This document shows positions 1 through 5,407 of a stretch of DNA of 5,407 nt, in pieces. The position numbers and the translations under genes are program-made. Below the pieces are notes generated by a model. The model worked only from the letters and a program-made list of their open reading frames with translations, did no database searches and was not told where the DNA came from. Origin of the DNA: Chloroflexota bacterium (GTDB lineage Bacteria; Chloroflexota; Limnocylindria; Limnocylindrales; CSP1-4); NCBI GenBank assembly GCA_021789355.1, contig JAJYJR010000439.1, positions 1-5,407 of the forward strand. The letters run 5' to 3'. Position 1 is the first letter of the stretch; each line of letters begins with the position of its first letter.

Positions 1-172
1 GGGCCGGCGTTGGTGCCGGCGCGGAGATCGCGGTGCTGAGGGCGAAGAGCAGGATCCCCACCACCGCCAGCAGGATCAGCACTCCGTAGCGCACGCGCGG
101 TCTGCGCCGCGTGGACCGGGTCGTGACAGGCCCCGATCGACGCTTCGGTTTCCGACGCTGCTGCTGCGGCAC
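1..172 (-). CDS. N-terminal part of a single-pass membrane or exported protein (cut by window edge)
   Basis: Partial gene; the 3' part lies outside the window. Reading leftward from a GTG at 170-172 gives 57 codons without a stop. The first 28 residues are very basic (MPQQQRRKPKRRSG, then RSTRRRPRVR). A hydrophobic stretch follows at about residues 30-50 (YGVLILLAVVGILLFALSTA), then a Pro/Ala-rich linker starting APAPTPA. This looks like a type II signal anchor, or a long-n-region signal peptide, ahead of an extracytoplasmic domain that is not visible. The start was chosen because AGGAGG (minus strand, 178-183) sits 5 bases before it. The family cannot be named from this part; cell-wall enzymes and anchored lipoprotein-like proteins often start this way, but that is only a guess. 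An insertion sequence ends 37 bases upstream of the start codon, so the original promoter region has probably been displaced. Confidence 0.55.
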   Translation of the reverse strand, partial: MPQQQRRKPKRRSGPVTTRSTRRRPRVRYGVLILLAVVGILLFALSTAISAPAPTPA

Positions 173-201
173 CCGCACCTCCTGGGGCCGCAGTCTAGCG
201 G

Positions 202-209
202 CCGCACCG
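202..209. repeat. Left copy of probable target-site duplication
   Basis: CCGCACCG, next to the left end of the insertion sequence. The partner at 1600-1607 is CCGCACCC. Seven of eight bases agree, which fits an 8-bp duplication with one later change. GC-rich sequence makes chance agreement easier. Confidence 0.5.
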
Positions 210-239
210 GGTCAAGTCCCAGCACGTGGTGTAACAGCG
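209..239 (+). repeat. Left terminal inverted repeat of the IS256-family element
   Basis: Begins GGGTCAAGTCCC and ends CGTGGTGTAACAGCG. It is the mirror of 1570-1600 with mismatches at five of 31 positions, and it lies 26 bases past the transposase stop codon. The outermost G may belong to the target duplication. Confidence 0.85.
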
Positions 240-1599
240 TGCCATCCGCGCGCCCGCGGTCCGGTCAGCTCGCCATCAGCAGGGCCGGCACCTCCTCCTT
301 GGGCACGGCGTCGATCAACGCCATCGACTCCGGGCTGAAGTAGCGCCGGCCGTCCTGCCACTCGTCGTCTTGCTCCGCGAGCACCATGCCGACGAGGCGC
401 AGGACGCTGGCCCGGGTCGGGAAGATGCCCACCACCGCCGTGCGACGCTTCACCTCCTTGTTCAGGCGCTCGAGCGGGTTCGTGCTCCGGATCTGGCGAC
501 GATGCGCCTCGGGAAAGGTGAAGTGGACGAGGAGGTCCGCCTCGGCTTCGAGGAGGAGCTCGGACACCAGAGGGAAGCGGGCCGCCAGGCCGTCCGCCAC
601 GCGGCGCAGCTGTTCGGAGGCCGAGTGCTCGTCGGGCTGCTCGAAGACCGTGCGGATGGCGGCCGCCACCATGTCCTGGCTGCCGCGGGGCACGAGGTCG
701 AGCGCGTTGCGGGTGGCGTGCACCCTGCACCGTTGCCACCCGGCTCCCAGGAGCTGGGCGTGCACGGCTTCGACGATGCCGCGGTGCGCGTCGCTGACGA
801 CCAGGCGCACCCCGGCCAGGCCGCGCTCGAGGAGTCCCCGCACGAAGCCTGACCAGGCGTTGCCCTCATCGTTCGAGGCGGCGAGCTCGAGCCCGAGGAT
901 CCGTCGCTCGCCGGATCCGGCCACACCGATCGCCACCAGGCAGGCCATCGAGACCACCCGACCGGCGTCCCGCACCTTCACGTAGGTGGCGTCGAGGAAC
1001 ACATAGGGGTAGCGCTCACCGAGCAGCGAGCGGTGGCGGAATGCCTCGACCTCGGCGTCGAGCGCGGTGCAGATGCGGGAGACCTCGCTCTTCGAGAGCG
1101 AGGCGATGCCCAGGGCGTCGACGAGGTCCTCCACGCGGCGGGTGGAGACGCCCAGCACGTAGGCCTCCTGGACCACCGCGAGGAGCGCGCGCTCGGCCCG
1201 CCGCCGCGGCTCGAGGAGCGAGGGGAAGTAGCTCCCGTCGCGCACGCGCGGGATGGAGAGATCGATGCTCCCGACGCGGGTGTCCCAGCGCCGTTCCCGA
1301 TAGCCGTTGCGGTGGGTCAGGCGCTGCTCCGGTGCGCGCTCGCCGTGGGGCACCCCGGTGATCTCGGTGACCTCGGCCTCCATCAGGCCCTCGGCGAGGA
1401 TGCGCACACCCTCACGGAGGAAGTCGATGTCGCCGTCCGTCCCGGCCTTGCGCAGCAGTTCGGGCACGCCCATCCTGTCCGTGGCCATCGTGGCCTCCTT
1501 CGTCGTCGTCGGTTGCTACTCCAACGACGCGAGGATGACGCGGTGGCCGCTCTTCTTGTCAGCCACCTGCGCTGTTACACCACGCCACGGGACGTGACC
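210..1599 (-). mobile_element. Complete IS256-family insertion sequence
   Basis: An element of about 1.39 kb, within the usual size of IS256-family elements, holding one transposase gene. The ends match as inverted repeats: 209-239 on the plus strand against the reverse complement of 1570-1600 agrees at 26 of 31 positions, including a 15-base identical inner block CGTGGTGTAACAGCG. The outer parts read GGTCAAGTCCC on the left and GGTCACGTCCC on the right. The flanking octamers are CCGCACCG (202-209) and CCGCACCC (1600-1607), 7 of 8 identical. That is what an 8-bp target duplication, usual for this family, would look like after one mutation; the exact outer base could shift by one. The transposase is intact, so the element may still be mobile. 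It lies in the intergenic gap between the leftward gene at 1-172 and the rightward riboswitch-controlled gene. Confidence 0.88.
265..1488 (-). CDS. IS256-family (mutator-type) DDE transposase
   Basis: 407 residues, the normal full length for this family. It catalyses cutting and rejoining at the terminal repeats of its own element through an RNase H-like DDE centre. The likely catalytic residues are D166 in VFLDATYVKVR, D233 in VVSDAHRGI and E340 in STNPLERLNKEVKRR. The family C-x2-H signature is seen as WQRCRVHATRN (C254, H257). The N-terminal part (residues 1-150) carries the usual HRNGYRERRWDTRVG and IPRVRDGSYFP segments and a predicted DNA-binding helical region (VSTRRVEDLVDALGI...LSKSEVSRI). 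The ATG start has AAGGAGG 5 bases upstream (1494-1500 on the minus strand). No frameshift or internal stop is seen, so it is probably functional. A CTGACA sequence near the right end (1557-1562, minus) could be a -35 element, but no convincing -10 follows it. Confidence 0.97.
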   Translation of the reverse strand: MATDRMGVPELLRKAGTDGDIDFLREGVRILAEGLMEAEVTEITGVPHGERAPEQRLTHRNGYRERRWDTRVGSIDLSIPRVRDGSYFPSLLEPRRRAERALLAVVQEAYVLGVSTRRVEDLVDALGIASLSKSEVSRICTALDAEVEAFRHRSLLGERYPYVFLDATYVKVRDAGRVVSMACLVAIGVAGSGERRILGLELAASNDEGNAWSGFVRGLLERGLAGVRLVVSDAHRGIVEAVHAQLLGAGWQRCRVHATRNALDLVPRGSQDMVAAAIRTVFEQPDEHSASEQLRRVADGLAARFPLVSELLLEAEADLLVHFTFPEAHRRQIRSTNPLERLNKEVKRRTAVVGIFPTRASVLRLVGMVLAEQDDEWQDGRRYFSPESMALIDAVPKEEVPALLMAS

Positions 1600-1600
1600 C
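1570..1600 (-). repeat. Right terminal inverted repeat of the IS256-family element
   Basis: Read on the minus strand it begins GGGTCACGTCCC and ends CGTGGTGTAACAGCG, matching the left repeat at 26 of 31 positions. It is upstream of the transposase, so this is the end next to the transposase promoter region. Confidence 0.85.
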
Positions 1601-1607
1601 CGCACCC
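1600..1607. repeat. Right copy of probable target-site duplication
   Basis: CCGCACCC, next to the right end of the insertion sequence and pairing with CCGCACCG at 202-209. The shared 7-base core CCGCACC is exact. Confidence 0.5.
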
Positions 1608-1659
1608 GGTGCGTGCGTGCACATGACCACCGGCGATCCCGGGTCGTACCTGTGCCTGG

Positions 1660-1689
1660 CTGACGCGAAAGCCCGGGATGTCGTATGGT
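1660..1689 (+). promoter_or_regulatory. Candidate promoter for the riboswitch-controlled gene
   Basis: CTGACG (1660-1665) resembles a -35 box (TTGACA, 4 of 6) and TATGGT (1684-1689) a -10 box (TATAAT, 4 of 6, keeping the TA...T pattern typical of actinobacterial promoters), 18 bases apart. Transcription would begin near 1696, giving a leader of about 210 bases that contains the whole riboswitch. An inverted repeat, ATCCCGGG (1636-1643) and CCCGGGAT (1672-1679), brackets the -35 region and could be a regulator site. This is pattern matching only; in GC-rich DNA such boxes are weak evidence. Confidence 0.35.
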
Positions 1690-1757
1690 GCCGCCACGCG
1701 CGAGATGCGTGGGGGAATCCGCGTACGAGCGCCTGCCAGATTCGGTTCAGGGACGGC

Positions 1758-1855
1758 TGGCCATCGAAACGGCAAACCCGTCGCGAGGCGGGGACGCAAA
1801 GCCACGGGACTCGGGACGCCCAATCCGACCGAGTCAGCCGGGTTGCCGACGACCA
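1758..1855 (+). ncRNA. Cyclic-di-GMP class I riboswitch aptamer (GEMM-I)
   Basis: Senses the second messenger c-di-GMP in the leader of the following gene. The strongly conserved core segments are present in order: GGCAAACC (1771-1778), GGGACGCAAAGCC (1791-1803, identical to the Vibrio cholerae Vc2 aptamer) and AGCCGGGTTGCCG (1836-1848). The first arm pairs CCCGTC (1777-1782) with GGCGGG (1787-1792) and is capped by a GCGA tetraloop of the GNRA type that docks in this class. The second arm is a perfect 7-bp stem, GACTCGG (1808-1814) with CCGAGTC (1829-1835). The closing stem pairs 1758-1766 with 1847-1855 at 7 of 9 positions. Aligned to Vc2, the ligand-contacting base G20 is G1771 and the intercalating A47 is A1798. 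G at position 20 favours c-di-GMP over 3',3'-cGAMP, whose riboswitches usually carry A there. Ligand preference is inferred from family knowledge. Confidence 0.93.
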
Positions 1856-1856
1856 C

Positions 1857-1877
1857 CGCGCTCCTTAGGGGAGCGCG
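1857..1877 (+). promoter_or_regulatory. Expression-platform hairpin between riboswitch and start codon
   Basis: CGCGCTCC (1857-1864) pairs perfectly over 8 bp with GGAGCGCG (1870-1877) around the loop TTAGG. It begins one base after the aptamer's closing stem. No T-run follows, so it is not a classic intrinsic terminator. The same left arm can instead pair with the ribosome binding site: GCGCTCCT (1858-1865) with AGGA-GCGC within 1894-1902, leaving G1898 bulged. Two exclusive structures of this kind suggest control of translation. Which one the ligand favours cannot be told from sequence. Confidence 0.6.
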
Positions 1878-1893
1878 AACCGCAGGAACCGGC

Positions 1894-1899
1894 AGGAGG
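1894..1899 (+). promoter_or_regulatory. Ribosome binding site of the riboswitch-controlled gene
   Basis: AGGAGG, 9 bases before the ATG at 1909. It fixes the start of the 149-residue protein, although the same frame stays open further upstream through the riboswitch. It is the pairing partner of the left arm of the 1857-1877 hairpin, so its access is probably the regulated step. Confidence 0.8.
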
Positions 1900-1908
1900 C
1901 GCCGAGAC

Positions 1909-2358
1909 ATGTCTGATCACCCCAGCACCCACCGCGCCGCGCGTGCGGCCGCACGCGCGAGCCTGATCGCCCTGCTCATCCTCACGGTCGGGTCCGGGAC
2001 CGCGCTGGCCGCCAAGGGTGGCGGAAGCGTGAGCAGCGCCAGCACGCTGACCGGGCCGGTCATGGTCCTGGACCTCAACGGCAACGGCGTGCCCAACCAC
2101 GGGGACGAGATCACGTTCAACGTCTCCGCCAGCGTGTCCCAGCCGCAGGTCGGGCTCCGCTGCTGGCAGGGAGCGAACTGGGTCTACGACGGCTACGTGG
2201 GCTACTTCCCCGGGTACATGTTCACGCCGTACTTCACGCTCGACTCCGGGTACTGGAATCCGGCCCTGAGCGCGAACTGCACCGCGCGGCTCTTCTACAA
2301 CGACAAGCGGGGTCGTCAGCAGGTGCTGGCCACCCTGAGCTTCGACGTCGCACCCTGA
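1909..2358 (+). CDS. Small secreted beta-rich protein with a calcium-binding-type loop, under c-di-GMP riboswitch control
   Basis: 149 residues; function unknown. Residues 1-34 form a typical Sec signal peptide: a basic region (HRAARAAARAS), a hydrophobic core (LIALLILTVGSG) and cleavage most likely after TALA. A Gly/Ser-rich linker (AKGGGSVSS) leads to a domain of about 105 residues. D55-L-N-G-N-G-V-P-N-H-G-D66-E67 matches the D-x-N-x-N-G...D/E pattern of EF-hand or dockerin-like calcium loops. The rest alternates like beta strands and is rich in Tyr, Trp and Phe (GLRCWQGANWVYDGYVGYFPGY); C85 and C124 could form a disulfide. It resembles small exported proteins with a GD-x-ITF-x-V start and a final TLSF-x-V strand that I recall from Chloroflexota and actinobacterial genomes, a memory and not a search result. 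There is no anchor or membrane segment after the signal peptide, so it is probably released or bound non-covalently. The start is set by AGGAGG at 1894-1899; the riboswitch implies a role in attachment or biofilm matrix, which is inference. Confidence 0.9.
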   Translation: MSDHPSTHRAARAAARASLIALLILTVGSGTALAAKGGGSVSSASTLTGPVMVLDLNGNGVPNHGDEITFNVSASVSQPQVGLRCWQGANWVYDGYVGYFPGYMFTPYFTLDSGYWNPALSANCTARLFYNDKRGRQQVLATLSFDVAP

Positions 2359-2397
2359 TCTGATTGCGCCGACCGCCCGGCGCGCACGTCCGACGCG

Positions 2398-2427
2398 AGG
2401 GAGCCCCGGCCGTGGCCGGGGCTCCTT
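2398..2427. terminator. Strong hairpin between convergent genes, probable bidirectional terminator
   Basis: GGAGCCCCGGCC (2400-2411) and GGCCGGGGCTCC (2414-2425) are perfect 12-base mirror arms. An A-T and a G-T pair can extend the stem outward. The hairpin starts about 40 bases after the stop of the 149-residue protein and ends about 30 bases before the stop of the 831-residue protein on the other strand. Only a short T/A-rich tail (TTGATT) follows on the plus strand and no T-run on the minus strand, so termination may be inefficient or assisted. A second small hairpin, TCGGCC-TGAT-GGCCGA (2436-2451), lies just downstream of the minus-strand stop. Confidence 0.75.
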
Positions 2428-2457
2428 GATTGCCGTCGGCCTGATGGCCGAACCGGC

Positions 2458-4953
2458 CTAGGGTGTCGGTGCCTCGTTGGCGATCGAGATGCTGGAAGTC
2501 TCGGTGCCGCACGGGCTCGTCACGCCCAGGTGGGCGGGATTGTCCGAGGTGAACACCACGACCCAGCTGAACGTTGTGCCGGTGGTGTCGTAGGCCGTCG
2601 TATTTGCGCTCGACACCGTGGCCTTGAGCGTGTTGCCCTTGCCGGTGTCCGGAGCGGCGACGGCGAGCGAGGTCGACGTGTAGGCCGGCTCGCTGCTGCA
2701 CGTGGCGTCGTTGACGTAGAGCTTGAACACGACGTGGCCGTTCAGGGCGCCCGCGCCGCCACCCACGCTGACGGTGGCGGAGTCGTTGGGCACGAAGCGC
2801 TGTGCCGTGCTCATGGTCGGCTGCAGCTGCTGGACGACGACGGCTTCGGCCGAGTTGCCGCAACCGGTGTTGTGGGTTGTTGCCTTCGTGTTGCCCGAGG
2901 TCGAGCCGCTGTATGCCGCGACCCAGTGGAACTGGCCCGGGCTGCTGGGGGTGAAGCCGGACGAGAAGTTGTCACCGTTGCCGGAGACCGTGCCACCGGT
3001 CTGCGGGTTGGTCCCCGTCGTGCCGTCCAGCTTCCCGGCATTCGCGGTGCTGCAGTTGGTGACCTTACCGTCCTTGTCGACCGTATCCGGGCCCTTCAGG
3101 GTGAAAGTGATGGTCCCGTCCGCGGCCGCGCCGTTGGTCGCGTTGATGGTCGGATACTGGCTGCCGGCTTGGCCCGGTGTCGTGCCGCCGTCCGTGCCGG
3201 GCTCGGTGGCCGTGCCGGACAGCGTCGCCTTGTCGTAGAGCGCGGTGCCGAACGGCACCGGATCCGTGAGCACCGATCCCTCCGAATCGCCCGTCGTCCA
3301 GGCGGTCGTGATCAGGGTCGGCTCGACCGGCAGCACCTCGAAGCACTCGCCGGTCGATGACGGCGGCCCGGCGGATTCACCGCTGCTGTCGGTCGCATCA
3401 GGCACGCCCTTCGTCGTCGAATCGAAATCGGCGCGCCAGCAGTACCGTCCGATCGACGTGAGCGTGACCGGATCCGAGAGGTAGGTGCCGTTCCCGGTGA
3501 CCGGGATGGAACCCGCCGCCACGCCGCCGGTGCTGCACGTGCCGCTGGCGAGCGGGCCGCAAACGTTAAACGAAAGCGTCCCGGTGAAGGACGCGGTACC
3601 CGTGACCTCCAGGAGGGCAGAGTCCTCGACGCTCACCGTCCCGGTCCCGATCGACGTCTCGACGAGGTTGTTGGCGTTGCTGTCCGCCGAGAGGGCGGAG
3701 CCGTTCCCAAGCTTGGGCGTCGTCTCCAGGCCGGAGCCGCACGACTCGAACTTGCCGAGCGCGAAGTCCTTCTGAGCGGCCGTGAGCGACGGCGACGAGC
3801 GGGTCTCGGCCATGAAGCTGGCGAAGCAACCCTGGAGGCCGAGCGCGTTCAGGTCGACGCCGCCCTCCATGAAGCCGCCGCCGTAGATGACGTCCGAGGC
3901 GACCGCGCCCTTGCCGACGTACGCCCAGGGCGAGACGATCGTCGTGTTGTTGACGGTGTTGCAGCCCGAGCTGCTGCCGCCCGGCACGCAGTCGCCGAAA
4001 TTGCCCTCGCCGTTGAGGGAACCATCGCTGCCGTCCGAGCCCACCCAGCTGTAGATCCGGATGGTGGTGATCGCGCCACCCTGCGTGAACGTGCCGAGCA
4101 GCAGGATGTCCCCGACTGCGTGCGTGGCCGGGTTGCCTTCGTCATCGACGAACGTCCCGTTAGGCGCGGCGACTACAGAGTTCTTGAAGAACCAGAAGCC
4201 CATGTCCTTCGCGCCGTTGACCGCGTAGCGATCGGCGCCGAAGTAGAGGTACTGCTGCGTCTCCCCGAACTTGATCGCGTAGGCGTGCAGGATCTCGTCC
4301 GCGTCAGGGACCGAGCTGTCCGTCCAGTGCTCGTCCGGCATGTCGAGGATGTCGGCCGAGCCCTGCGTGAACATCGAGGTCCCCGGCGTGTCGTCGATCC
4401 AGTCGCACGCGACCGCCCCCGGGATTCCGGAGCACGGGTTGTCGGCACTCGCGTTGGCCTGGTGAGCTGTGTAGACGATATCCCAGTCAGCCCCGGCCGG
4501 TGCCCCGCCCCCCAGCTGGGTGATGTCCGAGCCGCCCGGATGCGCGGTCGCAGATGCGCCTCGCACCACCGTGTAGGTCCTGACGTCCAGCGCGACGAGC
4601 GCGGGGTCCGTGAAGGAGCACCCGCCCGTCTTGGTGGAGGTCGTGCCTGCGCTCTTGAACGTCATCTGCTCGCCGTCGATCAGGAGCGTCGAGTCGGCTG
4701 CAGGGGCGCCGACCAACTCGCACACGTCGATGGTGGTCGTCGACGCGTTGATGTTGCCCTTCAGCGTGCCGACGTGGGTGGTGGTGACGTCGTTGGATGC
4801 GTTCTTGTCGAGCTCGAACAGGCCGCTGCCCTCGGGTGGCGATGCCACGGCCGTGGCGGCGATGCCGATCGTCCCGACGATCAGGCCGGCGGCGGCGAGG
4901 ACCGTGGCGACGCGCCTGCCCGGCTGCTTTCGATAGACCACACGACTGATCAC
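2458..4953 (-). CDS. Large exported multidomain protein with C-terminal Ig-like repeats
   Basis: 831 residues; exact function unknown. Residues 1-38 are a signal peptide (basic YRKQPGRR, hydrophobic VATVLAAAGLIVGTIGIAA, cleavage likely after TAVA). FELDKNASND (46-55) looks like the first strand of the main domain. Residues about 61-147 look like an inserted module (TLKGNINASTTTIDV... LLIDGEQMTF... YTVVRG... AHPGGSDIT). The main domain follows at about 155-405, with DWDIVY, LYFGADRYAVNGAKDMGFWFF, GDILLLGTFTQGG, IRIYSWVGSDGSDGSLNG, FMEGGVDLNALGL and CFASFMAETRSSPSLTAAQKDFALGKFESC; I recognise this pattern from large secreted surface proteins of several phyla but cannot name a domain entry. About three Ig-like beta-sandwich units follow (roughly 438-540, 543-708, 710-825), each with a strand like TLSFNV, TITFTL or VVFKLY, then a W/F-x-W core strand and cysteines. 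No sorting motif or C-terminal membrane segment is seen. The start is GTG with GAGGGGGG 8 bases upstream; the frame closes at a stop at 4981-4983, leaving no better start. Confidence 0.92.
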   Translation of the reverse strand: MISRVVYRKQPGRRVATVLAAAGLIVGTIGIAATAVASPPEGSGLFELDKNASNDVTTTHVGTLKGNINASTTTIDVCELVGAPAADSTLLIDGEQMTFKSAGTTSTKTGGCSFTDPALVALDVRTYTVVRGASATAHPGGSDITQLGGGAPAGADWDIVYTAHQANASADNPCSGIPGAVACDWIDDTPGTSMFTQGSADILDMPDEHWTDSSVPDADEILHAYAIKFGETQQYLYFGADRYAVNGAKDMGFWFFKNSVVAAPNGTFVDDEGNPATHAVGDILLLGTFTQGGAITTIRIYSWVGSDGSDGSLNGEGNFGDCVPGGSSSGCNTVNNTTIVSPWAYVGKGAVASDVIYGGGFMEGGVDLNALGLQGCFASFMAETRSSPSLTAAQKDFALGKFESCGSGLETTPKLGNGSALSADSNANNLVETSIGTGTVSVEDSALLEVTGTASFTGTLSFNVCGPLASGTCSTGGVAAGSIPVTGNGTYLSDPVTLTSIGRYCWRADFDSTTKGVPDATDSSGESAGPPSSTGECFEVLPVEPTLITTAWTTGDSEGSVLTDPVPFGTALYDKATLSGTATEPGTDGGTTPGQAGSQYPTINATNGAAADGTITFTLKGPDTVDKDGKVTNCSTANAGKLDGTTGTNPQTGGTVSGNGDNFSSGFTPSSPGQFHWVAAYSGSTSGNTKATTHNTGCGNSAEAVVVQQLQPTMSTAQRFVPNDSATVSVGGGAGALNGHVVFKLYVNDATCSSEPAYTSTSLAVAAPDTGKGNTLKATVSSANTTAYDTTGTTFSWVVVFTSDNPAHLGVTSPCGTETSSISIANEAPTP

Positions 4954-4961
4954 GATGACTG

Positions 4962-4969
4962 CCCCCCTC
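4962..4969 (-). promoter_or_regulatory. Ribosome binding site supporting the GTG start of the 831-residue protein
   Basis: Minus-strand purine run GAGGGGGG, with 8 bases between it and the GTG at 4951-4953. It decides the start because there is no ATG nearby in frame and an in-frame stop lies 27 bases further upstream. Confidence 0.6.
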
Positions 4970-5072
4970 GCAGATCGAACTCACGGATGTGCTTCGGTCG
5001 CTACTGCCTCCACGTATCCCTCCCTGGTGATTCGACCCCTCCCCCGGGATCACTGCCGTCGCCCTGGCTCCC

Positions 5073-5107
5073 CTGCGAGCCTCGCAGTGCCTCCTGCGAC
5101 CGGAGGC
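5073..5107 (-). promoter_or_regulatory. Palindrome and adjacent hairpin in the leader of the 831-residue protein gene
   Basis: CTGCGAG-C-CTCGCAG (5073-5087) is a perfect 15-bp palindrome around one central base, the form of an operator for a dimeric regulator. One base further is a 6-bp stem, GCCTCC (5089-5094) and GGAGGC (5102-5107), with a 7-base loop. The half site CTCGCAG occurs again at 4967-4973, overlapping the ribosome binding site, and CTGCGA at 5094-5099. The gene-free stretch 4954-5286 shows no riboswitch core like the one at 1758-1855 and no convincing -35/-10 pair on the minus strand. Confidence 0.4.
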
Positions 5108-5219
5108 GGGCCCGTCGGGCTGCTCAATCCCACCTCCCCTGGCGCACGCCGGCGTCGCTCGGGGCGCCTGACGCACAACGCGTGGCCCGCCCGGTTGACG
5201 GATGATCAGGCTGGCGAGT

Positions 5220-5246
5220 GGCCCCGGCGTTCAGGGCACCGGGGCC
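5220..5246. terminator. GC-rich hairpin next to the IS21-like end, possible terminator
   Basis: GGCCCCGG (5220-5227) and CCGGGGCC (5239-5246) form a perfect 8-bp stem with an 11-base loop. No T-run follows on either strand. It could end a transcript entering from the right or be a leftover of a gene interrupted there; it is also the kind of inverted repeat that arises easily in GC-rich DNA. Confidence 0.3.
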
Positions 5247-5293
5247 GCCCGTCCGGCCCCGTGGGACCGCGGACTGGAGAGCCGGGTGTCGAC

Positions 5294-5339
5294 GCCGGGT
5301 GAAAACTGAGCACCTTCCGCCGGTCGAAACCTGAGCACC
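5294..5339 (+). repeat. Two tandem 21-bp terminal repeats
   Basis: Copies at 5294-5314 and 5319-5339 differ at three positions (GT/TC at positions 6-7 and A/C at 12) and share the ending CTGAGCACC. They are separated by TTCC. They are probably transposase binding sites of the element that continues to the right. Confidence 0.8.
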
Positions 5340-5387
5340 CCTGACCAGGTTCGCTGGCATCCTCGGCCGAGCCGTGAGCTCGCTGCC

Positions 5388-5407
5388 GAGGAGGAAGGAG
5401 TGCATCA
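5388..5407 (+). promoter_or_regulatory. Ribosome binding site and possible gene start at the window edge
   Basis: GAGGAGGAAGGAG at 5388-5400 is a very strong ribosome binding site. GTG at 5400-5402 lies 5 bases after AGGAGG (5389-5394) and could be the start. The final A of the window could equally be the first base of an ATG with AAGGAG 6 bases upstream. No coding sequence can be read, so the gene is inferred. Confidence 0.4.

Follow-up and report, generated by a model that had tools for sequence, protein, structure and literature searches.

The window analysed here, a stretch of DNA of 5407 nt, carries a c-di-GMP-I-GGC riboswitch aptamer (RF03167; 1762–1851, plus strand; cmscan, Rfam 15) upstream of a same-strand coding gene, with 57 nt separating the aptamer from the ATG at 1909. 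Between the aptamer and this gene lie a hairpin, CGCGCUCCU-UAG-GGGAGCGCG (1857–1877, plus strand), and a Shine-Dalgarno (SD) site, AGGAGG (1894–1899, plus strand). The open reading frame (1909–2358, plus strand) encodes a 149-residue protein. The following gene (2458–4953, minus strand) encodes an 831-residue predicted secreted protein with a predicted chain of β-sandwich domains. Because it is on the opposite strand, the 149-residue gene is the only one under the switch, and the single target gene of the original prediction is borne out. A GC-rich, unstranded hairpin (2399–2426) between the two convergent genes looks terminator-like by eye, and similar hairpins are seen by eye behind the gene in many relatives; a scan requiring a T run reported no terminator at this position. 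The left part of the window contains an IS256-family transposase gene (265–1488, minus strand) within an element (209–1600) bounded by 31-nt imperfect inverted repeats (arms 209–239 and 1570–1600), the second of which ends ∼160 nt before the aptamer. At the right end (5280–5407), there is one weak plasmid match, covering 30% of the query.

The c-di-GMP-I-GGC family was reportedly described by Weinberg in 2017. When the whole window was scanned, RF03167 matched at full length (model positions 1–80 of 80) with 65.8 bits, above its gathering score of 59 (E = 2.1e-14). The covariance search proposed earlier therefore supports a class I aptamer, with the correction that the best Rfam family is the GGC subfamily rather than RF01051 (GEMM-I). 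A lower-scoring match from the same clan also passed, and two other Rfam families seen at E values up to 1 were both far below their own gathering scores. The near-textbook core that had been claimed is evident in GGGACGCAAAGCC (1791–1803), in the GNRA loop GCGA (1783–1786) that caps the P2 arm, and in G1771. Mapped by eye, G1771, A1798 and C1846 are the equivalents of Vc2 G20, A47 and C92, and C1795–G1837 is the equivalent of the interhelical pair; in PMC4744006, these three Vc2 nucleotides are described as contacting the ligand, and the interhelical pair is described as well. The riboswitch at 1762–1851 is a real, well-supported member of a known family, and from its sequence we infer that c-di-GMP is the ligand.

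The N-terminus of the 149-residue protein is a hydrophobic segment that closes with TALA-A and reads by eye as a signal peptide, in agreement with the export claimed earlier, which we likewise treat as predicted. A Gly-rich linker and a predicted Ig/FnIII-like domain (residues 43–149) follow. The fold is confidently predicted, and a lone Ig/FnIII-like fold by itself shows no function. Residues C85 and C124 are invariant in the family, which suggests a disulfide between them. Beyond the protein itself, the protein database contains 213 relatives; none was found in viral contigs. No Pfam or NCBIfam family covers the protein, consistent with the earlier view that the effector, and not the riboswitch class, is what is new here.

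In the named genome collection, a limited pattern scan placed the family at one locus, L001 of genome G001. The NCBI label of this record (JAICUY010000001.1), Steroidobacteraceae, is doubtful, since the class of L001 has only 177 genomes in the collection. We surveyed these 177 genomes. The closer family (A1) occupies 23 places in 20 genomes, and at 6 of these places RF03167 immediately precedes the gene in the same orientation; for the wider family (A2), with 37 places in 30 genomes, the corresponding number is 16, and the distance from the end of RF03167 to the protein match is 9–124 nt. RF03167 itself is present in 74 of the 177 genomes, above cut-off in 52. The homolog count suggested with the original prediction thus comes out divided, with the riboswitch upstream at the 16 places and none found at the other 21, only two of which (G162 and G008:C54) are truncated upstream by the end of the contig. 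Scanning 20 closer-family loci and five further loci with Rfam at E ≤ 0.5 added no riboswitch, and G001, the nearest relative available, is without one at its target locus. These data argue that the protein is not under c-di-GMP control everywhere. A quick tree of 36 rows, in which 15 of 33 forks are open, includes seven rows without the riboswitch; its absence needs two changes, in G001 and in one genome group, which fits an old riboswitch–target link lost twice. Of 400 genomes sampled from the phylum, five contained the closer family; all five had already been seen in the class, and the family hence looks confined to it. The target is an undescribed, apparently class-specific protein whose export is predicted.

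Some target relatives without the c-di-GMP riboswitch (L010, L013, L018, L024 and L025) share a conserved, possibly structured leader that lies ∼160 nt ahead of the small gene, of the form CGTTAG .. AACAACG .. TCCTGTGAAG. This type was not found in Rfam at E 0.5. A second leader type is seen in other riboswitch-free relatives (L007, L009 and L023), and at L013 the upstream segment CCTCCTATTCC can pair with the SD stretch GGAATAGGAGG. Possibly, another regulatory RNA takes over at these loci, the two types being represented by only five and three sequences, respectively.

The model of the 831-residue protein (mean pLDDT 85.6) shows a hydrophobic N-terminus followed by successive β-sandwich domains. 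The protein has no Pfam or NCBIfam family; 379 proteins, itself included, match at E ≤ 0.001, and a structure search returned generic Ig-like domain chains, with TM-scores ≤ 0.25 among the 50 matches listed. In the window, and in 17 of the 18 closer-family genomes that could be tested, a homologue of this protein is encoded convergently at a distance of 78–435 nt from the small gene. Weak or partial matches are counted here for G007 (E = 3e-6) and G139 (E = 6e-9); the sole exception is G099, where the partner does not adjoin the small gene, and G091 and G132 fall outside the count owing to contig ends. Among further wider-family genomes, the partner adjoins the gene in one of eight testable (G088); within the DNA available it is not adjacent in G095, G100, G066, G103, G008, G010 or G028, with a match on the same contig, opposite strand, ∼2 and ∼3 kb downstream in G066 and G010, respectively. 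Partner profile matches occur in 43 of the 177 class genomes, indicating that the large protein is not confined to pairing with the small gene.

On the other side of the aptamer, at 5 of the 16 riboswitch-bearing sites (G095, G099, G100, G101 and G103), a same-strand gene for an EAL protein ends 126–442 nt before it. Pfam places a GGDEF domain in the same stretch as the EAL domain at four of these five; at G095, the GGDEF match starts before the scanned piece and is in the same frame as EAL. We left G105 out of this count, as its GGDEF lies ∼1 kb upstream with no readable EAL frame between. Other upstream genes encode a metallo-β-lactamase-fold protein (G088, G028) and a phosphoglucomutase-like protein (G066); in the window, the IS256-family element occupies this position. 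GGDEF domains were found in all 11 genomes checked, with 8–22 matches each, so c-di-GMP is very likely made in them. Together, the conserved convergent partner and the GGDEF-EAL genes upstream in several relatives tie the locus to the cell surface and to c-di-GMP.

What else the riboswitch controls in the class bears on its likely role. From 106 RF03167 places, the seven weakest (<36 bits) were dropped, and the remaining 99 sites were passed through a heuristic gene filter (SD word, hydrophobic N-terminus, start within 185 nt) that missed microproteins. A downstream gene passed at 51 sites, and the largest sequence cluster among the products, with 14 members, is the small exported family of the 149-residue protein. 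Twenty other products were scanned against Pfam, and the matches include S8 subtilases, GH16, a GH5 cellulase-like protein, alginate-lyase-like proteins, a phosphoesterase, a β-helix protein and an EAL protein. This suggests that the RF03167 regulon of the class is rich in secreted and membrane proteins.

Several other features of these sites are worth recording. A subtilase-like group under the same riboswitch comprises L038 and L076 (Pfam S8), L050 (sequence clustering) and, by resemblance, L094, L100, L113, L114 and L120; at six subtilase-type sites, a regular expression finds an EAL-like end in the upstream gene, which Pfam confirmed as GGDEF-EAL at L076. At 30 of the 99 sites, open reading frames of 24–45 codons, encoding products with a C-terminal G-x-[RK]-W, lie within 230 nt behind the riboswitch, one at 15 sites and two at 15 sites (e.g. 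L041, G029:C13; L043, G026:C155; L046, G090:C35). The same test on two control stretches gave 1/99 and 2/99. The microproteins are mostly hydrophobic, as in MKANLARFTWALMLLASLALTVGAGMRWY, and a few matches look out-of-frame; one literature search found no paper on microproteins with a c-di-GMP riboswitch. In other genomes of the phylum, tandem RF03167 aptamers lie ∼77–86 nt apart (G375:C4, G277:C1, G182:C1 and G396:C64), and tandem aptamers are also present in further phylum genomes beyond those four.

To which outcome would ligand binding lead? In an unconstrained fold of 1751–1935, roughly half of the ensemble has the SD site paired with 1814–1826 of the P3 arm, and the mean unpaired probability of the site rises from 0.38 to 0.89 when the aptamer pairs are imposed (0.23 to 0.52 by a wider measure of the same exposure). 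Across 47 sites, the aptamer-dependent change in SD exposure averaged 0.048, versus 0.037 for swapped leaders, with the native leader above the swapped one at only 21. Nor was anti-SD pairing enriched over shuffles in the leaders of 21 sites (mean z −0.17), and the whole leader of the window is not unusually stable relative to shuffles (z −0.62). Hairpins between the aptamer and the SD site did beat shuffles (mean z −1.73) at 12 sites, the window included, these being the sites with longer leaders and targets of 100–180 residues. We considered whether the leader hairpin is an intrinsic terminator and rejected this for want of a T run, and a scan of 1500–2500 for sigma-70 promoters and terminators found nothing. 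With no general platform mechanism found over these sites, the case for an ON switch draws on the fold of the window itself and on a precedent: in PMC4744006, Vc1, before gbpA, is reported to regulate positively without an apparent terminator or anti-SD sequence. On these grounds we favour a switch that is probably ON and acts at the level of translation, both direction and level being deduced. The main rival is an OFF switch, in which the ligand-bound aptamer and the leader hairpin would block ribosome access or transcription, and the protein would be made at low c-di-GMP, for dispersal. This is the less likely direction, though one to be taken seriously: at several other class sites the SD sequence lies directly behind P1, where a compact bound aptamer could block ribosomes, and sequestration of the SD site in the free state is not consistent across sites. 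Against it, the fold of the window exposes the SD site when the aptamer forms, and the missing T run leaves no ordinary terminator. The identity of the ligand might also be questioned. An A at the G20 position, which we take to be the cGAMP-type base (GEMM-Ib rule), does occur in some RF03167 sites of the class. The window has G1771 there, which by this rule makes 3′,3′-cGAMP a highly improbable ligand of this aptamer, for all that Geobacter GEMM-Ib riboswitches bind it (PMC6456294). Six sites with an A (G024:C128, G007:C121:22397, G097:C1, G001:C31, G093:C20 and G025:C94) carry aptamers reading AGCACACC or AGCACAGCC. These aptamers precede larger proteins, mostly starting with a W-D/N-G-x-R-W-like motif, and show a recurrent paired change in the P2 internal loop, GCAAACC..GGGACGC to GCACACC..GGGCCGC.

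The explanation that we favour for the locus as a whole, and to which we give an even chance, is a c-di-GMP-responsive ON switch for an exported surface or matrix protein that works with the convergent large protein. c-di-GMP, a signal to settle, would bind the aptamer upstream of the 149-residue gene, the bound aptamer would free the SD site and turn translation on, and the cell would export the Ig/FnIII-like protein to its surface or matrix, where it would likely act with the large, predicted secreted protein encoded convergently. The observations underneath are the aptamer, the gene order, the recurrent riboswitch–target link, the convergent partner and the GGDEF-EAL genes upstream in relatives; the fold and export of the small protein are predictions. 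An adhesive or matrix role is what the fold, export, partner and signal best point to, and it is made likelier by the Ig/FnIII-like fold, the large β-sandwich partner and the apparently secreted enzymes that this riboswitch precedes elsewhere in the class. Rather than a structural component, the small protein could be a secreted factor that serves the large one as cofactor, chaperone or processing partner, with the riboswitch tuning its dose and the large protein made independently of it. We regard this as less likely, though it has points in its favour: the convergent pair is retained where the riboswitch is absent, implying that the association of the two genes predates c-di-GMP control or is under tighter constraint, and within the window the large gene lacks a separate riboswitch. 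Conversely, the pair is not adjacent in most further wider-family genomes, and an interaction of the two proteins is putative. A bolder version of the surface or matrix explanation, which we consider rather unlikely, is that the locus is part of an adhesion system gated by c-di-GMP, so far undescribed and belonging to a single bacterial class. A GGDEF-EAL enzyme would then set the local signal, and the adjoining riboswitch would release a small Ig-like exported protein that might cap, anchor or polymerise the large convergent β-sandwich protein at the surface.

The kind of riboswitch is known, and its target is new. Our literature search found nothing on a c-di-GMP riboswitch with a small secreted protein, nor on Limnocylindria and c-di-GMP. 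The locus offers a testable c-di-GMP output in environmental bacteria, consisting of one RNA, one small protein and one conserved partner. More broadly, the targets in the class (small Ig-like proteins, subtilases, glycosidases and tandem microproteins) suggest that c-di-GMP largely governs secreted or membrane-inserted products in this group, and the target table provides many uncharacterised proteins for which the controlling signal is known.

Compared with the RF03167 family, the window aptamer is alike in its full-length match over the gathering score and, by eye, in its contact bases; it differs in having a target outside Pfam and NCBIfam and an extra leader hairpin, and binding here is predicted from sequence. 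The closest functional parallel is Vc1/gbpA of Vibrio cholerae, as described in PMC4744006. Both pair a class I c-di-GMP aptamer with a secreted protein (predicted, in the window), and in neither does an ordinary terminator lie between aptamer and gene. Vc1 has been studied in vitro and in vivo, whereas the RNA of the window is known as a sequence; GbpA is a chitin-associated colonization factor, and a PDB sequence search with the 149-residue family at E ≤ 1 did not retrieve it. Relative to fibronectin FnIII and the Ig-like domain of GH2 enzymes, the small protein shows 4–16% identity and no Foldseek match at E ≤ 0.001. It differs from known Ig/FnIII domains in being a lone domain with an invariant cysteine pair of its own.
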